64,000 bases of DNA from the NCBI GenBank assembly GCA_016789305.1, contig JAEURJ010000013.1, forward strand, positions 620,001 through 684,000, written 5' to 3'. The DNA is from Anaerolineales bacterium (lineage in GTDB: Bacteria; Chloroflexota; Anaerolineae; Anaerolineales; Villigracilaceae). How positions within the stretch are numbered: position 1 is the first letter of the stretch; each line of letters starts with the position of its first letter. The position numbers and the translations under genes are program-made. The notes beneath the pieces were generated by a model. It searched no databases. It was given only the letters and a program-made list of their open reading frames with translations, and was not told the DNA's origin. This document shows positions 1-64,000 of the stretch, one piece after another.

Positions 1-965
1 ATTGTCGGGCGTGTGTTCCCGCCTGCCTGGTAGGAATAGCCGGGGTTGAAGCATGAGTCCCAGACTCTTGCACGGCCGGTGGTTTGGCCGTCGAGGCTGA
101 TTTCATCGACAGTGTCCCAACAAAAACACGTCGGGCATACTTGTGTGCAATTTGCGCAACTCAGGCAGCGCTTCCCGATCTCATTCCAGTATGGATGGTC
201 GAGATGATTCAGGATCAGCTCTGGAAGGTCTGTGGTGTCCAGTTTCCGTCTCATCTGCTGCTCGGCATGTTCCAGTTTGTGTTCCACGTTCGTGCGAATA
301 TATCCGCTGGCATCTTCAAAGGGAATGCCGGTCATCAGTCTCTTTCCGAGTTCCGAGCCAATGGTTAATACGAAGACGTCATCCAATTCTGTAAGGTCAA
401 GGTCGTAGGAGTCTTTGACGCGTGGGCCGGTTCCCATCGAAGTGCAGAAACAGGTCTCGGATGGGTGAGTGCAATTGACTGAAACGATGAAGACCCGCTT
501 GCGGTGAGCCTGATAGATGGGGTCGGTAAAATCTGACCGCATAAAGATATTGTCCTGGATTTGAATGGCGGCCAACTCACACGCACGTACTCCGATGAAA
601 GCATAGTTGACCGGTTCTTCTTTTTCTGGGAGCCTCTCCCATTCCCTGCCGTTTTTTTGCAGTTTGAATAATTCAGCACGGGATGGAAACAGGAATTGTT
701 TCCATGAATGAGCCCCTGGGATGATATCAAAGTAGCGCATGTGTTTGCCGCGTGTCAGCCGGTAGTAACCGGGTTTTTGAACGGTGCTGACACCCTGTGG
801 GAGATCCTCGATCTTATCGATGGGTGCGTAAACAAGCGCTTCATCTTTGAGGCGCGGGCCGATTGGGAGATATCCATCCTCCTTTAAACGGGACAGGATC
901 GAATTGAAAGCTGGTTTTTGTATTGTGACGGTGCTTCCAATTTCTGGAATACGTTCAGTTGGCAT
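1..965 (-). CDS. 4Fe-4S protein, group 3b hydrogenase / sulfhydrogenase beta-type subunit (partial)
   Basis: This minus-strand gene starts at 965 and runs off the left edge of the window, leaving 321 codons. The protein begins MPTERIPEIGS. It contains CLSCANCTQVCPTC, a C-x2-C-x2-C-x3-C-P ferredoxin motif with Cys 267, 270, 273 and 277; a second cluster would lie beyond the edge. This matches the beta subunit family of NADP-linked [NiFe] hydrogenases and anaerobic sulfite reductases, which passes electrons between a flavin subunit and the catalytic part. The start overlaps the end of the Crp-like gene by 11 bases, so the two are co-translated. The hydrogenase large and small subunits are expected further left but are not visible, so the hydrogenase assignment is inferred from family and context. 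Confidence 0.82.
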   Translation of the reverse strand, partial: MPTERIPEIGSTVTIQKPAFNSILSRLKEDGYLPIGPRLKDEALVYAPIDKIEDLPQGVSTVQKPGYYRLTRGKHMRYFDIIPGAHSWKQFLFPSRAELFKLQKNGREWERLPEKEEPVNYAFIGVRACELAAIQIQDNIFMRSDFTDPIYQAHRKRVFIVSVNCTHPSETCFCTSMGTGPRVKDSYDLDLTELDDVFVLTIGSELGKRLMTGIPFEDASGYIRTNVEHKLEHAEQQMRRKLDTTDLPELILNHLDHPYWNEIGKRCLSCANCTQVCPTCFCWDTVDEISLDGQTTGRARVWDSCFNPGYSYQAGGNTRPT

Positions 966-1443
966 TTGTTTCCTCCGGTGATGCGAACATATCGATTAAT
1001 TGCAAACGTGTGACGAGGAGGCGGCCGGCAACGATGTTCATCAACCGTCGCATGACAAGATAGCCAAGTTCGTGGTCTTCCTCGCACGCCTGTCTTAATT
1101 TCGATGAATCGATTGCGACAACCAACCCGTCCAGAACCGCAGTAGCCCCGGCGGTCCTTTGGTGGATGGCAGGAGTGACGCTGGACCAGCCGAACAAGTC
1201 CCACGGTTCGACCGTATAAATGCGCAACTTTCCACGATGGGGGATGAATATATCCAGGGCGATTCGGCCTTCGATGACAATATAAAGAAAATCCTCTTTG
1301 TCACCTTCCCGAAACAAAATTTCCCCCAATTTGATTGGTCGTAAATGAGCGATAGCCACGATCTTTTGCAAAAGTTCCGGCTTGATTTCCTTGAACCACG
1401 GAATTTTCTGCAATTCCTGAAGTACCTCTGTCTTGGTTTCCAT
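955..1443 (-). CDS. Cyclic nucleotide-binding domain protein lacking a DNA-binding domain
   Basis: The 162-residue protein is a single Crp-type cNMP-binding fold, with the beta-roll around residues 20-125 (FREGDKEDFLYIVIEGRIA). It stops where Crp/Fnr regulators would continue into their helix-turn-helix; Crp itself is about 210 residues. It is therefore probably a stand-alone sensor or regulatory subunit rather than a transcription factor. Its stop codon lies inside the start of the Fe-S subunit gene. Crp-like genes of this kind are often seen at the head of group 3b hydrogenase operons, which supports that context. An AAGGAG ribosome binding site and a TACAAT box (1486-1491, minus strand) lie upstream. 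The ligand is unknown. Confidence 0.8.
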   Translation of the reverse strand: METKTEVLQELQKIPWFKEIKPELLQKIVAIAHLRPIKLGEILFREGDKEDFLYIVIEGRIALDIFIPHRGKLRIYTVEPWDLFGWSSVTPAIHQRTAGATAVLDGLVVAIDSSKLRQACEEDHELGYLVMRRLMNIVAGRLLVTRLQLIDMFASPEETNAN

Positions 1444-1605
1444 GTCGGACTCCTTGATCTACGGAGGATGAAATTCGCCGCCTTTATTGTACCATTTTTC
1501 ACAAACAAGCATAGTGCGTAACATCCCATTTCCAACGGCCTCATGTCATATCGATTACATTCGGTAAATATGCTAAAATGCGAGACAATTCAACGGAGAT
1601 TCAAC

Positions 1606-2877
1606 ATGAAGAAAAGCATTCCAGCCGTAAAAGGTACACGCGAGTTTTATCCCGAAGAGATGGCTCTTCGTAATTTCATTTATGAGAAAGTGCGCGCAGC
1701 ATCCCAAATGTTTGGATATCAAGAGTGGGATGCGCCATTCATTGAGACCATTGACCTGTATGCAGCAAAATCAGGGGAGGAGTTGGTCAAGAAACAATCC
1801 TTCACTTTCGAAGACCGCGGCGGCGATTTTGTCACGCTGCGCCCAGAACTGACGCCCAGCCTGGCGCGTATGATCGCTGCGAAACAAGGCGAGTTAAATT
1901 TTCCGGTGCGTTGGTGGTCGTTCGGTCCATTTTGGCGATATGAGCAGCCGCAAAGGGGCCGTACCCGCGAGTTCTTTCAATGGAATATTGATATGCTGGG
2001 TGTCAATTCACCGGAGGCGGATGCGGAGTTAATTGCTGTTGGTGCGACATTCCTGCGCTCGGTCAGGCTTAACCCGGAGCGGGCCGTCATCTATGTAAAT
2101 AACCGCCGCCTGATGGACTCCGAATTCGATGCCCTTGGCATTCTTCCAGAAAAAAGATTGGATATTTCCAACCTTGTGGATCGCCGTACCAAAATGGAAC
2201 CCGCCAAATGGGATGCCTACGCATTGGAGCTTGGCTTGGATCAAAGACAATTGGATGGATTGAAGGATATTCTCGCGAATTTCGATTTGTGGAAAAAAAG
2301 TGAGGAATTGGTGCGCCTTTTCGCTGCACTTGAAGCTTTGGGCGTAAAAGAGTATGTCAAGTTTGACCCGAACATCATGCGCGGGCTTCTATACTACACT
2401 GGCACAGTTTTTGAGTCTTTTGATACGAGCGGTTCGGTGAAGCGCGCCATTTTTGGCGGAGGGCGATACGATAATTTGCTTGCAGATGTCGGCGGACAAC
2501 CGCTTTCTGGCGTTGGCTTTGCGATGGGGGATGTTGTGGCAGGTATTATTCTGCAGGAATCTGGTCTCGTGCCGGAGTTTGTCCCCACACCCGCCTCGGT
2601 TTTGGTGACCGTTTTCGATGAATCCATGTGGATGAAATCATTTGAGTTGGCGTCAGAATTGCGAAGCGCAGGATTGAATACGATGGTTTTCCCTGAGCCC
2701 GCGAAATTGCAAAAACAATTCAAGTTTGCAGATAAGATGAAGATCAAGATCGCGCTTACCATTGGGCCTGATGAAGCGGCAAATGGTCAGGTGGCGGTAA
2801 AAAGCCTGACGACTGGCGAACAGGTCATAGTTAAGCGTGAAGCGGTTGCGGATGAAATTCGTAGATTATTGAGGTAA
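1606..2877 (+). CDS. hisS: Histidyl-tRNA synthetase
   Basis: This class II synthetase charges tRNA-His with histidine using ATP. The 423-residue protein opens with MKKSIPAVKGTREFYPEE. It carries the motif 2 region (LRPELTPSLARM, then GRTREFFQWNIDM) and the HisS signature GGGRYDNLL, followed by an anticodon-binding domain at the C-terminus. The start at 1606 was chosen because a GGAG site lies at 1595-1598 and the family begins here; an upstream in-frame start at 1543 would add 21 unrelated residues. A possible promoter is TCGATT (1551-1556), 17 bases, TAAAAT (1574-1579). The tRNA it charges is encoded 500 bases downstream. Confidence 0.96.
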   Translation: MKKSIPAVKGTREFYPEEMALRNFIYEKVRAASQMFGYQEWDAPFIETIDLYAAKSGEELVKKQSFTFEDRGGDFVTLRPELTPSLARMIAAKQGELNFPVRWWSFGPFWRYEQPQRGRTREFFQWNIDMLGVNSPEADAELIAVGATFLRSVRLNPERAVIYVNNRRLMDSEFDALGILPEKRLDISNLVDRRTKMEPAKWDAYALELGLDQRQLDGLKDILANFDLWKKSEELVRLFAALEALGVKEYVKFDPNIMRGLLYYTGTVFESFDTSGSVKRAIFGGGRYDNLLADVGGQPLSGVGFAMGDVVAGIILQESGLVPEFVPTPASVLVTVFDESMWMKSFELASELRSAGLNTMVFPEPAKLQKQFKFADKMKIKIALTIGPDEAANGQVAVKSLTTGEQVIVKREAVADEIRRLLR

Positions 2878-2879
2878 TA

Positions 2880-3344
2880 ATGACAATTGAACTTCGTCCT
2901 GTGACTGCTGAAAATTGGCGGGCTTTGATCGACTTGAAGCTGCGAGATGGGCAGAGTCGCTTTGTCGCTTCCAATTTATATTCCATTGCGGAGTCGCAGT
3001 TTGGATACGAGGAAGAAGGTCATTGGAATTTTTACCCTTTTGGCGCATACGTGAATGGGGAACCGATTGGGTTTGTGATGTATTCCTTCAATTTTGGTCA
3101 CTCCCGCTTTCAAGCTTTCATTATGCGCTTAATGGTCGATGAAAAATATCAGGGCAAAGGCCATGGACGAGAGATCATGAAACAGGTATTGGATAGTTTT
3201 CGCACAGATGAGCACATCAAAAATGTCGGTATTAGTTACGAACCCGAGAACGAGGTGGCCCGAAAGTTGTATGCGAGCTTGGGGTTTGAGGAACCCGGCG
3301 AGATAATTGACGGCGAGACGCTGGCAGTGTTGAATTTACGTTGA
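2880..3344 (+). CDS. GNAT family N-acetyltransferase
   Basis: The 154-residue protein has the GNAT acetyl-CoA binding motif at MRLMVDEKYQGKGHGREIM (Q-x-x-G-x-G) and the typical C-terminal segment NEVARKLYASLGFEEPGE. The family transfers an acetyl group from acetyl-CoA to an amine; its overall look resembles SpeG/diamine or aminoglycoside-type acetyltransferases, but the substrate cannot be read from sequence. It starts two bases after the hisS stop, with GAGG inside the end of hisS serving as ribosome binding site, so it is very likely co-transcribed with hisS. Confidence 0.88.
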   Translation: MTIELRPVTAENWRALIDLKLRDGQSRFVASNLYSIAESQFGYEEEGHWNFYPFGAYVNGEPIGFVMYSFNFGHSRFQAFIMRLMVDEKYQGKGHGREIMKQVLDSFRTDEHIKNVGISYEPENEVARKLYASLGFEEPGEIIDGETLAVLNLR

Positions 3345-3357
3345 ATTGTGGTAAAAT
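3330..3357 (+). promoter_or_regulatory. Promoter of tRNA-His
   Basis: TTGAAT (3330-3335), a 16-base spacer and TAAAAT (3352-3357) form a good housekeeping-type promoter overlapping the end of the GNAT gene. Transcription would start near 3364, about 11 bases before the mature tRNA end. The same TTGAAT-N16 arrangement precedes glgA and the HU-like gene. Confidence 0.65.
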
Positions 3358-3374
3358 CTTGGCGCTCGAAATAT

Positions 3375-3447
3375 GGAGCCTGTAGCTCAACGGCAGAGCG
3401 CTACACTGTGGCTGTAGATGTTGAGGGTTCGAAACCCTTCAGGCTCC
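3375..3447 (+). tRNA. tRNA-His (GTG)
   Basis: A complete cloverleaf is visible: acceptor stem GAGCCTG (3376-3382) with CAGGCTC (3440-3446), D arm GCTC/GAGC, anticodon stem CTACA/TGTAG with anticodon GTG at 3408-3410, and T arm GAGGG-TTCGAAA-CCCTT. The extra G at 3375 opposite C at 3447 is the G-1:C73 pair specific to tRNA-His and recognised by HisRS. The 3' CCA is not encoded (CAC follows C73). Confidence 0.97.
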
Positions 3448-3455
3448 CACAAACA

Positions 3456-3485
3456 AACCTCCGAGTTTAGGCTCGGAGGTTTTTC
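3456..3485 (+). terminator. Rho-independent terminator after tRNA-His
   Basis: AACCTCCGAG (3456-3465) pairs with CTCGGAGGTT (3472-3481) around a six-base loop, followed by a T run. It separates the tRNA from the PPK2 gene. Confidence 0.85.
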
Positions 3486-3504
3486 TAAAATTATCGGAGG
3501 TTTC

Positions 3505-4308
3505 ATGAAGCGCTATTTGGTTGAGCCTGGCAAGAAAATCGTGCTTGCAGAAAGAAACCCAAATGACACCAGAGCCTTTGAGGGTGGTAAGGAAAAGGGC
3601 TTAAAAGTTTTACAGGAATTGAATTTGGAACTGCAGGCATTGCAGGAAGTTTTATATGCGGAGCAAAAGCATCGCGTATTGGTCGTCTTGCAGGCCATGG
3701 ACACCGGCGGCAAGGATGGGGCGATTCGACGTGTGTTCGAAGGCGTGAATCCGCAGGGTGTGAAAGTTGCCAGTTTCAAAGTTCCCACACCGGAAGAGAT
3801 GGCGCATGATTTCTTATGGCGTGTACATAAGGTGGTTCCTGGTGACGGCGATCTGGTGATCTTCAATCGAAGTCATTATGAAGACGTGCTTGTTGTGCGG
3901 GTTCATGAATACGTCCCAAAATCTGTTTGGAAGAAACGATACGACCAGATCAATGAGTTCGAGAAACTGCTGGCTGAAAACGGCACGACAATCTTGAAAT
4001 TTTTCCTGCATATCGATAAGGATGAGCAAAAGGAAAGATTGCAGGCCCGCCTTGATGACCCATCCAAGCATTGGAAATTCCGTTTGGGAGATTTGGAGGA
4101 ACGCAAGTTGTGGGATCAGTATCAGGAAGCCTACGAAGATGTATTTAACAAGACCAGCACTGAATACGCGCCCTGGTATATTGTCCCGGCGAATCGAAAG
4201 TGGTATCGTGACCTGGTTATTTCGACTGTGCTGGTGAATACGTTGAAAGACTTGAAAATGAAATATCCCGAATCAGAGGAGAACCTGGACGGGGTGGTGA
4301 TTGAATAA
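3505..4308 (+). CDS. ppk2: Polyphosphate kinase 2 family nucleotide phosphotransferase
   Basis: The 267-residue protein matches the single-domain PPK2 family, which moves phosphate between inorganic polyphosphate and nucleoside mono- or diphosphates. The Walker A loop is AMDTGGKDGAIRR, and the lid/Walker B segment is FNRSHYEDVLVVRVH, with the Arg and Asp conserved in the family. The start at 3505 has GGAGG at 3496-3500; a longer in-frame reading from 3418 would begin inside the tRNA and is rejected. It lies just before glgA and malQ, so polyphosphate and glycogen stores are encoded together. Whether it prefers AMP or ADP cannot be told by eye. Confidence 0.93.
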   Translation: MKRYLVEPGKKIVLAERNPNDTRAFEGGKEKGLKVLQELNLELQALQEVLYAEQKHRVLVVLQAMDTGGKDGAIRRVFEGVNPQGVKVASFKVPTPEEMAHDFLWRVHKVVPGDGDLVIFNRSHYEDVLVVRVHEYVPKSVWKKRYDQINEFEKLLAENGTTILKFFLHIDKDEQKERLQARLDDPSKHWKFRLGDLEERKLWDQYQEAYEDVFNKTSTEYAPWYIVPANRKWYRDLVISTVLVNTLKDLKMKYPESEENLDGVVIE

Positions 4309-4328
4309 CTCCCGAATGGTTGTAAAAT
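4301..4328 (+). promoter_or_regulatory. Promoter of glgA, predicted leaderless start
   Basis: TTGAAT (4301-4306), 16 bases, TAAAAT (4323-4328). The glgA ATG begins at 4335, only six bases after the -10 box and about where transcription should begin. There is no ribosome binding site between them. The -35 box overlaps the last codons and stop of ppk2. Confidence 0.6.
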
Positions 4329-4334
4329 AATCTT

Positions 4335-5759
4335 ATGTCTCAAACGATTAATGTGCTATTTCTTGCGGCCGAAGCCGACCCTTTTATCAAGGTGGGTGGT
4401 CTTGGTGATGTGGCAGGTTCTCTCCCCCGTGCACTGCGTGCGATCTCCACGGATGATTTGAAATTGGATGTGCGCCTTGTTTTGCCATATCACCCGGCAG
4501 TAAAAGCGGACGGCATCAAGCCGTTGGGTATGTTCTCGATCCCGCGAGGGCAGACCGAGATTCAGGTGGAAGCATTCGAAACCGTTTTGGATGGAATGCC
4601 AGTTTACTTGATCAATGGCGATCCAATTCGTGCCAATGGTTCTGTCTACTCCCTTGATTCAAAACTTGATGCCGAAAAATACACTTTCTTTTCCCTGGCT
4701 GCAAATGAATTACCCAAACATATCAACTGGCTGCCGGACGTCATTCATGCTAACGATTGGCATACCGCCGCGAGTATTTATGTTTCGCTTACCAAACGTT
4801 GGGAGGAAGGCGCCCGTCACGTGGCCGGGATGATCACGCTGCACAACCTTCCTTTTATGGGTCCGGATATCAGTGCAATTCTTGAAAGTTATGGGGTGAA
4901 GCTTGCCCAGACCGACCTTCCTGATTGGGCACGTGTGATGCCTTTGCCGTTGGGATTGTGGGCGTCAGATGCGATTGTGGCAGTTTCCCCAACTTATGGA
5001 AATGAAATTCTTGAGCAAGAATATGGCTGCGGACTCGATGAGTTCCTGAAAATTCGCCGCGAGACATTGAGTGGAATCCTGAATGGCATCGATGTAGCCT
5101 CTTTCAATCCTCTGGAAGATTCTGCATTGGGCGTAAATTTCGATTCCGATTCACTGGAAAAGCGCCCGGTAAATAAAGGCTTGTTACAGGAACGGCTTGG
5201 TCTCCCAAGGGACCCGGATATTCCACTATTGGCAATGGTTTCCCGCATGGACATTCAAAAGGGCGTGGACCTGGCCTTGACCGCCTTGAAAAGTATGAAG
5301 AACCTGAATTTTCAGGCGATTATTCTTGGAACAGGTGACCCAAAACTTGAAGAAGCTGCAATGAATATACACAAGGCTTTTCCTGAAAAAATCAAAGTGG
5401 AAACTCGTTACGATGCGGGTTTGGCCCGCCAAATATATGCTGGGTCTGATATGTTGCTCATGCCCTCGCGTTACGAACCCTGTGGACTTTCGCAAATGAT
5501 CGCCATGCGCTATGGTTGCGTGCCGGTGGTGCGCGCCGCAGGTGGATTGAATGATACAGTCAGGAACGGTGAAACAGGTTTTGTTTTCGAAAAGCCTCAT
5601 CATATGTCTTTAATGGCATCTGTCAAATCGGCGATCATAGTGTATGGCGATAAAGAGAAATGGAAAAAGATGCAGCTTGCCGGAATGGCACAGGATTTTT
5701 CCTGGCAGAATTCCGCAAAGCAATATCTTGCCTTGTATCAATCCCTTATCAAAAAATAA
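4335..5759 (+). CDS. glgA: Glycogen synthase (glycosyltransferase family 5)
   Basis: The 474-residue protein is a GT5 starch/glycogen synthase that adds ADP-glucose (or UDP-glucose) to the end of an alpha-1,4-glucan. The N-terminal KVGGLGDVAGSLPRAL carries the K-x-G-G-L nucleotide-sugar loop (about residues 16-31). The C-terminal GT-B half has PSRYEPCGLSQMIAMRYG with the catalytic Glu. Length and order fit the family. It is followed after 15 bases by malQ, so the two form a glycogen/alpha-glucan operon. No glgC or branching enzyme is seen in the window. Confidence 0.95.
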   Translation: MSQTINVLFLAAEADPFIKVGGLGDVAGSLPRALRAISTDDLKLDVRLVLPYHPAVKADGIKPLGMFSIPRGQTEIQVEAFETVLDGMPVYLINGDPIRANGSVYSLDSKLDAEKYTFFSLAANELPKHINWLPDVIHANDWHTAASIYVSLTKRWEEGARHVAGMITLHNLPFMGPDISAILESYGVKLAQTDLPDWARVMPLPLGLWASDAIVAVSPTYGNEILEQEYGCGLDEFLKIRRETLSGILNGIDVASFNPLEDSALGVNFDSDSLEKRPVNKGLLQERLGLPRDPDIPLLAMVSRMDIQKGVDLALTALKSMKNLNFQAIILGTGDPKLEEAAMNIHKAFPEKIKVETRYDAGLARQIYAGSDMLLMPSRYEPCGLSQMIAMRYGCVPVVRAAGGLNDTVRNGETGFVFEKPHHMSLMASVKSAIIVYGDKEKWKKMQLAGMAQDFSWQNSAKQYLALYQSLIKK

Positions 5760-5774
5760 AAACTTCTGGTAACC

Positions 5775-7280
5775 ATGGCATTCAAACGCTCCTCCGGTAT
5801 TCTCCTTCATCCTTCCAGCCTGCCCGGCCCGTACGGTATCGGCGATCTCGGTCCGCAGGCATTTCGTTTTGTTGATTGGCTTGCTTCCACGGGATGCAAG
5901 CTTTGGCAGGTGCTTCCGCTCGGCCCTACAGGATATGGTGATTCCCCGTATCAGTGTTTTTCCGCATTTGCAGGGAATCCATATTTATTGAGTCCTGATG
6001 AATTACTTGCGGATGGTTTGTTGACTCAATCTGATTTGGATGAGATGAAAGACCTTCCCGCCTCCCGCGTGGACTTTGGCTTGTTCATTCCAAAGAAGCT
6101 TGATCTTTTGCAAAAGGCATTTTCCAGTTTTCAGTCCAATCCCGAGCATTTGCGTGAAGCTTTTGATTATTTCTGTGCTGAAAACTCCTCCTGGCTCGAT
6201 GACTTTGCCCTCTTCATGGCGTTGAAAGAAGCCAATGGTGGCGGATCATGGAACGGGTGGCCTGAGGCGCAGCGTTCCAGAAAAAAGGCCGCACTCTCCA
6301 AGGCAAGGAAGGAATTGAGTGAAAGTATCCAGCGTTATTCATTTTATCAATTTTTATTTTTTCGCCAGTGGAACAAGATCCGTGCATACGCCAGGGAACG
6401 CGGCATTCAGATCATCGGGGATATTCCGATCTTTGTTGCCTACGATTCTGCGGATGTGTGGTCTCACCCCGAATTGTTCTTTCTGGATAAGGATGGTAAT
6501 CCAACTGTGGTGGCGGGTGTTCCACCGGATGGATTTTCAGCGACCGGACAATTATGGGGTAACCCACTCTACGATTGGGAAGCGCATAAAAAGGAGAATT
6601 ATGCCTGGTGGCTTACCCGTGTGCGTGCCTCGTTACAGTTGATGGATATCCTGCGCTTCGACCACTTCCGTGGATTCGCTGGCTATTATGAAATCCCTGC
6701 CAGCCATACGACAGCCGAGAATGGACGGTGGGTGACGGGCCCTGGCAAGGATTTGTTCCGCGTGGTGGATAAATATTTGGGAGATGGTCTGATCACACAT
6801 GGCACTGGCTTGCCTGTCATTGCGGAGGATTTGGGATTGGTGACGCCCGATGTGATTGAACTGCTCAATGCGTTTGAATTACCCGGCATGAAAGTTTTGC
6901 AATTTGGCTTTTCCGGACCGGATAATCTGTTCCTGCCCCATAATTATGTTCCCAATTGTGTGGCATATACCGGTACGCATGATAACGATACAGCTTTTGG
7001 ATGGTATGCAAACGCGCCACAGCATGAGCTCGAATTTGCCCATCGTTATCTCGGTGTGGATGGTCACGATTTTGCATGGGATCTGATCCGCGCTGTGTGG
7101 AAGTCTGTTGCAGTGTTTGCGATTACGCCGTTGCAGGATGTGCTCGGGCTTGGGGGTGAAGCGCGCATGAACTTCCCGAGCAAGCTCGGCGGTAACTGGG
7201 AGTGGCGGATGACAGACCAGGATTTCCGCGAAGATCTGGCTGCGGGGTTGAGAGATTTGAACTGGTTAACTAATAGATAA
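5775..7280 (+). CDS. malQ: 4-alpha-glucanotransferase (amylomaltase, GH77)
   Basis: The 501-residue protein is a GH77 disproportionating enzyme that transfers maltodextrin segments between alpha-1,4-glucans. Landmarks are the N-terminal SSGILLHPSSLPGPYGIGDLG, LRFDHFRGFAGYYEIPA with the nucleophile Asp, VIAEDLGLVTPDV with the acid/base Glu, and AYTGTHDNDTAFGW with the transition-state Asp. All are intact. Together with glgA this suggests storage and remodelling of glycogen. A strong terminator follows directly. Confidence 0.96.
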   Translation: MAFKRSSGILLHPSSLPGPYGIGDLGPQAFRFVDWLASTGCKLWQVLPLGPTGYGDSPYQCFSAFAGNPYLLSPDELLADGLLTQSDLDEMKDLPASRVDFGLFIPKKLDLLQKAFSSFQSNPEHLREAFDYFCAENSSWLDDFALFMALKEANGGGSWNGWPEAQRSRKKAALSKARKELSESIQRYSFYQFLFFRQWNKIRAYARERGIQIIGDIPIFVAYDSADVWSHPELFFLDKDGNPTVVAGVPPDGFSATGQLWGNPLYDWEAHKKENYAWWLTRVRASLQLMDILRFDHFRGFAGYYEIPASHTTAENGRWVTGPGKDLFRVVDKYLGDGLITHGTGLPVIAEDLGLVTPDVIELLNAFELPGMKVLQFGFSGPDNLFLPHNYVPNCVAYTGTHDNDTAFGWYANAPQHELEFAHRYLGVDGHDFAWDLIRAVWKSVAVFAITPLQDVLGLGGEARMNFPSKLGGNWEWRMTDQDFREDLAAGLRDLNWLTNR

Positions 7281-7315
7281 AAAGAAGAGGCTGATGCAAA
7301 TCAGCCTCTTCTTTT
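7281..7315 (+). terminator. Bidirectional terminator between malQ and the convergent gene
   Basis: AAAGAAGAGGCTGAT (7281-7295) pairs perfectly with ATCAGCCTCTTCTTT (7300-7314), loop GCAA. It has an A tract on one side and a T tract on the other, so it can serve malQ and the minus-strand gene that ends at 7328. Confidence 0.88.
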
Positions 7316-7327
7316 GCCTGCCATGTT

Positions 7328-7876
7328 TTACGGGGGTGGTTTGAGGAGGAATTTTTTTACATTACTGTCCAAAATAACAGGGGGAATTCCAATTCCATAA
7401 TCAATGCGAATGATCTTTCCTGATCTGATTTGCAAAGTTACGGCACCCAAATCATCGCTTCCGATAAATACGATCGCATACTCGCCAGCCGGGTAATTCT
7501 GATCTGAATACACTGTCTCTGAATTTTGATACACCGAATAAAGTTTTGATAATTTCAACCCTTCCCAGCCCTCAATGTCTGTCTTTCTAATAAACGAACC
7601 TTCGGGTCCGAGAAACGGTAGTACATCCACGGTGGCCCCCTCGGATTCGCCCGATAGACATTTGGGCGGGCCGCCAAGGCCCTCTACATGAGTACATATT
7701 GTTTCCGTAAAGTCGATAAGTGCTGTTAAATCGTCCCTGCTTCCATATAAGGCGGTTTCTATGATGTTATCAAGTTCGGCTATGCCTGTTTTTGCCTCGT
7801 TGTTTGGGACAGGCGCACACACAGATGTGACCAGCATTGATAAGAATAGAACGACTTGTTGGATTGACTTTTTCAT
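7328..7876 (-). CDS. Small secreted protein of unknown function
   Basis: The 182-residue protein has an N-terminal signal peptide (MKKSIQQVVLFLSMLVTSVCAPVP). The Cys after TSV might be lipidated, but the lipobox is poor, so the protein could equally be secreted. The rest is a single domain without a family I recognise; the second half (YPAGEYAIVFIGSDDLGAV) looks beta-rich. It is the last gene of a minus-strand run starting with the exporter at 11.6 kb, though the 79-base gap to the cyclophilin gene leaves room for its own promoter. Confidence 0.7.
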   Translation of the reverse strand: MKKSIQQVVLFLSMLVTSVCAPVPNNEAKTGIAELDNIIETALYGSRDDLTALIDFTETICTHVEGLGGPPKCLSGESEGATVDVLPFLGPEGSFIRKTDIEGWEGLKLSKLYSVYQNSETVYSDQNYPAGEYAIVFIGSDDLGAVTLQIRSGKIIRIDYGIGIPPVILDSNVKKFLLKPPP

Positions 7877-7955
7877 ATTTCCATATCATAAATATAACTG
7901 GCTGAATTGGACAGCTGCTTCTGAATTGAACTGGACAGCACTGACGAATGGCTTT

Positions 7956-8594
7956 TTATATCCCTGGTGTGCTGGTTACCCTCTTAATGGACTTAATGAT
8001 CACATCCTTTGTCAAATACTGTCCTTGTGCAGGCTGGGATTGGATTTTTCGCACTACATCCATGCCCTTGATCGCACGACCAAACGCGGCAAAGCCATGC
8101 CCATCCGGATTGCGGCGGCCACCGTAATCCAACTCAGGTTGGTCACCGATGCAGATAAAAAATTCTGACGAAGCGGACCCCGGTTCGTTCCGTGCCATCG
8201 AGATGGCTCCGTCCAAATGCAGGATGCCGCTCTGGGTGGTGTCCTCATGTGGGATCGATGGCAAACCCAGGGAATGTTCATCCTCTTTCAGCCCACCTTG
8301 AATCACCTCGATCTTGAATTCGTTGTTGGGTTGATTGTCCATTCGGACCACTCGGTAGAAACGAACGTCGGTAAATCGATCTTCGTCTACATAACGCAAA
8401 AAGTTGGCTACAGTCAACAGGGCACGGCCAGGATGGAGCTCCAGCAATATTAACCCAAGTTCTGTATCCAGGGAGATATGGACAACTGATTCGGGTTTAT
8501 CTTTTTCACCATCAGGTAATTTCCAATTACTCGTATTTGAAATGATATCGCTCCAAAATTGCCTCGATGGTTTCCTGCTGCTCGGCAGTAACAT
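7956..8594 (-). CDS. Cyclophilin-type peptidyl-prolyl cis-trans isomerase
   Basis: The 212-residue protein contains a full cyclophilin fold from about residue 37 on. Active-site blocks are recognisable: RFYRVVR with the catalytic Arg, VIQGG with the Gln, GAISMARNEPGSASSEFFI, and HGFAAFGRAIKGMDVV. It helps proline-limited protein folding. No signal peptide is seen, so it is probably cytoplasmic. The only ATG in frame lies 68 bases inside the preceding PilZ gene, an unusually deep overlap. The first 30 or so residues are not part of the fold, so the real start may be a rare codon further in. Confidence 0.88.
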   Translation of the reverse strand: MLLPSSRKPSRQFWSDIISNTSNWKLPDGEKDKPESVVHISLDTELGLILLELHPGRALLTVANFLRYVDEDRFTDVRFYRVVRMDNQPNNEFKIEVIQGGLKEDEHSLGLPSIPHEDTTQSGILHLDGAISMARNEPGSASSEFFICIGDQPELDYGGRRNPDGHGFAAFGRAIKGMDVVRKIQSQPAQGQYLTKDVIIKSIKRVTSTPGI

Positions 8595-8880
8595 TTGTGA
8601 ATTCGCAGCCGACGGTGAAGCTTTTAACGGCTGCCTCTTCCTTGCACCATGCTACACGTGCTGGCATTAACAGGTTTTGATTGGGTTTATCGAGCAGGCT
8701 TTCCGGCAATTCGATATGAAGGGTTAGATCCCTGCCTATCTCCACTGCGTGTTCGCCCACCACCATCACACCCGAGAGATTGATGTTGCCCACATAACCA
8801 AGCAGGGCATGGGAGATAAAATCGTATACAGGTGTAAATGCCATCAGTTTCTTGCGGCTGTCTTTTCTTTGGTCGCTCAT
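8527..8880 (-). CDS. PilZ domain protein
   Basis: The 117-residue protein consists of one PilZ domain. The N-terminal MSDQRKDSRKKL carries the R-x3-R c-di-GMP motif. The second motif (D/N-x-S-x2-G) reads NLSGVM, so its last Gly is missing and c-di-GMP binding may be weak or lost. It sits between the YbaK-type gene (25-base gap) and the cyclophilin gene, in one transcription unit. Its partner is unknown. Confidence 0.8.
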   Translation of the reverse strand: MSDQRKDSRKKLMAFTPVYDFISHALLGYVGNINLSGVMVVGEHAVEIGRDLTLHIELPESLLDKPNQNLLMPARVAWCKEEAAVKSFTVGCEFTNVTAEQQETIEAILERYHFKYE

Positions 8881-8905
8881 GAGATTCTCCTTTCGGCCAA
8901 TTAAA

Positions 8906-9406
8906 TTAGTCGGTTGATTCTTCTTGAACGGGTTTTTCCCTGTCTGTCAAATTTACCACGATGGCGTGGCTGGCACGCACCAAATTTTCAGGCGTGATCA
9001 TGATCTCCTCGCCCCATTGACCGGCTCCTGTGCCGAGGATGGGTTCATTGAGCAGGCTGGCTTCGAGGAAGGACCTGAAATTGGCTAGCTGCCAGCCAAA
9101 GGCTGGGATCGACCCGATAATATATCCCGTCGTTTCCTTTACCACTTCCGGCGCGGCCATTTGAATGTTACGTGAGCCGATGGCCTTTTTTAAATTTCCA
9201 GAGATGGCATTCTGATCGCCGCCCAGCATCACCAGCACACGTTCGCCGCTGTCCACTTGAAAGATGAGGGTCTTCACTGCCTGTCGTTCTGCAAACCCCA
9301 GCACTTTGGCCACGTTGGCAGCGCCTTTTTCTGTTTCGGGTGAAAAACTTTGCGCCTCGTATGGAATGTTATGTTGGTCGAGATAAAGATGTGATGGAAG
9401 TTTCAT
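8906..9406 (-). CDS. YbaK/EbsC family aminoacyl-tRNA deacylase
   Basis: The 166-residue protein fits the YbaK/ProX family, which removes wrongly attached amino acids (for example Cys- or Ala-tRNA-Pro) from tRNA. The family pattern can be followed from LDQHNIPYEAQSFSPETEKGA through AVKTLIFQVDSGERVLVMLGGD (conserved Lys of the active site) to GYIIGSIPAFG. Twelve bases separate it from the metalloprotease stop upstream, so it belongs to the same operon. The exact tRNA specificity is not readable. Confidence 0.88.
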   Translation of the reverse strand: MKLPSHLYLDQHNIPYEAQSFSPETEKGAANVAKVLGFAERQAVKTLIFQVDSGERVLVMLGGDQNAISGNLKKAIGSRNIQMAAPEVVKETTGYIIGSIPAFGWQLANFRSFLEASLLNEPILGTGAGQWGEEIMITPENLVRASHAIVVNLTDREKPVQEESTD

Positions 9407-9418
9407 GGGTCGCTGTCC

Positions 9419-10648
9419 TTATTTAGTATAGGCCGGCAAATAGACTGTTTTCAGCCAATCCTTCCAGCCTGCCTCGAATTCTTTTTGCGAGATGTTATAG
9501 GTGTTTCTCAAAGCCGTATCCAGGTTGCCGTTTGAATCGTTATAAGCCTTTGCCAGCCTCCAAAAACCGTCGAGGCCGCCTCTTACATTTACAATGTAAG
9601 CCACCACGGCTTCCGCCTCTGCGTAGGCGAGCGAAACGCCTGTATCGAGTGAGTAAATATTTGCGAGATCCTGTTTGGAACCCGTTTCGTCCACAAGCGG
9701 AATCATTTCATCGTTTTCGAAAGCATCCACCAAATCATAAGCGCGGTCAATGCCATCCACGTATTCGGCCAGTCCTTCCACGATCCAATCAGCCATGCTG
9801 CCTTCGTTGCCGAAGGAGCGCTGGTGAGCCATGTGAGTGTACTCGTGCGTCAGCACATTTTCTAGATCAATCTCCCAACCGAATTCATTGTAATACCAGC
9901 CGAAGAGATAGGAGTTGGGTGCATAGATCACCATGCGGTCTCCCACACCGTTAAGCGCTCCATTGAAGCGATAATACGCCACCACGTTGGGGTCGTCGTG
10001 TGGGTACAGACCGTAGGTGGGGATGATCTCCACTTCAATCCTTTCATCGGGCGCTTTGCCGAGTTTTGCTTTCACGCGGTCGCGCGCGTTTTGCATCAAG
10101 CTCTCCACTTGTGCATTCACTTCGTCGGCCCAGGGATACGTCCTGAACGTAAAGTACTCGGTATTTCTCACCATTACTTGACCGGTCTGTTCGACAGTGG
10201 GTTCAGTCAAGACCCAGGTACCGTCCTGCAGGTCACGGAAGACCCAATCCACTGCGGCAACTTCGTCATAGATGATGTGTGCCTGCACGAGGTTGTACTC
10301 CCGTTGGATAATGTAATCGACAAGGTAGGTGTCCTCGGTCCTGTTTCCGTCGTACCCCTCCTGCTCGGTGCGAAAGCGGGTCTTGATGAATCGATTGAAG
10401 GGTTTATTGTCCGGGTCGATTACGGTGGCGAGCAGTTCTATATCATTTTCTGCATATGCATTTGCATAAATATTAAGTGATTTTTGAATGCCTTTGATGA
10501 TTTCCGCTTCGGTAAGGTGTGCGGCGGTGGGGGAAGGCGGCAGTGTTGTGGCCGTGGCAGGTATGGCTGTAGGTGCACTGGTCAAGGTGGCGCATGCCAG
10601 AGTGACCGCGCCAAGCAAGATGAGGAATTGGGTGATGGAGCGTTTCAT
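9419..10648 (-). CDS. Lipoprotein zinc metallopeptidase (peptidase MA family)
   Basis: The 409-residue protein starts MKRSITQFLILLGAVTLACATL, a signal peptide ending in a lipobox (L-A-C), followed by a Thr/Pro-rich linker. Near residue 268 the gluzincin zinc site HEYTH appears (VLTHEYTHMAHQ), with the third ligand in WIVEGLAEYVDG about 25 residues later. It is therefore probably an active, surface-anchored metallopeptidase. The start at 10648 overlaps the stop of the transporter gene as ATGA, which indicates coupled translation. A longer in-frame reading to 10714 would add unrelated residues in front of the signal peptide. Confidence 0.85.
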   Translation of the reverse strand: MKRSITQFLILLGAVTLACATLTSAPTAIPATATTLPPSPTAAHLTEAEIIKGIQKSLNIYANAYAENDIELLATVIDPDNKPFNRFIKTRFRTEQEGYDGNRTEDTYLVDYIIQREYNLVQAHIIYDEVAAVDWVFRDLQDGTWVLTEPTVEQTGQVMVRNTEYFTFRTYPWADEVNAQVESLMQNARDRVKAKLGKAPDERIEVEIIPTYGLYPHDDPNVVAYYRFNGALNGVGDRMVIYAPNSYLFGWYYNEFGWEIDLENVLTHEYTHMAHQRSFGNEGSMADWIVEGLAEYVDGIDRAYDLVDAFENDEMIPLVDETGSKQDLANIYSLDTGVSLAYAEAEAVVAYIVNVRGGLDGFWRLAKAYNDSNGNLDTALRNTYNISQKEFEAGWKDWLKTVYLPAYTK

Positions 10649-11652
10649 GGATGTCCCTTCTGTATGTTTTGACTTGCGAGATAAATTCCGATCAGGATCA
10701 GCAAGCCCCCACAATAGGTTAAGAATGGCGGAGATTCCTGTACGATAAAAAAAGCAAGGATGGCCGATCCGACGGGTTCGCCCAATATATTAATAGAGAC
10801 GAATGTGGCTGGCATGTGCTTCAACGCCCAGTTGAATGTGGAATGCCCGATCAACTGTGGAACCGCCGCAAGCAAAAATATCCACCCATATGTTTTAGGT
10901 TGATATCCAAATGGAGAATTTCCGGAAGCCAGCATGAAAATGATTAGAACGATCGCGGCCATGCCGTACACCAAAAAGATATATGGCACCAGCGACATTC
11001 CCCCGCGAATTTTCCTGCCGATCATCAGGTAGCCCGTCACCGCCCATGCGCCGGCCAGTGCGAGGAAATTTCCCCACATGGCGCGGCCTTGTAAAAAGTT
11101 CTGCATCTCCGGGCAGGAGAGACCGCCATCCCAAACGCACGCATCCGCCAAGCCGACGATGACTCCACCTGCGATGGATATTCCCAACCCTAGCAATGCC
11201 AACTTTGAAAGTCTCTCATTCAAGAAAATGGGGGATAAAAGCGCCACCCAAAGCGGGCCAGTGCTTACGAATACCGCCGAGCTTGCCACGTTGGTGAATT
11301 CCAACGAGGAGATCCACGTGGCAAAATGGACAGCGAGAAAAAAACCCGATAGTCCGCCGAACAGGATCTCGGTCCGTGTGAAGCGCTTGATTTCGTCGCG
11401 ATATTTTGTCAACGCATAGGGTGCAAGCAGCGATGTTGCAAAAGTCAAACGCAGTGCAGCGATCACGATGGAGGGCACGCCGTTTGCCAGTGCAAAGCGA
11501 ATGAAAATACTAGCGGTGGAGATTGCGAGGATGGCGATGAAGATCGCCGCTGGAAGAACGATGCGTGTTCGGTCAGTATTTCCCATTTTGGCAAGTATAT
11601 TCCAGAACTCCGCAATTTTGTCCTTCAGGTTGGCCGCCTGACTCTTTGGCAA
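10645..11652 (-). CDS. EamA/DMT family transporter
   Basis: The 335-residue protein has ten hydrophobic segments in two EamA repeats. The first repeat starts at IFIAILAISTASIFIRFAL and the second around ALAGAWAVTGYLMIGRK. The hallmark end LKHMPATFVSINILGEPVGSAILAFFI is clear. Members export amino acids, nucleobases or other small metabolites; the substrate is unknown. The start could also be the ATG at 11586 (MGNTDRTRI), since the first 22 residues are hydrophilic. It is divergent from sodA and heads a run of five or six minus-strand genes. Confidence 0.88.
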   Translation of the reverse strand: MPKSQAANLKDKIAEFWNILAKMGNTDRTRIVLPAAIFIAILAISTASIFIRFALANGVPSIVIAALRLTFATSLLAPYALTKYRDEIKRFTRTEILFGGLSGFFLAVHFATWISSLEFTNVASSAVFVSTGPLWVALLSPIFLNERLSKLALLGLGISIAGGVIVGLADACVWDGGLSCPEMQNFLQGRAMWGNFLALAGAWAVTGYLMIGRKIRGGMSLVPYIFLVYGMAAIVLIIFMLASGNSPFGYQPKTYGWIFLLAAVPQLIGHSTFNWALKHMPATFVSINILGEPVGSAILAFFIVQESPPFLTYCGGLLILIGIYLASQNIQKGHP

Positions 11653-11686
11653 ATGTAAACGTATTGTCAGAGTTTTGATTTTTGTC

Positions 11687-11715
11687 TTGACATTGCCCCC
11701 GCGGGGGAATACAAT
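11687..11715 (+). promoter_or_regulatory. Superoxide dismutase promoter with a GC palindrome in its spacer
   Basis: TTGACA (11687-11692), a 17-base spacer and TACAAT (11710-11715) form a near-consensus housekeeping promoter. The spacer contains the perfect 12-base palindrome CCCCCGCGGGGG (11696-11707). This is a likely regulator binding site, for example for a redox or metal sensor; that role is inferred. Confidence 0.75.
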
Positions 11716-11761
11716 TTTATTAAGTTATTTCTAAAATATTAACCACCTCAAGGAGACTCCA

Positions 11762-12367
11762 ATGGCTTTTGAATTACCGAAACTGGCTTATGCATATGAC
11801 GCGCTTGAACCTCATATCGACGCGCGCACGATGGAAATCCATCATACCAAGCACCACAATACCTATGTCACGAACCTCAACGGTGCCGTGGAAAAAACCC
11901 CCGAACTCGCGGGAAAATCCCTCGAAGCCCTGCTCGGGGATTTGAATGCCGTGCCAGAAGGCGTACGTGGTGTGGTTCGCAATCACGGCGGCGGCACCTA
12001 CAATCACAACCTGTTCTGGGAGATCATGGGACCTAACGCCGGCGGCGCGCCAAAGGGCGACCTTGCCAAGGCAATCGATGCCTCCTTTACTTCATTTGAC
12101 AATTTCAAGGCGGAGTTCACCACCGCTGCCACAACCCGCTTCGGCTCCGGCTGGGCCTGGCTCGTCAAAAAGGGCAGTGGTCTCGCTGTGGTTTCCAGTG
12201 CCAATCAGGACAGCCCGCTTTCCGACGGCCTCACCCCGATCCTCGGAATCGATGTCTGGGAACATGCCTATTACCTCAATTATCAAAACCGCAGGCCCGA
12301 TTACATCACCGCCTTTTGGAATGTGATCAACTGGGATGCGGTTGCGGCAAAGTTCTCGGCCAAGTAA
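11762..12367 (+). CDS. sod: Superoxide dismutase, Fe/Mn type
   Basis: The 201-residue protein belongs to the Fe/Mn superoxide dismutase family, which turns superoxide into oxygen and peroxide. Metal ligands are visible: His in [13 protein letters not shown], His in [14 protein letters not shown], and Asp and His in [15 protein letters not shown]. The family signature D-x-W-E-H-x-[FY]-Y is intact. The metal cannot be assigned with certainty. An AAGGAG site precedes the ATG, and the gene has its own promoter and terminator, so it is monocistronic. It fits an anaerobe or facultative organism exposed to oxygen. Confidence 0.96.
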
Positions 12368-12407
12368 AAAAAATAACCCGCAGCACAGGCTGCGGGTTAT
12401 TTTTTTA
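12368..12407 (+). terminator. Terminator after superoxide dismutase
   Basis: AATAACCCGCAGC pairs with GCTGCGGGTTATT around ACAG. Flanking A and T runs extend the stem to about 17 pairs. Confidence 0.9.
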
Positions 12408-12414
12408 ATCACCC

Positions 12415-12442
12415 TTGTCACAAAAATAAACGAAGATATAAT
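12415..12442 (+). promoter_or_regulatory. Ferredoxin promoter
   Basis: TTGTCA (12415-12420), 16 bases, TATAAT (12437-12442). The ferredoxin ATG follows at 12487 behind an AAAGGAG site. Confidence 0.7.
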
Positions 12443-12486
12443 ATAAATATTAACATCGCTCATATTTCACAAAGGAGTGTTTTCCC

Positions 12487-12900
12487 ATGACACACATTAT
12501 TACCAGTTTATGCGTTCGCGATCGCGGTTGTATCGAAGTTTGCCCAGTGGAATGTATGGTTCCAGGCCAACCTGTTGGCGAATGGCCGTGGATCTACATC
12601 GATCCCGATACCTGTATTGATTGCGGCGCATGCGTTCCTGAATGCCCATTTGCCGCCATTTATCCTGAAGATGAAGTCCCTGCGGCCTACACAGCCAAGG
12701 GTGGTGAATATATTAGCAAGGTCGGCCTGACCGGTCATTTCGAAGGAACCAATCATCACGGCAAGGCAATCAGCCTTGAAACCACCAAGCAGCTCGCCGC
12801 CGGTGAAGTTGTGGACCTCACTCCTGATATCAAACCCAATTACGATTTCTTCAAGGGCGGCCCTGGCTACTCCGCGAAGGATAGCGATCAGGGTATCTAA
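12487..12900 (+). CDS. Two-cluster (7Fe/8Fe type) ferredoxin
   Basis: The 137-residue protein has two Fe-S motifs at the N-terminus: C9-x5-C15-x3-C19-x3-C23, then C43-x2-C46-x2-C49-x3-C53-P (CIDCGACVPECP). The widened first motif resembles 7Fe ferredoxins of the FdxA type ([3Fe-4S] plus [4Fe-4S]), but the extra Cys could hold a full [4Fe-4S]. About 80 residues follow without further Cys. It is a soluble electron carrier, transcribed alone between its own promoter and a terminator. Its partners are not evident from the neighbours. Confidence 0.93.
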   Translation: MTHIITSLCVRDRGCIEVCPVECMVPGQPVGEWPWIYIDPDTCIDCGACVPECPFAAIYPEDEVPAAYTAKGGEYISKVGLTGHFEGTNHHGKAISLETTKQLAAGEVVDLTPDIKPNYDFFKGGPGYSAKDSDQGI

Positions 12901-12914
12901 AAATTTTTAGAATC

Positions 12915-12944
12915 AAAAACGCCGTGCTTTTGCACGGCGTTTTT
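12915..12944 (+). terminator. Bidirectional terminator between ferredoxin and the SEDS-PBP gene
   Basis: AAAAACGCCGTGC (12915-12927) pairs with GCACGGCGTTTTT (12932-12944). It serves two convergent genes. Confidence 0.88.
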
Positions 12945-12958
12945 ATTTAACTGAATGA

Positions 12959-15376
12959 CTATTTCGTGATCGAACCCAACAATTGATCGCGTATTGATTC
13001 GGCCAGAAACGTATTGTCTTCTTCCAATGTAACGACAAGAACCAGAGGTGTGCCGCCCCAATCTTGCACAGTTCCGGCGATTAACCAGGTGATGATCAGC
13101 TCATTGGCGCTTGCCTGCCCGGTATGACTCCAATAGGGCTTGTCCTGCACGATGAAGGCAACTGCCGCCTCATCCGCCGCCCTGGCTTGCAGCACTTCAT
13201 TTGGTTGACCTTCCGCTGGAAGCACCACCCATCCCTGCTCTGGTGTATCCACTGCCATCGATATTCGCGGCGCTGGAATGATGCCATGATTGCTCAAAGT
13301 GGAAGCGGCCAGCAACGCTTGCAAAGGGCTGATTCGCAAATCTTTGGGAGATGTGTTTAGGTCCGCCTGCGAGATCGGAATATTGAGTTGAGGCGCGCGA
13401 TACAACATCAGCGATGAATAAAGCTTCTTCAATTGATTATCTGACAGAGTTTCTTCTTTATATTGGGCACGGATCAAGGGTAGAAGACTAGTGCCGATCG
13501 GGTACAGTCCCTGTGTGGCGCGATTTAGCAATGGGGCAGCCTCATTAGATGAAAGGGCATCACCCTCTTCATCCAATTTATTCGGGTCGTAGGTTGGGTG
13601 TGAAGCCATCGCCAGAATTTCGCCGGTCTCGGCGTTCATCAAGATCAGAGCGCCCGTATGCCCGCCAAGAAGCTGGTCGGCTTTTGTTTGCAATCCAAAG
13701 TCGATACTTAATCGCACATCCAGGCCTGGCGGGGGGGTTCCGTACAATAAATGGTCCCACCAAATTAGGCTGGACGGATTACCTTTGATTCCTCGCAGGT
13801 AGTCATCCAAGGTGGCTTCCAGTCCGGCTTGTCCAAAAATAGGGTGGGTATACCCAAGAATGGGGGCGAGCTCCGGATACAAATAGACTCGCTCGTACGA
13901 ACCGCTCTCTCCTTCGGTTACAACGAAAGGCTTGTTGTTCCTGTCCAGTAAGTTGCCGCGTGGAACATATCGATCTGCGATGGCGCGCCGTGCATTGTCT
14001 GTTCGGCTCAGCAAATCCGGTCCGCGATAGAGAGCCCACCATCCTGCCGAAAACGCACAGGCAAACAGCCCCAGGGCAAGCATCCCTGTTAGTGTCGAAT
14101 AGGGTTTGTAATTGGAGAGTGCCGCTGGTTCGTTATCCTCTGGAACGCTGATAATGAGCAAGATGGTGATCGCGACAAAAGATGTTAAAAGCGATGAACC
14201 TCCATAGGAGACAAATGGCAGGGTGACCCCTGTTAGCGGCATTACCCGGATATTTCCGCCAATGATCAGCAGGCTTTGTATCCCAAGATAGGACACAATT
14301 CCAGCTGCGAGAAACCTTCGAAATCGATCTGGGGCCTTCAATGCAGTCATCATGCCGCGGGAAAGAATCACCCAAATAGTGGCGAGCAGGCCCAGGGTCC
14401 CGATCAGACCGGTTTCTTCTGCAATTGCTGCGAAGATAAAATCCGAGATAGCGACTGGCACCAGTGTGGGATTCCCCATGCCGGGGCCGCGTCCAATGAA
14501 GCCGCCGCTTGCCACGGCCAAAATGGATTGGACAATTTGATAGGAATTCCCGGAAGGGTCCGCCCAGGGGTTAAGCCATGCGTTGATGCGCACATTGATC
14601 ACACCAATGAAAAAATATCCGACCAGTAACGCCGCAAGGAGTGCAAGCCCGGAAGCGAATAGAACCCGTTTTTTTTCAGTTGAAATGAACAGAATAGTTG
14701 TGTAAATGAGGATGAAGATGGAAGCTGTTCCGAGATCACGCTGAACGAATAACAGTAAGAGCGCCAGGCCAGTCAGCAGGATGGTGGGCACAAGAAGTGG
14801 AAGTGAATTCAATCGAATGATGGGACGATCTGCAAGATAGGCTGCAAGGTAAATTACCAGCAATAATTTCAACGGTTCGGATGGTTGAAAATAAACACCG
14901 CAACACCCCAGCCATAAACGCGGTCCTATTCCCTGTGGGTTTGTACCAAACACAACGGTGAGCGCCGTCAGGACGAGCCCGCTTGCAAGAAGGATATATT
15001 TATAACGGCGAATGATTGGCAGATATCTATGCAGGCGTATCAATAACAGGATGATGAGTGTGCTGATTACAAGCCAAATGCCCTGTTTGAAGCCGAAATT
15101 TTCGTCCAACCGCCAAATCGTTAAGAGGCCCCATCCGGTAAGAAAAGCGGCGGCGGGAAATAAAAAGGGATCACGATCCTGCAGATACCTTGCACTCGCC
15201 TTGTGGATTATGTAAGTACAGGCCAGCCAGGCAAGATAACCAAGCCAATGCTGGAATTTGTAATCCACATCCCATGTTCTTTCACGAACAGCAGGTGAAA
15301 GAGTGAGAATTGTGGAATATATTAGAAGGAATAGTGCCGCCCAGCGTAATAGACGGGTTTGCATATTGTCTGTCAT
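12959..15376 (-). CDS. RodA/FtsW-type SEDS glycosyltransferase fused to a degenerate PBP transpeptidase domain
   Basis: The 805-residue protein has two parts. Residues about 1-425 are a multi-pass SEDS peptidoglycan polymerase. The conserved loop WADPSGNSYQIVQS carries the catalytic Asp (D273), and SDFIFAAIAEETGLIG is typical. Residues about 440-805 resemble a class B penicillin-binding protein: PRGNLLDRNNKPFV and GQAGLEATLDDYLRG match the pedestal. The transpeptidase motifs are broken. The S-x-x-K block (usually YPPGSTFKP) reads YPIGTSLLP around residue 630, and K-T-G reads SHTGQA with His 751. So the polymerase looks active and the transpeptidase does not; the second part may act only as a tethered activator. 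It lies downstream of the two FHA genes. Confidence 0.9.
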   Translation of the reverse strand: MTDNMQTRLLRWAALFLLIYSTILTLSPAVRERTWDVDYKFQHWLGYLAWLACTYIIHKASARYLQDRDPFLFPAAAFLTGWGLLTIWRLDENFGFKQGIWLVISTLIILLLIRLHRYLPIIRRYKYILLASGLVLTALTVVFGTNPQGIGPRLWLGCCGVYFQPSEPLKLLLVIYLAAYLADRPIIRLNSLPLLVPTILLTGLALLLLFVQRDLGTASIFILIYTTILFISTEKKRVLFASGLALLAALLVGYFFIGVINVRINAWLNPWADPSGNSYQIVQSILAVASGGFIGRGPGMGNPTLVPVAISDFIFAAIAEETGLIGTLGLLATIWVILSRGMMTALKAPDRFRRFLAAGIVSYLGIQSLLIIGGNIRVMPLTGVTLPFVSYGGSSLLTSFVAITILLIISVPEDNEPAALSNYKPYSTLTGMLALGLFACAFSAGWWALYRGPDLLSRTDNARRAIADRYVPRGNLLDRNNKPFVVTEGESGSYERVYLYPELAPILGYTHPIFGQAGLEATLDDYLRGIKGNPSSLIWWDHLLYGTPPPGLDVRLSIDFGLQTKADQLLGGHTGALILMNAETGEILAMASHPTYDPNKLDEEGDALSSNEAAPLLNRATQGLYPIGTSLLPLIRAQYKEETLSDNQLKKLYSSLMLYRAPQLNIPISQADLNTSPKDLRISPLQALLAASTLSNHGIIPAPRISMAVDTPEQGWVVLPAEGQPNEVLQARAADEAAVAFIVQDKPYWSHTGQASANELIITWLIAGTVQDWGGTPLVLVVTLEEDNTFLAESIRDQLLGSITK

Positions 15377-15425
15377 GCAAGTAATCTTACATCAATTCTG
15401 ATTTTAAGTTTTTTTGGGATGGTAT

Positions 15426-15902
15426 TTATTGATTGTCTTTTTCGAGCTTGATGGTCGGTGAAACAAAAACGTCCACTGAAATATTGACAAGCAGTTTGGC
15501 GTTGCCGCACTTTATCTCATCCCCTGATGTGATGACGGTCGGCATGTTGATCATGGTCTGATTAAGAAAGGTCCCGTTTGTGGAGGCCAGATCCTGTACC
15601 CACCATTGACCGTGATGGTAGCTTAACTGGGCGTGCCGTGTCGAGATCGTGTCATCGCCTTTGATCGGAATATCACAGCCAGGGTCACGCCCCATAATGA
15701 TCTCCGGTTGCGAGAAATGCCTTTCCGCTTGGGCCCCGCTGGCAGGTTGGATGGTAATCCCGATGTTTGGAACACGCCTGTTTGCAATGGCGTTTCCTTG
15801 TTTGTTGATGTCGCGCCATAAGAGGTAAAGCGCCCACCCTAAAAAAGAGTAAAGGGCGATTGCCATGGCAATGCGCAACACTAAAACGATGGAACCGCTC
15901 AT
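15426..15902 (-). CDS. Membrane-anchored FHA domain protein (FhaB-like)
   Basis: The 158-residue protein has one N-terminal transmembrane helix (IVLVLRIAMAIALYSFLGWA) and a C-terminal FHA domain. The phosphothreonine-binding landmarks are present: MGRDPGCDI (G-R), STRHAQL (S-x-R-H) and ASTNGTFLN (T-N-G). FHA domains read phospho-Thr on partner proteins. Size and topology match actinobacterial FhaB (FipA), which recruits cell-wall and division proteins. Its start overlaps the end of the FhaA-like gene by four bases (ATGA), and the SEDS-PBP gene follows after 49 bases. Confidence 0.88.
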   Translation of the reverse strand: MSGSIVLVLRIAMAIALYSFLGWALYLLWRDINKQGNAIANRRVPNIGITIQPASGAQAERHFSQPEIIMGRDPGCDIPIKGDDTISTRHAQLSYHHGQWWVQDLASTNGTFLNQTMINMPTVITSGDEIKCGNAKLLVNISVDVFVSPTIKLEKDNQ

Positions 15903-16726
15903 TCTTTTTTGAGGAATTTCGCCGTCGAGCGGGTTTCTTTGTTAAGAGTGGCGGTCGGTCGGTCTGACGTGGCTTTTTGGAGTGGGGCGGTATCTTTCAG
16001 GTCAGGGCGTGGAGGCGGGTTGTCCTGTCCGAAGATCAGGGAAACGCCGGCCAATGAGATCACATCGCCCGGATAGAGCACACTTTGGCTTGTGCGTTGG
16101 CCGTTGACAAAAGTTCCACCTGTTGAGTTTAGATCGAACACTACAAAACGGCCCTTGATGGATCGAAGCTGGGCGTGATTTCGTGAAACCCTTGGGTCGT
16201 CGATAATAAGTTGATTATCAAGCCTGCGCCCGATGTTGATCACCGGTGCGGCCAAAGGAAAAACCTTCACGCCTTCAACGATCAAAAAGGCATTCTCGGG
16301 AATGCTTCCATGATCGTCAGCTGGTTCTGGATTTTGAGGAGTTGCGTTTGTATCTGCCATGGGTTCCGCCCGATGCGATGCAATCACTTGCGCATCATTT
16401 AAGGATAGATTTACATCTGAAGATAAAGTGATGGATGGGGTGGTCGTGAACTTTAGTCCGATTTCATGAGCAACTGAGGTGATCGAATTTAATAGCACCG
16501 TCAGCAGCTTTTTATCCTGCCAGGCAGGTAAAGCCTCTGGGTTAAGTTGAAGTGTGTAGATATTGGGGGCAAATATCGATCCGTCTTCCAGGGTGATCGT
16601 GTTCAGCTGGATTGCACCTGCCAATTTTTGGACGATAACATCGTCCACCTTAACGCCTGGAATAATTCCCGGCAAATCGATCTCTATCAAGGCCTGCAAT
16701 CTTGCTTCAATTTCCTGTAAGTTCAT
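15899..16726 (-). CDS. DUF3662-FHA protein (FhaA-like)
   Basis: The 275-residue protein has an N-terminal region that looks like the DUF3662 domain of actinobacterial FhaA (LEDGSIFAPNIYTLQLNPEA), a Pro-rich linker, and an FHA domain near residues 150-235 with INIGRRLDNQ, VSRNHAQL and NSTGGTFVNG. In mycobacteria FhaA binds phosphorylated partners such as MviN and regulates peptidoglycan synthesis. Here it is the first of three genes in a probable operon with FhaB-like and SEDS-PBP. No Ser/Thr kinase or PP2C phosphatase gene lies nearby. A good minus-strand promoter lies 20 bases upstream of the start. Confidence 0.85.
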   Translation of the reverse strand: MNLQEIEARLQALIEIDLPGIIPGVKVDDVIVQKLAGAIQLNTITLEDGSIFAPNIYTLQLNPEALPAWQDKKLLTVLLNSITSVAHEIGLKFTTTPSITLSSDVNLSLNDAQVIASHRAEPMADTNATPQNPEPADDHGSIPENAFLIVEGVKVFPLAAPVINIGRRLDNQLIIDDPRVSRNHAQLRSIKGRFVVFDLNSTGGTFVNGQRTSQSVLYPGDVISLAGVSLIFGQDNPPPRPDLKDTAPLQKATSDRPTATLNKETRSTAKFLKKE

Positions 16727-16746
16727 TCTTTTGCCGTCAGCGCATT

Positions 16747-16775
16747 ATTATAGAAGGCAAAAGGCTTTTCTGCAA
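16747..16775 (-). promoter_or_regulatory. Promoter of the FHA / SEDS-PBP operon
   Basis: On the minus strand, TTGCAG (16770-16775), 17 bases, then TATAAT (16747-16752). It lies between the stop of the zinc-ribbon gene and the fhaA-like start and would drive the FhaA-like, FhaB-like and SEDS-PBP genes. Confidence 0.65.
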
Positions 16776-16789
16776 GTAGGCAATTGTAC

Positions 16790-17374
16790 TTATAGTGCTG
16801 AGTTACAGTTTGGACAGGTTTTGTCCCCTTTTTTGACCACAAACCCGCATTGACGGCATGTGCCGGGTTGAGCCATTCCAAGCGGTGCGCCACAAGCGAT
16901 ACAGGAAGCCTCACCAACAGGGTTTGCTGCGTGGCAGTATTCGCAAACCAATCGCTTCAGTTTATCTGATAATTCTGCAGATGCACCAAGGGATTTTACA
17001 GTTCTGGAAACGATCGTCCAAACTTTTTCAGTCAGTTGCAGGTTTTCGATATCTTGCGCGATATCGTCAAGCCGTCCCAGCAGGCTGAGGGGATTTCGAA
17101 TGGCGGAAAGCGCGCTTACACCAAGACTCGCCACGACCCCCAGCCAGGCTTGCTGCCCGACCTCCACCATGATCCCATCCTGATGAGACTGAACGGTGAT
17201 GGTCAATGCAGTTTGTCCGCCGGAACTTGCACCTGGATTTGTGTTCACCTGAACTGCCATCTTGTCGCTTTGGCCAAGGATCTGTGCGCGTAAATTCCCC
17301 TGATTAAACTCGGCAAGAAGCGCCTGTGCGATGTCAACTGGTTTGATATTACCGTGAAAGAATTTTCGTTCCAT
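16790..17374 (-). CDS. Double zinc ribbon protein
   Basis: The 194-residue protein ends in two zinc ribbons: CEYCHAANPVGEASCIACG and CRQCGFVVKKGDKTCPNC, each C-x2-C...C-x2-C. The first 130 residues are a separate domain; KPVDIAQALLAEF resembles the start of DUF3662/FhaA-type domains, but this is a weak impression. It sits directly upstream of the FhaA-like gene with its own short promoter region, so it may belong to the same envelope module as an adaptor. No enzymatic motif is seen. Confidence 0.75.
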   Translation of the reverse strand: MERKFFHGNIKPVDIAQALLAEFNQGNLRAQILGQSDKMAVQVNTNPGASSGGQTALTITVQSHQDGIMVEVGQQAWLGVVASLGVSALSAIRNPLSLLGRLDDIAQDIENLQLTEKVWTIVSRTVKSLGASAELSDKLKRLVCEYCHAANPVGEASCIACGAPLGMAQPGTCRQCGFVVKKGDKTCPNCNSAL

Positions 17375-17380
17375 GATTTA

Positions 17381-17390
17381 GATTATAATC
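17381..17390. promoter_or_regulatory. Shared palindromic -10 element, GATTATAATC
   Basis: This perfect 10-base palindrome gives TATAAT on both strands (17384-17389 plus, 17382-17387 minus). It lies seven bases before the zinc-ribbon ATG on the minus strand and 32 bases before the SH3 gene ATG on the plus strand. No clear -35 box is seen on either side. Confidence 0.5.
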
Positions 17391-17421
17391 CTCTTTGGAA
17401 ATCTACTTAGAGATTTACGTA

Positions 17422-18045
17422 ATGCATCGAATCAAGTTTCAACTTCTCGCAACTTTCCCCATTTTCCTTTTGCTTGTTTGGTCCTTGTTCGCCTCTTGTC
17501 TGACCAATGTGCTGGCTCAGGAACCTGAGGCATCGTCCACGCCTGCCGTATCGGGCATATTCATCACGGTTTTAGGCGATGAACCCTTTGCCAATATACG
17601 TACGGGCCCAAGTGCATCCATCTATCCGGTGATTGGACAGCTGCGCCCCGGTGATACAGCTCCAGCGTTGGGCAGGTCGCCGGGTGGGGATTGGATTCAA
17701 ATTGAATTTCAAGGTGCGCCAAATAACAAGGGATGGGTATACTCTCCGCTTGTGGTGCTTTCCCCTGGTACATTGCAAATTGCCGAGCCACCGCCAACCC
17801 CGGTTCCTCCCGCCACCTCCACTGTTGACCCGACTTTGGCTGCGCAGTTTTCGATCCTGCCTACAAATACCCGTCTGGCGACATTTACAGCACCCGCTCC
17901 GCTGAACACTCTTGCCTTCACTGAAGCTCCTGTCAAAACCGAGTCGGATCCCGTCCCAATGGCATTGGTGATCTTAACCCTAGGCGGCTTTGGGTTAATC
18001 GGTTTTGTTCTATCCCTGTTATTACCCCGTCGTTCATTCTCCTGA
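17422..18045 (+). CDS. SH3-like surface protein, C-terminal membrane anchor
   Basis: The 207-residue protein has an N-terminal signal sequence (FQLLATFPIFLLLVWSLFAS), a bacterial SH3-like domain at about residues 40-110 (ANIRTGPSASIYPVIGQL then GGDWIQIEF), a Pro/Thr-rich stretch and a C-terminal transmembrane helix followed by PRRSFS. Such domains often bind cell-wall components. The ATG at 17422 is preferred to the upstream TTG at 17395 because the signal peptide begins there. Three bases separate it from its paralogue; the pair is divergent from the envelope cluster and may be part of it. Confidence 0.8.
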   Translation: MHRIKFQLLATFPIFLLLVWSLFASCLTNVLAQEPEASSTPAVSGIFITVLGDEPFANIRTGPSASIYPVIGQLRPGDTAPALGRSPGGDWIQIEFQGAPNNKGWVYSPLVVLSPGTLQIAEPPPTPVPPATSTVDPTLAAQFSILPTNTRLATFTAPAPLNTLAFTEAPVKTESDPVPMALVILTLGGFGLIGFVLSLLLPRRSFS

Positions 18046-18048
18046 TCT

Positions 18049-18666
18049 ATGTACAAAAGACACAAGGTAATATGGATCGGTCTTTTTATGGCGCTGTTTT
18101 TATGCGCCCTCACTTTGGTTTCCCCAACGCATTCCTCAGTCCAGGCACAGCAGCCAACGGGTTCGATTCCAACGGTTACAGGAACAGCTTCCGGGGCGGT
18201 TGTAGCGGTGGATTTGTCCATTCCTTATGTCAGCGTATATTCCGGTCCAAGTACCTATTTTTATCCTGCCATCGGAGTTTTAATTGCCGGTCAGGAAGTG
18301 CCGGCATTGGGATATTCGGAAGACCAGAATTGGCTGCAAATATATTACCCGGGCGTGACAGACTCGGTCGCATGGGTGTACGGACCGTTTGTGAAGATCG
18401 TTAAATCCGGGAGCCTGCCAATTTTAGCGGCTCCCTCCACGCCGACGCCTGCCTCCACGCCGACGATCAACCCGACCCTTGTGGCTGCATTTATTATCCC
18501 TGTCACACCGACACGTTTGGTTACATTTACGGTTCCCGCGCCTTTGGTTCTTCCATCTTTTGAAGAACAGACAGAGGCATCTGGTCTGCCAGTCGGTTTG
18601 TTGATTTTCGGCTTGGGGTTTATCGGCGGGTTGGGGGTTTTGATCTCGTTCCTGCGTGGCAGATAA
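18049..18666 (+). CDS. SH3-like surface protein, tandem paralogue
   Basis: The 205-residue protein has the same layout as the preceding gene: signal sequence (VIWIGLFMALFLCALTLV), SH3-like domain (VSVYSGPSTYFYPAIGVL, NWLQIYYPG), Pro/Thr-rich linker and C-terminal helix ending FLRGR. The two share closely similar linker and tail segments (PTRLVTFTVPAPL here, TRLATFTAPAPL there), which shows duplication. In this copy the usual N-x-R-x-G-P motif reads VYSGPS. A strong terminator follows. Confidence 0.8.
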   Translation: MYKRHKVIWIGLFMALFLCALTLVSPTHSSVQAQQPTGSIPTVTGTASGAVVAVDLSIPYVSVYSGPSTYFYPAIGVLIAGQEVPALGYSEDQNWLQIYYPGVTDSVAWVYGPFVKIVKSGSLPILAAPSTPTPASTPTINPTLVAAFIIPVTPTRLVTFTVPAPLVLPSFEEQTEASGLPVGLLIFGLGFIGGLGVLISFLRGR

Positions 18667-18672
18667 TTCATT

Positions 18673-18712
18673 AAATAAAAATAGCCGGGAATTTTCCCGG
18701 CTATTTTTATTT
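18673..18712. terminator. Bidirectional terminator
   Basis: AAATAAAAATAGCCGGGA (18673-18690) pairs perfectly with TCCCGGCTATTTTTATTT (18695-18712), loop ATTT. It serves the SH3 gene pair and the convergent IscA-like gene. Confidence 0.92.
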
Positions 18713-18719
18713 CTAAAAT

Positions 18720-19133
18720 TTAGTTGTTACAGCCGCAGGCGCCACCGCCGCCACAAGCGCAAGAAGCTTCTGAACTTTCGTGACCATGGCTGCCGCAGGA
18801 ACATCCACCGGACGATGCCTTGGCGTTCGGGCTGCTGACTGCAAATCCAGCGCCGTGTTGCGGATCATTCACAAAATCAACGGTGGCATCGCGCAAGTAA
18901 TCGATGGAGACTTCGTCAACAACGACTTTTACGCCGTTGGCTTCAAAGGTGGTATCGACATCGCGGAAGTTGTTATCGAGAGCCATGCCGAAGTTGACGC
19001 CGCAGCAACCGCCGCCGGCAACATAGACGCGGAGGGCGAACCCATCAAGATTACGCTGGGCGAGAATATCTTTGACAGCCTGACTTGCCGCTGGGGTAAG
19101 TGTGAATAATTGAGTTTCAATTTCCTGGAGCAT
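18720..19133 (-). CDS. IscA/HesB-type Fe-S assembly protein with a Cys-rich tail
   Basis: The 137-residue protein is an A-type Fe-S carrier-like domain (residues 1-105) with the first Cys motif GGGCCG (Cys 43-44). Normally two further Cys follow in S-C-G-C near residue 100. Here they are replaced by a C-terminal tail with CSCGSHGH and CACGGGGACGCNN, seven Cys and two His in about 28 residues. The tail could hold metal or a cluster. The family delivers or stores Fe-S clusters. Its promoter on the minus strand is near-consensus. Confidence 0.88.
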   Translation of the reverse strand: MLQEIETQLFTLTPAASQAVKDILAQRNLDGFALRVYVAGGGCCGVNFGMALDNNFRDVDTTFEANGVKVVVDEVSIDYLRDATVDFVNDPQHGAGFAVSSPNAKASSGGCSCGSHGHESSEASCACGGGGACGCNN

Positions 19134-19177
19134 GTTTTTTCTCCTACATATTTAATGGATACTTGTAATTTGTCCAA

Positions 19178-19206
19178 ATATTATCAGGTTTGGGGGTCAT
19201 TGTCAA
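19178..19206 (-). promoter_or_regulatory. Promoter of the IscA-like gene
   Basis: On the minus strand, TTGACA (19201-19206), a 17-base spacer and TAATAT (19178-19183). Confidence 0.75.
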
Positions 19207-19245
19207 CTTATGACAATATAAAAGATTAATCCATACTCATATTTC

Positions 19246-19274
19246 TTGACACAATCTATTGCCAACTGTAAAAT
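19246..19274 (+). promoter_or_regulatory. Promoter of hppA
   Basis: TTGACA (19246-19251), a 17-base spacer and TAAAAT (19269-19274). The leader to the ATG is about 47 bases and ends with a GAGGAGG ribosome binding site. Confidence 0.8.
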
Positions 19275-19327
19275 CTTGTCACTAAGGCGTAGGCCTAATC
19301 TAATTTATCCTGAGGAGGATATTTCAT

Positions 19328-21727
19328 ATGTCTGTCATGGGACTTTCCCAAGTAGAGACAATCGCGATCTGGGCCGTGTTTGGCGTCGCCATTCTCGGTC
19401 TTTTGTATGCGATTTTCTTGCGTTCCCAAATCCTGCGTGAAGATAAAGGTACGGAAAAAATGCAGGAAGTGTGGGGAGCCATCAAGGATGGCGCGAATGC
19501 TTATTTAGGCAAACAAATTCGCTCCATCGTTCCTTTGATCGGTATCCTTACAGTCGCTCTTTTCCTCTCTGTCTATATCGTTCCCCCATCCCCTGAAGCC
19601 CTCGAGCGCTTCGCTGATCAAACTCCCGACCAGGTTCGTCTCATCATAGGAATTGCACGTGCCTTGGCATTTGTCATGGGTGCTGGCTTCTCGCTTGCTG
19701 TGGGTCAAATTGGTATGCGCATGGCGATTGAAGGCAACGTCCGCGTGGCAGCTGCCTCGAAGAGATCCTTTGGCGAAGCGCTTCGCATTGCCTACCGCGC
19801 CGGCACGATCACCGGTATGCTCACCGATGGCCTCGGTTTGCTTGGCGGTACCATCATCTTCATTATCTTGGGCATCGCTGCCCCGGACGCCCTTTTAGGC
19901 TTCGGTTTCGGCGGTACGCTCCTCGCTTTGTTCATGCGCGTGGGCGGCGGTATTTTCACCAAAGCTGCTGATGTCGGTGCCGACTTGGTCGGTAAAGTGG
20001 AAGCAGGCATCCCTGAGGATGACCCGAGAAATCCCGCCGTGATCGCGGATCTCGTCGGCGATAATGTCGGTGACTGCGCAGGTATGGCCGCTGACATTTT
20101 CGAATCCTACGAAGTCACGATCGTTTCTGGCTTGATCCTGGGTCTCTCCCTCTGGCATGTGACCGGACGCCTTGAGTGGATCATCTTCCCGTTGATGGTT
20201 CGCGGTATTGGTGTGCTTTCATCCATCGTCGGCACATACTTTGTGAAGGCCGGTGAAACAGGCAAGAGCGAAGATGCAATGAAGGCGATTTTCAGCGGCT
20301 TCATTACCTCTGCGATTATCTCCGTTGCTTTATTTGCCCTGGCTGGTTTCCTGTATTTGAACACCGCTGCGATGAATCAATGGGGTGGTTGGTGGCGTTT
20401 GCCGGCTGCGGTTGCCGTTGGTGTTTTGCTAGCCATTGTGATCGACCGCCTGACCGAATACTTCACCGGCACCCATGCGTCTCCGGTGAACGACGTCAAA
20501 AAGGCAGCGGACACTGGCCCTGCCACTCTTATTCTTAATGGTATTTCACTCGGTTTCGAATCTTCTGTATGGTCAGTGGTTGTAATTGCCTTGACCATTG
20601 TTGCCTCCATCGGTATTTTCGGCACGATCCCTGGCGTAAGCGGTGTGGAACGCGCTACTTTTATTTTGTATGGCGTTGCAATGACGGGCATCGGCATGTT
20701 GACCCTCACCGGCAACAACGTGGCCATGGACTCCTTTGGTCCCATCTCTGATAATGCCAACGGCATCGGCGAAATGGCCTGGTCTGGCAAGACAGATAAA
20801 GCCACCAAAGATGCACAGCAAATCATGGCCGACTTGGATGCAGTCGGTAATACAACCAAGGCCATTACCAAGGGCGTGGCGATTGGCTCCGCAGTGATCG
20901 CGGCGGTATCCTTATTCGGTTCCTTCCTTGTCGATGTGTCTCGCGCACAGGCAAGTCAGGGAATTGATATTGCCAGCCAGATCCAATCCATTGGTATTCG
21001 TGTTGACATCCCCCAGATTTTTGTCGGTATGTTGATCGGTGGTGCTCTGCCCTGGTTGTTCTCTTCTTTCGCTATTCAAGCAGTGAGCCGTGCAGCTTCC
21101 TTGATCGTTTTGGAAGTCCGCCGCCAGTTCAAATTAGGTGTGCTCGCTGGTAAAGTAAAGCCGGATTACAAGCAGGCCGTTGAAATTTCCACTTCCGCTG
21201 CTCAAAAAGAACTTGTCTCGCTTGCTCTCCTGGGCATTGTGACTCCGATTGTAGTAGGTCTGCTTCTCGGTGTGGAAGCCCTTGGTGGTTTCCTTGCCGG
21301 CATCATTGTCTCCGGCCAATTACTGGCAGTCTTCCTGAACAACTCAGGCGGCGCGTGGGATAATGCCAAGAAATTGATCGAAGATGAACCCAAGGATGCG
21401 AAGAACAACCTTGGAAAAGGCTCCGAGCGTCACAAGGCTGGTGTTGTAGGCGACACCGTCGGTGATCCATTCAAGGATACTGCTGGTCCAGCTCTCAACC
21501 CAATGATCAAGGTGGTTAATCTCGTTGCTGTGATCATCGCTCCGATCATCGTGCAGTATCAAGGTGTTGGTGGACTTACCCAGATCGTTGTCTGGATTGT
21601 CGCCGCTGCTTTGATCGGTGTGCTTGCCTGGGCGGTTGATCGTTCCAAGGCACCCGCTCCTTCCATGACTGCCGTGATGGATGCTCCCAAGGTTGCAAAG
21701 AAGAAGACTGCAAGCAAGAAGAAATAG
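19328..21727 (+). CDS. hppA: K+-independent H+-translocating membrane pyrophosphatase
   Basis: The 799-residue integral membrane protein splits pyrophosphate and pumps protons outward. The catalytic loops are present: KAADVGADLVGKVEAGIPED, DNVGDCAGMAADIFESY, and DTVGDPFKDTAGPALNP. The K+ determinant GNTT-x-A has Lys at 511 and Thr at 514 (GNTTKAITKG). These mark the K+-independent proton-pumping subfamily; K+-dependent enzymes have Ala there. A Lys-rich tail (KVAKKKTASKKK) ends the protein. It has its own promoter and terminator. It lets the cell recover energy from pyrophosphate made by biosynthesis. Confidence 0.96.
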   Translation: MSVMGLSQVETIAIWAVFGVAILGLLYAIFLRSQILREDKGTEKMQEVWGAIKDGANAYLGKQIRSIVPLIGILTVALFLSVYIVPPSPEALERFADQTPDQVRLIIGIARALAFVMGAGFSLAVGQIGMRMAIEGNVRVAAASKRSFGEALRIAYRAGTITGMLTDGLGLLGGTIIFIILGIAAPDALLGFGFGGTLLALFMRVGGGIFTKAADVGADLVGKVEAGIPEDDPRNPAVIADLVGDNVGDCAGMAADIFESYEVTIVSGLILGLSLWHVTGRLEWIIFPLMVRGIGVLSSIVGTYFVKAGETGKSEDAMKAIFSGFITSAIISVALFALAGFLYLNTAAMNQWGGWWRLPAAVAVGVLLAIVIDRLTEYFTGTHASPVNDVKKAADTGPATLILNGISLGFESSVWSVVVIALTIVASIGIFGTIPGVSGVERATFILYGVAMTGIGMLTLTGNNVAMDSFGPISDNANGIGEMAWSGKTDKATKDAQQIMADLDAVGNTTKAITKGVAIGSAVIAAVSLFGSFLVDVSRAQASQGIDIASQIQSIGIRVDIPQIFVGMLIGGALPWLFSSFAIQAVSRAASLIVLEVRRQFKLGVLAGKVKPDYKQAVEISTSAAQKELVSLALLGIVTPIVVGLLLGVEALGGFLAGIIVSGQLLAVFLNNSGGAWDNAKKLIEDEPKDAKNNLGKGSERHKAGVVGDTVGDPFKDTAGPALNPMIKVVNLVAVIIAPIIVQYQGVGGLTQIVVWIVAAALIGVLAWAVDRSKAPAPSMTAVMDAPKVAKKKTASKKK

Positions 21728-21734
21728 CATGATA

Positions 21735-21777
21735 AATAAAAAAGAGGCCTGTCTTTTGGACAGGCCTCTTTTTTATT
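21735..21777. terminator. Bidirectional terminator overlapping the mutS stop codon
   Basis: AATAAAAAAGAGGCCTGTC (21735-21753) pairs perfectly with GACAGGCCTCTTTTTTATT (21759-21777), loop TTTTG. The minus-strand mutS stop codon (21773-21775) lies inside the right arm. Confidence 0.9.
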
Positions 21778-24307
21778 TTGTAAACCTCTTTTGCCATTCA
21801 AATAATTTATTCAACGCTTCGATGGGGGGGAGTGAATTCACATCAAGGGATTTGATCTCATCCAGCAGAGGATTGGTCTCGGGGAATAAAGCCACTTGTT
21901 GCGCAGACTGCGGGTTGATCTTCACGGCGCGCCCGGATGTTTTTTCAAGCTCTGCCATGATCTCGTTGGCCCGCTGGATCACAGGAGAAGGTAGTCCGGC
22001 CAGCTGCGCAACATGAATTCCGTATGAACGGTCGGCTCCGCCGGCGATGATCTTGTGTAGAAAAACAACCGTGTTATCTGCTTCGCTTACGGCTACATTG
22101 TAGTTGCGCACGCCGGGCAACAAATCCGCAAGTTGTGTGAGCTCATGGTAATGTGTGGCAAACAGAGTTTTTGCCCGCAGTTGCGGATGGTTGTGAATAT
22201 ATTCGATAATTCCCCAGGCGATAGAAAGGCCGTCGTAAGTGGATGTGCCGCGCCCGATCTCATCTAAAATCAATAAAGACCTTGATGTGGCGTGGTGCAA
22301 AATATTCGCCGCTTCCACCATCTCCACCATGAACGTGGATTGCCCGGCGTGGATCTCATCCTGGGCTCCGATGCGGGTGAAGATGCGGTCAATGAGGCCG
22401 ATTTTTGCAGAAGCGGCGGGCACAAATGATCCCATTTGCGCCATAAGGACGATCAAAGCAGCCTGCCGCAGATAAGTGGATTTACCTGCCATGTTTGGGC
22501 CGGTGATCACTCGTACCACTTCGCCTTTTTCAAAGATGACATCATTGGGGATGTACCTCTCGTTCTTCAGTAATTGCTCAACGACCGGATGTCTGCCATC
22601 GTTGATTTCCAATTCGCTTCCTTCGTGGACCTCGGGCCTGCTATAACCTGCGAGAGCAGCCACCTCGCCCAAAGCAGACAACACATCCAATTCCGCAAGC
22701 GCTCTAGCTGTGGACAGGATTTTGTTTGCCGCCTTTGCTAATTCCGTGCAAAGCTCGCGGAATAGGCGTGTTTCGATTTCCTTGATTCTTTCCTCGGCAT
22801 TCAAAACCAGTGTTTCATATTCCTTCATTTCCGGTGTGATGAAGCGTTCCGCATTGACAAGTGTTTGTTTGCGGATATAGCTTTCCGGAGCCTTGTCTGC
22901 TGCGCCGCGTGAAATTTCAATGTAATACCCGAATACTTTGTTGTAACCCACTTTCAGAGTCTTGATGCCGGTCTTCTCGCGTTCGATTCCTTCCAGATTG
23001 GCGATCCAATCTCGGGCGTGTTTGGAAGCGTCGATCACGGAATCCAATTCCTGCGAATAGCCGGGGCGAATCACACCGGTGTTTTGAAGCGTGGCGGGCG
23101 GGTCATCGTCGATGGCGTTTTGAAGCAGGGTATGCTCTTTATCACACGTTGACCACTTCTGGGCTGCAACGCGGCTGGTCACTTCTTTCACCTTGGGCAA
23201 TTCCAGCAATGTATTTCTCATCGCGATCAGGTCGCGTGGTTGCGCCTGTCCGGCAATGACGCGATTGATCAAGCGTTCAAGATCGGTGATGGGTTTGAGC
23301 GCTTCGCGTAACTCCGCGCGCACCATGCCGTTTTTGAAGAAGTATTCCACGCCATCCTGTCGTTGTTTGATTTTTTCCACACTCAACAAAGGCTGGCTGA
23401 CCCATTGATGAATCAACCGTTTGCCCATTGGGGTGATCGTGGTATCGAGCGTTCCCAGCAGCGAACCTTTGCGTTCGCCGCGCAGAGTTTCGTCCAGCTC
23501 CAAATTGCGGCGTGTGGACGCGTCGAGAGTCATGAATTCATTCAGGCTGTATGAACGCAGCGAAGTCAATAAACTCAACGCATCCGGTTGGGTTTCTTTT
23601 AAATATTGGACAATGGAACCGGCGGCCCTGACCGATAAGCTGTTTTGCCTCAGCCCAAAGCCATCCAGGGTGGCGGACTTGAATTGTGTGAGCAATGTTT
23701 CTGCGCATTTGCCGGGTTCAAATTTCCATGCAGGCAATGCGGTTAAATGGCCTGTAATTCCATCGGGTAGTGTTTGGCTATCTGGATAAAGAATTTCAGC
23801 AGGATGCAGGCGGGTTAATTCGGCACGCAGCGCTTCCAGCGGAAGTTCGGTGACGGCGAATTCGCCGGTGGTGACATCCGTATAAGAAACAGAAGCAGAC
23901 CCTTCGTTAAGAATGATCGAGGCGAGGTAGTTGTTTGCGTCGCCGGGCAGTAAACCGGGTTCGGTCACTGTGCCTGGGGTCACAACGCGGACCACCTTTC
24001 TTTCCACCAGGCCTTTTGCCGGCACCTCACCGATTTGTTCGCAAATGGCGACGTGATATCCTTTCGCGATCAGGCGTGAGAGATAATTTTCCACAGCATG
24101 ATATGGAATGCCCGCAAGCGGTACGCGCACACCGCCGCCGACAGGACGTGAGGTCAATACAATGTCGAGTTCGCGCGCGGCGATCTCGGCGTCTTCATCG
24201 AAAGTTTCGTAAAAATCGCCAAGGCGGAAAAGAACAATTGCATCCGGATGTTGTTTTTTTACATCCAGATATTGCTTGCGAACGGGAGTGATATCTTCGG
24301 TGGACAT
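21773..24307 (-). CDS. mutS: DNA mismatch repair protein MutS
   Basis: The 844-residue protein recognises mismatched bases and starts repair. The N-terminal mismatch-binding block is FRLGDFYETFDEDAE, with the Phe-x-Glu wedge (F-Y-E). The ATPase domain has Walker A GPNMAGKSTYLRQA and Walker B SLLILDEIGRGTSTYDG, then ATHYHELTQLAD. Length and domain order match bacterial MutS1. No mutL is in the window. It converges on hppA across a shared terminator and is divergent from gpmA. Confidence 0.97.
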   Translation of the reverse strand: MSTEDITPVRKQYLDVKKQHPDAIVLFRLGDFYETFDEDAEIAARELDIVLTSRPVGGGVRVPLAGIPYHAVENYLSRLIAKGYHVAICEQIGEVPAKGLVERKVVRVVTPGTVTEPGLLPGDANNYLASIILNEGSASVSYTDVTTGEFAVTELPLEALRAELTRLHPAEILYPDSQTLPDGITGHLTALPAWKFEPGKCAETLLTQFKSATLDGFGLRQNSLSVRAAGSIVQYLKETQPDALSLLTSLRSYSLNEFMTLDASTRRNLELDETLRGERKGSLLGTLDTTITPMGKRLIHQWVSQPLLSVEKIKQRQDGVEYFFKNGMVRAELREALKPITDLERLINRVIAGQAQPRDLIAMRNTLLELPKVKEVTSRVAAQKWSTCDKEHTLLQNAIDDDPPATLQNTGVIRPGYSQELDSVIDASKHARDWIANLEGIEREKTGIKTLKVGYNKVFGYYIEISRGAADKAPESYIRKQTLVNAERFITPEMKEYETLVLNAEERIKEIETRLFRELCTELAKAANKILSTARALAELDVLSALGEVAALAGYSRPEVHEGSELEINDGRHPVVEQLLKNERYIPNDVIFEKGEVVRVITGPNMAGKSTYLRQAALIVLMAQMGSFVPAASAKIGLIDRIFTRIGAQDEIHAGQSTFMVEMVEAANILHHATSRSLLILDEIGRGTSTYDGLSIAWGIIEYIHNHPQLRAKTLFATHYHELTQLADLLPGVRNYNVAVSEADNTVVFLHKIIAGGADRSYGIHVAQLAGLPSPVIQRANEIMAELEKTSGRAVKINPQSAQQVALFPETNPLLDEIKSLDVNSLPPIEALNKLFEWQKRFTK

Positions 24308-24394
24308 GGGTCGATTTTACTATGAGCAGGGGACTTGGGCTATAATTTGAAAAAATATACCAGATCGAATTTGATCTGAATCTTAGGAGCACAA

Positions 24395-25141
24395 ATGTAT
24401 AAGTTGGTTCTCGTCCGTCATGGACAAAGCGCATGGAATCTCGAAAACCGTTTCACTGGTTGGACTGATGTTGAACTCACGGACCTCGGCCGCGCCGAGG
24501 CTGCTGAGGCCGGGAAGTTGTTGAAAGAGGGTGGCTATGATTTTGATATTGCCTACACCTCCGTTTTGAAACGTGCGATCCAAACACTTGGCGTGATTCA
24601 AAAGGAAATGGACCGCGATTGGCTGCCGGTCATCCGTGCGTGGCAATTGAACGAACGTCATTATGGTTCTCTGCAAGGTTTGAATAAGTCGGAAACCGCT
24701 GAAAAGTTTGGTGAAGAGCAGGTAAAAATTTGGCGGCGTTCCTACGATGTCCCGCCTCCAGCCCTGGAATTGACTGATGAGCGCCATCCCAAGTTTGATC
24801 GCCGTTACGCCTCGTTGACTCCCGAACAGCTGCCCGCCACCGAGTCGCTTAAGATCACGCTGGATCGCGTTTTGCCCTACTGGCATTCGACACTTGCATC
24901 CGAGATCAAAGCTGGTAAACGCGTTCTCGTTGTTGCGCATGGGAATTCCATCCGCGCGCTGGTGAAGTATTTGGATAATATCTCCGAAGCGGATATTACC
25001 GAATTGAATATTCCCACCGGCCTGCCTTTGGTTTATGAATTGGACAAGGATCTCAAGCCGATCAAAAATTATTATCTGGGTGATCCCGAAGAAGCCGCAA
25101 AGAAAGCGGCGGCTGTGGCTAATCAAGGCAAGGCGAAGTAA
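24395..25141 (+). CDS. gpmA: 2,3-bisphosphoglycerate-dependent phosphoglycerate mutase
   Basis: The 248-residue enzyme interconverts 3- and 2-phosphoglycerate in glycolysis and gluconeogenesis. [20 protein letters not shown] holds the phosphorylated His (R-H-G), and [17 protein letters not shown] the second catalytic His. The middle block [16 protein letters not shown] is also diagnostic. A TATAAT box lies at 24341-24346 and AGGAG just before the ATG. The C-terminus has an Ala/Lys-rich extension. Confidence 0.96.
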
Positions 25142-25147
25142 ATCGAC

Positions 25148-25183
25148 AAACAGTGACACGGTCAGCGCCGTGTCACTGTTTTA
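25148..25183 (+). terminator. Terminator after gpmA
   Basis: AAACAGTGACACGG (25148-25161) pairs with CCGTGTCACTGTTT (25168-25181), followed by TTA. It insulates gpmA from the URO-D gene that starts 10 bases later. Confidence 0.85.
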
Positions 25184-25192
25184 TATATTCCC

Positions 25193-26344
25193 ATGTCCCT
25201 TACTCCCCGCGAACGAATTCAAGCAGTTCTTGATCACGAAACCCCGGATCGTGTCCCGATAATTTTGGGCGCCAGCAATGCGACTGGCATCAGTATGCCT
25301 GCGTATAAAAGACTTGCCGATTTACTCTGCGTCAAGGCCGAAGAAAAATACCTGTACGATTGGCCGGAACTTGGCACCGCGGCCATGAACGAATCCATTC
25401 TGGAAAGACTCCGCAGCGATGTGCGCGGAGTCCATGACCGTGAACCGGCGCATATCCGCGAGATGAACGAAAAGCGTGAGCCTGGGACTCCTTACTACAA
25501 CTCGTGGGGTGTTGGTTCTGTTCAAGGGGATCCGGGTATGTGGTTCCCTGCAATTCATCCATTGGCAGAATCACATTCCATCGACGATATCGAGTCCTAT
25601 CCCTGGCCGGATATGAACGATCCAACGCGCGTGTCGCATGTCAAAGCCGAGGCACAAAGGCTTGCCAGTGAAAATAAGTATGGAATCCTTGCCACGCCCT
25701 GGCTGGCTTTTCCGCTGGAGCGCGCCTATGCCATGCAGCGCATGGACAAGTTTATGCTCAACATAGGCAGATACCCTGAGTTTGCGCGTGCCCTGGTTGC
25801 CAGGATCGCCGAACAGTGCAAGACGCTGATGGGACATTTCCTCCGTGAGTGTGGCGACCATATCGATATGATCAAGATCGGCGATGACCTTGGGATGCAG
25901 AACAGTTTGCTCATTTCACCGAAGATGTATCGCGAAATCATCAAACCCATTCATGCAGATTACATATCGTTCATAAAATCACATACCAAGGCCAAGGTGT
26001 TTTTTCACACGGATGGTGATGTCTTTCCCCTGATTCCGGATTTCATTGAAATGGGAGTCGATATTCTTAACCCTGTCCAAACCTCCGCGGGCAAGATGTC
26101 GAATCTGGGTGAACTCAAAAAACAGTTCGGTAAGGATATTATTTTTTGCGGTGCAATCGACACACATCGTGTTTTGCCATTCGGTACGCCGGAAGAGGTG
26201 CGCGCTGAAGTGAAACGTATCATTGAGGTGCTCGGAAAAGACGGCGGCTACATGTTGTCTTCCGTGCATACCATCATGTCTGATGTTCCGCCTGAGAACA
26301 TTCTTGCCATGGTGGATGCGGTCGAAGAATTCGGTTGGTATTAG
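25193..26344 (+). CDS. Uroporphyrinogen decarboxylase (URO-D) family methyltransferase-like protein
   Basis: The 383-residue protein is a member of the URO-D superfamily (N-terminus TPRERIQAVLDHETPDRVPI). True HemE enzymes have a different N-terminal signature, so this belongs with the corrinoid-linked methyltransferases and unassigned relatives (MtaA/CmuA-like). FFHTDGDVFPLIPDFIEMG and IIFCGAIDTHRVLPFGTPE fit the metal and substrate region. It probably moves a methyl group from a methylated compound or corrinoid protein. It is followed after nine bases by the FAD/Fe-S oxidoreductase gene, and an MttB-type gene lies elsewhere in the window. The substrate is unknown. Confidence 0.83.
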   Translation: MSLTPRERIQAVLDHETPDRVPIILGASNATGISMPAYKRLADLLCVKAEEKYLYDWPELGTAAMNESILERLRSDVRGVHDREPAHIREMNEKREPGTPYYNSWGVGSVQGDPGMWFPAIHPLAESHSIDDIESYPWPDMNDPTRVSHVKAEAQRLASENKYGILATPWLAFPLERAYAMQRMDKFMLNIGRYPEFARALVARIAEQCKTLMGHFLRECGDHIDMIKIGDDLGMQNSLLISPKMYREIIKPIHADYISFIKSHTKAKVFFHTDGDVFPLIPDFIEMGVDILNPVQTSAGKMSNLGELKKQFGKDIIFCGAIDTHRVLPFGTPEEVRAEVKRIIEVLGKDGGYMLSSVHTIMSDVPPENILAMVDAVEEFGWY

Positions 26345-26353
26345 AATTGGCGA

Positions 26354-29284
26354 ATGTCCCTTTCCCCTGACTTTTTACATGAATTAAAAAAGCGCTTCAC
26401 AGGCGACCTTCGGGTTGATTCCGCTTCGCGGGCTTTATATTCCACGGATGCATCGATGTACCAGATCGAGCCGCTGGGTGTTGCGATTCCCAAAACGCAG
26501 GACGACTTGCAATCCGCAGTGGAATTAGCCGCAAAGTACAAGATCCCAATTCTTCCGCGCGGATCAGGTTCTTCATTGGGCGGGCAGGCCATCGGCGAAG
26601 CATTGATATTGGACTGCTCCCGTTATCTTGATTCCATTTTGGAGATTGACTCTGAATCTCATTCAGCATTGGTTGAACCGGGCGTAATTTTATCCACATT
26701 GAATCGCGCAGCAGCCAGGCACGGTTTGGTGTTTGGTCCCGACCCTGCTTCTGCGGAACGTGCCACGATGGGCGGTGTGATCGGAAATAATGCGACCGGT
26801 GCCCATTCAATCCTGTACGGCATGAGCGCAGATCATTTGCTTTCTGCGGATGTGATCATGGCAGACGGATCGTTGCAGACTTGGGAAAATATCGATGTGT
26901 CAAAGATTGAAAACCAAACGACTTTTGTAAAGGCAGTCTTTGAGATTCGGGAGAAATACGGCGAATTGATAAAGCAGAATTACCCAAAGTCCTGGCGTAA
27001 TTCTGCGGGGTATCGTTTGAATTATCTATTACCTTTTTCTCCTTCAAAACCGCCCCAATGGCTGGGCGATTATCCGGCAATTCATCCTTCGCAGCTCAGC
27101 CTTCATTCTTTACTTGCCGGCAGTGAAGGAACTTTGGCGGTCATTCGCAAACTGAAAGTTAATCTTGTTCCGAAGCCTGCACATACGATTTTGGGCGTGC
27201 TATCCTATCAAAGCATTGCTGAGGCGTGCGATGATGTGCCGCGCCTGTTGGAATACAATCCCAGTGCCATCGAATTGATTCCGCGTATGATCATTCAATT
27301 GGCGCGCGATGTGCCCGCATATGCGCGTCAATTGGGGTGGATGGTGGGGGATCCTGCCGCGGTGTTGGTCATTGAATTTAGTGGCGACCAACCGTCGACA
27401 TTGAAAGAATCGGTTCGTCGCCTCGGAGATGTCCTGACGATTGCCGAGGCGAAGGAAGATCAGGCGCGCATATGGAACATCCGCAAGATGGGGTTGGGTA
27501 TTTTAGATTCACGTCCACGATCTGCGCGGCCTGTTGCATTCATCGAAGATTGTGCCGTTCCTGTTGAACAGTTGGGTGAATTTGTGCGCGAGATCGAAAG
27601 GATTCTTTCCGCACATAAAACCGAAGGTGGAATTTACGCTCATGCCTCCGGCGGATGCTTGCACATTCGCCCGATCTTGAACTTACAAAGCGGGAAAGGT
27701 GTGCGGGCCATGCGCAGTATCGCCGAGCAAGTCTTTGTGCTGGTAACGCGGCTCGGCGGTTCGATGAGCAGCGAACACGGGGACGGCATTGTTTCGGGTG
27801 AATTTGTTGAGCGAACATACGGCAAAGAGTTGACTGAAGCCATGCGTGCAATCAAGCGCGCGGCTGACCCCGATAATCTTTTGAATCCTAAAAAAATGTT
27901 CAATGCGCCGCCAATGGATACTCATTTAAGGTACGGCGAAAGATATCATTCCAAGCCCTGGATACCGGCGTTGCACTTTGAACACGAGCATGGACTCGCA
28001 GGTGCGGTCGAGATGTGCAACGGACAGGGCGTGTGTCGCAAGGATACTGGCGTGATGTGTCCATCGTTTCAGGCGACGAGGGAAGAAGGGAATTCGACCC
28101 GCGGCCGCGCGAATTTACTTAGGACATTGATGTCGTCGAACCTGGAATACTCAAAGGTTCGATATGCGGAAATGGAATCTGCAACTTACCAGGCGCTTGA
28201 CCTTTGTTTGGCCTGCAAGGGTTGTACATCGGAATGCCCCAGCGGCGTGGATATGCCGAAACTGAAATACGAATTTATGAATCAGTATTACAAATCGCAT
28301 CGTCGGCCGCTGCACGATTATTTGTTTGGGTATTTTCATGTGGTTTCTCAATTACTGTCGCCTGTTGCGCCGTTGACGAATATGTTGATGAAGATGGATT
28401 GGTCAAGCAGGTTGATCGCATGGGTAATGGGAATTACGAACAAACGCCCGTTTCCTGTTTTTTCAAGCATAAAGGCCAGGCCGCGGAAGCAAGTAAACAC
28501 GGGAAGAAAGACCGTTTTATTTTTGTCCGATGTATTTTCGAGATACTTAGAGCCACAGGTCGCGCAAGCTGCATTTGACATTTTGGATCATGCGGGTTTC
28601 GATGTAAAAGTCCTGACGACTGTTGGAGCCGGTGCATCGTTTTTATCGAAGGGGTTTATCGATCAGGCGCGTTCCCATGCGGCAAAAGTTTTGGATGAAA
28701 TCAAAACACAGGGCGGCGGAGCAGTTGTCAGCGTGGTGGGATGCGAACCTCCCGAAGTGTATTGTCTCAAGCATGAATATGTCGCGTTGCTTCCTGATCG
28801 ACGTGCAGAGATCGAGGCACTTGCCAATAATGTTTGGCTGGTTGACGAATTTATTTTGCGTGTAGGCACTTTAGGAAAGGTGAATCCACCTGGAGAAGAT
28901 AAACGAAAAATAACTTTCCATCCACACTGCCATCAACGAGCGGAAGGGCTTGCTGATGATGGCTTGCCGTCGGGGACCTCTGCAACTGTAGAGATGTTGA
29001 AGTGGGCCGGCTTTGATGTTGACTTAATCGATGCGGGCTGTTGTGGCATGGCCGGGACGTTTGGTTACGACGCCGAGCACTACGAGCTTTCGATGCAGGT
29101 GGGGGAGTTGGGGGTGTTGCCCAAGGTGCGAAGCGCAGAATGTGTTGTGTCCACCGGGTCAGCATGTAGGATCCAGATCAAGCACGGCAGCGGTGTTGAT
29201 GCAAAGCATCCATTGGAGTTGGTAAGAGATGCTTTGATAATGAATGCTCATGGAGAAAATTCGCCCTATGAAACTATTTCTTGA
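26354..29284 (+). CDS. FAD-linked oxidoreductase with Fe-S and CCG domains (D-2-hydroxyacid dehydrogenase type)
   Basis: The 976-residue protein has an FAD_binding_4 domain (LPRGSGSSLGGQAIG, then TMGGVIGNNATGAHS), a FAD-oxidase C domain (SSEHGDGIVSGEFVERTYG), a ferredoxin-like part with CNGQGVCRKDTGVMCPSF and CLACKGCTSECPSGVDMPK, and a C-terminal CCG domain (HPHCHQRAEG, DAGCCGMAGTFGYD). This order matches single-chain D-lactate/glycolate dehydrogenases of the YdiJ/Dld-II type. It would oxidise a 2-hydroxyacid and pass electrons through Fe-S clusters to the membrane. It is probably co-transcribed with the URO-D gene upstream. Confidence 0.92.
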   Translation: MSLSPDFLHELKKRFTGDLRVDSASRALYSTDASMYQIEPLGVAIPKTQDDLQSAVELAAKYKIPILPRGSGSSLGGQAIGEALILDCSRYLDSILEIDSESHSALVEPGVILSTLNRAAARHGLVFGPDPASAERATMGGVIGNNATGAHSILYGMSADHLLSADVIMADGSLQTWENIDVSKIENQTTFVKAVFEIREKYGELIKQNYPKSWRNSAGYRLNYLLPFSPSKPPQWLGDYPAIHPSQLSLHSLLAGSEGTLAVIRKLKVNLVPKPAHTILGVLSYQSIAEACDDVPRLLEYNPSAIELIPRMIIQLARDVPAYARQLGWMVGDPAAVLVIEFSGDQPSTLKESVRRLGDVLTIAEAKEDQARIWNIRKMGLGILDSRPRSARPVAFIEDCAVPVEQLGEFVREIERILSAHKTEGGIYAHASGGCLHIRPILNLQSGKGVRAMRSIAEQVFVLVTRLGGSMSSEHGDGIVSGEFVERTYGKELTEAMRAIKRAADPDNLLNPKKMFNAPPMDTHLRYGERYHSKPWIPALHFEHEHGLAGAVEMCNGQGVCRKDTGVMCPSFQATREEGNSTRGRANLLRTLMSSNLEYSKVRYAEMESATYQALDLCLACKGCTSECPSGVDMPKLKYEFMNQYYKSHRRPLHDYLFGYFHVVSQLLSPVAPLTNMLMKMDWSSRLIAWVMGITNKRPFPVFSSIKARPRKQVNTGRKTVLFLSDVFSRYLEPQVAQAAFDILDHAGFDVKVLTTVGAGASFLSKGFIDQARSHAAKVLDEIKTQGGGAVVSVVGCEPPEVYCLKHEYVALLPDRRAEIEALANNVWLVDEFILRVGTLGKVNPPGEDKRKITFHPHCHQRAEGLADDGLPSGTSATVEMLKWAGFDVDLIDAGCCGMAGTFGYDAEHYELSMQVGELGVLPKVRSAECVVSTGSACRIQIKHGSGVDAKHPLELVRDALIMNAHGENSPYETIS

Positions 29285-29954
29285 CCGATTTGTTCTTGGC
29301 ATTCCGCGGTTGTATTTAAAACAATTTCCTTATGCATGGATTGTTTTTATTGCATTTTGGACATGGCCGCCTAATTTGTCCTGGATCTTTTTCCTGGTGG
29401 TTGTGGCAGGCCTGTTCATGGTCCAATGGCACCACGCTGCATGGCTTTCCTTGTTAAAGGAAGAACATGCCTCTGCGGGTGGAAAGTTCCATGTGGATCG
29501 ACCATCCATTCTTTTGGGGCTGGCTGCGCGAAATATTCCAATAATGTCGGCTGGGGCCGGCGCAATCGCTTTTTATCTGAACAGTCAGATCGGGTTGACC
29601 GCCTGGCAGGTCTTTGTGATTATCACTGGATTTTTACTGCTTTATCGGAATTCGTTGTTTTTTGGAGCGCCAACCACTTATGTCCTCACAGACAGCGGGC
29701 TGGGCGTTTACTTTGCTCCGGGCCACCTGGATTTTCGGATATTCGTGAAATACGATGAAATCGACCATGTCGAGAAATGCGGATTCCAAAAAGACCGGGG
29801 ATGGGATTGTTTTGCGCGCACACAAGCTGCGGATGGTTTACTTCTTTTGCCAAAAAACCCGAACGGATTTACAAAGCGAATGGAAAAATTGTTTATTGCT
29901 CCACGCGATCTTGAACAATTTCTACGGCAGCTGCCGTCTTCCCTTCAGCCTTAG
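29268..29954 (+). CDS. Membrane protein with PH-like C-terminal domain, unknown function
   Basis: The 228-residue protein has about four hydrophobic segments in its first 130 residues (AWIVFIAFWTW, WIFFLVVVAGLFMV, WQVFVIITGFLLLY), then a beta-rich part (TYVLTDSGLGVYFAPG, FRIFVKYDEIDHVEK) that resembles bacterial PH domains. The start at 29268 has GGAG at 29252-29255 and overlaps the end of the upstream gene by 17 bases. The in-frame ATG at 29244 is possible but less well supplied. No function can be assigned. Confidence 0.72.
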   Translation: MKLFLDRFVLGIPRLYLKQFPYAWIVFIAFWTWPPNLSWIFFLVVVAGLFMVQWHHAAWLSLLKEEHASAGGKFHVDRPSILLGLAARNIPIMSAGAGAIAFYLNSQIGLTAWQVFVIITGFLLLYRNSLFFGAPTTYVLTDSGLGVYFAPGHLDFRIFVKYDEIDHVEKCGFQKDRGWDCFARTQAADGLLLLPKNPNGFTKRMEKLFIAPRDLEQFLRQLPSSLQP

Positions 29955-29993
29955 TTTTGCATTCCTTAATTTGGCATGGCAGTACCTTGACGA

Positions 29994-30021
29994 TTGCAAT
30001 GCCTGTGTAATCTGCTACAAT
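29994..30021 (+). promoter_or_regulatory. Promoter of the small lysine-rich protein gene
   Basis: TTGCAA (29994-29999), 16 bases, TACAAT (30016-30021). It lies between the membrane-protein stop and the small gene at 30089. Confidence 0.6.
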
Positions 30022-30088
30022 AGAAAGCGGAAAAGATATTTTCCACGCCGCACGATGGCGAACCCTGTTTTAGAAAAGGAGATATCCC

Positions 30089-30196
30089 ATGGGTGACAAA
30101 GGCAGTAAGGATAAAGGCAATAAAGAACAGAAGAAGAAACCCAAGCATACCCTCAAGGAGAAGAAAAAGTTAAAACAGGAAAAGAAGAATAAATAA
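30089..30196 (+). CDS. Small lysine-rich 35-residue protein (MGDKG type)
   Basis: A short gene encodes MGDKGSKDKGNKEQKKK and then PKHTLKEKKKLKQEKKNK. Seventeen of 35 residues are Lys, and it is strongly basic. It has a clear AAGGAG site (30076-30081) seven bases before the ATG, a promoter upstream and a hairpin downstream, which together argue for a real gene. Short proteins starting MGDK with this composition recur in several bacterial phyla. I know of no established function; nucleic acid binding is a guess from charge only. Confidence 0.75.
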   Translation: MGDKGSKDKGNKEQKKKPKHTLKEKKKLKQEKKNK

Positions 30197-30202
30197 TCAT
30201 TT

Positions 30203-30266
30203 CACCCCGCGGAGTTGAGCAGATCTGCCCGATCTTTTGCCGGCGCCTTCTCGACTCTGTGGGGTG
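30203..30266 (+). ncRNA. Long RNA hairpin between the small protein gene and the YgjV-like gene
   Basis: CACCCCGCGGAGTTGAG (30203-30219) pairs over 17 positions with CTCGACTCTGTGGGGTG (30250-30266). Three of the pairs are G-U wobbles, so the symmetry exists in RNA but not fully in DNA. The 30-base loop contains a smaller hairpin, AGATC-TGCCC-GATCT (30221-30235). No T run follows. It could be a terminator-like end for the small gene or a leader structure of the next gene. Confidence 0.5.
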
Positions 30267-30290
30267 TATTATTTAATAAGAACAGCCTCA

Positions 30291-30938
30291 ATGCAGTTAT
30301 CCACTTTTTATGAGCTGATCGGCTATTTGGGATCTGTTTTGGTCGCCATTTCGCTGATGATGCAGTCCGTGTTTCGTCTGCGTGTGATCAACCTGATCGG
30401 AGCATTGATCTTTGCAGTGTACGGATTTTTGATCCGTGCTGTGCCGATCGTTTTGCTGAACTCGTTGATCGTGGGAGTCAACGTGTATTTTCTTGTCCAA
30501 ATGTGGAACCAAAGGGATTACTTCAAATTGATGGAGGTTAAGTACGACAGCCGTTATTTGAAGAATTTCATTGATTTCTACCACAAGGAAATTCGGAACT
30601 TCTTTCCAAGCTATTTATTCAAACCCCAGCCGGATCAGCTTGTTTTGTTCGTGCTGAGGAACATGGTACCCGCCGGTTTGTTGATCGTCCGTCCGCTGGG
30701 TGAAGATGCGGATGTGTTTCTGGACTTTGTCATCCCCGGTTATCGGGATTTCCGTGCAGGTAAATTCCTCTTTGAAGAAAGCACATTGTTTTTTCAGCAA
30801 AGAGGGATCAAGCGCCTCTGTTCCGCTCCGGGCAATCCGCGTCACGAATCATATTTGAGGCGCATGGGTTTTCAATTGGAAGATGGAATGTATTACCATA
30901 CTGTTCAAACGAATATATTGCAGGAAAAAGAGTTGTAG
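30291..30938 (+). CDS. YgjV-like membrane domain fused to a GNAT-like domain
   Basis: The 215-residue protein starts with three hydrophobic segments (YLGSVLVAISLMMQSVF, INLIGALIFAVYGFLI, IVLLNSLIVGVNVYFLV) typical of the YgjV inner-membrane family. The remaining 130 residues look like a divergent GNAT acetyltransferase (FVLRNMVPAGLLIV, GIKRLCSAPGNPRHESYLRR then MGF). The ATG at 30291 was chosen because it opens the membrane domain; an earlier TTG in frame would add residues from the hairpin region. No ribosome binding site is evident. Function unknown. Confidence 0.72.
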   Translation: MQLSTFYELIGYLGSVLVAISLMMQSVFRLRVINLIGALIFAVYGFLIRAVPIVLLNSLIVGVNVYFLVQMWNQRDYFKLMEVKYDSRYLKNFIDFYHKEIRNFFPSYLFKPQPDQLVLFVLRNMVPAGLLIVRPLGEDADVFLDFVIPGYRDFRAGKFLFEESTLFFQQRGIKRLCSAPGNPRHESYLRRMGFQLEDGMYYHTVQTNILQEKEL

Positions 30939-30959
30939 TTGAAGGAAAGCCAGGAATCA

Positions 30960-31379
30960 ATGGAAACGGTTAAGCCGATCGAAAAAATTGCCGAACAATT
31001 CGAACTTTCAAAGGAAAGTGCGAAATATTATCTGGGTCAGGTACAAAAGGCCTTTAAAGTCGAGAAGCCGCCATATAAACTAATTGTCGAATTCATCGAT
31101 GCGCAGGAATTAAATTCCCTGCCTGTGGCAGCCAAGCTGGCGTTGATGCTGAAGGAGAACAGCGTTTGGGTGCACGAGCTGACCAACGAGCCGCTGCCTG
31201 ATCCCGTCGAAGGAGAGGAACTTCTTCCCAAGCGCGGGCGTGGCACGAATCGCAAGACACGCCCGTCGTATCGTGAACCCGTCTCCCGGGAAAAACTTTG
31301 CCCGCATGGAATTCCGCGTGCGCAAACATGCGCTGAATGTGAGTTTGAAACATTCCTGCGGTTGACACAAAGCGAATAA
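30960..31379 (+). CDS. Conserved-looking protein with C-terminal Cys/His cluster, unknown function
   Basis: The 139-residue protein begins METVKPIEKIAEQFELS. The first part (FELSKESAKYYLGQVQKAF) looks like a short helical DNA-binding-type segment, but this is not certain. The C-terminus has LCPHGIPRAQTCAECEF, a C-x-H...C-x2-C arrangement that could bind zinc. A TTG seven codons upstream, directly after the preceding stop, is an alternative start. It probably shares a transcript with the YgjV-like gene. I do not recognise the family. Confidence 0.68.
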   Translation: METVKPIEKIAEQFELSKESAKYYLGQVQKAFKVEKPPYKLIVEFIDAQELNSLPVAAKLALMLKENSVWVHELTNEPLPDPVEGEELLPKRGRGTNRKTRPSYREPVSREKLCPHGIPRAQTCAECEFETFLRLTQSE

Positions 31380-31384
31380 AATAT

Positions 31385-32023
31385 CTACAATTGTTTTGTT
31401 CGCAATGCGTACGCCGCCACGCCAAATGCGACCGCCACATTGAATGATCTTTTTTGCCCGTGCATTGGAATATATAGAATTTCGTCGCACAGTTTCAACA
31501 AGCCAGGGTCCACGCCTGTCACTTCATTTCCTATCACTAAAACTGTTGGCTCGTGTGGACTGGTAATTGAAAATTTGGACAAGGAAATGGCCCGCTTGTC
31601 CTCCTCCAAGCCGACAATCTTCCAACCCTCCAGCCTTAATCCTTTCACCAATTTTGTCGCATCCTTATGATGTGACCAGGTGACAAAATCCTCTGCACCC
31701 AGGGAAGTCTTTTGCACAGCTTCCTGCTCCGGCGTGGGCGTGATGCCGCATAAGTAGGCATGGCTAAACCCAAACCCGTCCGCAGAACGCAGGATCGAAC
31801 CCACATTCCAAGCCGAGCGGACGTTATCCACCAGCACAACGAGATGATCTTCCTGCGTATTTCCTTCGTCATGGGATGCTTCCGTGTCAACACTTTTCTC
31901 GATAACGGAAGTTGTCTCACCCAAACAATGCGGGCAACGCACACCGAAGGAATGTCCCCGGGTAATGGGGTAGCGCAAGCCACAGTGATTGCAAACACGG
32001 ATCTCAAATATCAATTCACTCAT
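31385..32023 (-). CDS. SpoU-family RNA 2'-O-methyltransferase with N-terminal zinc ribbon
   Basis: The 212-residue protein has a zinc ribbon at the N-terminus (CNHCGLRYP ... VRCPHCLGE) and a SPOUT methyltransferase domain. The three SpoU motifs are clear: NVRSAWNVGSILRSADGFG, VIGNEVTGVDPGLL and IPMHGQKRSFNVAVAFG. It would transfer a methyl group from SAM to a ribose in tRNA or rRNA. The ribbon replaces the usual N-terminal RNA-binding domain and may direct target choice. It is divergent from the pseudouridine synthase gene with only 20 bases between the two start codons. Confidence 0.9.
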   Translation of the reverse strand: MSELIFEIRVCNHCGLRYPITRGHSFGVRCPHCLGETTSVIEKSVDTEASHDEGNTQEDHLVVLVDNVRSAWNVGSILRSADGFGFSHAYLCGITPTPEQEAVQKTSLGAEDFVTWSHHKDATKLVKGLRLEGWKIVGLEEDKRAISLSKFSITSPHEPTVLVIGNEVTGVDPGLLKLCDEILYIPMHGQKRSFNVAVAFGVAAYALRTKQL

Positions 32024-32043
32024 AAGGTATGATTATACCCATC
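32024..32043. promoter_or_regulatory. Twenty-base divergent start region with overlapping -10 boxes
   Basis: Between the two ATGs lie TATGAT on the plus strand (32028-32033) and TATAAT on the minus strand (32032-32037). The minus box ends eight bases from the SpoU start and the plus box ten bases from the pseudouridine synthase start. No ribosome binding site and no clear -35 box are present, so both messages would be leaderless or nearly so. Confidence 0.5.
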
Positions 32044-32601
32044 ATGCGCTACATTATTTTTAACAAGCCTTATGATGTGCTTTCGCAATTTACAGATGAA
32101 GACACCGGCCATGCCACGCTTAAACAATTTATCGATGTGCCGGATGTGTATGCGGCAGGCCGGCTCGACCGCGATAGTGAAGGCCTGCTCCTGCTGACAG
32201 ATGACGGGGCTTTGATCAAGCGGTTGACCGACCCAAAACATCACATTGAAAAAACATATTATGTTTTGGTCGAGGGAGATCCTGCTTCGGAAAAACTGGA
32301 CAAGCTCTCGGCGGGCGTTCAACTCAAGGACCATTTCACCAAGCCGGCCAAATTCCGCCTCATTCCTGACCCAAACCTGTCGCCACGACCCAAGCCCGTT
32401 ACTCCGCACGGACCAACTTCATGGCTCGAAGTTAAACTGCGCGAAGGCAAGAAACGGCAGATCCGCCATATGACAGCAGCTGTTGGATTATTTACATTGC
32501 GGATATTTCGTGCGGCGATTGGTGAGGTAAAACTCGGCGATTTACAAGTCGGCCAATGGCGGGATCTGAAAGCGGATGAAGTGCAGTTGTTGAAGAAATA
32601 A
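32044..32601 (+). CDS. RluE-type rRNA pseudouridine synthase
   Basis: The 185-residue protein starts MRYIIFNKPYDVLSQF, typical of the RsuA/RluB/RluE group without an S4 domain. The catalytic Asp is in AAGRLDRDSEGLLLLTDDG. The later blocks KTYYVLVEGDP and KKRQIRHMTAAVG are also standard. It isomerises a uridine in large-subunit rRNA. The start at 32044 is preferred to 32029, because it matches the family start and lies just after the -10 box. Pairing with a SpoU gene suggests shared control of RNA modification. Confidence 0.9.
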   Translation: MRYIIFNKPYDVLSQFTDEDTGHATLKQFIDVPDVYAAGRLDRDSEGLLLLTDDGALIKRLTDPKHHIEKTYYVLVEGDPASEKLDKLSAGVQLKDHFTKPAKFRLIPDPNLSPRPKPVTPHGPTSWLEVKLREGKKRQIRHMTAAVGLFTLRIFRAAIGEVKLGDLQVGQWRDLKADEVQLLKK

Positions 32602-32607
32602 TTCCTT

Positions 32608-34068
32608 TTACTTGACAGCCATTATTTCTTTTACAATCCCGGCCTCTTCCACAATTCTGGGCACAATTTCTTCCCACCCAACTGCCATGATATGAACACC
32701 GCTTACACCCTGTTTGGATTTAATCTTTTCTATTAATTCCAAGGTGATCTGCACACCCTCTTCCTCGGCATTGCCTTTTTGCTCGGCCAATTCAATCCGC
32801 TTCATTACATTGCTTGGAACGAAAACGCCCGGGATTTTGTCGTTCATGTATTTTGCCATTTTGAAACTCTTCAAAGGCGAGATACCGATCAGGATATGGA
32901 CCTTGTTCAAAATATCCCGCTTTGAGATTTCGTCCAGCCAATTATCCAAACTATCTGCATCGAAAACTACGTTAGTCTGGAAGAACTGCGCGCCCGCATT
33001 GACTTTCTTTTGTTCGCGCAGCGCCTGAAATTTCATATTGGAAGCAAATGGAGAAGCTGCCGCGCCGAGGAAATATTGCGGCGGCGTCTTGATATCGCGT
33101 CCGTCAAGATATTTTCGTTCATCGCGCATACGACGCAAAATCCACAGCATCTGGATTGAATCGATATCCACAATGTCCATGCGGCCCTTGGATCCCGGCG
33201 ACATCACCATGCTATCCCCGGTGAGGCACAGCAGATTGCGAACACCCAAAGCGGAAGCGCCGATCACCTCCGATTGCAATCCAACGCGGGTTTTGTCCCT
33301 GGCGCTGATCTGCATTACCGGCTCCGCACCCAACTCGACAGCGATCCTGCTGCACGCAACGGACGACATGCGCGGCACAGCAGATGCATTATCTGTAAAA
33401 TTCATGGCCGTTACATATTTCTTGATGGTCTCAATATTATGTTGGAGTTTGTCGGTATTTACCGAAAGGGGAGGGGCGATTTCTGCAGTAACTACGAACT
33501 CGCCTTCTTTGAGCCTGCGTTCAAGTTCAGAAACCGGCTCCGTGTATTTTGGCGCATGATACTTTGAATCACCCTGCCACCAATCGGGCTGACGCACCGG
33601 CCGAAAGATGGAGTCAATTGTTTTGGAAGCTGAACCAGGCTCGGGCGCAGTCAGACCCGAAATGATCGTTTTCACCCCGATGTTCTTTGCCTGGATAAAA
33701 ATGTCGCCCCAGGCATCTTCGCCGGCCTTGTCCCAATCCATTGGCGGAAGAACTTCTAGTAACAATGCCTCGCGGCCCAGTTTGAAGGAGCGTTCATAAA
33801 TTTTGTACCAAATGCATGGCCGCGACTCGTCGACATAACATTTTTCGGGAGTCGACCCGCCGCACGGCCCGTTTCGCAGCCCTTTTGGGCATTCCATCGG
33901 GCAGATCAGCGCGGTTTCCGCCAGCAGGCAGTTGCCGCACATTCGACAGCCAAACAGCGGCCCCTTGATCGCAAGCTCGATCTTTGCGAGCGCGCGTTTT
34001 CTGAACGATATTTTTTTGAAGGGCATGAACGGTGCTTGGTAGCGGCGGCCAGGCGTGAAGACGGACAT
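32608..34068 (-). CDS. metF: MetV-MetF fusion: methylenetetrahydrofolate reductase with N-terminal Cys-rich domain
   Basis: The 486-residue protein joins two usually separate proteins. Residues about 30-150 resemble MetV (MTHFR C-terminal zinc/Fe-S domain): CRMCGNCLLAETALICPMEC and GPCGGSTPEKCYVD. Residues about 185-480 are a MetF-type flavoprotein (GEFVVTAEIAPPLSVN, LLCLTGDS, GAQFFQTNVVFDAD). Methylenetetrahydrofolate reductase makes methyl-tetrahydrofolate. In acetogens MetV and MetF form a complex lacking direct NADH use, so the fusion suggests a ferredoxin-linked or related reductase in one-carbon metabolism. AAGGAG precedes the start. Confidence 0.9.
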   Translation of the reverse strand: MSVFTPGRRYQAPFMPFKKISFRKRALAKIELAIKGPLFGCRMCGNCLLAETALICPMECPKGLRNGPCGGSTPEKCYVDESRPCIWYKIYERSFKLGREALLLEVLPPMDWDKAGEDAWGDIFIQAKNIGVKTIISGLTAPEPGSASKTIDSIFRPVRQPDWWQGDSKYHAPKYTEPVSELERRLKEGEFVVTAEIAPPLSVNTDKLQHNIETIKKYVTAMNFTDNASAVPRMSSVACSRIAVELGAEPVMQISARDKTRVGLQSEVIGASALGVRNLLCLTGDSMVMSPGSKGRMDIVDIDSIQMLWILRRMRDERKYLDGRDIKTPPQYFLGAAASPFASNMKFQALREQKKVNAGAQFFQTNVVFDADSLDNWLDEISKRDILNKVHILIGISPLKSFKMAKYMNDKIPGVFVPSNVMKRIELAEQKGNAEEEGVQITLELIEKIKSKQGVSGVHIMAVGWEEIVPRIVEEAGIVKEIMAVK

Positions 34069-34131
34069 TCGGTCTCCTTCAGATTATATATTATATATAA
34101 TTTTACACCCGACTCCATCTCCCTGGGAAGG

Positions 34132-34137
34132 TATAAT
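34132..34137 (+). promoter_or_regulatory. -10 box seven bases before the CAP/LysM start
   Basis: TATAAT at 34132-34137 with the ATG at 34145. CCGACT (34109-34114) at 17 bases is a weak -35 candidate. No ribosome binding site fits between, so the message is predicted leaderless. Confidence 0.5.
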
Positions 34138-34144
34138 TTTTCGC

Positions 34145-35131
34145 ATGAAACGACTTTTGACCCTGCTTCCGCTTCTTTTTCTGACCTTTGGCCTGCTCCT
34201 GCCCAAGGGGGTTTTGGCTCACGGTGGGCAAATTTCTACCAATTCTGCAGCCACAGATGTAATTGACGAGGTGAATGCCCTGCGTGCCGAAGAGGGGTTG
34301 CCTCCATATAAAGTAAACCCGGTTTTGATGACGATCGCGCAAGCCCACGCGGAATATCAGGCCAGGGCCGGCGTTGTGACGCATTACGGTGCTGATGGCT
34401 CGCGTCCGTATCAACGTGCCATTGCCGCAGGATATTTGGTGGCGGGTGACCTTTCCAGTGGAGGATTCTTTGCTGAGAATATTCAATCGGGTGCTGACCT
34501 TTCCGCATCCGGGGTGGTTGAGATCTGGAAGAATGACCCCACGCATTTGAATGTGATGATCTCCGCCGACTTGAAAGATATTGGCGTGGGTGCTGCCATC
34601 GCCAATGGCGTTGTCTATTACACCTTGGACGTCGGCTTATCCAGCGATGTAGCGATTGTTTCGCCAGCGTCCACTGGGAATGTGGGCGATCCGTTCGCTT
34701 CTGCAACTCCAACAGCATCCACTTCCCAGCCTGTGGCAACCAGCACAGCCCTTGAAGATGGAACGGTGTATCACATTGTTCAGGAAAACGAGGCACTGTG
34801 GAGCATTGCGCTCGCTTACGACACAACGATCAATGAATTGAAAAAGCTAAATAGACTTGTCACAGACGATATTTTTGTCGGTCAGAAATTATTGATCAGC
34901 AAAATTGAGATTGACACGCCCACTCCCGAACCAAGCATCACGGTGACGCTTGGAATTCCAACGTCCACTGCTACAAAACCAGTGACTCCATCCCCTACCT
35001 TTACGGCCACCCCGGTCCCAACTCCGCCGGCTTCGCGACAGAGCGGCACGACCATTGTGGGAGGCATTGTGATCGCGGCCTTTTTAGCAGCCGGCCTGGG
35101 CGCCTGGTTCGGGCGGAAGAAATCCAAATAA
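34145..35131 (+). CDS. Secreted CAP (SCP/PR-1) domain protein with LysM domain and C-terminal anchor
   Basis: The 328-residue protein has a signal peptide (MKRLLTLLPLLFLTFGLLLP), a CAP domain at about residues 35-175 (DVIDEVNALRAEEGLPPYKV, NIQSGADLSASGVVEIW, then KNDPTHLNVMIS), a LysM domain (TVYHIVQENEALWSIALAY), a Pro/Thr-rich stretch and a C-terminal transmembrane helix followed by GRKKSK. LysM binds peptidoglycan, so the protein sits at the cell wall, with its tail in the membrane. The activity of bacterial CAP domains is largely unknown. The start at 34145 was chosen for the signal peptide. Confidence 0.88.
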   Translation: MKRLLTLLPLLFLTFGLLLPKGVLAHGGQISTNSAATDVIDEVNALRAEEGLPPYKVNPVLMTIAQAHAEYQARAGVVTHYGADGSRPYQRAIAAGYLVAGDLSSGGFFAENIQSGADLSASGVVEIWKNDPTHLNVMISADLKDIGVGAAIANGVVYYTLDVGLSSDVAIVSPASTGNVGDPFASATPTASTSQPVATSTALEDGTVYHIVQENEALWSIALAYDTTINELKKLNRLVTDDIFVGQKLLISKIEIDTPTPEPSITVTLGIPTSTATKPVTPSPTFTATPVPTPPASRQSGTTIVGGIVIAAFLAAGLGAWFGRKKSK

Positions 35132-35241
35132 AAAATCCAATTCCTGTTACCATATGAAGATATCATTGGCGGTATTGTTTTGACAAATGCCGTATTGAGT
35201 TAGCTTCCTGCACAAGCAGGGTCAGTAAAAAGGAGATCATG

Positions 35242-35472
35242 ATGAAGGCATATGTTCTTATCAAGATACGTTCCGGTGAAGTCAAAAATGTTGTTCACAG
35301 CTTGAGAAAACTTCCGAATGTAGTGGAGGCCAATATGACATTCGGTCCGTACGATGCTGTGGCAGTTGTGGAAACTGCCGATGTTGCCAAACTGGGCGCG
35401 ATCACCGCCTCTGAAATCCAGCCAATCCCCGGTGTGGAGCAGACCCTCACCTGTCTTGCGGTAGATGTATAA
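35242..35472 (+). CDS. Stand-alone RAM (Lrp/AsnC ligand-binding) domain protein
   Basis: The 76-residue protein is one Lrp/AsnC effector-binding domain (MKAYVLIKIRSGEVKNVV, NVVEANMTFGPYDAVAVVE) without the DNA-binding half. Such proteins form oligomers that bind amino acids. The second of two adjacent ATGs (35242) is chosen, as it is six bases from AAGGAG (35230-35235); the first, at 35239, is only three bases away. A terminator follows. Its partner is unknown. Confidence 0.85.
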   Translation: MKAYVLIKIRSGEVKNVVHSLRKLPNVVEANMTFGPYDAVAVVETADVAKLGAITASEIQPIPGVEQTLTCLAVDV

Positions 35473-35479
35473 CGAAATC

Positions 35480-35510
35480 AAGTGGACTGGTCTCAAACCA
35501 GTCCACTTTT
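35480..35510 (+). terminator. Terminator after the RAM-domain gene
   Basis: AAGTGGACTGGT (35480-35491) pairs with ACCAGTCCACTT (35497-35508), loop CTCAA, followed by TTC. Confidence 0.82.
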
Positions 35511-35548
35511 CTAGTAGAATAGGCGGGGTCTTCTTCAAGGAATAATAT

Positions 35549-37036
35549 ATGAAACGATACGATCAACTGACTTTCACCCGCTTTTGGGCTTTGCTGCTTG
35601 TGCTTATTTATCATGGGGCGGGTGGGATTTATTTAGGTTACATCAATAAATTTCCACTCTCGCCAATCCTCGGTTCTGCACCGACTGGCGTGAGTTACCT
35701 TTATGTATTGTCGGGCTTTGTGATGGCACTCGTCTATTATCGTCCGGGAGAGAAGTTTGAGCTTGTTAAATACTGGATGGCGCGAGTTGTTCGTATTTAT
35801 CCGCTATATATTATTTCCTTTATTCTTGTCTGCTATTATTATCTTGAGGCCCTGCCGCATATCAAGCCGCAAAAGATATTGGCCAATATCTTTGTCCTTC
35901 AGGCGTGGTTTCCGCAGTATTCGCAGTCATTTAATTACGCATCCTGGTCGATGACGGTTGAATTCTTTTTCTATGCCGTCTTCCCCTTTTTTGTCTTGTG
36001 GGCCTATCGCCAGCCGGTTAAAAGAATCCTTTGGGTCTCCGTGATTTTTTGGATAATTACCCAAACAGTTAACTTCATTCTTTGGATTGGATATTTCCCG
36101 CAGAAAGAGCTGACCATTGTCTACAACCCGATCTTTCACCTGAGTTCGTTTTTTTTGGGTGTTGCGGGTGGTGCTTGGTTTATTCAGGAAGCGCAGCATC
36201 AAAAGATCGATCAGAAAGTTAATTTTTCCATTTTAATCTTCAGCCTGGGTCTTGTTGCCGGGTATACCATTTTGAGTTCCGTATTTCCCCAGATGCCGCA
36301 TAACCTGCAGCCCATGTCCGGTCTATTGGCTCCCTTTTTTGTTCTGTTTATTTCCACACTTGCTCTCGATACAACAAGGCTTTCAAAGATTTTAAGCCAT
36401 CGCTGGTTGGTGACGCTTGGCGAAACCTCCTTTGCCTTGTACATCCTGCATGTGCCGGTGATCTGGTTGTATGAACGTGCCTTGGAGTCGTCCGGCTTGA
36501 GCAATCCCGGTTATATAAAGGATGTCACATATCTTCCTTTGATGATCTCTGTTGGCTTGATCGCCAATTATTACATCGACCCGCCGATTCGCAATTGGAT
36601 GAAGAAGATCCTGAATCAGATCAGCCTTCCGCTTCTTCTATTGGACCTGGCGATTATCACCGCTTCAATCTTCATTTCCTTCCGCTTTCGGTTTGGCGAC
36701 GGACGTGAATACCTGTCCTACCGCCAAATGGGCATTTTGGTGTTTTGGTCGGCATTTTTCTTTAGGACGATCATTTCATATTTAGCGAACACTTTCAATC
36801 CAAACAGCCTTTACCTTCCACCTTTGCAGATGATCCGTCGGCTGGCAATTGCGGTTGGCGGCGGCAGCTTGGTGGTTGCATCCATCATATTCGCAGGATA
36901 CAAAGCAGGTTGGTATATTAACTTTCCGCGCAGTGTTTTCGTAGTGGACTTTTTTGTCATTTTCCTCCTGTCGTTTTCGGTTCGATATCTCTTCCGTGTT
37001 TTGAAAATATATCAACCAATCCCAACGGCAAATTGA
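35549..37036 (+). CDS. Acyltransferase 3 family membrane protein
   Basis: The 495-residue protein is a multi-pass acyltransferase of the OafA/NodX kind. It opens with FTRFWALLLVLIYHGAGG, which carries the conserved His. It continues with VRIYPLYIISF and SWSMTVEFFFYAVFPFFVLW (catalytic-site Glu region). About four extra transmembrane segments follow the usual ten, up to the C-terminus. Members O-acylate surface sugars or lipids. No glycan cluster is adjacent, so the acceptor is unknown. Confidence 0.88.
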   Translation: MKRYDQLTFTRFWALLLVLIYHGAGGIYLGYINKFPLSPILGSAPTGVSYLYVLSGFVMALVYYRPGEKFELVKYWMARVVRIYPLYIISFILVCYYYLEALPHIKPQKILANIFVLQAWFPQYSQSFNYASWSMTVEFFFYAVFPFFVLWAYRQPVKRILWVSVIFWIITQTVNFILWIGYFPQKELTIVYNPIFHLSSFFLGVAGGAWFIQEAQHQKIDQKVNFSILIFSLGLVAGYTILSSVFPQMPHNLQPMSGLLAPFFVLFISTLALDTTRLSKILSHRWLVTLGETSFALYILHVPVIWLYERALESSGLSNPGYIKDVTYLPLMISVGLIANYYIDPPIRNWMKKILNQISLPLLLLDLAIITASIFISFRFRFGDGREYLSYRQMGILVFWSAFFFRTIISYLANTFNPNSLYLPPLQMIRRLAIAVGGGSLVVASIIFAGYKAGWYINFPRSVFVVDFFVIFLLSFSVRYLFRVLKIYQPIPTAN

Positions 37037-37038
37037 TC

Positions 37039-37073
37039 AAAAGCTGGCATCCGCACAGATGCCAGCTTTTTTC
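37039..37073 (+). terminator. Terminator after the acyltransferase gene
   Basis: AAAAGCTGGCATC (37039-37051) pairs with GATGCCAGCTTTT (37058-37070), followed by T-rich sequence. Confidence 0.88.
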
Positions 37074-37112
37074 TTTGCGGGCATTCTCTTGTGGTATCCT
37101 TAATTCCCCGCT

Positions 37113-38936
37113 ATGAAAAATTTAATTCGTGCTGCCAAATTTTTGAAGCCTTACACATGGCAGGTGATCGCGACATTGACGATGCTGCTGACCCTGACCG
37201 GATTGAACTTGCTGGTTCCCCGCATTATACAAACCGTGATCGACGATGGACTGCAAGTGGGAAATACTGCTTATCTGGTCCGTTCCGCGCTTTTTCTCCT
37301 CGCGCTTGGAATTGGTTCGTCAGTCCTTGGCTTGGGCAATCGTTATCTATCCGAGTGGATCGCTGCGCGTGTGGGCTATGACCTGCGCAACCGCATGTAC
37401 GATCATATTCAATATTTGCCGTTTACCTATCACGATCATGCGCAGTCGGGACAATTGATCTCGCGCTGTATCGAAGACGTTCGTTCCATTGAAAAATTTG
37501 CAGGTTCGTCCATTGCCGAGATCGTCCGCTTCTTTCTGTTGACGATCGGTATTTTGTTTGTGATGCTCTCGGTGAACGTTAAGCTGGCGTTGATCGCCTT
37601 GCTGCCCATGATCCCACTGATCTTGATGACCGCCAGCTTTGGCACCAAAATTGGAAAACTTTTCTTTGCAGTGGATGCAGCGGTGGGAGAGGTGTCCAAC
37701 CGATTGCAGGAGAATGTCACCGGTGTGCAAGTGGTCCGTGCGTTTGCGCGCGAACAGTATGAGATCAATCGCTTTGACGTGGCGAATAAGGATGTCTTCA
37801 CGAAATGGATTCGGGTCATTGACGAGTGGGCGAAGATCATGCCAACTTCCAACTGGCTGACTACGTTGGGCACCATCCTTATTTTGTATTTCGGGGGGCA
37901 CATGGTGATGAGTGGGATCATGACCATCGGAACGGTTGTTGCGTTCAATGCCTACATCCTGATGATGGCAGAACCTGCGCAGGCGTTGACGGGTCTCGTC
38001 AATGCGGGCGGTGAGGCGGCGGCGGGCGCTCAAAGGGTGTTTGAAGTCCTCGACACAGAACCAGCCATCCAGTCCAGGAAAGAAGCGTTGATTTTATCCA
38101 CATTGAAAGGCGAAGTGGAATTCAGAAATGTTTCGCTGAAATATCAGGATGAGAAGACTGAGTCGCTTTCGGCATTGGACCTGAAGGTGGAGCCAAATCG
38201 TATCGTTGCATTGATTGGACCAACGGGTTCAGGCAAGACATCGCTGGTAAATCTGATCCCGCGTTTTTATGATGTGACTGACGGTGCCGTGTTGGTGGAT
38301 GGTCATGGCGTGCGCGATGTGGAGCTGACATCACTTCGCAGGCAGATCGGAATCGTTCTGCAAACTGCTTTATTGTTCTCGGATACGATCAAGGCGAACA
38401 TTGCCTATGGGCGGCCTGATGCCACGGATGAGGAAGTGTTTGCCGCGGCAGTCGCCGCACAGGCGCATGAATTCATTACAGGTTTTACACACGGTTATGA
38501 AACGATTGTCGGTGAGCGCGGCGTGACTCTCTCCGGTGGGCAGCGTCAGCGAGTGGCGATTGCACGCGCGTTGTTGATGAACCCGAGAATTTTGATCCTG
38601 GATGATTCGCTTTCCAGTGTGGATACGCAAACGGAAAAATTGATCCAAGCCGCGTTGGATACCTTGATGGAAGGCCGCACGACTTTTGTGATCGCACATC
38701 GCCTGAGCACCGTGCGCCGTGCGGACCTGATCCTCGTGATGGATAAGGGTCAGATTGTCGAACGCGGCACGCATGATGAATTACTCAAGCGCGGCGGGTT
38801 GTATAAGGAAATTCACGACCTGCAGTTGACGCAAAATGATGCGCTGGCGGAAGAGATGGAAAGTGTGGAAAGAATTATGCCTGAGAAGGAAGGTCATGAG
38901 AATACGATCATGGTGAGGAAGTCCAATACGGGTTAG
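37113..38936 (+). CDS. ABC exporter half-transporter, subunit with degenerate catalytic site
   Basis: The 607-residue protein has a six-helix exporter domain (residues about 15-310) and an ATPase domain: Walker A GPTGSGKTSLVN, signature LSGGQRQRVAIARALL, Walker B ILILDDSLSSVD. The catalytic Glu after Walker B is Asp (D498). That pattern is typical of one half of heterodimeric exporters. The second half is encoded at 39687, where Walker B has Glu but the signature is degenerate. Each subunit thus supplies what the other lacks. The substrate (lipid, peptide or drug) is unknown. A TATCCT box lies 12 bases before the ATG. Confidence 0.92.
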   Translation: MKNLIRAAKFLKPYTWQVIATLTMLLTLTGLNLLVPRIIQTVIDDGLQVGNTAYLVRSALFLLALGIGSSVLGLGNRYLSEWIAARVGYDLRNRMYDHIQYLPFTYHDHAQSGQLISRCIEDVRSIEKFAGSSIAEIVRFFLLTIGILFVMLSVNVKLALIALLPMIPLILMTASFGTKIGKLFFAVDAAVGEVSNRLQENVTGVQVVRAFAREQYEINRFDVANKDVFTKWIRVIDEWAKIMPTSNWLTTLGTILILYFGGHMVMSGIMTIGTVVAFNAYILMMAEPAQALTGLVNAGGEAAAGAQRVFEVLDTEPAIQSRKEALILSTLKGEVEFRNVSLKYQDEKTESLSALDLKVEPNRIVALIGPTGSGKTSLVNLIPRFYDVTDGAVLVDGHGVRDVELTSLRRQIGIVLQTALLFSDTIKANIAYGRPDATDEEVFAAAVAAQAHEFITGFTHGYETIVGERGVTLSGGQRQRVAIARALLMNPRILILDDSLSSVDTQTEKLIQAALDTLMEGRTTFVIAHRLSTVRRADLILVMDKGQIVERGTHDELLKRGGLYKEIHDLQLTQNDALAEEMESVERIMPEKEGHENTIMVRKSNTG

Positions 38937-38937
38937 C

Positions 38938-39068
38938 CTTCGCGCTGAGCGGAGTGAGACCGTTCTATGGTCGAACGCAGACGAAGCGTAAGTGACTGGA
39001 AAGTACAAGTTTAGTGAAAACCGTCCTTCGACTACGCCGCAAAGAGCGCGGCTCCGCTCAGGGCGAAG
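38938..39068. repeat. Inverted-repeat element, copy A
   Basis: CTTCGCGCTGAGCGGAG (38938-38954) faces CTCCGCTCAGGGCGAAG (39052-39068), 16 of 17 positions paired. It contains the inner hairpin GACC-N7-GGTC. It fills the space between the first ABC gene and the GIY-YIG gene. See copies B, C and D. Confidence 0.85.
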
Positions 39069-39085
39069 AAAAGTTGAGAGGAAAT

Positions 39086-39418
39086 ATGCCGTATCGAGTC
39101 TATATTCTTTTATGTGCAGACGGTTCCTATTACACAGGTAGCGCAGCAAATGTGGAGGCCAGATTGTGGCAACATCAGGAAGGTGTTTATGCAGACTCCT
39201 ACACATTTAGCCGCCGTCCTGTAAAACTTGTTTGGTGCTCTGATGAAGTTCCAAGATATTCAGAAGCGCTGGCCTTCGAGAAACAAGTTAAAGGCTGGAA
39301 CCGTGCAAAGAAAGAAGCTTTAATTCGCGGTGACTTTGGTCAGATTCATGAAATTGTGAAGGCGGAGCGAAAACGAAGAGAACAAAATAAAAAGAAGTCT
39401 TCGCGCAGAGCGGAGTGA
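39086..39418 (+). CDS. GIY-YIG endonuclease domain protein (UPF0213 type)
   Basis: The 110-residue protein is a single GIY-YIG nuclease domain: YRVYILLCADGSYYTGS (the two Tyr strands), then ARLWQHQEG and RRPVKLVWCSDE. Such small proteins (YhbQ-like) are widespread and may act on branched or damaged DNA, but their role is poorly known. The start at 39086 follows GAGAGGA; an earlier in-frame start at 39014 lies in repeat A. The last six codons (SSRRAE) and the stop are supplied by repeat B, so the element has rewritten the C-terminus. The gene sits between the two ABC subunits. Confidence 0.85.
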   Translation: MPYRVYILLCADGSYYTGSAANVEARLWQHQEGVYADSYTFSRRPVKLVWCSDEVPRYSEALAFEKQVKGWNRAKKEALIRGDFGQIHEIVKAERKRREQNKKKSSRRAE

Positions 39419-39532
39419 GACCATGATCTTTGGTCGAACGAAGACGAAGCGCAAGGTTGCAGGAAAGTACAAACGTAGTAAGAACCGTCCTTCGACTGCG
39501 CCGCAAGAAGCGCGGCTCCGCTCAGGACGAGG
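39399..39532. repeat. Inverted-repeat element, copy B
   Basis: CTTCGCGCAGAGCGGAG (39399-39415) faces CTCCGCTCAGGACGAGG (39516-39532). The inner hairpin is GACCA-N6-TGGTC. It overlaps the end of the GIY-YIG gene. Confidence 0.85.
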
Positions 39533-39537
39533 ATAGT

Positions 39538-39676
39538 CTTCGCGCAGAGCGGAGGGACAACGATCTTTTGTCCCGAAGACGAAGCGCTATTAATTGGAAA
39601 ACACATGCTAATTTGAAACCCTGCGCTTCGTCTGCGAAGTTTCGAAAAGCACTCAACTTCTCCGCTCAGCGCGAAA
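39538..39676. repeat. Inverted-repeat element, copy C
   Basis: CTTCGCGCAGAGCGGAG (39538-39554) faces CTCCGCTCAGCGCGAA (39660-39675). The inner hairpin is GGGACAA-N7-TTGTCCC. It lies five bases after copy B and ends just before the second ABC gene. Confidence 0.85.
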
Positions 39677-39686
39677 GAAAATATTA

Positions 39687-41483
39687 ATGACAACAAGAAT
39701 CGTTCCTCCTCCCTTTATCATCCAATCCGAAGAAGCTTCGGACAAAGGATACGACCCCAAAGTTGCCCGCGGCCTTTGGGGATTTGTCAGGCCGTATTAC
39801 GGACAGATGGCATTTGCCCTGCTGCTGATGATCATCGTCACAGCTTCTGCCGTGTCCGGACCGTACTTTGTGAAGCTTGCAATTGACAATGGCATCACGG
39901 CAAAGAATCCGATTGCCTTGCGTAACATCATGCTTGCGTATCTCGTGGTCTCGGTGGTGCAGCTTGGTTTCAACTATTGGCGCGTACGGATCATGTCGCG
40001 GGTGGGGCAGCATGTGTTGTATGATGTGCGCACTGCAATGTTCGCGCATTTGCAAAAGCTTTCGCTGAGTTTCTACAACCGCTACAGCGTGGGGCGAGTC
40101 ATCACACGTGTGATCAACGACGTGGGCACACTGCGTGAGTTCATCACCTGGGCCGTGTTGGCCATTGTGCGCAACCTGTTGGGCATCATCGGTACGATCA
40201 TTGCGATGGTGGCTTTGAATGTCAAGCTATCGTTGATTACGTTTGCCGTCCTGCCGATCATGGTGCTGGCGACGATCGCGTTCCGCAATATTGCGCGCAA
40301 GAATTATCGCCGCGTGCGCGCTGCGGTTTCGTGGGCCAACTCCGTGCTTGCTGAAAACGTCAACGGGGTGCGGGTGGTGCAGGCGTTTTCGCGTCAGCGG
40401 CATAACTATGATCATTTCAGCGGTTATATCAATAAATATTTTCTCGAAACCAGTTTGGATGCCGCATGGGTGGCTTCGATATACACGCCTGTTGTGGATA
40501 TCCTTGGTGCACTGGCAACGGCGCTGGTTGTGTATATCGGCGGGACTGCGGTGTTGGGCGAGTCGATCACGGCGGGCGTGTTGATCGCGTTCGTGTTATA
40601 CATCGACCGTTTCTTCGAGCCGATCCGCGATCTCAGCCGGCGCTTCGATACATTGCAATCAACGATGGCGGGTGGTGAGCGAATTCTGGAATTGCTCAAG
40701 ACGCCGGTGGATGTTCGGGATGCGGAAGATGCTGTTGAATTACAACCAATTATCGGCGGGGTACGATTCGAGAATGTCTCATTCCATTATTCTGATGATC
40801 CCACGTTAGTCCTTAACCAGATCGATCTGGATGTGAAAGCGGGCGAGACAGTCGCGTTGGTTGGCGAGACGGGAGCGGGCAAGACGACCATCGTCAAATT
40901 ACTCACGCGCTTCCATGACCCAACCGACGGCTGCGTGCTCGTCGACGGAGTTGACCTGCGCTCGGTGACTCAGCAATCGCTTCGCCGACAGATGGGCATG
41001 GTGCTGCAGGACCCGTTCCTGTTCAATGGAAGTGTGAAGGAAAATATTTTGTTTGGCCGCCTGGATGCGACCGAAGAAGAAGTGACCGCCGCAGCGCAGG
41101 CCGTGGGCGCACATGAATTCATTGTGAACATGAAGAATGGATATGACACTTCTGTAGAAGAAGGCGGCGCGACCATCAGTGTGGGACAGCGGCAGTTGAT
41201 CTCGTTCGCACGTGCGCTGTTGGCAAACCCGCGGATTTTAATTTTGGATGAAGCAACCTCTTCAGTGGACACACAAACCGAGGGCATCATCCAAAAGGCG
41301 CTGACACGGCTGCTCAAAGGCCGTACATCATTTGTCATCGCGCACAGATTGTCCACGATCACGAATGCGGATAAAATTGTGGTCATCGACAGCGGCAGGA
41401 TCGTGGAGCAGGGAACGCACCCCGAACTGATCGAGTTGAAGGGCCGATATTACGAATTATATAAGACGGGATTTCAGGAATAA
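39687..41483 (+). CDS. ABC exporter half-transporter, catalytic partner
   Basis: The 598-residue protein has the same exporter layout. Its ATPase domain has Walker A GETGAGKTTIVKLL, Walker B ILILDEATSSVD with catalytic Glu, and a degenerate signature ISVGQRQLISFARALL (SVGQ for SGGQ). In the heterodimer, its Walker B and the LSGGQ of the first subunit make the working site, and the other two motifs the degenerate site. The start follows repeat C without a clear ribosome binding site. The two halves were probably adjacent before the repeats and the GIY-YIG gene came between them. Confidence 0.92.
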   Translation: MTTRIVPPPFIIQSEEASDKGYDPKVARGLWGFVRPYYGQMAFALLLMIIVTASAVSGPYFVKLAIDNGITAKNPIALRNIMLAYLVVSVVQLGFNYWRVRIMSRVGQHVLYDVRTAMFAHLQKLSLSFYNRYSVGRVITRVINDVGTLREFITWAVLAIVRNLLGIIGTIIAMVALNVKLSLITFAVLPIMVLATIAFRNIARKNYRRVRAAVSWANSVLAENVNGVRVVQAFSRQRHNYDHFSGYINKYFLETSLDAAWVASIYTPVVDILGALATALVVYIGGTAVLGESITAGVLIAFVLYIDRFFEPIRDLSRRFDTLQSTMAGGERILELLKTPVDVRDAEDAVELQPIIGGVRFENVSFHYSDDPTLVLNQIDLDVKAGETVALVGETGAGKTTIVKLLTRFHDPTDGCVLVDGVDLRSVTQQSLRRQMGMVLQDPFLFNGSVKENILFGRLDATEEEVTAAAQAVGAHEFIVNMKNGYDTSVEEGGATISVGQRQLISFARALLANPRILILDEATSSVDTQTEGIIQKALTRLLKGRTSFVIAHRLSTITNADKIVVIDSGRIVEQGTHPELIELKGRYYELYKTGFQE

Positions 41484-41565
41484 GTACCCGCTGGAGCCAC
41501 CGTCATCGAAGGTAAAATGGCATTTATTCTTGTGCAAACAAAAAATCCTTTGTGGGAGGTAATTC

Positions 41566-42612
41566 ATGTTGAATCCGGATGTACAGTCAAATGGTATGGA
41601 ATTGCCAACCTGTCAGTCCTGCGGACGACAGGATGAGACATTGCGCCTTGCCGCTTATCCCTTTGTGGTAAGTGTGGTGTTCATGACCTTTCAACGCCAG
41701 TTTTCGGGTTTGTGGTGTAGTCGTCATCGCATTGGATATTGGCTTCAGGCAGCGCTGATCACCTCCATCATTGGGTGGCTGGGCTTTCCGTTTGGGCTTG
41801 TGTTCGCTCCTTTTCGACTGTTTCAACTAATGGGCGGCGGTATACAACCTGCTGAGGCAAATTCTGAGTTACTAAGAAGGCTCGGCGAGAAAAAAATCCA
41901 GGAAGGCAATTCTGCCGCCGCGATTAAATGTTTTGAAGCCAGTTTGCAATACATGGATGTGCCCGAAGTGCGCGAACGCCTGCAGCGTTTGTATGCGATG
42001 CAGGCTCGTGGAGAAGCACCGAACCGCCTAAAAAGATATTCCCTGTATCTGGGGGTGATCATTGCCTTTTCGATTTTGGGTCAGTTGGCCGGCGCTGCAG
42101 ATTATCTCCTGTCTTATTTTGTGGGCGGTATCGTCACTTCGACGAATCTCATCCTTGTCATTCTTTTATGGACTCCCACGGTCACGATGATATTTCTTTC
42201 TATTTCATTGTTGCGCTGCGTTCTGGAATGGGCAGCTCGTTTTACACAGCAGACCAGCGTATTTCCCTTACTTGTAGTGGGAATATCCACCCTGCTCTTT
42301 TTTATCTATAATGTCATGACCGGCGAATCGTTTGCGGACTTTCTCGTTTTTGTCATGTGGGGAGAGGGTTATGACTCCCAGATCGATACGATCGTCTCTG
42401 CGAGCCTCATTTTCTTCCTGGGTGGAGTGGACTATGTCTATTATCTTTTCACTGTGGGCCAGGCATGGGCGATGATTCAAGGCGGGATCCTTCTTGTTTC
42501 ACTTGTTGCCGGGATCGTGACCTTATGGAAGAAAGCGTATGGATGGGCCAGGTGGCAGACGCTTTTGAGAAGTTTGCAGGGACCACAGTGGAATCGAAAC
42601 GTCGAATTCTAA
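41566..42612 (+). CDS. Zinc-finger and TPR-like multi-pass membrane protein, unknown function
   Basis: The 348-residue protein starts with a Cys pair (CQSCGRQDE) and a later WCSRHR, a likely zinc knuckle, then two or three hydrophobic segments. Residues about 95-145 (RRLGEKKIQEGNSAAAIKCF, MDVPEVRERLQRLYAM) look like a TPR-type helical repeat. Five or so transmembrane segments fill the C-terminal half (LVILLWTPTVTMIFLSISLL). GGGAGG precedes the ATG. It lies 18 bases upstream of the ATPase-domain gene and is likely co-transcribed. Function unknown. Confidence 0.7.
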   Translation: MLNPDVQSNGMELPTCQSCGRQDETLRLAAYPFVVSVVFMTFQRQFSGLWCSRHRIGYWLQAALITSIIGWLGFPFGLVFAPFRLFQLMGGGIQPAEANSELLRRLGEKKIQEGNSAAAIKCFEASLQYMDVPEVRERLQRLYAMQARGEAPNRLKRYSLYLGVIIAFSILGQLAGAADYLLSYFVGGIVTSTNLILVILLWTPTVTMIFLSISLLRCVLEWAARFTQQTSVFPLLVVGISTLLFFIYNVMTGESFADFLVFVMWGEGYDSQIDTIVSASLIFFLGGVDYVYYLFTVGQAWAMIQGGILLVSLVAGIVTLWKKAYGWARWQTLLRSLQGPQWNRNVEF

Positions 42613-42630
42613 AAACTGGAGAGCAACAGA

Positions 42631-43326
42631 ATGACCGAAAATAACAAGACCAATGGCTATTTATATAGATCCGCACTTTTCATACGCAAGGGGCTTGCCG
42701 ACGTGCAGGCCAAGGTCAATGCCTTGTATAAGATCGAGGAGCTGGAGGATTACATCGACATCAAGGATTCTCCAATTGAACACATACAGGCGGCGCTGGC
42801 TCCGCTGGCGGGACAGGTGAATGATTTTCTGGATTATGCCCATACGGTGACGGATACGATGGAATTGACCCTCGAAGACGTGGATATCTATGCCATGTTG
42901 GACAGCGTGCTGACCATCGCCGATCAATTGGCGGAAAGCAAAGGCGGGATTGTTGTGGAAGAGGAGATCCCCGAGAACCTGCCGACCATCGAAGCGGACC
43001 CAATGCGACTCTCGCAGGTCTTGTTGAATTACCTGCACAACGCGATCAAATTCACGGACAAAGGCACGATCACCGTGCGTGTGACTCGTGAACCGGATAA
43101 GATCGTATTCGAAGTGGAGGATACAGGCATCGGCATCGCCGAAGCGGATCAGGAACTGGTCTTCGAGCCGTTCGAGACCATCCTCGAGGACAAGGAAGAT
43201 CCGCGCCTTGGCTTTGGGTTGGGATTGAAGATCGCCGAGCATATCGTGGATTTGCACGACGGCGAGACCTGGTTTGAGAGCGAAGCAGGGCGGGGAAGTT
43301 CGTTCTTTTTTACTGTGCCGTTATAA
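42631..43326 (+). CDS. Orphan histidine-kinase ATPase domain protein
   Basis: The 231-residue soluble protein carries a HATPase_c domain: N box LNYLHNAIKFTDKG, G1 DTGIGI, G2 GFGLGLKIAEHI and the end GRGSSFFFTVPL. No sensor domain or membrane segment is present. The helical part before it (SPIEHIQAALAPLAGQVNDF) has a His but not the usual H-E-x-x-x-P box. It could be a kinase fed by a separate sensor, or an ATP-binding regulator like an anti-sigma factor. A STAS-like gene lies on the opposite strand next to it. No response regulator is nearby. Confidence 0.82.
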   Translation: MTENNKTNGYLYRSALFIRKGLADVQAKVNALYKIEELEDYIDIKDSPIEHIQAALAPLAGQVNDFLDYAHTVTDTMELTLEDVDIYAMLDSVLTIADQLAESKGGIVVEEEIPENLPTIEADPMRLSQVLLNYLHNAIKFTDKGTITVRVTREPDKIVFEVEDTGIGIAEADQELVFEPFETILEDKEDPRLGFGLGLKIAEHIVDLHDGETWFESEAGRGSSFFFTVPL

Positions 43327-43343
43327 AAATTGGATCCGTGCCA

Positions 43344-43383
43344 AACGCAATGATGGCTGACCTTGGTCGGCCATCATTGCGTT
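43344..43383. terminator. Long hairpin between convergent genes
   Basis: AACGCAATGATGGCTGACC (43344-43362) pairs with GGTCGGCCATCATTGCGTT (43365-43383), 18 standard pairs and one wobble, loop TT. No T run follows on the plus strand. It is probably a shared transcription end for the ATPase-domain gene and the STAS-like gene. Confidence 0.6.
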
Positions 43384-43425
43384 AACTTCAGTCCATCCTC
43401 GTGTTTTTTCTGCCAGGGGACGATA

Positions 43426-43818
43426 TTATTCCGCGCTGTTTCTCGTGAGCAGCCAATTTCTGGCTGCCAGCACATCGTAAAATCTCTTTGCGTTGTGACC
43501 GTAATTATGGCAGACGTTCTCGTAGAAATCGAATTTTTGGTCAGCGGGTTTTGTGACAAACGCCCGCTTTAACGTGTGAATCGTGAAGCCGTGCCCGCTG
43601 ACGATCCCACTCAGTTCCTTCAGGAAGATACTTATTTCGATGGCAGATGTATTTATTTGGGCTTTGCGCATGTCGGTGAGCACGAAGGGGCAATGGATTT
43701 GCTGTGCAATCCCCATCACTGTTTTGGCGCAATCTTTCAGTAGTTTGAAGTCGATCTCCCCGTGAACTTCGGCCAGAATCATTCCGTCCTTCGAATCGTG
43801 ATTCACTGAATATATCAT
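43426..43818 (-). CDS. STAS/SpoIIAA-like protein
   Basis: The 130-residue protein looks like a stand-alone STAS-type fold: alternating strands and helices with VHGEIDFKLLKDCAK, VLTDMRKAQINTSAIEI and KRAFVTKPADQKFDF. STAS proteins often work in partner-switching pathways with HATPase proteins, and such a protein is encoded next door on the other strand. The usual phosphorylated Ser after a D-x-S motif is not clear, so the pathway link is inferred. AAAAAGGAG precedes the start. A conserved family of this type exists but I cannot name its function. Confidence 0.65.
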   Translation of the reverse strand: MIYSVNHDSKDGMILAEVHGEIDFKLLKDCAKTVMGIAQQIHCPFVLTDMRKAQINTSAIEISIFLKELSGIVSGHGFTIHTLKRAFVTKPADQKFDFYENVCHNYGHNAKRFYDVLAARNWLLTRNSAE

Positions 43819-44117
43819 GGCACCTCTTCTCCTTTTTTACCAATAAGACAAAAGAACGATGCGTTGCTACTTGTAAAATGATCCGTACAGGGTGAGGGGG
43901 GCACCCTGTGCGGATCGGATAAATTTTTACACACATTTGAATTTTTGACAAGAACATTATTGGCCCCCGACCGTCAGCGGAGAAACAAATCTCACCCAAA
44001 CGGGTAGTTGAATGGATATTCCAAATTACTATAATTTTTATTGTCGTAAGGGGGATGTTCCCACCGCAGAACACACGACGGCCCCCGCCAAAACATTTTT
44101 TAGACTGGAGGTATATC
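43819..44117. promoter_or_regulatory. Divergent control region of the STAS-like and HU-like genes
   Basis: This 299-base gap holds a strong hairpin, GATCCGTACAGGGTG (43880-43894) with CACCCTGTGCGGATC (43902-43916), with no T run. It also holds the HU promoter TTGAAT (44008-44013), 16 bases, TATAAT (44030-44035), and a GC-rich leader ending in TGGAGG. No further reading frame is supported. Confidence 0.6.
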
Positions 44118-44498
44118 ATGTCTGTTCAATTCAATGTTGTGGAACGCGGCAAGCCGGGTTCGCCGGAGACGCCCAAGAAGTTCTATCCTTCGATCGTGGC
44201 TTCGGGCAAGATCAGCCAGCGGGATGTGGCCAAACGCGCGGCGGAGATGTCCACCGTCAGCATCGGGGACACGGCCGCCGTGGTGGAGAATTTCCTGACG
44301 ATCATCGCGCAGGAACTCGCCAAGGGCAACATCGTGCAGTTGGGCGAGTTTGGCTCCTTCTGGCTGCGCACCGAGACCGAGGGCGCGGAAACTGCGGAGG
44401 AGGTGAGGGCCAGCCAGATCAAGAACATATTGGTGAAGTTCACCCCCGGCAAGGAATTCCAGCAGGTGCTGGATGCGATCACCTTCGAAAAAGCATAG
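44118..44498 (+). CDS. HU-like DNA-binding protein
   Basis: The 126-residue protein resembles the HU/IHF fold of the longer Bacteroides-type variety (ISQRDVAKRAAEMSTVSIGD, VVENFLTIIAQELAKGNIVQ then LGEFGSFWL). It has about 25 extra residues before the fold. Members bind and bend DNA with little sequence preference. TGGAGG lies seven bases before the ATG; a longer reading from 44055 lacks support. The gene is monocistronic, with its own promoter and terminator. Codon use is GC-rich, in contrast to the operon that follows. Confidence 0.83.
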   Translation: MSVQFNVVERGKPGSPETPKKFYPSIVASGKISQRDVAKRAAEMSTVSIGDTAAVVENFLTIIAQELAKGNIVQLGEFGSFWLRTETEGAETAEEVRASQIKNILVKFTPGKEFQQVLDAITFEKA

Positions 44499-44504
44499 AT
44501 ATGG

Positions 44505-44541
44505 AAAAACTCGGAAGCTTGGGGGCTTCCGAGTTTTATTT
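44505..44541 (+). terminator. Terminator after the HU-like gene
   Basis: AAAACTCGGAAGC (44506-44518) pairs with GCTTCCGAGTTTT (44525-44537), followed by ATTTT. Confidence 0.88.
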
Positions 44542-44605
44542 TGCGCGTAGTCACTCGCTTCTCTCTACCCCACGCCTGCTCATCGGTTCTCAAACAGGTT
44601 ACTAC

Positions 44606-44671
44606 TTGTGAGCTAACGAGTCATAACCTGCGAGGCAACGGGTAATAACCTGTAAGCCGACAAGTCATAAC
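44606..44671. repeat. Three tandem 22-base repeats upstream of the DGQHR operon
   Basis: Units at 44606-44627, 44628-44649 and 44650-44671 share the pattern YTGYRAGSYRACRRGTMATAAC. Traces of decayed units are seen on both sides. They lie in the 298-base gap between the HU gene and the DGQHR gene, about 60 bases upstream of the TATAAT box at 44732-44737. Nothing else in that gap is recognised. They may be operator sites or iteron-like sites. Confidence 0.75.
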
Positions 44672-44796
44672 ACGTTTGGACACACGGGTAGCTTATCGAT
44701 AATAGGGAAGCACTGTTAGAGTGTGTTAAACTATAATTAAATATTTCTTCTATGCGCTAATAATTTTTTTATCCTAAGGTGAAAAAGGGAATGACT

Positions 44797-46344
44797 ATGA
44801 AAATAGATGCGCTTAAAGTACATCAATGGTTGAAGTCATGGGATAAAGTTCGATTTGATCCCAAAATTCAGCAATCAAAACCCCCCGAATATTATTACCT
44901 TTGTTCGATAAAAGCTGGCCATTTAAAAGCGCTGACTGGCGTATATCAACGTTCAACTAAAGGAGGGAAGCCACGTCAGAAAGACCCAAACGTTCAGCGT
45001 GGTCATGAAGAAGAAAGATCCCATATGATTCGAGAATTTGTGCAATATGGTTTCCCGTGGGCAGAGATGAGTGAGGCGCGACGAAAATCTCTTGATGCTG
45101 AGGATCTTCTTAAACCCGGCTGGCTTCCAACCGCTATTATTATTAATATTCTTACTCCTGGAACGGTCCGCAATGGCGTTAAGATTCCTGAGTCTGACTT
45201 AGTGCGCATCGAGGAACATGGCCAAATTGCCTCTTTTCAACTTCCAAAAAGCTTCACTGGTTCAGATTGGGAACCTGAAAAAGTATTTCCTTTTGAGGTA
45301 ATTGATGGACAACATCGCCTCTGGGCATTTGATGGCTATGACCCAGGTGATGATTTTGAACTTCCTGTAGTTGCGTTCTTTGGATTGGATCATGGCTGGC
45401 AAGCATATCTTTTCTGGTCAGTAAATATTACGCCGAAACGGATTAACCGTTCTCTTGCTTTTGATCTTTATCCATTACTTCGTCGGCAGTCATGGCTAGA
45501 AAAATTTGCAGGACATTCAATTTATCGTGAAACACGTTGTCAAGAATTGGTGGAAACTCTTTGGTCTAACCCAGATAGCCCATGGTACCAGCGTATAAAT
45601 ATGCTTGGTGAGAAACAGGCTCAACGTGAATATAAAGGTCCCACTGTTAGTCAAGCAGCATGGATTCGCTCTCTTATGGCTAGCTTTGTAAAGCAGTGGG
45701 AAGGAACTAGTACCAAAATAGGCGGTCTTTTTGGCGCACCCCCATCAGCTAACACTCCACTATTGCCTTGGAATCGTCCCATGCAGGCAGCTGTCCTCAT
45801 ATTTGCTGGTAATGCATTCAGGAAGAGCTTGGAAAAATCTCACGTCAAGTGGGCAACACATCTACGTGCCGTTGATGATGGGGAATTTCTCGAAGGAGGT
45901 GACCCGGCTTTTTACGGTCAATATTCATTGATTAGTACGGATCAGGGGATTCGTGGTTTACTTTTTGTTTTTAACGACCTGTGTTTTGCGAAAAGTCAGG
46001 AGTTGCATTTGCAAGAATGGCATTGGGAAGGTCTAAATGCAGATCTTCGAAACAAAAACATTCCAGCAACGGATGAGGTAGCAATAACTTCTGCAATTAA
46101 ATCGTTCAGTAAGACAGATGCGGCAAAATTTATTGAGAGCATTGCTGACGGACTTGCTAGTTATGATTGGAGAGTCTCGTCGACTCCCAATTTGACTAAT
46201 GAGGAACGATTAAGACAGGCGATTTTTCGTGGGAGTAGTGGATACAAAGAATTGCGTTTGCAGTTGCTTCAGCACCTCTTGAGTAATAAAGGGAAGGTTA
46301 GTGAGGCAGCTGGATTTGTGATGAAGGCATTAGGATATAAATGA
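44797..46344 (+). CDS. DGQHR-domain protein (DndB/DpdB-like)
   Basis: The 515-residue protein carries FEVIDGQHRLWAFDGYDPGD, with the DGQHR motif at residues 170-174. The domain is known from DndB, a regulator of DNA phosphorothioation, and from DpdB of 7-deazaguanine DNA modification. It has a ParB/sulfiredoxin-like fold. This copy is longer than DndB and is linked to neither Dnd nor Dpd genes. The ATG at 44797 lies six bases after AAGGGA; a GTG at 44779 and ATG at 44791 are alternatives. The stop overlaps the next start as ATGA. Base composition is A/T-richer than the flanks, which suggests transfer. Role in DNA modification or its control is inferred. Confidence 0.85.
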   Translation: MKIDALKVHQWLKSWDKVRFDPKIQQSKPPEYYYLCSIKAGHLKALTGVYQRSTKGGKPRQKDPNVQRGHEEERSHMIREFVQYGFPWAEMSEARRKSLDAEDLLKPGWLPTAIIINILTPGTVRNGVKIPESDLVRIEEHGQIASFQLPKSFTGSDWEPEKVFPFEVIDGQHRLWAFDGYDPGDDFELPVVAFFGLDHGWQAYLFWSVNITPKRINRSLAFDLYPLLRRQSWLEKFAGHSIYRETRCQELVETLWSNPDSPWYQRINMLGEKQAQREYKGPTVSQAAWIRSLMASFVKQWEGTSTKIGGLFGAPPSANTPLLPWNRPMQAAVLIFAGNAFRKSLEKSHVKWATHLRAVDDGEFLEGGDPAFYGQYSLISTDQGIRGLLFVFNDLCFAKSQELHLQEWHWEGLNADLRNKNIPATDEVAITSAIKSFSKTDAAKFIESIADGLASYDWRVSSTPNLTNEERLRQAIFRGSSGYKELRLQLLQHLLSNKGKVSEAAGFVMKALGYK

Positions 46345-47648
46345 AGCCATTAAAACTGACTCGACCTAAAAAAGACGCCCTTCGCAAGGCATCGCGAGAA
46401 AAGATTGAGGGATATTTCGCTTCACTTCCGACTCGGTATCGTTCTGAAAAATGGATACATAAATCCAATACTTATCGATACCTATGTACATCTCGCTACG
46501 AAGATGATATTGATCCTGGAACTACTTCGACTGTCAACCATAATGATTTAGTTGCATACATTGGGGCGTCAGCACCAACCCACATTAGTGATGGATGGTC
46601 TTACCTAGGAAGGGCTGTTGATGCTATGCTTCGAGGTGACGCCTATGTTGCTACTCACTTAGGTTACTATGCTGAGTTAAGAGCTGGTATGGGGCTTCTT
46701 GCGAGTGAAGGGATAGGTGTCTTACGAAATAAACATCCCGTAGTAGACAGCCATAACATTACCAGGCCTTTGGCGGGTAAAGGCACACATGCTGACATCT
46801 GGCCAATTATTAATCATTGGACAACTCTTCAACGAGCAACAGACTTATTAGATGATTTGATAAGACCTAGCTCGATCAAATTATCTGATTGGTTGTCAAT
46901 AACAGGTACGGCGACTCCAGTTCGTGCAGTAGCTCAACAATGGCTTCGATCATGGGGAGTGGACCTTGCAGTTGCAGAGGATGATCATGATTGCCGTAAT
47001 TTAGCAAGCTATCGGCCTTCAGAGTTTCGTAGGCCTCCAAAACTTGATGTTCATCAGCAAACGAGTTTTGCAGAAGAACTTTGGCAACTTTTTGAGCCAA
47101 GCACAACGCGACGTTTTCCAAATCTTGAGAATTTCTTATTGAGAAATGCATTTCGGAATCAGGCTGGTGGACTTCCGTCTGCTGAAGATATTCAAAATTT
47201 GGGATTAACTACTCTTGATTCGTCTAGTTGGGCTACTTTTTTGCAGCAAACTAACGATCCAAGTCCAATTCGGCTTGCTGAGCATTGGGCTCCAGTTGAT
47301 GATCCAACTTGTCATTTGCGCATCATTTCTCGGGCCGCGCTTCTGTTATTTGTTGCCTCTTCAGCTGCACGGCGATTACTTTCAAATGCTGGATATACGT
47401 CAAATGATGTCCGCTTTTGGTGGGCTAGACATGGCGACGATCGTGGATTGTGGAATACTGGCTCCATACCAAACGACCCGCAAGACTTATGGGCTGATAT
47501 TGCACAAGCAATTAGTGATTCGGCTCAGTGGCGCGGTGGTAATTCTATGACGACAGCTTCCTTGCGTGACTGGCGCACAAATCAGTCTAGTGCTCTAGCT
47601 GATTTCGGTGGCTTTGAATTAGCTGGGATTTGGGCATTGATGCCATGA
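46341..47648 (+). CDS. Unknown protein of the DGQHR-methylase operon
   Basis: The 435-residue protein has no motif I can assign. It is rich in Trp and His. A helical stretch near residue 115 (THLGYYAELRAGMGLLASEG) together with RNKHPVVDSH looks somewhat like a HEPN-type helical core with an Arg-x-x-His-like pair, but this is weak. It is linked by ATGA overlaps both to the DGQHR gene before it and to the methylase after it, so the three products are almost certainly made together. It is the best candidate for the effector of the system, an inference from position only. Confidence 0.78.
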   Translation: MKPLKLTRPKKDALRKASREKIEGYFASLPTRYRSEKWIHKSNTYRYLCTSRYEDDIDPGTTSTVNHNDLVAYIGASAPTHISDGWSYLGRAVDAMLRGDAYVATHLGYYAELRAGMGLLASEGIGVLRNKHPVVDSHNITRPLAGKGTHADIWPIINHWTTLQRATDLLDDLIRPSSIKLSDWLSITGTATPVRAVAQQWLRSWGVDLAVAEDDHDCRNLASYRPSEFRRPPKLDVHQQTSFAEELWQLFEPSTTRRFPNLENFLLRNAFRNQAGGLPSAEDIQNLGLTTLDSSSWATFLQQTNDPSPIRLAEHWAPVDDPTCHLRIISRAALLLFVASSAARRLLSNAGYTSNDVRFWWARHGDDRGLWNTGSIPNDPQDLWADIAQAISDSAQWRGGNSMTTASLRDWRTNQSSALADFGGFELAGIWALMP

Positions 47649-48841
47649 AGTATATGGGTTCTAAACGCACCATGCTACAAAATGGCCTTGGTAAGGTGTT
47701 GTTGCAAGAGATTTCAGGAGCTACGCGTTTTGTAGATTTATTTGCTGGTTCCGGCTCAGTTGCAATTTTTGTTGCCCAAAAATTCGAAATTCCAGTTTTA
47801 GCTTTTGATCTTCAAGAATACAGTGTAATTTTGACTGCGGCGATCATTTCTCGCAACGCTAAGCTGGACTGGCTGCCAATTTGGAAAAGGTGGCTCCAAC
47901 GTGCTACAACACAATATAGATCTCATCGTATTCCAAAGGCCGAGTTTCTAACTCAAAAATTAATACATGATCTTCGCATATGGTGTGATAAACAAACTGA
48001 TTTGCCGATTACAAAAGCATATGGTGGTCACTATTTTAGTCCTCGACAAGCTGTGTGGATTGATGCCCTTCGAGCGACGTTGCCAAAGGAGCTCTCATCG
48101 AAAAAAGTTGCGCTAGCTGCACTTATTCAGGCAGCAAGTCGATGTGCAGCAGCTCCTGGTCATACGGCACAACCATTTCAGCCCACTCGGACCGCAAAAC
48201 GCTTCATAAAAGAAGCCTGGGATCTAGATGTTGTTGAAAAAACAAAAACCGCCTTTGAGTTGTTAGCTACTCAGTCGGCCAATAAAGTCGGTAAAGCAGA
48301 AGTAGCCGATGCGAACAAAGCTGTAAAAAAGCTTAGATCAGGTGATTTAGTTTTCTTAGACCCGCCATATTCTGGAGTTCACTATAGTCGCTTCTATCAT
48401 GTTTTGGAGACTATTGCTAAAGGAAGTTGTGGCGAAGTCACAGGGGTAGGTCGTTATCCTGCAAGTGAACTTCGTCCACGTTCAAAATATAGTGTGAGTT
48501 CAGAGTCTGCAAAGGCATTAGAGGATTTATTTAAAAGCATCGCTTTGCATAGCGCAACGGCAATAGTTACCTTTCCTGATCATGTTTGTTCGAATGGCTT
48601 ATCGGGAAAATTAGTTCGAGAAATCGCATCCAAGTATTTTCAGATTCGAGAACAACTGGTTACAAGTAAGTTTAGCACTTTGGGTGGAACCGGTGATGAA
48701 CGTGGCAATGAAGCAGGGCGTTCTGCACGCCAACATGCAAATGAATTAATCCTAGTGTTGACCCCTAAGGCTCGCGACCAAATACTTCTTTCACTAGGCC
48801 CCGCAACCCCCACGCCGAGTGATACGCCCCAACGAACTTAA
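47645..48841 (+). CDS. D12-class DNA adenine N6-methyltransferase
   Basis: The 398-residue protein begins MKYMGSKRTML, typical of Dam/D12-class methylases. SAM motif I is FVDLFAGSGS (residues 29-38) and the catalytic motif is FLDPPYSG (DPPY near 239). The order is that of alpha-type adenine methylases, with a long helical target domain between. The target sequence is unknown, and no restriction endonuclease is recognised beside it. The start overlaps the preceding stop. The last ten residues (PTPSDTPQRT) and the stop are encoded by sequence related, on the other strand, to the end of the helicase gene at 52.4 kb, so the C-terminus was altered at a recombination junction. Confidence 0.9.
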   Translation: MKYMGSKRTMLQNGLGKVLLQEISGATRFVDLFAGSGSVAIFVAQKFEIPVLAFDLQEYSVILTAAIISRNAKLDWLPIWKRWLQRATTQYRSHRIPKAEFLTQKLIHDLRIWCDKQTDLPITKAYGGHYFSPRQAVWIDALRATLPKELSSKKVALAALIQAASRCAAAPGHTAQPFQPTRTAKRFIKEAWDLDVVEKTKTAFELLATQSANKVGKAEVADANKAVKKLRSGDLVFLDPPYSGVHYSRFYHVLETIAKGSCGEVTGVGRYPASELRPRSKYSVSSESAKALEDLFKSIALHSATAIVTFPDHVCSNGLSGKLVREIASKYFQIREQLVTSKFSTLGGTGDERGNEAGRSARQHANELILVLTPKARDQILLSLGPATPTPSDTPQRT

Positions 48842-48895
48842 AATACTTGAGCATCTTCTCGTAAAACGGTTATTTCGTGATCGTGGTACCTCGCC
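48809..48895 (-). pseudogene. Decayed 3' fragment of a UPF1-like helicase gene
   Basis: This stretch aligns with 52399-52486, the end of the intact helicase gene, at about 65 of the first 78 positions by hand count. Read on the minus strand it gives FYEKMLKYFKFVGAYHSAW, against FYEKMVKYFESVGAYHSVW in the intact gene. An in-frame TAA precedes this and a frame shift lies further on. Only the last 25 or so codons are present. It marks the right edge of the DGQHR-methylase operon. Confidence 0.8.
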
Positions 48896-48898
48896 TTG

Positions 48899-50389
48899 TT
48901 ACATAAATCTCTGCATCGAAATCCACAACTCGGGCCAGGGATGCCGCAAGCCTTTGCAAAGGAGGATATCCTTTAATTCGGCCTCCTCGTTTTCGACGCC
49001 ATAGTCATTGCTGACTTGGCCGGCCAGTTCGCATGATTTGAAATATTGCGCCGCGTCTTCTCTGGAATACCCGACCACGATCAGCACATCGATATTTTCC
49101 TGCGGTGCGCCTCCCATCCAGAAGGAGTCCACGGGGCTGATCACATTGGGCAGGTCATACTCGTTTCCATAGAGATCGAGCGCGCCGGCTTCTCCGTAAT
49201 TGCCCGCCAGAATTCCTGCGCGGGCCTGTTCGTCCGCGGGCAGGGCGTGATACACGTCCGCGATCTGTTGATTCATTTCACGCCAGCCCAGCTGTTCAGC
49301 GAAATTGTCATGCACCTCATATGCGACCTTCCAGACCGCAGAGTTGACGGGCGCGAGAGGCAACATCAATGCCGCAGCGAGGAGAAAGCCCAATGAAAGG
49401 AAAGCCCAGGTTTGGGTCAGACTGCGACGCGCGGTCTTTGGGTCCGCTGCTGCGATTCGCTTGTCCACGCCCACCATGCCCGCGGCGATCAACATCACGT
49501 ATGCGGGCGCAGGATAATATCCGCGTCCCTGCATGAGGAGGAAAATAACGACGGGTAGGATGTACATGAAAGCCAGCGTGCGATAGGTCTCATGGCGAAA
49601 GTAAGAGAGCAGCCCTGCGATCCAAACGGGGATCATGAACGGGTTTGCCATGACAAGCTGATCCGTGAGATAACCTTCGGCGCGGCCGATGCGCACATCG
49701 CGTTCATGAATGGCGCTTTGAAATTCCAGTGAGATGAAATCGTTCTGAATTTGCCAAATCAGGTTCGGCAGGAAGATCAGCAATGCAAGCAAAGCTCCGG
49801 CCCACAGCCACGGAGATTTGAGATATTTACGCGCGGGTGTCAATACAACAGCGAGGATCAACCCGACGACGTGAACGCCCATTGTGTAGCGCGTCATCAT
49901 TCCGAGACCGATGACGGCTCCCATCGCCAGCCACCAGCGTGGGTCATCCGATTTCAACAGGCGCAAGGTGAAATAGGCCAGTAGAACGACCCATAAGAAA
50001 TCGAATGCCACATATTGAAAGAGCGCGCCCTGGATCATGGTCAACATGCCGATGCCTGCGCCGAGTGCCGCGAAGATCTGCGCCCTGCGCGAGCCGCCAA
50101 GTTCTTTGGCCATGAGGCCCGCAACGATCATGACGATGGATTGCGAGAGCGCAGAGAAAAAGCGAAAGCCGACAAGCGATGTGCCGAAGAGTTGTAATTC
50201 GAGACTGCCGAGGAAGGGAGTCAGCGGTGGGTAGGCGATAAATCCCCATGCCAGATTGCGCGCGTCGTGCAGTGTGGCGAGTTCGTCGCGATGAAAGCCG
50301 TATTGATGATTGGTCAGCAGGTGCAGGATCAATTTGGCCGAAGCCAGCAGGATCAAAATGAACAGGTCGGATTTTATGAATGATTTCAT
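48899..50389 (-). CDS. Glycosyltransferase family 39 (ArnT/PMT-like) membrane protein
   Basis: The 496-residue protein has about eleven membrane segments and the GT39-type first loop YGFHRDELATLHDARNLAWG with the Asp-Glu pair, then YPPLTPFLGSLELQLFG. Members move a sugar from a polyprenyl-phosphate donor to a lipid or protein outside the membrane. A soluble C-terminal part of about 130 residues follows. The acceptor is unknown. The stop codon lies three bases from the helicase fragment, with no terminator seen. Confidence 0.87.
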   Translation of the reverse strand: MKSFIKSDLFILILLASAKLILHLLTNHQYGFHRDELATLHDARNLAWGFIAYPPLTPFLGSLELQLFGTSLVGFRFFSALSQSIVMIVAGLMAKELGGSRRAQIFAALGAGIGMLTMIQGALFQYVAFDFLWVVLLAYFTLRLLKSDDPRWWLAMGAVIGLGMMTRYTMGVHVVGLILAVVLTPARKYLKSPWLWAGALLALLIFLPNLIWQIQNDFISLEFQSAIHERDVRIGRAEGYLTDQLVMANPFMIPVWIAGLLSYFRHETYRTLAFMYILPVVIFLLMQGRGYYPAPAYVMLIAAGMVGVDKRIAAADPKTARRSLTQTWAFLSLGFLLAAALMLPLAPVNSAVWKVAYEVHDNFAEQLGWREMNQQIADVYHALPADEQARAGILAGNYGEAGALDLYGNEYDLPNVISPVDSFWMGGAPQENIDVLIVVGYSREDAAQYFKSCELAGQVSNDYGVENEEAELKDILLCKGLRHPWPELWISMQRFM

Positions 50390-50699
50390 CAGGTCCTCCA
50401 GTGCCTTGACAACGAATGCATCAAGATTTTACTCCTGACGTCGTAAAAGCCATCCTGCAAAAGCTAAATTGATCAATAGACCTCATGCGAAAGTCAACAA
50501 TTTAGGCTAATGGAGTGCAAAAGCTCTGCTTTTGCGATGCGGAAGTAGAACTTCCGCGCTCCATCAAATACTTATGCACGAAGTCTAGTAAAATCCTTGA
50601 CATAGAACAGGTGTTCTGTTAGATTCGCATCACAAATGAGCGAAGAATGCCAGCTTTGTTATCGTTATCCTGGAAATCAATTTAAACGTGGAGGCTCGA
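50390..50699. other. Intergenic region with a three-way-junction element
   Basis: This 310-base gap separates divergent genes. It contains the structured element at 50510-50564 (listed separately) and A/T-rich sequence before the PhnB-like gene, with a possible TTGACA (50598-50603) in front of it. No reading frame is supported. Confidence 0.55.
50510..50564. repeat. Fifty-five-base palindromic element with two inner hairpins
   Basis: ATGGAG (50510-50515) pairs with CTCCAT (50559-50564). Inside are two perfect hairpins, GCAAAAGC-TCT-GCTTTTGC (50517-50535) and GCGGAAGT-AGA-ACTTCCGC (50539-50557). The whole would fold as a three-way junction. It looks like a REP-type intergenic element; only one copy is seen here. 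Confidence 0.7.
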
Positions 50700-51188
50700 A
50701 TGCAAAAAATAGTAACTTTTCTTTGGTTCAACGATCAGGCGAAAGAAGCGGTGGATTTATATGTATCTCTGTTTGAAAATGCAAAAATAACAAACACATC
50801 GTATCTCACAGAGTCGGTGGCAGAAGCAGCCGGAAAGAAACCCGGAGATTTGTCAACCATAGACTTTGAACTGAATGGCCAAAACTTTACTGCGCTCAAT
50901 GGTGGTCCGTTTTATACTTTCAGCGAAGCAATTTCCATTTTGGTGAATTGCAAGACCCAGACGGAAATTGATAAGCTATGGGACGCGCTGTCCGAAGGCG
51001 GTGAAATACTTTCCTGCGGATGGCTCAAAGATAAATTTGGTGTAACGTGGCAGATCACCCCGGAAAGCCTGGACATCATGATGCGTGACCCAGACACCGC
51101 CAAAGCGGATCGGGTTGGCGCTGCCATGCTTCGTATGGAAGGTAAACTGAATATCAGCGAGCTTGAAAAAGCTTATAACGGAGAATAA
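50700..51188 (+). CDS. PhnB/VOC family protein
   Basis: The 162-residue protein matches the PhnB-like (3-demethylubiquinone methyltransferase-like) branch of the VOC superfamily: MQKIVTFLWFNDQAKEAVDL, LNGGPFYTFSEAISILVNC and LSCGWLKDKFGVTWQITP. Most members have no proven activity; some resemble glyoxalase or resistance proteins. The ATG at 50700 follows GGAGG by five bases; a GTG four codons earlier is less likely. Repeat copy D starts seven bases after the stop. Confidence 0.87.
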   Translation: MQKIVTFLWFNDQAKEAVDLYVSLFENAKITNTSYLTESVAEAAGKKPGDLSTIDFELNGQNFTALNGGPFYTFSEAISILVNCKTQTEIDKLWDALSEGGEILSCGWLKDKFGVTWQITPESLDIMMRDPDTAKADRVGAAMLRMEGKLNISELEKAYNGE

Positions 51189-51194
51189 ACACCC

Positions 51195-51307
51195 CCTCGC
51201 GCAGAGCGGAGGGACAATGCTCCTTTGTCCCGCAGACGAAGCGCAGGTGATTTGTAAACCCGCCCTTCGTCTGCGCGGCAACGTGCGCGGCTCCGCTCAG
51301 GGAGAAG
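51195..51307. repeat. Inverted-repeat element, copy D
   Basis: CCTCGCGCAGAGCGGAG (51195-51211) faces CTCCGCTCAGGGAGAAG (51291-51307). The inner hairpin is GGGACAA-N6-TTTGTCCC. It sits between convergent genes, 12 kb from copies A-C. Confidence 0.82.
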
Positions 51308-51345
51308 TGTTTTCGTCCCACACAGAATGACCCACCCAAACGGAA

Positions 51346-51861
51346 TTATCCCAGGCGTTCTTCTACCACTTTCAAATGTGCTAGCATTTCATCTGAATTG
51401 ATATCGAACTCACGGGCACGGGATAAAGCGATCTCTGTAATTTGTTTGAGTTGACCGATCTCAATGTATTTGTGTTGAATAAGGAAGACAATATCATCTA
51501 GATCCGTATCGAATCCACGATCTAGTTTACTTAAAGCGATACTATGCGGGTCGGCGACAAATATCTCAAGCTTGCCAAATTGTCCAATTCGAATGTTTCG
51601 TTTGTCGCTACCATGGGGCAGCGGAATAAACTTTTCGAGTGCGACAGGTTCCAGAAATATTTTTAATTCTTTTGCTGTTTGGAGAATGGACTTGTGAGCT
51701 TCGCTTGGCGAAATGTCATCCCCAATGAAATCAATGTCGATGGTCAATCGCTGACTTCCCAATAACGCGAGCGCACTGCCGCCGATCAGGTAAAGGCGGG
51801 TTGAAGTTGAGATGTGCTCGCCCAAGGTGTGCAGAATGGAATGAATCTCTGCATTGTCCAT
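51346..51861 (-). CDS. Nucleotidyltransferase-like protein (DUF6036 type), possible toxin
   Basis: The 171-residue protein has the minimal nucleotidyltransferase core LYLIGGSALALLGSQRLTID, then DID (the catalytic G-G-S and D-x-D). A later KLEIFVADPHSIALSKLDRG fits DUF6036/AbiEii-like proteins. Related enzymes act as toxins by modifying tRNA or proteins, but others do not. The start lies three bases after the stop of the upstream unknown gene. The two form an operon that looks like a toxin-antitoxin pair. Confidence 0.75.
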   Translation of the reverse strand: MDNAEIHSILHTLGEHISTSTRLYLIGGSALALLGSQRLTIDIDFIGDDISPSEAHKSILQTAKELKIFLEPVALEKFIPLPHGSDKRNIRIGQFGKLEIFVADPHSIALSKLDRGFDTDLDDIVFLIQHKYIEIGQLKQITEIALSRAREFDINSDEMLAHLKVVEERLG

Positions 51862-51864
51862 GAT

Positions 51865-52371
51865 CTATAATTCCAGGCCCTTGATTAACACATGTGCTGC
51901 ATGTTTATAGGTCCCCAACCAGTTGACCTGGCTGCCGCTTAACTCCTGATGACGTTTTGCCAGCAAATATAAGTTTGTTTCAGGGTCATCGGTCCGTTGT
52001 AAGCCAAGTTCGCTGGAAAAATAATCAGGCAACTGAACTTTTCGCCCAATCAGGCTTTCAAGTTTTGCTTGATGTTTTTGTTGCAGCCAAACAGCCGCGC
52101 TGTAATAACACTGGAGTGTGAGCCTGGCTTCTGAACTTACTTCATCTGCCGCATCTTTTGCATGGGATGAAAATTCAGGATGCTCCAAAAATAATGGGAT
52201 CAGGGACAGACGTAAACGCGATTCATTACTTTCAGCGAGAGCAATGATCATATGGATAGGGTCTTTGTGTAATGATGCTTTGTCCTTTGTCCCACCTAGA
52301 ATAAACTTTACACCCAATGCATATAAAGCGTTTGTGAGTTCGGTTCCAGTTGGAGTTGTGTAACTGCTCAT
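51865..52371 (-). CDS. Unknown protein paired with the nucleotidyltransferase, possible antitoxin
   Basis: The 168-residue protein is mostly helical by appearance (LTLQCYYSAAVWLQQKHQAK) with no motif I recognise. Its only strong clue is position: it is the first gene of a two-gene operon with the DUF6036-type gene, and lies 17 bases from the helicase gene on the same strand. An antitoxin role is inferred from that arrangement. It lacks an obvious DNA-binding motif, unlike the AbiEi antitoxin. Confidence 0.62.
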   Translation of the reverse strand: MSSYTTPTGTELTNALYALGVKFILGGTKDKASLHKDPIHMIIALAESNESRLRLSLIPLFLEHPEFSSHAKDAADEVSSEARLTLQCYYSAAVWLQQKHQAKLESLIGRKVQLPDYFSSELGLQRTDDPETNLYLLAKRHQELSGSQVNWLGTYKHAAHVLIKGLEL

Positions 52372-52387
52372 GAATTAATTATAACTC

Positions 52388-54313
52388 TTAGTCTGCTTCC
52401 CACACCGAATGATACGCCCCAACCGACTCAAAATACTTGACCATCTTTTCATAGAACTGATGATTCGTGATCGTGGCACTATCGCCGATCACAATTAACT
52501 TGCGGCGTGCGCGGGTGAGGGCCACGTTCATGCGGCGTGTGTCGGCGAGGAAGCCCACTTCGCCTTCACGGTTTGAGCGCACCAGGCTGACGATGACGGC
52601 TTCCTTCTCGCGGCCTTGGAATCCGTCAACGCTGTCGATCTCGACCTCCAGCTTTAGTTTTTCCCGCAATAGCTTAACTTGGGCAGAATACGGGGAAATC
52701 ACGGCAATTTGCGAAGCGTGTAAGCCAGATTCGAGCAAAATATTCACTTTTTTGATCACCAACTCCGCTTCGAGCGGATTCATGCGACTCTCGCCGTCGG
52801 GTTCGAGTTCTTCGTCGTAGCTGGCGCCTGCGGTGTCGATGAAGGTGATGGGAGTCGATGTCAGCGGCGATGATGTTACTTGAGGCAGGTCAGATAACAG
52901 CGCGGTGCGAACCGCTTCGTCCGCTTGTAGATTTCCATCGTAAAAAAATTCAGAAGAAAAAGACATGATGTCCTGGTGCATTCGATATTGCACGTTGAGC
53001 ATCCTGCTCCACCCGCCGTCCACGGCGGGGACGCCGTGGAGAGCTAATAAACGTTCCATCAAACTGATGTTGAAGCCGCCGCGAATTGCTTCGGGCGAAA
53101 GCACGGTGGGCGGCAGTTGTTGATGATCGCCTGCGAAGACGATGCGCTTTGCGAATTGCAGCGGAATCCATGCGGCAGGTTCGGTCGTTTGGCTGGCTTC
53201 ATCCATGATGCACCAATCGAATGTTTTTTCGCCGAACCGTTCACGATCCAGCCCCGTCACGGTGGCGCACACCACGCGCGCCTTGCCGAGGATCATTTCA
53301 GTAATTTGATCTTCGATCTGACGCGCCTCGCGCAGCATATCCTTTGCTTCCTCGCGCATCGATTGCTTCGCGCCGCGTTCGGGTTTCGCGCGCGTCCATT
53401 TGACCGCTTGATCGCGCAGCGCATACGCATCGCGCGTGAGTTTGTCTGCGATCTTCACATCGGGATGATTTTCAACAAGCAGGTCAAGCGTGTGTTCGCG
53501 CAAGGCGGGTGTCACGCGCGCAGGATGCCCGAGTCGAATCGCATTTTCATTCGCATCGATCAAGCGTTCCAATAAATTATCGACGGCCAAATTGCTGGAT
53601 GCAACTGCCAAAACAGTTTCGCCCCTGCGCGTGATCTGACGGATTAATTCAACCAATGTCGTGGTCTTGCCCGTTCCCGGCGGCCCGTGGATGATCGCCA
53701 CATCCTCCGCGCTCAAAGCAAACTGCACCGCTTCGATCTGCGATGGATTTAAATTTTTATTGAAGAGGTGAATCGGCTCGACTTTTTCGAAGACGGCCCC
53801 GACGTTGCCGATCAATACATCGCGAAGGATTTCTAGCCGTGACGAGACCGCGCTTCGTGCCGACTCCATCGCCTGCTTCTGTCGAAAGCGCGATATCTCA
53901 TCTGGAGAACGGTCCAACCGAAACGTGGGCCGATCGGACTCTGTCTCAACGAATTGATTCAACGCGATTTGAATCGCATCCCTGCGAATTGCGCTGACGA
54001 TTCCCCGCCATCCGCTTTCTGAATTCGATGAAGATGCGCCTTCTTCAGAAAGAATGACTGGACTTCCCACGCCGAGTCTTGTCCAAGGTAAGTGAAGAGT
54101 CTCATTGCGTTTGCCTAATCCCAAAAGAAAACGCCCACCAAGTCCGTACCCTTCTTCGCGAATGACGAGATTAATGATGCTGTTGCCCGTCGCTTCCGCT
54201 TCTTTCGGAGAAAGCTTCGTGCGCTCGCGTAACGCCTCCTGTTTTTCCGCCTCGGCCTCGAGATCGAGCAGCAAAGATAGATTTCCAAAATATTCCGTTG
54301 GAGAAATTTTCAT
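52388..54313 (-). CDS. UPF1/IGHMBP2-like superfamily 1 DNA/RNA helicase
   Basis: The 641-residue protein has the SF1B helicase motifs: Q motif LNPSQIEAVQFALS, Walker A IIHGPPGTGKTTTLVEL, motif Ia AVASSNLAVDNLLER, motif II IMDEASQTTEP, motif III FAGDHQQLPPTV, motif IV-V region NVQYRMHQDIMSF and SVDGFQGREKEAVIVSLVRS, and motif VI NVALTRARRKLIVIGD. The first 170 residues form a beta-rich RNA/DNA-binding part as in IGHMBP2. It unwinds nucleic acids 5' to 3' in the family. A decayed copy of its 3' end lies at 48.8 kb. Confidence 0.93.
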   Translation of the reverse strand: MKISPTEYFGNLSLLLDLEAEAEKQEALRERTKLSPKEAEATGNSIINLVIREEGYGLGGRFLLGLGKRNETLHLPWTRLGVGSPVILSEEGASSSNSESGWRGIVSAIRRDAIQIALNQFVETESDRPTFRLDRSPDEISRFRQKQAMESARSAVSSRLEILRDVLIGNVGAVFEKVEPIHLFNKNLNPSQIEAVQFALSAEDVAIIHGPPGTGKTTTLVELIRQITRRGETVLAVASSNLAVDNLLERLIDANENAIRLGHPARVTPALREHTLDLLVENHPDVKIADKLTRDAYALRDQAVKWTRAKPERGAKQSMREEAKDMLREARQIEDQITEMILGKARVVCATVTGLDRERFGEKTFDWCIMDEASQTTEPAAWIPLQFAKRIVFAGDHQQLPPTVLSPEAIRGGFNISLMERLLALHGVPAVDGGWSRMLNVQYRMHQDIMSFSSEFFYDGNLQADEAVRTALLSDLPQVTSSPLTSTPITFIDTAGASYDEELEPDGESRMNPLEAELVIKKVNILLESGLHASQIAVISPYSAQVKLLREKLKLEVEIDSVDGFQGREKEAVIVSLVRSNREGEVGFLADTRRMNVALTRARRKLIVIGDSATITNHQFYEKMVKYFESVGAYHSVWEAD

Positions 54314-54331
54314 GGCGGGTTATTTTATCAT

Positions 54332-54366
54332 CCTGTAGGGGCACAGCGACGCTGTGCCCCTACAGG
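54332..54366. repeat. Perfect 16-bp inverted repeat upstream of the toxin-antitoxin pair
   Basis: CCTGTAGGGGCACAGC (54332-54347) and GCTGTGCCCCTACAGG (54351-54366) pair without mismatch around GAC. The right arm ends one base before the TATAAT box at 54368. It resembles mobile intergenic palindromes, and it covers the region where a -35 box or operator would be. Confidence 0.8.
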
Positions 54367-54367
54367 A

Positions 54368-54373
54368 TATAAT
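54368..54373 (+). promoter_or_regulatory. -10 box six bases before the DUF4258 gene
   Basis: TATAAT at 54368-54373, ATG at 54380, no ribosome binding site between; leaderless message predicted. The inverted repeat occupies the upstream promoter region. Confidence 0.5.
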
Positions 54374-54379
54374 CATCGA

Positions 54380-54649
54380 ATGTCTTCCCTTCTATTTCGC
54401 GCCCATGCGGTGCAAAGAATGTTCGAACGCGAGATCTCCGTGGGCAGGGTCCGCAAGGCGTTGGAAACTGCCGATGTCATCGAGGATTATTCCTCCGAAA
54501 TGCCCGAGCCCAGCAGACTGCTTTTTGGCCAGCAAGGCAAACGTGCTTTTCATGTAGTGACTTCAGAAAGCGATTTGCAGACCACCATCATTACCGTGTA
54601 TCTTCCCTCCGCAGATAAATGGAAAAAAGATTCGCGGAGCCGCCGATGA
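54380..54649 (+). CDS. DUF4258 protein, likely RelE/MqsR-like toxin
   Basis: The 89-residue protein matches DUF4258 proteins: FRAHAVQRMFEREISVGRVR with the conserved His and Arg, then VIEDYSSEMPEPSRLLFG and HVVTSESDLQTTIITVY. These small proteins are commonly paired with a YgiT-type zinc finger partner and are thought to be mRNA-cutting toxins of the RelE/MqsR kind, but this is not proven for DUF4258. Its stop overlaps the partner start as ATGA. Confidence 0.82.
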   Translation: MSSLLFRAHAVQRMFEREISVGRVRKALETADVIEDYSSEMPEPSRLLFGQQGKRAFHVVTSESDLQTTIITVYLPSADKWKKDSRSRR

Positions 54650-54867
54650 TCTGCCTCGTATGCCGCAAGGCGCAGCTCATGGATGGACTTGTCTCGATCA
54701 ATTTTGAACGCGACGAGTTCAAGGCTGTGATCAACCTTGTCCCTGCACAGGTATGTCCCGCATGTGGGGAAGCCTATCTCGCTGAAGAGGTAACGGAAGA
54801 AGTATTGAGTCAGGCAGAGAACCTATCCTACGAAGGCATGTTGGACATCGCTCAGGATTACGCATGA
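54646..54867 (+). CDS. YgiT-type zinc finger protein, likely antitoxin
   Basis: The 73-residue protein has the YgiT/MqsA N-terminal zinc finger CLVCRKAQ ... CPACGEAYLAEEV (two C-x2-C) and a short C-terminal helix. It lacks the helix-turn-helix domain of full MqsA. The start at 54646 overlaps the DUF4258 stop and has GGAG upstream; the reading from 54619 would overlap more deeply. Its own stop overlaps the hydrolase start as ATGA, so three genes are coupled. Confidence 0.82.
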   Translation: MICLVCRKAQLMDGLVSINFERDEFKAVINLVPAQVCPACGEAYLAEEVTEEVLSQAENLSYEGMLDIAQDYA

Positions 54868-55955
54868 GAAAATTTATTCTTCTTTTATCGTTGGCATTGA
54901 CCGCCTGCAGCTCTGTATCTTCCGCGCCCACGGCCACACTCCCTCCGCCAAATATCACCATTATCCCAGCCACGGCGACTCCCAGCATTACGCCTTCGCC
55001 TACAGCCACAATGACGATGAATCAAGCGTTGCAACCGTTCACCATCGATGGCTTGCGGTCTCATGATTTCAAAAGCGGAACATTGCTCCTTGGTGAAGTA
55101 TTACTGGAGACCGATGACTTCATCCGTTACCCGATCACATATCCCAGCGACGGATTGACCATCACTGGGATATTGCAGGTGCCGAAGACCGGTACGCCGC
55201 CATATCCCGTCATTGTGATGAATCACGGTTTCTTCTCTCGTTATGTCTACTATTCTGGTGATGGCACAGACCGCGCCGCAGAATTTCTCAATCGCCGCGG
55301 CTATCTCACCGTCTCTTCCGATTATCGCAGCTGGGGAGAAGCGGAAGCAGGAGAGAGTCTGTTCTATTCCGGTCAGGTCATCGATGTGATCAATTTAATG
55401 AACGCGGTCTCCACCTATAAACTCGCCGATCCCGAACGCATCGGCATGTGGGGACACAGTATGGGCGGCGGCATCACCTTGAAAGTTCTTGCAGTTGATG
55501 AACGCGTCAAAGCCGCAGTGTTGTACTCAACCGTTAGCGGTGATTTTGAAGACATCATCGGGCGCTGGGGAACAGGCTGTCTTGGTGACATTCTTGAGGG
55601 CGAAGCGACCGTCGGCTGCAACTCGTCCGATGTCATTCCGCTTGACCTGCCACAGGATTTGATTGATGCTTATTTCAAGGGATCCGAAGACCCGATGATC
55701 TTGAAGTCCGTTTCGCCGATCTATTATTTGAAATATGTCACGGCGCCGGTGCAGATCAATTACGGCACAGAGGACGGCAAGGTGATGTCTGGCACGCCGC
55801 CCGAATGGTCAAAGGAGTTGTATCAGGCCTTCCAGAATGCGGATAAGGAAGCCTATCTCATCGGCGTCGAAGGGGAGGAACATTCCTTTAAATACGATGC
55901 CTGGTTCCACTTTATGGAACGCTCCGCGCAGTTCTTTGATAAATACGTTCGATAG
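54864..55955 (+). CDS. Lipoprotein alpha/beta hydrolase
   Basis: The 363-residue protein begins MRKFILLLSLALTACSSV, a signal peptide with lipobox T-A-C, followed by a Thr/Pro-rich linker. The hydrolase domain has VIVMNHGFFSRYVYY (oxyanion region) and the nucleophile elbow MWGHSMGGG (G-x-S-x-G), a likely Asp in YGTEDGKV and a His in EGEEHSFKYD. It resembles dienelactone-hydrolase or S9-like esterases/peptidases anchored at the cell surface. It is translationally coupled to the zinc-finger gene, which is unusual for a toxin-antitoxin pair. Confidence 0.87.
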   Translation: MRKFILLLSLALTACSSVSSAPTATLPPPNITIIPATATPSITPSPTATMTMNQALQPFTIDGLRSHDFKSGTLLLGEVLLETDDFIRYPITYPSDGLTITGILQVPKTGTPPYPVIVMNHGFFSRYVYYSGDGTDRAAEFLNRRGYLTVSSDYRSWGEAEAGESLFYSGQVIDVINLMNAVSTYKLADPERIGMWGHSMGGGITLKVLAVDERVKAAVLYSTVSGDFEDIIGRWGTGCLGDILEGEATVGCNSSDVIPLDLPQDLIDAYFKGSEDPMILKSVSPIYYLKYVTAPVQINYGTEDGKVMSGTPPEWSKELYQAFQNADKEAYLIGVEGEEHSFKYDAWFHFMERSAQFFDKYVR

Positions 55956-55987
55956 CAAAACTTTTATCACTGGATCGGAAACCAAAT

Positions 55988-58456
55988 TTGAAAAAAGCAT
56001 ATATCCCTTTAACAGTACTCTTGATAACATTTTTATTTCTGACATCTTGCAGCATGCGCGAGTCAAGTGTTGCTGCAACAACACCAACACCTGACGCTGT
56101 TGCAGCTTCTCCCTTTGATGGAGAGTGGAGTGGGGAAGGGGAGACAACGGATGGCAAGTCTTTTTCCATAAAATTCTCCATTGCAGAAGGAAAGTTATCC
56201 GGCATTCTGTACACCTTCGTTGGTACGGATGGAATTCCCTGCACCGCCATCGAATATGGACAAATTGATAAAAAGTCTCAAAAGTTGATCGTTGATGATC
56301 AATTTTTTGAGACTTTGGGCGAAAATCTCGTGATTTCCGCTGATTTTGATAGCATGTCAACTTCTTCAGGTCAAATGACTGTCCACTGGCATGATCGTCA
56401 GCCGCGCTGTAATGGCGATTATGTGGTCGATTGGAAAGCAGAGAAGCATGAAAGGCAGGCTGCTCAAACAGCACAGGGTAATCCCAATGCACCGAATGCC
56501 TTCGAAACCTTTTTACAAATTTTGATCTTTGGCCTTTCCAACGGTGCAGTGCTTGCACTGAATGCCATCGGCGTGACGTTGATCTATGGAACGGTCCGCA
56601 CGTTGAATCTTGCACACGGCGATGTCTTTGCTCTGACCACGGCACTTGTCACTTCGATTGTCAATCTCGTTGGTATACAACAGAACTGGCCGCCGTTGCA
56701 GATCATCGGCTCGTTATTACCTGTATTCCTTGCTGCCATTACATTGGGTGCAATCCTAAGCATGGGCGTGGAAAAGTTCGGCTTCGCTCCCTTCCGCGGA
56801 CATTCCACTTTAGCTCCGCTCATTGCAACACTTGGCATTTCTTTCATTTTATTTCAAGGTGCGCTCGTTTGGCGCACGTTTCAAGGTTCATGGATTCCCG
56901 GTGAGCATCGCAGTGTGCCAGGTCTGCCTGAAGTCCCAACCGACGGCATTCCCTCGTTCCTGCCTGAGATTAATTTAATTAAATCACTCGGTTTGCCGTT
57001 CAACATCATCATTCGCTTTAGTGATGTCTTCGTCGTGCTGATGGCTGTCTTGCTAGTGGCTTTGGCCAATTGGTATATCCAAAGCACGAAGACAGGCAAA
57101 GCCATTCGTGCTGTATCGCAAAACTCGCAAATGGCACAGATACTCGGAGTCAATGTCAACCAAACCATTCGTCGTGCCTTTGCATTGGGCGGCGCGTTTG
57201 CGGGTGCTGCTGGCTTTATCTTCGCCATATATTATGGAAGACCTTTTGGTTCTCACGGCGCACAAAGCGGACTCTTCGCGTTCATGGCTGCATTGCTTGG
57301 CGGCATTGGCAATCCATTCGGCGCTTTGTCCAGCGGATTGTTGATCGGTGTGTTTTCTTCGTTGAGCGATTACTATCTCGCCGCACAATGGACTCCCGCC
57401 TTGCTGTTGGCATTGCTTGTCCTTCTCTTTGCATGGAAACCCACGGGATTTTCCGCAAGTGAATCATCATCCGAATCTGCGACAGTGCGTGATTCTGTTA
57501 TTTTGACTGCCCCCGTTCAGGGGTCCGTGGTGAGGCGTTGGTTTTTCATCCCGCTGATTTTGCTTGCGTTGCTTCCGCTGGGCATGACGAGCGGTCAGAT
57601 CATCCTGCGCATCGCATGCATCTTTATCATTCTTTCGCTTGGGTTGAATTTGGCGCTCGGCGTGGCCGGCCTGCTCGATCTAGGCTTTGCCGCGAGCTTT
57701 GGTTTTGCTGCGTATCTCACTGCTGCTTTTACCGGTAAATATGATTTCACGTTTGTCTTGTTGTTTGGCATTTGTGCGGGTGTGTTCCTTGGCTGGATTA
57801 AAGGTGGTTTGGCGCGACGATTGCGAAGTGATTTTTTTGCTGTTGCGACTCTTGCCTTTGGATTATTGATCCGCCAGGTGATCGTGATTTTGGATGGGAT
57901 GGGTGGGCGTGGCGGAATTCCTGCGCCTCATTTCTTAACTGTGAACCTGATCGGGCAATCCGAAAAATACTATCTAGTCCTTGTCATTGCGACTCTGGCC
58001 GCATGGGCAAGCCACCAATTGATCACCGCGCGCACCGGCCGTTCATGGATCGCGATGAGTGAGGATGAAACGGCTGCATTGTCATTAGGCGTGGACGTGG
58101 GACGAGCGCGCGCGAATGCGTTGATCTTGAGTTCCGCTTTGGCAGGCATCGCAGGTGTGCTGTATGCCAGCACGTTGTCATTTGTCGAACCAGATCTCAT
58201 GGCCTTCCATGTCTCCACGATGATCCTGACGATGGTGATCCTTGGCGGGGCAGGGAATGTGACCGGCGCGATCATCGGCGCGGTGGTCATCATTTTGTAC
58301 GACAAAATGTTTGTGCCGCAGCTTGCCGATTGGCTGGCGTTGATCTGGCCGGCCAATGCCGCGATTGGGTCCGTACCTGATATTCGAGGCGCAAGTTTTT
58401 TCAACTTCGGTATTGCCTTGTATCTGACTGTCTTCTTCCGGGCAAAAAGAAAGTGA
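55988..58456 (+). CDS. Lipoprotein domain fused to LivH and LivM permeases
   Basis: The 822-residue protein has three parts. Residues 1-165 start with a lipoprotein signal (LITFLFLTSCSMRES) and a small beta-rich domain (FDGEWSGEGETTDGKSFSIK). Residues about 170-475 are a LivH-type permease (GLSNGAVLALNAIGVTLIYG, LGGIGNPFGALSSGLLIG). Residues about 515-820 are a LivM-type permease (SLGLNLALGVAGLLDLGFAA, ILGGAGNVTGAIIGAVVI). LivH and LivM normally form a heterodimer for branched-chain amino acids, amides or urea. No LivK, LivG or LivF gene lies nearby. The lipid-anchored domain on the outside may replace or receive the binding protein. The fusion is read in one uninterrupted frame. Confidence 0.9.
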   Translation: MKKAYIPLTVLLITFLFLTSCSMRESSVAATTPTPDAVAASPFDGEWSGEGETTDGKSFSIKFSIAEGKLSGILYTFVGTDGIPCTAIEYGQIDKKSQKLIVDDQFFETLGENLVISADFDSMSTSSGQMTVHWHDRQPRCNGDYVVDWKAEKHERQAAQTAQGNPNAPNAFETFLQILIFGLSNGAVLALNAIGVTLIYGTVRTLNLAHGDVFALTTALVTSIVNLVGIQQNWPPLQIIGSLLPVFLAAITLGAILSMGVEKFGFAPFRGHSTLAPLIATLGISFILFQGALVWRTFQGSWIPGEHRSVPGLPEVPTDGIPSFLPEINLIKSLGLPFNIIIRFSDVFVVLMAVLLVALANWYIQSTKTGKAIRAVSQNSQMAQILGVNVNQTIRRAFALGGAFAGAAGFIFAIYYGRPFGSHGAQSGLFAFMAALLGGIGNPFGALSSGLLIGVFSSLSDYYLAAQWTPALLLALLVLLFAWKPTGFSASESSSESATVRDSVILTAPVQGSVVRRWFFIPLILLALLPLGMTSGQIILRIACIFIILSLGLNLALGVAGLLDLGFAASFGFAAYLTAAFTGKYDFTFVLLFGICAGVFLGWIKGGLARRLRSDFFAVATLAFGLLIRQVIVILDGMGGRGGIPAPHFLTVNLIGQSEKYYLVLVIATLAAWASHQLITARTGRSWIAMSEDETAALSLGVDVGRARANALILSSALAGIAGVLYASTLSFVEPDLMAFHVSTMILTMVILGGAGNVTGAIIGAVVIILYDKMFVPQLADWLALIWPANAAIGSVPDIRGASFFNFGIALYLTVFFRAKRK

Positions 58457-58465
58457 TCCAATCGC

Positions 58466-58494
58466 TTGACGCATGAGCAGGTATGAAATAAAAT
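58466..58494 (+). promoter_or_regulatory. Promoter of the 22-residue peptide gene
   Basis: TTGACG (58466-58471), a 17-base spacer and TAAAAT (58489-58494). It lies ten bases after the permease stop and would start a transcript near 58501. Confidence 0.75.
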
Positions 58495-58539
58495 CACAAA
58501 AGCTATTCAAAATTCATCATTGAAAGGAGGCACGAAAAA

Positions 58540-58608
58540 ATGACATCCATCTTGAAATCCACCCAACTTGTATTCACTGCGCCTCCTGGATGTGTTTGTT
58601 CTGCATAG
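58540..58608 (+). CDS. Possible 22-residue peptide gene
   Basis: A short frame encodes MTSILKSTQLVFTAPPGCVC followed by SA and a TAG stop. It has a strong AAAGGAGG ribosome binding site (58523-58530) ten bases before the ATG, a near-consensus promoter upstream and a terminator downstream. The predicted transcript of about 160 bases contains nothing else. It could be a small functional peptide, or a Cys-containing leader peptide controlling read-through into the RIO kinase gene. No homologue is known to me. Confidence 0.5.
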   Translation: MTSILKSTQLVFTAPPGCVCSA

Positions 58609-58630
58609 CCCTTTTTGCTATTTGCATATC

Positions 58631-58664
58631 AAACCGCAGGCGCAAACGCCCTGCGGTTTTTCTT
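58631..58664 (+). terminator. Terminator after the 22-residue peptide gene
   Basis: AAACCGCAGG (58631-58640) pairs with CCTGCGGTTT (58650-58659), followed by a T run. It lies between the peptide frame and the RIO kinase gene. Confidence 0.82.
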
Positions 58665-58722
58665 TTAATGCTCGGGGCAGCAGCCAACCGATTGTTCTGT
58701 TTACAAAAAGGTGTTCGATACA

Positions 58723-59682
58723 ATGAATCAATTATCTGAGTTTTTTGAAGAACTCGACGACTCTGCAGATGAAGCATCGAGTCATGCGCAGAAGCGTGTA
58801 TCTCAAAGACGCGAATCGCAGAAGCGTGAAATGGAAGCGAAGCTGTTCATCCGCGCGCAGGAAATTTCGCGTGAGTTCCAGTTTACCTACAAGGCTGCCC
58901 GTTTCGAAGAGGCATGGCTGCTCGACTCGCTTGTGGAGTTTGCCGAGCAGGAGTGGGTTTCTGACGTGCTGCGAAAAGTTAAAGGCGGCAAGGAGGCCTC
59001 GGTCTACCTGTGCAAGGCTGGCCCGGAAATCCCGTCCGCTGAGTGGGTGGCGGTCAAGGTGTATCGCCCTCAAATGCTGCGGAATTTGCGCAACGATGCC
59101 ATGTACCGAGCTGATCGCGCCGATCTCGACGAAAGAGGTCATCAGGTGACCGATAAACGTCAACTGCGCGCCATGCATAAGAAAACTGAATATGGCCGCG
59201 AACTGCTGCATCAATCCTGGATCGCTTATGAATTCACATCTTTGCAAATGCTTCATGAAGCTGGGGCGGATGTGCCCGTGCCATATACAATGGCCAATAA
59301 TGCCATTTTGATGGAATTCATCGGTGACGAAGCCATGTCTGCACCCGCGTTGAGTGAAGTGGATCTGGAAAAATCGGAAGCTGTCACTTTATTTGAACGG
59401 GTGATGCGTAATCTGGATATTTTGCTCTCCCACGATCGTATTCACGGAGATCTTTCCGCCTATAATATTTTGTACTGGAATGGCGATATTACCCTGATCG
59501 ATTTTCCACAAGTGGTCTCGCCGAAGATCAATCGAAATGCTTTCAAAATATTCTCGCGGGACGTGATACGGGTCTGCGATTACTTCATCAAGCAGGGAAT
59601 GAAACTTGATCCTGCAAAGATCGCGGATGATCTATGGAATTCAAGAGGATTTCCATCGTTCGAGCCGCAAGACCTTGAATAA
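58723..59682 (+). CDS. RIO-type atypical protein kinase
   Basis: The 319-residue protein is a bacterial RIO1-like kinase. The ATP loop reads VKGGKEASVYLCKAG, the Lys strand WVAVKVYR, the catalytic loop IHGDLSAYNILYWNG (H-x-D-L-S-x-Y-N) and the metal motif LIDFPQVV. Residues about 1-75 are helical and charged. RIO kinases act in ribosome maturation in eukaryotes and archaea; the bacterial role is unclear. The ATG at 58723 is chosen; a GTG four codons upstream is too close to its AAAGG. A terminator lies between it and the peptide gene. Confidence 0.92.
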   Translation: MNQLSEFFEELDDSADEASSHAQKRVSQRRESQKREMEAKLFIRAQEISREFQFTYKAARFEEAWLLDSLVEFAEQEWVSDVLRKVKGGKEASVYLCKAGPEIPSAEWVAVKVYRPQMLRNLRNDAMYRADRADLDERGHQVTDKRQLRAMHKKTEYGRELLHQSWIAYEFTSLQMLHEAGADVPVPYTMANNAILMEFIGDEAMSAPALSEVDLEKSEAVTLFERVMRNLDILLSHDRIHGDLSAYNILYWNGDITLIDFPQVVSPKINRNAFKIFSRDVIRVCDYFIKQGMKLDPAKIADDLWNSRGFPSFEPQDLE

Positions 59683-59725
59683 ACAAAGAGGCCGTCATCT
59701 TTGAAGTGACGGCCTCTTTGTTTTA
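59681..59725 (+). terminator. Terminator after the RIO kinase gene
   Basis: AAACAAAGAGGCCGTCA (59681-59697) pairs with TGACGGCCTCTTTGTTT (59707-59723), followed by TT. It overlaps the stop codon. Confidence 0.9.
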
Positions 59726-59734
59726 GAGCAATGA

Positions 59735-59740
59735 TAAAAT
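59735..59740 (+). promoter_or_regulatory. -10 box six bases before the MttB-type gene
   Basis: TAAAAT at 59735-59740, ATG at 59747. No ribosome binding site is present; a leaderless message is predicted. No good -35 box is seen because the terminator stem occupies the region. Confidence 0.45.
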
Positions 59741-59746
59741 TCTGCT

Positions 59747-61174
59747 ATGAATAACGTCCGTCCAAAATTAACCATGTTGACAGAAGAACAAATCCGCGAG
59801 GTGCACGATCAAACCTTGACTCTCCTTGAGACGATCGGTGTTCGTGTTGACTCTCCATCCGCGCTGGAGATGTTGAAGAATCGCGTGGGCAGTTCGATGG
59901 TCAATGAGCGAACCGTGCGTTTTCCGCGCGAATTGGTCGAATGGGCGATCAAAGTTGCGCCACGCCAAATTCAGATGTATGACCGTCGGGGGAATCTGCG
60001 CTTTACGATTGGCGGCACTGAAGATCGAACGCGTTTTGGGATCGGCGTCACAGCTTTATATTATCAGGAGCCGCATAACGATACGCCGGTGTTGTTTGAG
60101 CGCAAGCATATGCGCGACATGGTCAGGCTGGGAAATAAACTTCCGAATTACGACATGGTTTCAACGGTGGGTATTGTCCGTGATGTGCCTGAGCATTTGA
60201 CAGATGTGTATGGCAGCCTGGAGCATTTTGTGAATGGCACAAAACCGATGGTTCTCTTGTGTTCTGATGAGCACAAATTCAACGATGTCATGGAAATGTT
60301 TGAATTGTTGCACGGTGATCTTGGCGAAAAGCCATTCATCATTCCATATTTCAATCCCGTGTCGCCTCTTGTGATGAACGAAGGTACTGTGGATAAGATG
60401 AAAGTCGCCATCGAGCGCGGTTTGCCGGTAATTATTTCAAACTACAGCATGTCCGGCGCAACGACACCGATTACTCCGGCAGGGACCATTGCAGTTTTGC
60501 TGGCTGAATTGCTCGCTGGGTTGGTGATTGGTCAGCTATATAAAGAAGGCGCTCCCATGTTGCTTGGGATGCTGCCGGTTTATTTCGACATGAAGACCCT
60601 GATGAATTTTTACGATCCGCAAAGTATTTTAGTGAACATCGCCTGTTCGGAAATGATGGCGTTTTACGGTATTCCACACTGCGGCACATCCGGAAGCGGC
60701 ACCGGCTGGGGCATGGATCTGCTTGCCGCCGAAACCTACTGGATGAATACACTGACATTCTCTTTCACGAAAGGCGGTCTGGCCCCATTCGTCGGGGATA
60801 CGCTTGGGTCGAAGGCCATTTCGCCGTTAACCTTTATCTACTGCAACGAGATCATCGACCAGACGCTGCGCCTCTCTTCCGGATTTCAGCTTGACTCTGC
60901 TTCGATCGGCTTGAGTGAAATCGAAAAGGTGGGCCCGGGTAAAAGCTTTGTCTCTGCCCCCACCACACTTAAAAAATACAAAACAGGATATTATGTTAAT
61001 CCCATCTTCCAGCGCTGGAGCATGGAAAAATGGCAGCAGGCCGGCCAGCCGCATGTGCAGAAGGTGCTTAGCGAGTATGCAATTGAATACATGAAGGATA
61101 TGCCGGCTCCGGAAGACCATGACGAATTGCTCGCAAAAGGGGAAGAGTTTATATCGAAGCTTGGCAAATCATGA
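59747..61174 (+). CDS. Trimethylamine methyltransferase (MttB) family protein, non-pyrrolysine type
   Basis: The 475-residue protein belongs to the MttB superfamily (LTEEQIREVHDQTLTLLETI, then GIPHCGTSGSGTGWGMDLLA and ETYWMNTLTF). The frame contains no internal TAG, so it lacks pyrrolysine. It therefore fits the MtgB-like members that demethylate quaternary amines such as glycine betaine or carnitine onto a corrinoid protein. No corrinoid protein or activase gene is next to it. Instead it is joined by an ATGATG overlap to two NBR1-Ig-like lipoprotein genes. The substrate is unknown. Confidence 0.88.
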   Translation: MNNVRPKLTMLTEEQIREVHDQTLTLLETIGVRVDSPSALEMLKNRVGSSMVNERTVRFPRELVEWAIKVAPRQIQMYDRRGNLRFTIGGTEDRTRFGIGVTALYYQEPHNDTPVLFERKHMRDMVRLGNKLPNYDMVSTVGIVRDVPEHLTDVYGSLEHFVNGTKPMVLLCSDEHKFNDVMEMFELLHGDLGEKPFIIPYFNPVSPLVMNEGTVDKMKVAIERGLPVIISNYSMSGATTPITPAGTIAVLLAELLAGLVIGQLYKEGAPMLLGMLPVYFDMKTLMNFYDPQSILVNIACSEMMAFYGIPHCGTSGSGTGWGMDLLAAETYWMNTLTFSFTKGGLAPFVGDTLGSKAISPLTFIYCNEIIDQTLRLSSGFQLDSASIGLSEIEKVGPGKSFVSAPTTLKKYKTGYYVNPIFQRWSMEKWQQAGQPHVQKVLSEYAIEYMKDMPAPEDHDELLAKGEEFISKLGKS

Positions 61175-61899
61175 TGGGTCAAATCGAATTGCGAATTGGA
61201 GAAAAGTTGATTGGAATAAGTGTTTTAACGAAGGGTGCCCTGGCCTTTTTGTTCCTCTCGATTACTGCATGCGCTTTGTTACCCTCGACGAATAATGGAT
61301 CAACTACATCCATTGAGGATATGATCGCCGGTACAGCTGCTGCAGCACAGACCCAAACTGCCACGAATTTGCCATCTGTTACACCCACAGTTACATTGAC
61401 GATCACTCCAACTTCCTCGATTCCATCGGCGACCCCAACGGCTACATTTCCCTTCGGGATATTTGTGGAAGCTCCCGTGGATGCAGCTGTGGAAACGCCC
61501 AGCGAACTTTTCCTGGTTCCTGAAGACTCTTCGGACACCGGTGGCGTGGACATTAAATACACCGACGAGGCCTGGTCTTGTACTATTATTGGTAAAAGCC
61601 CTCCTCGAGATTCCACGGTTAAACCTGGTTCTAATTTTTATGTGTCTTGGAGGGTTGTAAATACCGGTACGAAGGCCTGGACCAGAAATGGCGTGGATTT
61701 TGTCTATGACGGTGGTTTTCGACATGACGGCGGCCCGATTCAGGATCTATCCAAAACAGTGCTCCGTGGAGGACAAGTCACTTTGAAAGTTCTGATCGTT
61801 ACGCCAAATAAAGAGGATACCTATAACGTTATTTGGTCGTTAAAGGTTGGGCAGACGATGTTTTGCCACATGAAGGTTTCTTTCACGGTGAAAAAATGA
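61171..61899 (+). CDS. NBR1-Ig-like domain lipoprotein, copy 1
   Basis: The 242-residue protein has an N-terminal membrane-targeting segment (ALAFLFLSITACALLPS, lipobox T-A-C), a Thr-rich linker and a C-terminal NBR1-like immunoglobulin domain at about residues 135-240 (PGSNFYVSWRVVNTGTKAW, VIWSLKVGQTMFC). Such domains are frequent on Chloroflexota surface proteins and probably bind protein or glycan. The start overlaps the MttB stop, and the end overlaps the second copy as ATGA. The ATG one codon later is an equal choice. Confidence 0.83.
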   Translation: MMGQIELRIGEKLIGISVLTKGALAFLFLSITACALLPSTNNGSTTSIEDMIAGTAAAAQTQTATNLPSVTPTVTLTITPTSSIPSATPTATFPFGIFVEAPVDAAVETPSELFLVPEDSSDTGGVDIKYTDEAWSCTIIGKSPPRDSTVKPGSNFYVSWRVVNTGTKAWTRNGVDFVYDGGFRHDGGPIQDLSKTVLRGGQVTLKVLIVTPNKEDTYNVIWSLKVGQTMFCHMKVSFTVKK

Positions 61900-62588
61900 G
61901 GACAGGAAAATTCCAAAAAAATTCAATGGGTTTGGGTGTTCTTCTTTTCTTAATATCCTGTCTACTTCCGGGTGTGGCAACTACCCCGGTTCCATCCCAG
62001 CCGTCTCTCTCTCCTTCGGATATCGGGACGCTTGTTGCCTTGACAGCCGGAGCTGCTCAAGTTCAAACCGCGTCTGCCCTGCCGACAATAACAGCCACTT
62101 CCACGGTAACTCGGATTCCCTCTGTCACATTCTCCCCAACTCCTACTTTTATTTATATCCTCATGACGGACACTCTCATGCCAACCGAAACCTCGGTTTC
62201 TTCCATTGGAAATGTTCAGTTGTATGGGACCGCTACTCCCGATGAGCGGCTAACCGGTCGTCCATGGACCTGTCTGGTCACAGGCAGCACGCCACCTCGC
62301 AATGTTTCGCAGAAACCGGGAACGGATTTTTACATTACGTGGAGGGTGATGAACACGGGAACTAAAACCTGGTCAAACAATGGGATCGATTTTCTTTATG
62401 AAAGCGGCTACCGTACTGAGCAGCGGCAGCTCCAGGATTTGCCTTTATCTGTAGTGACTGGCGGTTCGATTAATCTTAAAGTATTGCTAACCGCTCCGAA
62501 AGCACCCGGCACCTATAACACAATATGGAAGCTTAAAGTGGGGCAGACCACTTTTTGTCGAATGCAGATTACGTTTTTAGTTGAATAA
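61896..62588 (+). CDS. NBR1-Ig-like domain lipoprotein, copy 2
   Basis: The 230-residue protein repeats the layout of copy 1: signal with Cys (GLGVLLFLISCLLPGV), Thr/Pro-rich linker, and NBR1-Ig domain (PGTDFYITWRVMNTGTKTW, TIWKLKVGQTTFCRM). The strong similarity of the Ig parts shows tandem duplication. The start at 61896 overlaps the first copy as ATGA. It ends four bases from the convergent creatininase stop, with no terminator visible. Confidence 0.83.
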   Translation: MRTGKFQKNSMGLGVLLFLISCLLPGVATTPVPSQPSLSPSDIGTLVALTAGAAQVQTASALPTITATSTVTRIPSVTFSPTPTFIYILMTDTLMPTETSVSSIGNVQLYGTATPDERLTGRPWTCLVTGSTPPRNVSQKPGTDFYITWRVMNTGTKTWSNNGIDFLYESGYRTEQRQLQDLPLSVVTGGSINLKVLLTAPKAPGTYNTIWKLKVGQTTFCRMQITFLVE

Positions 62589-62592
62589 ACCA

Positions 62593-63795
62593 TTAATTTC
62601 GCGACGGATTTTTTCCCCACAATCCATATCCTTCATTTCTTCTCTTTTCCCGGCGCTCATGCTGCTCGTGGATCTGTTCCACGTGATCGGCTTTTTCGTT
62701 GATCGCTGCTTCAAGCCACAACCTGCCCTTTTCTGCAGTTGCGTGGCTGCCCGCGCCATACGCACCGGTCTTGGTATCGTCATCCCAGGGCGGGTTGGCG
62801 ATTAACGCGCCGCCCTCGATCCAATCCATATAGTAATCTGGTGTCGCGACAAAGTCTGTTTCGTCAACGACACGTTCCATTTGACAAAGATCAGGGCGAA
62901 GATGCAAGAGGTAGGAAGTTTCAAGCTCGCCCGCGTGTCCCATTCCCCCGATTTTTGAAGTGCGGTATTTGTTCAATGCTTCCGCTCCAATTTTCCCCGA
63001 AGTATGTAAATAAGCGGTTGCGCAAAATATTCTGCGATGACGTTCGCCCGCGTATTTGACAATATTAACTAAAAACGACGAGTTCCCGCCATGGCCACTC
63101 ATAAGATAGAAGCGATCAAAGCCACGAGAAACCAAAACATCGATCACTGCAAGCCAGAAATCTTCAAAAGCACGTCCGCCGGCATTGAGTGTCGCTGCAA
63201 AGGATGACCGGTGTGTGCTCACACCATAAGGCATAGCAGGCATTGGCCAGCTTCGCGTAGGCATAAGAGTGACAGTGCCCTTAGCTATGGCTTCTATAAT
63301 GATTGTATCCACGGAGAGGGGGAGGTGATAGCCATGCTGCTCGGTGTGTCCAATTGGAATCAGAATGACCTTGTTACGCTCACTGTCTTGTGGAAGCTGA
63401 AAAGCTGGGGCATTTTGAGATGGATTCGCCAATCGCAAGATGGAAGAGGAATGTCCGCCAATAAAAAATGACTGCGGATCGAATCCCTGTGGTGCCAGGC
63501 AGTACACACGCGAGAATCCATCATCACGTAAACTATCCAACAAGTTGACGATGTATTGCATGAAGACATGGTCCGGGACTTCAAGCCCACTGCCTCGCCA
63601 GCCAAATGGGAAAGCTGGCAGAAGGCCGATTCGGGGTGGATTACTCAATTGATCAGCAAGCAGGTCCAGGTTATATCCCGACCCGAGCGGCAATACCAAA
63701 GGAGTATCTCTTGGGAGCTCAGCAACAACATCCCAAGAGAGGTCCCCATAGTTGAAAAAAGTATTACTGCGTGTAGTCAATATAGTCTCACTCAT
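62593..63795 (-). CDS. Creatininase family amidohydrolase
   Basis: The 400-residue protein has a creatininase-type domain from about residue 150: PIGHTEQHGYHLPLSVDT (metal ligands Glu, His, Asp), LMSGHGGNSSFLVN and GHAGELETSYLL. Members open creatinine or related amides, for example in pterin and mycofactocin pathways. The first 140 residues are a separate part that begins with YGDLSWDVVAELPRDTPLVL and is unusual for the family. The start at 63795 is chosen; the reading to 63840 would overlap the S9 peptidase gene. Confidence 0.85.
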   Translation of the reverse strand: MSETILTTRSNTFFNYGDLSWDVVAELPRDTPLVLPLGSGYNLDLLADQLSNPPRIGLLPAFPFGWRGSGLEVPDHVFMQYIVNLLDSLRDDGFSRVYCLAPQGFDPQSFFIGGHSSSILRLANPSQNAPAFQLPQDSERNKVILIPIGHTEQHGYHLPLSVDTIIIEAIAKGTVTLMPTRSWPMPAMPYGVSTHRSSFAATLNAGGRAFEDFWLAVIDVLVSRGFDRFYLMSGHGGNSSFLVNIVKYAGERHRRIFCATAYLHTSGKIGAEALNKYRTSKIGGMGHAGELETSYLLHLRPDLCQMERVVDETDFVATPDYYMDWIEGGALIANPPWDDDTKTGAYGAGSHATAEKGRLWLEAAINEKADHVEQIHEQHERREKRRNEGYGLWGKNPSRN

Positions 63796-63818
63796 TTTAT
63801 TATCTCTATAAAAACCTA

Positions 63819-64000
63819 TTAAGAAGGAAGTAAATACCAATCAAGAAAACGCTCCATACGCTCATACACATCCAAAAGGTTTTCACGGCGTAAAAACCCA
63901 TGCGGCTCATCATCATAGGTTTTATATTCAAAGGTCTTCCCCTCACTGCGAAGCGCCTCCACCCATTCTTCACTGGCTTCAGGTGGAACCACTGTGTCCA
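63819..64000 (-). CDS. Prolyl oligopeptidase (S9) family peptidase, C-terminal fragment
   Basis: The last 60 codons of a gene enter from the right edge. They read DTVVPPEASEEWVEALRSEG ... YDDEPHGFLRRENLLDVY and end LDWYLLPS. D-x-x-V-P-P and the catalytic His in E-P-H-G-F are typical of acylaminoacyl-peptidase-like S9 enzymes. The stop lies 23 bases before the creatininase start, so the two genes are probably co-transcribed. The rest lies outside the window. Confidence 0.85.
   Translation of the reverse strand, partial: DTVVPPEASEEWVEALRSEGKTFEYKTYDDEPHGFLRRENLLDVYERMERFLDWYLLPS

Follow-up and report, generated by a model that had tools for sequence, protein, structure and literature searches.

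Anaerolineales carry a third cell-wall polymerase, which is permanently fused to a long-dead penicillin-binding protein (PBP) domain still held by selection. As listed in Table 1, a single uninterrupted ORF in the window (the whole stretch of 64,000 nucleotides analyzed here, from an Anaerolineales bacterium) encodes an 805-residue protein in which a SEDS half is followed by a class B PBP half of the PbpA type. By the features tested, the protein is a member of the SEDS family; it has a PBP fold but is not a penicillin-binding transpeptidase. A crosslinking enzyme seems to have been converted, in the course of evolution, into the built-in helper of a polymerase. The Pfam model FTSW_RODA_SPOVE (PF01098) matches residues 94-411 (E=4.6e-71, 240 bits, cut-off 26.4), and the match of the Transpeptidase model (PF00905) is limited to residues 575-626 (E=7e-9), stopping just short of the active site. 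PBP_dimer_2 (PF21922, PbpA dimerisation) matches residues 485-550 below its cut-off, and the NCBIfam matches are to FtsW/RodA/SpoVE and PBP2 models, all under the equivalog cut-offs. The linker between the SEDS domain and the transmembrane (TM) helix of the former PBP is about 12 residues long.

Table 1. Features of the fusion locus (coordinates in the window; residue numbers refer to the fusion protein; AF2, AlphaFold2)
Feature	Coordinates	Strand	Basis
SEDS-PBP fusion gene, 805 aa	12959..15376	-	ORF and profile matches
Two additional N-terminal predicted TM helices, residues 2-64, ahead of the ten SEDS helices	15185..15373	-	AF2 helices 2-32 and 43-64; TM assignment inferred
SEDS glycosyltransferase domain, residues 66-412, with D273 and E167	14141..15181	-	PF01098; folds 8bh1 and 6pl6
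Short linker and sole TM helix of the former PBP, residues 413-450 (helix 424-450)	14027..14140	-	AF2 model
Juxtamembrane stretch GPDLLSRTDNARRA, about residues 451-464; conservation far higher in dead than in active homologues	13985..14026	-	Alignment
PBP pedestal, residues 465-555; conserved RG, R496, G508, G515, E520, L527, G529	13712..13984	-	Alignment; PF21922 below cut-off
Pseudo-transpeptidase domain, residues 556-805, PBP fold without catalytic motifs	12962..13711	-	M. tuberculosis PbpA 3upp, Z 36.2; alignments
Former S-x-x-K, now T-S-L-L, residues 629-632	13481..13492	-	Alignments
Former K-T-G, now H-T-G, residues 751-753	13118..13126	-	Alignments
FhaB-like membrane-anchored FHA protein, conserved neighbour	15426..15902	-	PF00498; NCBIfam FhaB E=5.7e-22, below cut-off; synteny
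FhaA-like protein (FhaA_N and FHA), conserved neighbour	15899..16726	-	PF12401, 25.7 bits (cut-off 25); PF00498; synteny
Zinc-ribbon protein, conserved only among close relatives	16790..17374	-	Profile match; synteny

A first, sequence-only reading of this DNA claimed that the PBP half keeps its pedestal motifs but that its S-x-x-K block reads G-T-S-L-L-P, with loss of the lysine, and that its K-T-G reads H-T-G. The pedestal residues are indeed conserved (Table 1), and G-T-S-L-L-P was confirmed at residues 628-633. In L-INS-i alignments with intact homologues, TSLL falls on SxxK and HTG falls on KTG, while the S-x-N stretch is deleted. The letters H-T-G are thus real, but they are no surviving motif, because the H is found in only 26% of 57 non-redundant dead homologues. 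A regular-expression search of the whole PBP half found no K-[ST]-G, and its sole S-x-x-K is SITK at residues 802-805, the last four residues of the protein and distant from the active-site position. The S-x-N stretch is deleted across the genus and is GCP-like where it is retained in other Anaerolineales. The spacing between the S-x-x-K and K-T-G positions has a median of 122 residues in the genus versus 213 in intact homologues, so some of the helical lobe is missing. It was ruled out, by L-INS-i alignment of dozens to more than 200 sequences and by the regular-expression search, that a gapped alignment restores Ser, Lys and KTG. Chance, frameshift and sequencing error were also ruled out: the identical loss occurs in dozens of independent genomes, and a sequencing error is no explanation because the loss is present in every Anaerolineales fusion homologue read.

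The structure of the fusion was predicted with AlphaFold2 from an alignment of 45 sequences (mean pLDDT 88, pTM 0.81). The model has an FtsW-like and a PbpA-like fold in one chain. Its residues 68-416 align with Pseudomonas aeruginosa FtsW (8bh1) with a Z score of 36.8 over 327 residues, and Thermus thermophilus RodA (6pl6) matches the SEDS domain with a Z score of 33.4. Residues 465-805 align with Mycobacterium tuberculosis PbpA (3upp) with a Z score of 36.2 (336 of 445 residues, rmsd 3.0). PbpA-type enzymes are the best match of the PBP half by sequence search as well as by structure. In the model, the helix expected to begin at the catalytic serine starts only at residue 632.

In the SEDS half, the catalytic aspartate and the conserved loops described in the sequence-only reading were found in place. 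D273 lies in the loop equivalent to that of Escherichia coli RodA D262 and is invariant in 45 of 45 Anaerolineales fusions; E167 is invariant in Anaerolineales, where the SYGG loop is also kept. The SEDS half is expected to polymerise lipid II into glycan strands. Outside the order, the position aligned with D273 holds E, N, G, A or Q at loci L175, L177-L179, L196, L199, L201, L206, L207 and L211. This drift in other families of the SEDS subfamily is seen beside both dead and intact PBPs.

How widespread is the dead fusion? The locus is present in 34 of the 36 other genomes of the genus, and the two lacking it are 71% and 77% complete. Homologues, fused or split, were found in most families of Anaerolineales, and S-x-x-K and K-T-G are gone from all Anaerolineales homologues read, split pairs included. 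Across Chloroflexota, 53 PbpA-like loci have the motifs and 164 do not (the 164 are redundant, some having been fetched twice). All SEDS-PBP fusions read in the class Anaerolineae are catalytically dead. The only intact fusion found in Chloroflexota, L193 (5156-8056, minus strand), belongs to another part of the phylum; with its intact STFK, SSN and KTG, it serves as a natural control that was fused without catalytic loss. Apart from L193, the intact PbpA-like proteins are encoded by separate genes, usually adjoining a SEDS gene.

The fusions are nearly all full length, the exceptions being contig ends and one frameshifted assembly. In the two-contig genome G017 (78% complete), the fusion L045 (4392-6946, minus strand) is split over several frames, most likely by sequencing indels. 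Two genomes of one genus differ from each other: the PbpA of L137 (1396-2826, plus strand) is fully intact, with SCN as its S-x-N, and that of L178 (4128-5267, minus strand) has kept KTG, while the stretch from S-x-x-K to S-x-N has become a low-complexity GEL/ELE run. The change in L178 is either a recent loss or an assembly artefact. Genome G041 carries both a dead fusion (L051) and a second SEDS gene paired with an intact class B PBP (L066, 272-3792, plus strand; GSTFK and KTGT), with an FhaB-like gene nearby.

Did the fusion or the catalytic loss come first? Trees were built from the SEDS domain alone and are therefore blind to the state of the PBP. On these trees, the catalytic state changed at least once (quick tree) or at least twice (careful tree), and the fusion state changed at least six times; such counts are independent of the root and do not by themselves distinguish gain from loss. 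The second catalytic change on the careful tree is L211 (4970-7630, minus strand), a second, phylogenetically separate dead fusion within an otherwise intact clade. Some dead split pairs are sisters to dead fusions (L203 with L206/L207, and L205 with L183-L187), and the split L056, L060, L064 and L065 sit beside the Anaerolineales fusions. The simplest reading is that catalytic death came first and that fusion followed later and repeatedly, since the loss needs two changes versus at least six for fusion and since split dead pairs are sisters to fused dead ones. The dead split pairs may instead have arisen by secondary splitting of fusions. In any case, fusion and catalytic death are not tied by necessity, because L193 is fused yet intact and natural fusions are cited elsewhere.

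The dead domain is under purifying selection. Among the closest pairs, with distant saturated pairs left out, dN/dS values (NG86) are approximately 0.04-0.15 (SEDS part), 0-0.19 (pedestal) and 0.06-0.15 (dead transpeptidase part). A comparison of conservation covered the 57 non-redundant dead homologues and 30 intact ones. The column entropy of the pedestal is 1.88 in dead versus 2.08 in intact homologues, and that of the transpeptidase part is 2.30 versus 1.68. R458 is found in 95% of dead versus 40% of intact homologues, D460 in 93% versus 30%, and N461 in 98% versus 70%. Residues that make up S-x-x-K, S-x-N and K-T-G are present in about 100% of intact homologues but only at background level in dead ones. 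In sets matched for SEDS divergence (mean SEDS identity 0.47 dead and 0.46 intact), the identity of dead versus intact homologues is 0.56 versus 0.34 in the juxtamembrane stretch, 0.40 versus 0.36 in the pedestal and 0.33 versus 0.45 in the transpeptidase part. Judging from these alignments, the constraint has left the active site and now lies on the membrane-proximal part. In the known RodA-PBP2 complexes, the membrane-proximal part of the PBP faces the SEDS protein.

The genome is not short of other wall enzymes. It has complete sets of RodA with PBP2 (contig C5) and FtsW with FtsI (contig C12), as well as two class A PBPs. In addition, contig C24 (about 320-323 kb) carries an orphan class B PBP (L002, 325-2607, plus strand), which has a MecA_N (NTF2-like) domain, an intact SVFK and an intact KTG. 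It has no SEDS gene of its own, and PBPs of its type are common in Anaerolineae. Of the genomes whose PbpA is dead, 36 of 40 encode a PBP of this type, versus 18 of 45 of those whose PbpA is intact (p about 1e-6); counted by family, the figures are 12 of 15 versus 11 of 28 (p=0.02). Neither p value is corrected for descent, and the association is not phylogenetically independent. The orphan PBP could crosslink strands in trans.

What might the dead half do? I think it somewhat probable that the fusion is a polymerase with a built-in, non-catalytic activator and that it descends from the RodA-PbpA pair of an FHA locus. In an ancestor inside Anaerolineae, the transpeptidase active site would have disappeared from the PbpA partner, which the SEDS polymerase would nevertheless have retained as a subunit without catalytic function. 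Fusion of the two genes would have followed in Anaerolineales and, on separate occasions, in other families. The SEDS half would make glycan strands from lipid II, and the TM helix, juxtamembrane segment and pedestal of the former PBP would rest against the SEDS domain and keep it in, or bring it into, the active state, possibly controlled by the neighbouring FhaA and FhaB. Another PBP, acting in trans, would crosslink the new strands; candidates are the orphan MecA_N-type enzyme and a class A PBP. The sequence-only reading had proposed such an activator with crosslinking done elsewhere; the ancestral loss, the later fusions, the conservation shift, the purifying selection and the intact transpeptidases of the genome all argue for it. 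Published work supports the activation of SEDS proteins by class B PBPs through contacts of the pedestal with ECL4, without any need for transpeptidation, which explains why FtsI homologues can be essential though their transpeptidase activity is dispensable (PMC8078798). An engineered RodA-PBP2 fusion polymerises when its transpeptidase is inhibited by mecillinam (PMC6207328), and polymerisation is governed by the opening and closing of the PBP (PMC10257715). The fusion resembles this non-catalytic role made permanent by evolution. In E. coli, the TM helix of PBP2 alone stimulates RodA (PMC10449877). Since that helix has an effect by itself, the about 340 periplasmic residues kept here under selection point to a further role, probably in docking or in some additional switching.

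That the entire pseudo-transpeptidase fold is kept under purifying selection, beyond the pedestal, would also suit a docking platform, on which the SEDS half is active alone and the dead PBP recruits the trans-acting PBP, FHA proteins or hydrolases without allosteric activation. PBP2B, for example, has a structural, non-catalytic part in the assembly of the division complex (PMC5656894). Docking alone is nevertheless unlikely, as the gain in conservation is strongest near the membrane and in the pedestal, on the SEDS-facing side, and not in the distal domain. Another idea is that a fragment of the wall or another ligand is recognised by the altered groove and that the SEDS half signals rather than performs bulk synthesis. 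The loss of catalysis with retention of the fold, the adjoining FHA signalling proteins and the coverage of division and elongation by two canonical SEDS-class B PBP sets would agree with such a sensor. However, Anaerolineales retain D273, E167 and the SYGG loop, and the residues of the former active site are random across the class instead of being conserved anew, which makes a sensor quite improbable.

Two further explanations have very little probability. Within the order, conservation extends to several polar residues (S592, N618, R619 and E785), as might be expected if the remodelled site were a cryptic transpeptidase with a different nucleophile. Those conserved across the class, however, are shared with intact enzymes, where they are presumably structural; no new Ser, Cys or Lys is conserved across the 57 dead homologues, and the lobe with S-x-N is deleted in the genus. 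The PBP half might also be a relic that drifts after a harmless fusion, and its transpeptidase part does diverge more than that of active homologues. Such drift is largely refuted by dN/dS values well under 1 in all three parts, and nearly all fusions are full length with a full PBP fold predicted. An activator built into the polymerase remains the favoured role of the dead half.

Natural SEDS-PBP fusions and dead class B PBPs, the latter as laboratory mutants, are already known. No description of a natural, ancient dead lineage that was repeatedly fused later, in Chloroflexota, was found in the open-access literature searched. The folds and the order of SEDS domain, TM helix, pedestal and transpeptidase are as in the RodA-PBP2 and FtsW-FtsI synthases and in the fusions engineered from such pairs (PMC6207328, PMC10449877), but here the fusion is natural and has no transpeptidase active site. 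One of these articles mentions natural single-ORF SEDS-PBP fusions, citing a genome paper by McLeod (reference 18 in PMC10449877). As far as they are described there, they have the same two domains in one ORF; the Chloroflexota fusions found here are all dead except L193. The McLeod paper reportedly concerns Rhodococcus RHA1. In Bacillus subtilis, a dead PBP2B (S309A) supports division if PBP3, a PBP2a-like enzyme, is present to crosslink (PMC5656894), resembling the present genome with its non-catalytic class B PBP and its MecA_N-type PBP. The B. subtilis protein is a laboratory point mutant, whereas the loss described here is natural, ancient and spread over much of a class.

So far, the debate on whether class B PBPs matter to SEDS polymerases as activators apart from crosslinking has drawn on point mutants, inhibitors and structures. 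The present lineage offers a natural experiment, spread over much of a bacterial class, in which catalysis was lost, the pedestal and the membrane-proximal part were retained and sharpened, and the proteins were joined repeatedly. The chances seem about even that, in much of Anaerolineae, a PBP became once and long ago a dedicated non-catalytic SEDS activator and was fused several times only afterwards. This would be a natural proof that activation is separable from crosslinking, with an activator that beta-lactams would not acylate and with strands crosslinked by other enzymes. Being a single chain already, the fusion would lend itself to structural and biochemical work on how a SEDS protein may be activated when transpeptidation is absent.

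In Chloroflexota, this locus corresponds to the FhaA-FhaB-RodA-PbpA locus of actinobacteria. Immediately upstream of the fusion come the genes for FhaB and FhaA, as in most Anaerolineales and at many intact loci of the phylum, and the FhaA-FhaB gene order is common to dead and intact loci. The mycobacterial operon holds FhaA, FhaB, rodA and pbpA (PMC11898655), and the FhaA-FhaB-PstP-RodA-PbpA-PknA-PknB locus of M. tuberculosis likewise has a PbpA-type PBP and adjoining FhaA and FhaB in the same order. In contrast to that locus, there is one polypeptide here instead of two, and SxxK, SxN and KTG are lost. Also, a search of the genome at E<=0.001 gave no PASTA domain and hence no PASTA (PknB-type) kinase, which rules out control by such a kinase at this threshold. 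No kinase or phosphatase gene was seen among the immediate neighbours of the fusion. Divergent from the FHA genes, two similar small secreted or membrane proteins are encoded in tandem (17395-18666, plus strand), and they lie beside the locus in close relatives as well.
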